The position numbers and the translations under genes are program-made. The notes under the pieces are model-generated. The model had not been told where the DNA came from and did not search any database. It worked only from the letters and a program-made list of their open reading frames with translations. Below are positions 1 through 5,390 of a stretch of 5,390 nucleotides of DNA, one piece after another. Position 1 is the first letter of the stretch; the number at the start of each line of letters is the position of its first letter. This DNA comes from JBFLXN01 sp040755715 [NCBI: Candidatus Edwardsbacteria bacterium] (lineage in GTDB: Bacteria; Edwardsbacteria; AC1; JBFLXN01), in the NCBI GenBank assembly GCA_040755715.1, contig JBFLXN010000177.1, positions 1 through 5,390 of the forward strand, read 5' to 3'.

Positions 1-50
1 TTTTCTTTTACTGTCAATTTACGAACATAACGACTTGGTATATCAGCCAT
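1..50 (-). CDS. Gene start running off the left edge; possible IS630-type transposase N-terminus
   Basis: Only 16 complete codons are visible, reading MADIPSRYVRKLTVKE. The ATG at 50-48 is preceded by an excellent Shine-Dalgarno sequence, GGAGGTGA (65-58), seven bases upstream, and by a near-consensus promoter at 101-73, so the start is well supported although the product is not. The pattern RYVRKLT.KE resembles the beginning of many IS630-family (Tc1/mariner-like) transposases, which start with a short RYxxxLTxEE-type stretch before a helix-turn-helix domain. This comparison is from memory of the family. The neighbouring truncated tlpA gene fits an insertion here, because Tc1/mariner elements insert at TA and the tlpA stop lies in TA-rich sequence. 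It could equally be an unrelated gene. Confidence 0.45.
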   Translation of the reverse strand, partial: MADIPSRYVRKLTVKE

Positions 51-72
51 ACTATTGTCACCTCCAGACAAT

Positions 73-101
73 AGTATAGCATAAATATTAAATTATGTCA
101 A
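73..101 (-). promoter_or_regulatory. Near-consensus sigma-70 promoter for the gene starting at 50
   Basis: On the minus strand a perfect -35 box TTGACA (101-96) is followed by a 17-base spacer and the -10 box TATACT (78-73), five of six matches to consensus. The spacer ends in TGC, giving an extended -10 (TGn) element. The expected transcription start is near 66, almost touching the GGAGGTGA ribosome-binding site at 65-58, so the leader would be only about 15 bases. It begins just after the tlpA stop codon. A strong promoter so close to a gene start fits an insertion-sequence end, but that is inference. Confidence 0.75.
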
Positions 102-109
102 GAAATTTA

Positions 110-439
110 TTAGAAACTATACTTAACTATATGATTCACCGCTTTTTTCTTGTCATTTTCATCAACATTTATACCCAGTACTACTAACTCACTGTTTCTG
201 TATCGCGAATGTATTCTTTCTATCTTTGGCATTTCCGCTAAACAAGGTTTACACCAAGTGGCCCAAAAAGAAAGCAGGATAACCTTTTCCTCAAAATCCC
301 TTAAGTCAACCTCTTTCCCATCAAGAGATTTTAGGACAAAAGGCTTGGCAATCTCAAGTCCATAGACCCGAGTAAGGCAAATCAGAGAAAGGACAATTGT
401 TAAAACAGTTTGTGCGAAATAAATCTTCTTGCTTTGCAT
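110..439 (-). pseudogene. Truncated TlpA/ResA-like thiol-disulfide oxidoreductase
   Basis: The 109-residue product starts with a Sec-type signal (Lys4-Lys5, hydrophobic stretch about 11-23, likely cleavage after Gly27), so it would act outside the cytoplasmic membrane. A TlpA-like thioredoxin N-terminal half follows: a strand with a LDGKEV turn (39-44), then FWATWCKPC, with redox cysteines C63 and C66, and EMPKIE (69-74). It continues to VVLGINVDEN (86-95) and stops after KYSF. Family members usually run about 160-180 residues and carry a cis-proline (often G.PT) plus the last strands of the fold. These are absent, and the bases beyond the stop do not encode them in any frame I could read. 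The ATG at 439 has only a weak upstream GAGAGA, with an in-frame TAA five codons before it. It is probably inactive, cut off by an event near 110. No lipobox is seen: Ile precedes Cys21. Confidence 0.72.
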
Positions 440-504
440 TCTGCTAAATCTCTCTTACAAAAGGTTGCGAGCAAAATCTGAATCAAAAACTACCACTTGC
501 CGTT

Positions 505-771
505 CTACAGTGTTACTGGCTCGAGTTTGGGTTCAATGAGACGAGAGACAACTGGTCGTAATCCTTTAATCTTCACAAGGATTATTGGCTGGTTATTTTC
601 TTGGTTTTTCTCAGCCAGTTGCATTGCCCAACGATTAAACTCTGTGTTCCCTTCTATTTGAAATACAATCAAGGCATTCTGAGGAATCTGCTCTGCAATT
701 TCAGAATGTTCTAAAAGATACATATCAAATTCTGAAGCCAGAGCAGCGTTCACTTTTTTAAAACTTTCCAT
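505..771 (-). CDS. DUF5647-like small protein
   Basis: This 88-residue soluble protein has no signal peptide or membrane segment. The N-terminal part is helical (about 3-27, with AALASEFDMYLLEH and IAEQIP). A strand IVFQIEG (35-41), the motif EFNRWAMQLAE (44-54), a second strand IILVKIKGLR (63-72) and a Pro/Glu-rich tail follow. I recognise this layout as the DUF5647 family, whose function is unknown. The start codon directly follows the stop of the upstream gene (TAAATG), and a good Shine-Dalgarno sequence AAAGGGAGG (786-778) lies six bases before it inside the upstream gene. The two are therefore almost certainly co-translated. The compact pair of small proteins resembles a toxin-antitoxin or two-subunit module in layout only, and nothing in the sequence shows activity. 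Confidence 0.8.
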   Translation of the reverse strand: MESFKKVNAALASEFDMYLLEHSEIAEQIPQNALIVFQIEGNTEFNRWAMQLAEKNQENNQPIILVKIKGLRPVVSRLIEPKLEPVTL

Positions 772-1080
772 TTACTGCCTCCCTTTAAGAAAGTCTTTCA
801 GATACTTGTCCCAATTTTCTCTTATGTCATCGTCTGCCACAATTAAAGCCTCATTAAACTCTAAATGTAACTCCATCTTGGATTTTCTACCCGATAAATC
901 ATAATAGTCAATGTGGGTAGACTTGTGTGCACAATCATATCTAACAATAGGATACCAAACATCATCAATTCGCACTTCAAGTTGCACAACAAACTCAAGA
1001 ATTTTACCTCTTTCACTTTTGTGACAATGCCTTTTACGAACGCCGTCGTCAAAGATAACCACATATTCTACAATTTTCAT
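772..1080 (-). CDS. DUF7718-like small protein
   Basis: This 102-residue cytosolic protein of unknown function resembles the family I know as DUF7718. It opens with strands (IVEYVVIFDDG, 3-13), then a charged turn, a strand pair EFVVQLEVRIDDVWYPIV (29-46), and the motif RYDCAHKSTHIDYYD (47-61) containing D49, H52, H56 and D58. The C-terminal half is helical, with FNEAL.VADDDIRENWDKYLKDFL. The His/Asp cluster is the most conserved-looking part and could bind metal or form an active site, but this is inference. The ATG at 1080 has an in-frame TAA immediately before it and only a poor Shine-Dalgarno sequence (ACGGG), so translation may be weak or depend on upstream context. It overlaps functionally with the next gene, whose ATG touches its stop. 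Confidence 0.78.
   Translation of the reverse strand: MKIVEYVVIFDDGVRKRHCHKSERGKILEFVVQLEVRIDDVWYPIVRYDCAHKSTHIDYYDLSGRKSKMELHLEFNEALIVADDDIRENWDKYLKDFLKGRQ
778..786 (-). promoter_or_regulatory. Ribosome-binding site inside the upstream gene, coupling the DUF pair
   Basis: AAAGGGAGG on the minus strand lies six bases before the ATG at 771 and within the last codons of the preceding gene. This fixes the start of the 88-residue protein and, with the TAAATG junction, indicates translational coupling. Confidence 0.75.
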
Positions 1081-1114
1081 TTACCCGTTAAGAAAATAGA
1101 CAAAAAGGATGGGG

Positions 1115-1173
1115 CAAGGAAATCTAACCATTAGTCCTTCGCTTCGCTCAGGACATTAGGTTAATTTTCCTTG
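1115..1173. repeat. 59-bp interrupted palindrome between the carrier-protein gene and the DUF pair
   Basis: Three nested complementary arms share one centre: CAAGGAAA (1115-1122) with TTTCCTTG (1166-1173); TAACC (1125-1129) with GGTTA (1159-1163); and GTCCT (1134-1138) with AGGAC (1150-1154). They are separated by symmetric mismatched stretches of 2 and 4 bases around an 11-base loop. The central CCTTCGCTTCGCTCAGG motif resembles a short repeat I have seen in many unrelated genomes. Neither strand has a T-run directly after the stem, so it is not a standard terminator. It may be a dispersed palindromic element or an RNA-processing hairpin. Confidence 0.7.
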
Positions 1174-1280
1174 ACATCTACCATAGAAACACCACCAATT
1201 TTGAAAATCTCACGCCAATTGTAATTTAGCCTTAAGTGGTGTAGGAAAACTCTTGACTTTGTTTTCTCCCCCTTTTTCAC

Positions 1281-1532
1281 TCACTCCTTTGCAAATTCCT
1301 CTACTAACTCCGCAATCTCCTCCACCGTATCAAAAGCCTCGGCCGTAGCCTTCTCATCGGGTATTTGTATGTTGTATTTTTTTTCCAGAAACCGTTTTAG
1401 AGAGACCATTGAAAACGAATCAACGATTCCACTTGAAATTAGAGGCGTATTTTCGTTGATTTCTGTATCTGAGTCTTCTTCCAGATATTCTTTCTTAACA
1501 TAGTTAAGCACAATTTGTTTTATATCTTCCAT
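1281..1532 (-). CDS. Acyl carrier protein (phosphopantetheine carrier)
   Basis: This 83-residue, strongly acidic four-helix carrier protein has the phosphopantetheine attachment serine at S39 in GIVDSFSMV (35-43). TPLISSGI precedes it and the standard FDTVEEIAELV helix IV signature is at 67-77. The arm is expected to be added by a holo-ACP synthase such as the one encoded about 2 kb upstream. The DSF-type core and the PDEKAT segment (58-63) differ from housekeeping fatty-acid AcpP, which has DSL. They resemble stand-alone carriers next to AMP-forming ligases and alpha-oxoamine synthases, so a specialised role is more likely than bulk lipid synthesis (inference). The start is fixed by AGGAGGT (1545-1539), six bases upstream of the ATG. 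It lies 148 bp after acsA on the same strand. Confidence 0.9.
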   Translation of the reverse strand: MEDIKQIVLNYVKKEYLEEDSDTEINENTPLISSGIVDSFSMVSLKRFLEKKYNIQIPDEKATAEAFDTVEEIAELVEEFAKE

Positions 1533-1594
1533 ATTTTTACCTCCTGATAAACTAAACGATTGGAGCGATTATTTTGACCATCACGGCGATAAAT

Positions 1595-1653
1595 CAGTTT
1601 TAGTTGATAGTTTTTAGTCTTTAGACTAACAACTAATAACAAGTTACCAACTG
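1595..1653. repeat. Palindromic array with a 7-base period between acsA and the carrier gene
   Basis: On the plus strand TAGT occurs at 1601, 1608 and 1615. The complement ACTA then occurs at 1625 and 1632, all in 7-base steps. The centre forms a near-perfect hairpin: TAGTT (1608-1612) with AACTA (1631-1635), and TTAGTCT (1614-1620) with AGACTAA (1623-1629), with one mismatch. The array is bounded by CAGTT (1595-1599) and its complement AACTG (1649-1653). Outside it, GCGATTA (1565-1571) and GCGAT (1586-1590) face ATCGC (1659-1663) and TAATCGC (1666-1672), so the symmetry extends over about 108 bp. It fills most of the 148-bp gap, which contains no gene. Confidence 0.7.
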
Positions 1654-1680
1654 CTCTCATCGCTGTAATCGCAGCATATT

Positions 1681-3381
1681 TCAATCATTTTCTAAAGTAG
1701 AAATGTCACCAATTGATTCTCCCCATTCTTGTGCCCGCAATAACCGTCTCATAATCTTTCCGCTTCTGGTCTTAGGTAATGACTTGACAAATTCAATCTC
1801 CTGGGGCATAGCCAGGGGTGAGAGTTTTTTACGAATAAAATTCATTATATTAAGTTCCAAGTCATCACTCGGTTCAAATCCGGGCTTCAGGGCGACAAAC
1901 GCTTTGACCACTTCCATATTTACCGGGTCAGGTTTACCTACGGCGGCTGATTCGGCTATCGCCTCGTGTTCTATTAGCGCAGATTCAATTTCAAAAGGTC
2001 CTACGAGATGTCCAGCAGTATTGATTACATCATCGTCCCGCCCCACAAACCAAAAATAGCCTTCACTATCCAAACTGGCACGGTCGCCGCAAATATACCA
2101 GCCATTCTTGAATTTGTTCTTGTAAGTCTCTTCGTTGTTCCAGTAAGTGCGAAACATAGATGGCCAACCGGGTTTTAGGGCAATCAGTCCTACCGTCCCC
2201 GGCGTTCGGACTGGCTCAAAATTCTTCGGGTCAACTACAGTCGCTTTAATGCCAGGAAATGGTTTACCCATTGAGCCGGGTTTAATCTTCATACCGGGGA
2301 AATTTGTAATTACAATACATCCTGTTTCTGTCTGCCAATAGGTGTCATGAAATGGCAAGCCGAAGACCTCCTGAGCCCAGAGAACCGCTTCCGGATTTAG
2401 TGGCTCTCCCACACTGCAGAGATGTCGCAACGAAGAGAGATTGAATTTCTTGACAATTTCCTGACCTTCTCTCATCAATGTGCGAATGGCCGTCGGTGCA
2501 GAATACCAAACGGTAATTTTATGCCGCTCTATTAAACCATACCACTTCTCCGTCATAAAACCACTATCCAGAACCACCTGAGTAATTCCGAGACTCCAGG
2601 GTCCGATAATCCCGTAGGAAGTGCCGGTGACCCAGCCAGGGTCTGCGGTGCACCAATAAATATCTTCAGGCTTCAGGTCTAAAACCCACTTAACCGTGAG
2701 ATATTGCGACATTAACGAGGAATGAACATGCAATGCACCCTTTGGTTTTCCAGTCGTTCCAGAGGTGTAATGCAGGACCGACGGTGTTTCTGCAGTTGAT
2801 GGAAATATATCAAATTTTTCTATTGAAGGCATTTTGTCCAGAGAGAAAGGTACTTCTTTATCTTTGAGTGGCATTCCATCAGCGTCAACAATAATAATGT
2901 GTTTCAGTTCCGGAAGTTGGTCTTTGATTTTTCTCACTTTCGGCAAATGTTTTTTCTGAGTCAGAATTGCTGAAGTCTCGGCATCATCCAATCGGGTAAA
3001 GAGTGCCTCTTCACCAAAGGCAGAAAACAAAGGCTGGGCGATTCCACCCATCTTCAGAATTCCCAAAAAAGAAAAATACAACTCGGGAATTCTATCCATA
3101 AAGATGCAAATTCGGTCGCCCGGTTCAAGACCTAAGTCTTTCAAAAATTTAGCAAAGGTATTAGTGTGAACCCGCAGATTGTCAAAGGTATAGGTTTTCA
3201 CTTCGCCAGTGTGCCCTTCCCAAATCAGAGCTAGTTTCTTTCCCAATCCCTTCTCACAATTCCGCTCCGCACAATAGTAGCCAATATTGATAGGAGAACC
3301 ATCAGTATAGGCTAAATCCTTCTTGGAAATGGACCAATCAAAATTTTTACTTTTCTCTTCGTAAGAACCGATGTTGCTCAT
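1681..3381 (-). CDS. acsA: Acetate-CoA ligase, AcsA type (AMP-forming), independently initiated reading
   Basis: The 566-residue enzyme activates acetate with ATP to acetyl-AMP and then forms acetyl-CoA in the cytoplasm. Length and motifs match Bacillus-type AcsA. They are the P-loop YTSGTTGKPKG (205-215), WYSAPTA (292-298), SVGEPLNPE (323-331), YWQTETG (348-354), D433 in the GD motif, GRDDDVI (447-453), and PKTRSGKIMRR with the adenylation lysine K542, the usual site of regulatory acetylation. W349 matches the tryptophan that limits Acs to acetate or propionate. The stretch normally reading GxRxGP is GHLVGP (457-462), with Leu459 where Arg is typical, as in some AcsA-like relatives. This start is supported by GGGAGG (3394-3389), seven bases before the ATG. 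The frame upstream is nevertheless open into acpS. An AMP-ligase next to a carrier-protein gene could also load that carrier (inference). Confidence 0.9.
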   Translation of the reverse strand: MSNIGSYEEKSKNFDWSISKKDLAYTDGSPINIGYYCAERNCEKGLGKKLALIWEGHTGEVKTYTFDNLRVHTNTFAKFLKDLGLEPGDRICIFMDRIPELYFSFLGILKMGGIAQPLFSAFGEEALFTRLDDAETSAILTQKKHLPKVRKIKDQLPELKHIIIVDADGMPLKDKEVPFSLDKMPSIEKFDIFPSTAETPSVLHYTSGTTGKPKGALHVHSSLMSQYLTVKWVLDLKPEDIYWCTADPGWVTGTSYGIIGPWSLGITQVVLDSGFMTEKWYGLIERHKITVWYSAPTAIRTLMREGQEIVKKFNLSSLRHLCSVGEPLNPEAVLWAQEVFGLPFHDTYWQTETGCIVITNFPGMKIKPGSMGKPFPGIKATVVDPKNFEPVRTPGTVGLIALKPGWPSMFRTYWNNEETYKNKFKNGWYICGDRASLDSEGYFWFVGRDDDVINTAGHLVGPFEIESALIEHEAIAESAAVGKPDPVNMEVVKAFVALKPGFEPSDDLELNIMNFIRKKLSPLAMPQEIEFVKSLPKTRSGKIMRRLLRAQEWGESIGDISTLEND

Positions 3382-3819
3382 AAAAATGCCTCCCGAGTTA
3401 CGCTCTACGCTTGACGCTTCACGCCTCACGCGTCTGGCGTCTAGCGTTTCCAATATCGCTACTGCCACGGCGTAGTTGTCCGAATGTGAGAGTGAAATGT
3501 ATATTTGATTTATCCCTGCCTGTTTTGTTATTTCCAAAGCCTTCCCGCTCAAAGCAACTTCAGGTTTTCCCTTCTCATTATTGACTATTTCTATATCGCG
3601 CCAGGAGATACCATCTCGCCAGCCGGTTCCGAGTGCCTTGAAGACTGCTTCCTTGGCGGCGAATCGCACCGCATAGTGTTGAAATTTTTTCTTTTTTTTC
3701 TCACAATACTTAATCTCATCTTCACCAAAGACTCTCTCAATAAATCCTTGCCCTTCACTCTTGATTTCCTTTTCAATTCTACCAATTTCAATAATATCCG
3801 TCCCTATTCCCTTTACCAT
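1681..3819 (-). CDS. acpS: Continuous acpS-acsA reading frame: holo-ACP synthase fused in frame to acetate-CoA ligase
   Basis: No stop separates the two domains in this 712-codon frame. Residues 1-124 are a complete holo-ACP synthase, which transfers phosphopantetheine from CoA to the carrier-protein serine. It begins GIGTDIIEI (4-12), with Mg-binding D8, and has RVFGEDEIKYC (29-39), RFAAKEAVFKALG (52-64) with catalytic E57, GKP (84-86) and SLSHSDNYAVAVA (109-121). Stand-alone AcpS is usually about 120-130 residues and ends here. Residues 125-140 are encoded by a 7-base-period DNA array (3400-3448), and residue 147 is the first Met of AcsA. I place the start at 3819 because AGGAG lies six bases before it. 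An ATG at 3837 is in frame, but that extension contains this ribosome-binding site. A bifunctional fusion is possible. Because acsA has its own ribosome-binding site, AcpS with a readthrough tail plus separately made AcsA is equally plausible. Confidence 0.8.
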   Translation of the reverse strand: MVKGIGTDIIEIGRIEKEIKSEGQGFIERVFGEDEIKYCEKKKKKFQHYAVRFAAKEAVFKALGTGWRDGISWRDIEIVNNEKGKPEVALSGKALEITKQAGINQIYISLSHSDNYAVAVAILETLDARRVRREASSVERNSGGIFMSNIGSYEEKSKNFDWSISKKDLAYTDGSPINIGYYCAERNCEKGLGKKLALIWEGHTGEVKTYTFDNLRVHTNTFAKFLKDLGLEPGDRICIFMDRIPELYFSFLGILKMGGIAQPLFSAFGEEALFTRLDDAETSAILTQKKHLPKVRKIKDQLPELKHIIIVDADGMPLKDKEVPFSLDKMPSIEKFDIFPSTAETPSVLHYTSGTTGKPKGALHVHSSLMSQYLTVKWVLDLKPEDIYWCTADPGWVTGTSYGIIGPWSLGITQVVLDSGFMTEKWYGLIERHKITVWYSAPTAIRTLMREGQEIVKKFNLSSLRHLCSVGEPLNPEAVLWAQEVFGLPFHDTYWQTETGCIVITNFPGMKIKPGSMGKPFPGIKATVVDPKNFEPVRTPGTVGLIALKPGWPSMFRTYWNNEETYKNKFKNGWYICGDRASLDSEGYFWFVGRDDDVINTAGHLVGPFEIESALIEHEAIAESAAVGKPDPVNMEVVKAFVALKPGFEPSDDLELNIMNFIRKKLSPLAMPQEIEFVKSLPKTRSGKIMRRLLRAQEWGESIGDISTLEND
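3389..3394 (-). promoter_or_regulatory. Internal ribosome-binding site for acsA
   Basis: GGGAGG on the minus strand sits seven bases before the ATG at 3381 and just beyond the heptamer array. A well-placed site inside an open frame argues that acsA was, and probably still is, translated from its own start despite the fusion to acpS. Confidence 0.7.
3400..3448. repeat. Seven-unit heptamer array inside the acpS-acsA frame
   Basis: On the plus strand ACGC occurs at 3400, 3407, 3414, 3421 and 3428, exactly every 7 bases. GCGT, its complement, then occurs at 3430, 3437 and 3444, again every 7 bases. The switch point is the perfect palindrome ACGCGT (3428-3433). The remaining three bases of each unit vary. 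The array is 49 bp, not a multiple of three, and replaces the expected acpS stop region, encoding Arg/Ser/Glu-rich linker residues 124-140 of the minus-strand frame. Its composition (GC-rich, CpG-rich) stands out from the surrounding genes. Confidence 0.85.
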
Positions 3820-3840
3820 TATTGACTCCTGGCACAATGT

Positions 3841-4016
3841 TCACCGCAGAGGCGCAGAGGAGGCGCAGAAATTTATTTCAAAATTATCAATGCAAAACTA
3901 TCATTTTAAAATGCTAATTGCTAATTTTGCAATTTAGAATGAGATTATTCCTCTGTGCCCTCCCTGGCCGTTGCTCAAGGTGCAAGGCAAACGGGCAGGC
4001 TGTGCCTCCGCGGTGA
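3841..4016. repeat. Inverted-repeat element filling the tdh-acpS gap
   Basis: The outer arms TCACCGCAGAGGCGCAG (3841-3857) and CTGTGCCTCCGCGGTGA (4000-4016) are complementary at 15 of 17 positions. GGCGCAG repeats at 3851 and 3862. The left arm resembles a CACCGCAGAGGCGCAGAG-type dispersed repeat I have seen in many unrelated bacteria. The AT-rich core has a 7-base period from about 3885: TATCA at 3885 and 3899, and GCTAATT in tandem at 3913 and 3920. It also has the palindrome ATTTTAAAAT (3903-3912) and the complementary pair CAAAATTA (3879-3886) and TAATTTTG (3922-3929). A small bulged hairpin, GCC-TTGC with GCAA-GGC, lies at 3967-3988. No gene or transposase is present, so it could be a non-autonomous (MITE-like) or structured intergenic element. 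The 192-bp gap holds nothing else. Confidence 0.65.
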
Positions 4017-4029
4017 GTTTTATAGTTAG

Positions 4030-5076
4030 TCATTTCATTTCCGGTAACAGCACTACCTTCCCAGAAGTTTTCGGACTCTTCATCATCAAAGAAAATCCTT
4101 CTTCAAATTTCTCCAAAGGAAGTTTGTGGGTGATAATCGGAGAAATATCTATCTTCTTATACTTCAGAAGATTTGTCACCTTTATCCAGGTATCAAACAT
4201 CAATCTTCCATTTATACCATAGAGAGTGAGACCTTTAAAGACAATACCGTTATTTATATCTATAGTTATATTCCCTGGGGGCAATCCAAAGGCACAAAAT
4301 CTTCCACCCTTTCGCACTACTTTCAATCCCTGCTCAATTGCCTTTTGAGCCCCAGCCATTTCCAAGACTACATCCACTCCTATTCCATCGGTAAGTTCAA
4401 AGATTATCTTTTCCACATCTTCTTTTGTTACATTCATAACTTTGTCTGCTCCCATCTTTTTTGCCATCTCAAGCCTGACAGGCTCCATTCCTGCTAGGAT
4501 TACATAACTTGCACCGGAAATAGCCGCTACCCCGGTAGCGAATAGAGCAGTAGGCCCGTCGCCAAAGATAAGGACGGTCTTTCCAGCTACTGGTTCTACC
4601 AAAGTGCAATAGACTGCATTTCCTAATGGTTCCTGGACACTGGCAAATTCCCAGGGAATACTTTTGTCATTCTTCCAAGCCACTACTTCTGGAATCGCCG
4701 CATATTCGGCAAAGCATCCATCAGTATCCACCCCCAGGATTTTTAGATTATGACAGATATGTTGTTGACCGCTTAAGCATTGAACACAGTATCCACAAGG
4801 TATATGTGTCTCGGCAGAAATATAGTCACCTATTTTTATTTTGGTTACATTCTTCCCTATTTCTACCACTTCTCCGGCAAACTCGTGTCCTAAAATCTGG
4901 GGGATTCTCTTGATTCTTTCCTGAGCCCATTCATTCCATTCGTAAATATGCACATCTGTTCCGCAGATAGAGGTGGCTTTGACTTTCACCAGCACTTCAT
5001 CTTCTTTTATTTGGGGAATCTCTACTTCCTTTAATTCTACCCCAAAATCTCTTTTTGTTTTAACAATTGCTTTCAT
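4030..5076 (-). CDS. tdh: L-threonine 3-dehydrogenase
   Basis: The 348-residue zinc- and NAD-dependent enzyme oxidises L-threonine to 2-amino-3-oxobutyrate, the first step of threonine conversion to glycine and acetyl-CoA. The length matches bacterial and archaeal TDH. The substrate-side signature SICGTDVHIYEWNEWAQ (36-52) distinguishes TDH from other medium-chain dehydrogenases. Catalytic zinc ligands are C38, H64 and E65, with E149 in QEPLGNAV also conserved. The structural zinc site is C94, C97, C100 and C108. The C-terminal part has FKGLTLYGINGR and SPIITHKLPLEKFEEGF, as in TDH. The Rossmann loop reads GDGPTA (172-177), with Ala in place of the last glycine of GxGxxG, which is unusual. 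The ATG at 5076 follows GGTGAG with short spacing. The usual partner kbl is not adjacent in the window. Confidence 0.92.
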   Translation of the reverse strand: MKAIVKTKRDFGVELKEVEIPQIKEDEVLVKVKATSICGTDVHIYEWNEWAQERIKRIPQILGHEFAGEVVEIGKNVTKIKIGDYISAETHIPCGYCVQCLSGQQHICHNLKILGVDTDGCFAEYAAIPEVVAWKNDKSIPWEFASVQEPLGNAVYCTLVEPVAGKTVLIFGDGPTALFATGVAAISGASYVILAGMEPVRLEMAKKMGADKVMNVTKEDVEKIIFELTDGIGVDVVLEMAGAQKAIEQGLKVVRKGGRFCAFGLPPGNITIDINNGIVFKGLTLYGINGRLMFDTWIKVTNLLKYKKIDISPIITHKLPLEKFEEGFSLMMKSPKTSGKVVLLPEMK

Positions 5077-5189
5077 TTCTCACCGTATGTTAAGTGATAC
5101 TCCTAATGTAACTGTTGACGAACGATTTCATTCCATTTTAGTTTATGTTCATATTTTATGGACTTATCCCTTTTCAAATTTTCCATATA

Positions 5190-5219
5190 ATTATCAATAA
5201 AGTCGTATGTATTGTGCAA
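5190..5219 (-). promoter_or_regulatory. Possible promoter for tdh
   Basis: On the minus strand TTGCAC (5219-5214) and GATAAT (5195-5190) are separated by 18 bases, with four and five matches to the sigma-70 boxes. It lies about 115 bp before the tdh start. A second, weaker candidate is TTGAAA with TATGAA closer to the gene. AT-rich sequence makes chance matches likely. Confidence 0.3.
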
Positions 5220-5380
5220 AAGCCTTAAATAATATTTCAGAGAAGGACAGATGCCATTAATAATGGGGCTTCACCGATTTCGGTGCAAATTCTGAGTTAT
5301 TTTTGGTCATTTAGAAATATAGAATTGGTCGTAATGGTCTCTTGACGAAGGTTTGATTAATTATGGTAGGCTTCCTCTAA

Positions 5381-5389
5381 AGAGGAGGT
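5381..5389 (+). promoter_or_regulatory. Strong ribosome-binding site of a plus-strand gene beyond the right edge
   Basis: AGAGGAGGT at the very end of the window is close to a perfect anti-16S match, and a start codon would be expected within about ten bases past the edge. The site overlaps a small hairpin, CCTCT-AA-AGAGG (5374-5385), that could partly mask it. The gene itself is not visible. Confidence 0.5.
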
Positions 5390-5390
5390 A

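Follow-up and report, generated by a model that had tools for sequence, protein, structure and literature searches.

How might a gene for holo-ACP synthase lose its stop codon and run on, in frame, into the gene for acetate--CoA ligase? The question is raised by the window, i.e. the whole 5390-base stretch analysed here, in which a run of minus-strand genes comprises tdh, acpS, acsA and an ACP-like gene. A short array with a period of seven bases lies where acpS and acsA meet. The features needed for the argument are the following.

1281-1532, minus strand: acyl-carrier-protein-like gene downstream of acsA (Pfam PF00550, 26.1 bits, cut-off 20.8)
1585-1665, unstranded: second palindromic stretch with period 7 (TAG-N4 units), in the gap that separates acsA from the ACP-like gene (RNA fold z -4.27)
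1681-3381, minus strand: acsA, acetate--CoA ligase, 566 aa, ATG at 3381-3379 (NCBIfam NF003313, 786.8 bits, cut-off 729)
1681-3837, minus strand: open frame of 718 codons joining acpS, array linker and acsA (ORF list)
3389-3394, minus strand: Shine-Dalgarno-like GGGAGG, a putative ribosome-binding site read from the sequence, 7 nt upstream of the ATG of acsA
3398-3400, minus strand: putative displaced TAA, which would stop acpS without the array (by comparison with the junctions of loci L030 and L032)
3401-3447, unstranded: heptad array, 47 nt, ACGC-N3 five times, then N3-GCGT three times, pivot ACGCGT at 3428-3433
3448-3819, minus strand: native acpS, holo-ACP synthase (Pfam PF01648 ACPS, E 2.1e-21, ORF residues 10-127), with GAA at 3448-3450 as last normal codon and a presumed ATG start at 3819; the ORF opens at TTG 3837
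3838-4029, unstranded: long hairpin between tdh and acpS, arms CACCGCAGAGGCGCAGAGG / CCTCCGCGGTG (fold z -4.76)
4030-5076, minus strand: tdh, L-threonine 3-dehydrogenase, upstream of acpS (TIGR00692, 467.4 bits, cut-off 458.35)

The array is strictly periodic. ACGC starts at 3400, 3407, 3414, 3421 and 3428 and GCGT at 3430, 3437 and 3444, each motif in exact 7-base steps, the A at base 3400 being common to the first ACGC and the displaced TAA. A preliminary description of this DNA, which placed five ACGC and three GCGT units around ACGCGT at 3400-3448, concerned the identical feature and is confirmed. The longest run of a single 4-mer at a 7-base step in the window is five. In 1000 dinucleotide-preserving shuffles the longest run was two (857 shuffles), three (142) or four (one), and never five. 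TRF reports period 7 over 3407-3431 with 88% matches; the array is absent from the 20 direct-repeat families listed of 26 and from the 21 inverted pairs of a general repeat finder.

The same description had called the array palindromic. This is true of the ACGC/GCGT cores, which match between the arms, and of the fold: as DNA the array forms a hairpin better than any of 200 shuffles (z -4.48), and as RNA of the coding strand only two of 200 fold as well (z -2.84). The 3-nt spacers differ, however, so the inverted copies and the hairpin are imperfect. Repeats are error-prone, and a mistake of one or two bases in sequencing or assembly might have created the apparent fusion, its correction restoring the stop. 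We regard this as highly improbable: the array is short, its units can be told apart by their spacers, and all eight cores are in register.

Between GAA 3448-3450 and TAA 3398-3400 the array measures 47 nt and not the 49 bp first given. The shift of frame proposed from that length stands, as 47 is 2 modulo 3 and the TAA is now out of frame. One of the three coding-strand frames through the array is open, while the other two are stopped by TAG or TGA.

The junction was compared among loci L001-L080, L101-L112 and L232-L251 together with the window, giving 90 distinct loci with AcsA, 57 of which (window included) have acpS adjoining. In all 56 other loci the acpS frame closes ahead of acsA or no more than a few bases into it; only the window reads through. 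On these 56 loci a shared fusion is rejected. AcpS ends 0-4 residues past the residue preceding the window's array in 39 of the 56 printed rows, in agreement with the earlier statement that the array begins where AcpS should end. L024 would make 40; its row comes from a poor segment, and with the acpS stop at 5543 and acsA from 5676 it is unfused either way. From acpS stop to acsA ATG the median distance in the 56 loci is 18 nt (quartiles 12 and 51), and the gap is 30 nt or less in 37. In the window, 16 nt separate the displaced TAA from the acsA ATG.

Two loci have a similar junction without an array. The junction reads CTGGAAGGATGACTCGG in L030 and CTAGAAGGATGACTCGG in L032, and TTGGAA-[47 nt]-TAACTCGG in the window; both loci thus have GAAGGATGACTCGG where the window has GAA, the 47-nt array and TAACTCGG. 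Among the fetched loci their Tdh proteins are the nearest to that of the window, at 69% identity. By eye, these short matches look like an empty site, as an insertion displacing the stop would leave. The resemblance is weakened because L030 and L032 have 41 nt between acpS stop and acsA ATG, against 16 in the window, and the likeness does not extend beyond the junction. An insertion before the acpS stop would be the simplest reading of the three sequences. It is drawn from distant loci because no near relative of the window was found (80 loci kept of 311, 147 genomes and 132 genomes searched). Compared over most of its length, AcsA is at most 77% identical (L104), and a contig-edge fragment in G046 reaches 81% over residues 443-718. 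In a quick AcsA tree the window falls beside Coatesbacteria, Fermentibacterota and one Zixibacteria row, a placement that is unsettled (support 84).

We consider it fairly probable that the window array is one member of a dispersed population of heptad arrays, and that its 47 nt entered before the acpS TAA and opened the frame into acsA. The array would have arrived between the last acpS codon and the stop, by insertion or by local expansion, putting the TAA out of frame, and the new frame would by chance have stayed open into the adjoining acsA. The preliminary description had proposed that the array was inserted, that the stop was lost and that acpS was joined to acsA. The empty-site-like junctions and the absence of any other fused locus favour the proposal, but 'joined' can be said of the reading frame alone, as acsA still has a ribosome-binding-like site and its own ATG. 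For the same reason (GGGAGG and ATG retained) an AcpS-AcsA fusion protein, predicted from the 718-codon frame, is possible rather than given. AcsA would still be translated mainly from its own start, and the AcpS tail or fusion would be tolerated, not selected.

A bifunctional AcpS-AcsA protein could also have been selected, with the array kept as a basic linker of a useful fusion. The frame is open over 718 codons with both domains above their cut-offs, and acpS and acsA adjoin in the 56 other loci. None of these is fused, however, and no relative with the same linker was found; acsA retains GGGAGG and ATG at normal spacing, and the linker is whatever the heptads encode in the sole open frame. 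We find such selection improbable. Among the papers listed by a literature search, none was about an AcpS-AcsA fusion, judging by title and abstract.

Arrays are a recurrent feature of this junction. The lag scan identified heptad arrays of other sequence at the acpS-acsA junctions of L011, L022 and L024. In L011 (Bacteroidetes), a GACGAAN heptad array occupies 8367-8453 at the acpS end, and acpS stops 25 residues late after passing through it, which is an independent parallel to the window. The junction of L026 carries an octad array at 5801-5850, and weaker periodic stretches are visible by eye in L013, L019 and L028. L049 has about three copies of a 32-nt unit at its acpS-acsA junction (3620-3778), and only TTG/GTG starts are listed for its acsA.

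The two other gaps of the tdh-acpS-acsA-ACP run in the window both contain hairpins with period-7 stretches. The TAG-N4 stretch gives a lag-7 scan signal at 1601-1642 at a looser threshold, and TRF finds a short TGCTAAT period-7 stretch (3912-3926) within the tdh-acpS hairpin. Repeats of the GCAGAGG/CCTCTGC type resembling this hairpin presumably occur in other environmental bacteria. These strong neighbouring hairpins, and the RNA fold of the array (better than shuffles), are what a role in the operon mRNA would predict, be it attenuation, processing or stability between acpS and acsA, with the periodicity incidental. Such a role is quite improbable in our judgement. Rfam gives no match for the array at the gathering threshold, and junction arrays differ between lineages. 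Furthermore, the 37 gaps of 30 nt or less are too short for a separate array, and arrays of like kind also occur within coding sequence (see below).

Beyond the junction, period-7 arrays recur in relatives, as the preliminary description had suggested checking. In a lag-autocorrelation scan of 80 loci and the window, lag 7 gave the most arrays of lags 4-24 (17, versus 0 in a single shuffled copy); the junction arrays of L011, L022 and L024 are three of these 17. In a 400-kb sample of the chromosome of G012 (the genome of L012, WOR-3 bin77, CP070664), lag 7 was again at the top, here of lags 4-15, with 19 arrays of several units and 0 in a single shuffled copy. In a set of 50 genomes, ACGC-N3 repeated four times is present in 12, with 89 matches altogether, and the reversed pattern has 13. 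The 147 genomes of the phylum listing of G012 contain 671 matches, spread over 38 genomes (41 reversed), where overlapping matches within one array are counted separately. In the 147 genomes the same core at period 8 gives 10 matches in 4 genomes, and at period 6 none. Two counts tell against the preferred reading: 109 of the 147 genomes lack any ACGC-N3 x4 array, and the exact pivot ACGC-N3-ACGCGT-N3-GCGT is rare, occurring in three.

Of the 19 arrays of the G012 sample, 14 lie beyond ORFs of at least 100 aa or at their margins, although such ORFs cover 90% of the sample. The other five are inside: four occupy a sorting domain or directly precede one, a single gene having three of the four, and the last is in an ORF of 106 residues, perhaps not a gene. 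The units CTAC, AGAT and GATA occur in both coding and non-coding DNA of the sample, one to three times each; the other units tested occur in one kind of DNA only, coding or non-coding, or are absent. One literature search gave no paper on 7-bp palindromic repeats in metagenome-assembled genomes.

Such copies could be mobile elements, REP- or MITE-like and moved by a transposase acting in trans, comparable to the in-frame palindromic elements of Rickettsia. The window array is palindromic and folds well, copies are many in some genomes (156 of the 671 matches come from G165 alone), and WOR-3 arrays lie in frame in coding sequence. Nonetheless we judge mobility of this kind unlikely: no fixed ends are seen, copies differ from one another in their units and in how many they have, with such variation also within the single array of L024, and arrays of unrelated sequence have only the period in common. 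A REP or BIME is a 20-40 bp extragenic palindrome of a fixed, high-copy family; here there is a palindromic fold, with imperfect arms and with the exact pivot found in three of the 147 genomes. For a MITE, terminal inverted repeats and a target-site duplication are expected; by eye there are no distinct termini and no clear duplication, one of 2-3 bases being indistinguishable from chance. As in the Rickettsia elements, described in a review (PMC10969869) as palindromic DNA within genes forming translational fusions, the frame of the array is open. However, those elements are given there as about 150 bp long, in defined families and with a conserved peptide, while the array has 47 nt (not a multiple of three), period 7 and no conserved ends, and sits at the acpS 3′ end.

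The closest known class is that of heptanucleotide simple sequence repeats. PMC4692102 describes GGGAATC in Xanthomonas, GGGGA(T/C)T in Nostoc and tandem heptanucleotides in Calothrix, and cites the idea that heptamers favour polymerase slippage. PMC4692102 and PMC4679880 report heptanucleotide repeats as over-represented in bacteria, with slippage proposed, citing a 2007 survey. Motifs of the window array succeed one another directly at 7-nt intervals, ACGC five times and GCGT three times where the class asks for three, and TRF agrees; dispersal in the genome is seen in some relatives. Its units are not near-identical, with an invariant 4-nt core, varying 3-nt spacers and the 88% TRF matches; the array is therefore a variant, not a member, of the class. 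Likenesses to the repeats of PMC4692102 are the 7-nt unit, dispersal, intergenic excess, and variation of length and sequence among close relatives. Differences are the 4-nt core with free spacers, the pivot into the complement, the coexistence of several unrelated units in related genomes, and the location of some arrays in coding frames. The TAACTGA repeats of Beggiatoaceae are also direct heptamer repeats of scattered distribution that includes Bacteroidetes, and PMC4679880 discusses overlap with gene ends and possible mobile elements. Unlike the window array, which lies at a gene 3′ end with an open frame, TAACTGA is described there as a single invariant unit that in most cases closely precedes a start codon and has stops in its forward frame.

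On the preferred reading, a dispersed heptad array displacing the acpS stop, heptad arrays would form a dispersed class with a 7-bp period that collects in weakly constrained DNA, mainly between genes. Polymerase slippage and foldback template switching, not a dedicated transposase, may be what enlarges and disperses them. Plain slippage would be expected to leave identical units, and against this all eight cores are intact while the spacers differ.

In WOR-3 genomes heptad DNA also lies in coding sequence. We inspected 26 ACGC arrays, a subset of those in five genomes titled WOR-3 or Stahlbacteria. Twelve are read in frame within a sorting domain at the C-terminus: the loop that follows IYDxxGRLVK has nine, and the strand that follows NPF the other three. 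A repeat that makes coding sequence, called unusual in the preliminary description, is thus not a one-off. A profile scan of five such proteins found FlgD_ig in five and Por_Secre_tail in four, in each case with one below cut-off. Among the literature matches listed, no paper treating sorting domains in WOR-3 was found.

A larger sample (L142-L211) comprised 70 of 967 protein-similarity matches from 13 genomes of the WOR-3 phylum listing, 30 fetched automatically and 40 hand-picked (20 of these from G012), all similar to a query bearing an ACGC array. Sixty-five fitted the domain pattern (five failed the regex), and removal of one duplicate left 64 distinct loops, among which paralogues are related and hence not independent. 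ACGC occurs in 20 of the 64, a share biased by the query, the other 44 being less so. Over all 64 loops the identity at lag 7 is 0.529, the other lags from 3 to 13 giving 0.20-0.29. With the loops that have ACGC pairs set aside, the remaining 44 show 0.510 at lag 7 and 0.467 at lag 14, with lag 4 next (0.307). At lag 7 the 60 bases before the loop show a slight excess (0.333) and those after it none (0.224).

Two other origins were considered. Most of the loop periodicity resides in the DNA, because synonymous resampling of the 44 loops, which keeps the protein, gives 0.341 (sd 0.010) at lag 7 against the observed 0.510, with 0 of 500 as high; a mere by-product of protein sequence is thus rejected. 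A periodicity general to such sorting domains is rejected as well, since loops from other genomes have a lag-7 identity of 0.265 and no excess, in a set of 19 parsed loci of 30 from six other genomes searched, with no traceable parsed row from G013, with G035 in the same phylum listing as G012, and with the loop cut by a different regex than in WOR-3. The WOR-3 sorting-domain loop (type IX-like) accordingly carries in-frame period-7 DNA of several unit sequences, beyond the share of the protein.

These loops invite a wider, tentative reading, to which we give less than even credence. Heptad arrays would be a distinct repeat class, arising in some lineages through a process to which all unconstrained DNA is open, with the unit free and the period fixed near 7. 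This process would have occupied two segments of the WOR-3 sorting domain that are under little constraint, leaving many secreted proteins with in-frame heptad DNA of several sequences; it could also remove stops and fuse neighbours in an operon, the window being an example. Heptanucleotide repeats as such are known, but their residence in a coding loop and the loss of a stop here look new. Borg tandem repeats are comparable in that PMC9879509 places them between genes and inside ORFs, where they add protein segments, often to extracellular proteins; all units in ORFs are divisible by three there, unlike heptads. A repeat-making process of this kind would be able to remove a stop codon and supply a ready-made gene fusion. 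The sorting-domain loop would record it, since its DNA, though coding, keeps a 7-nt period, not a multiple of three, to a greater degree than its amino acids account for. The old question why bacterial repeats favour 7 nt could thus be put to the test within genes, whose reading frame restricts what is retained.

Seven is the commonest period, not the sole one: period 8 is also enriched, a further point against the preferred reading. Lag 8 gave 10 arrays in the 80 loci and window (one TTTC-rich, in L009) and 12 in the 400-kb G012 sample. In the 44 loops it lies slightly above the resampled value (0.300 versus 0.272, 0 of 500). Period-8 arrays are likewise of several sequences, as seen at L026 5801-5850, L011 1301-1374 and L018 5185-5252.
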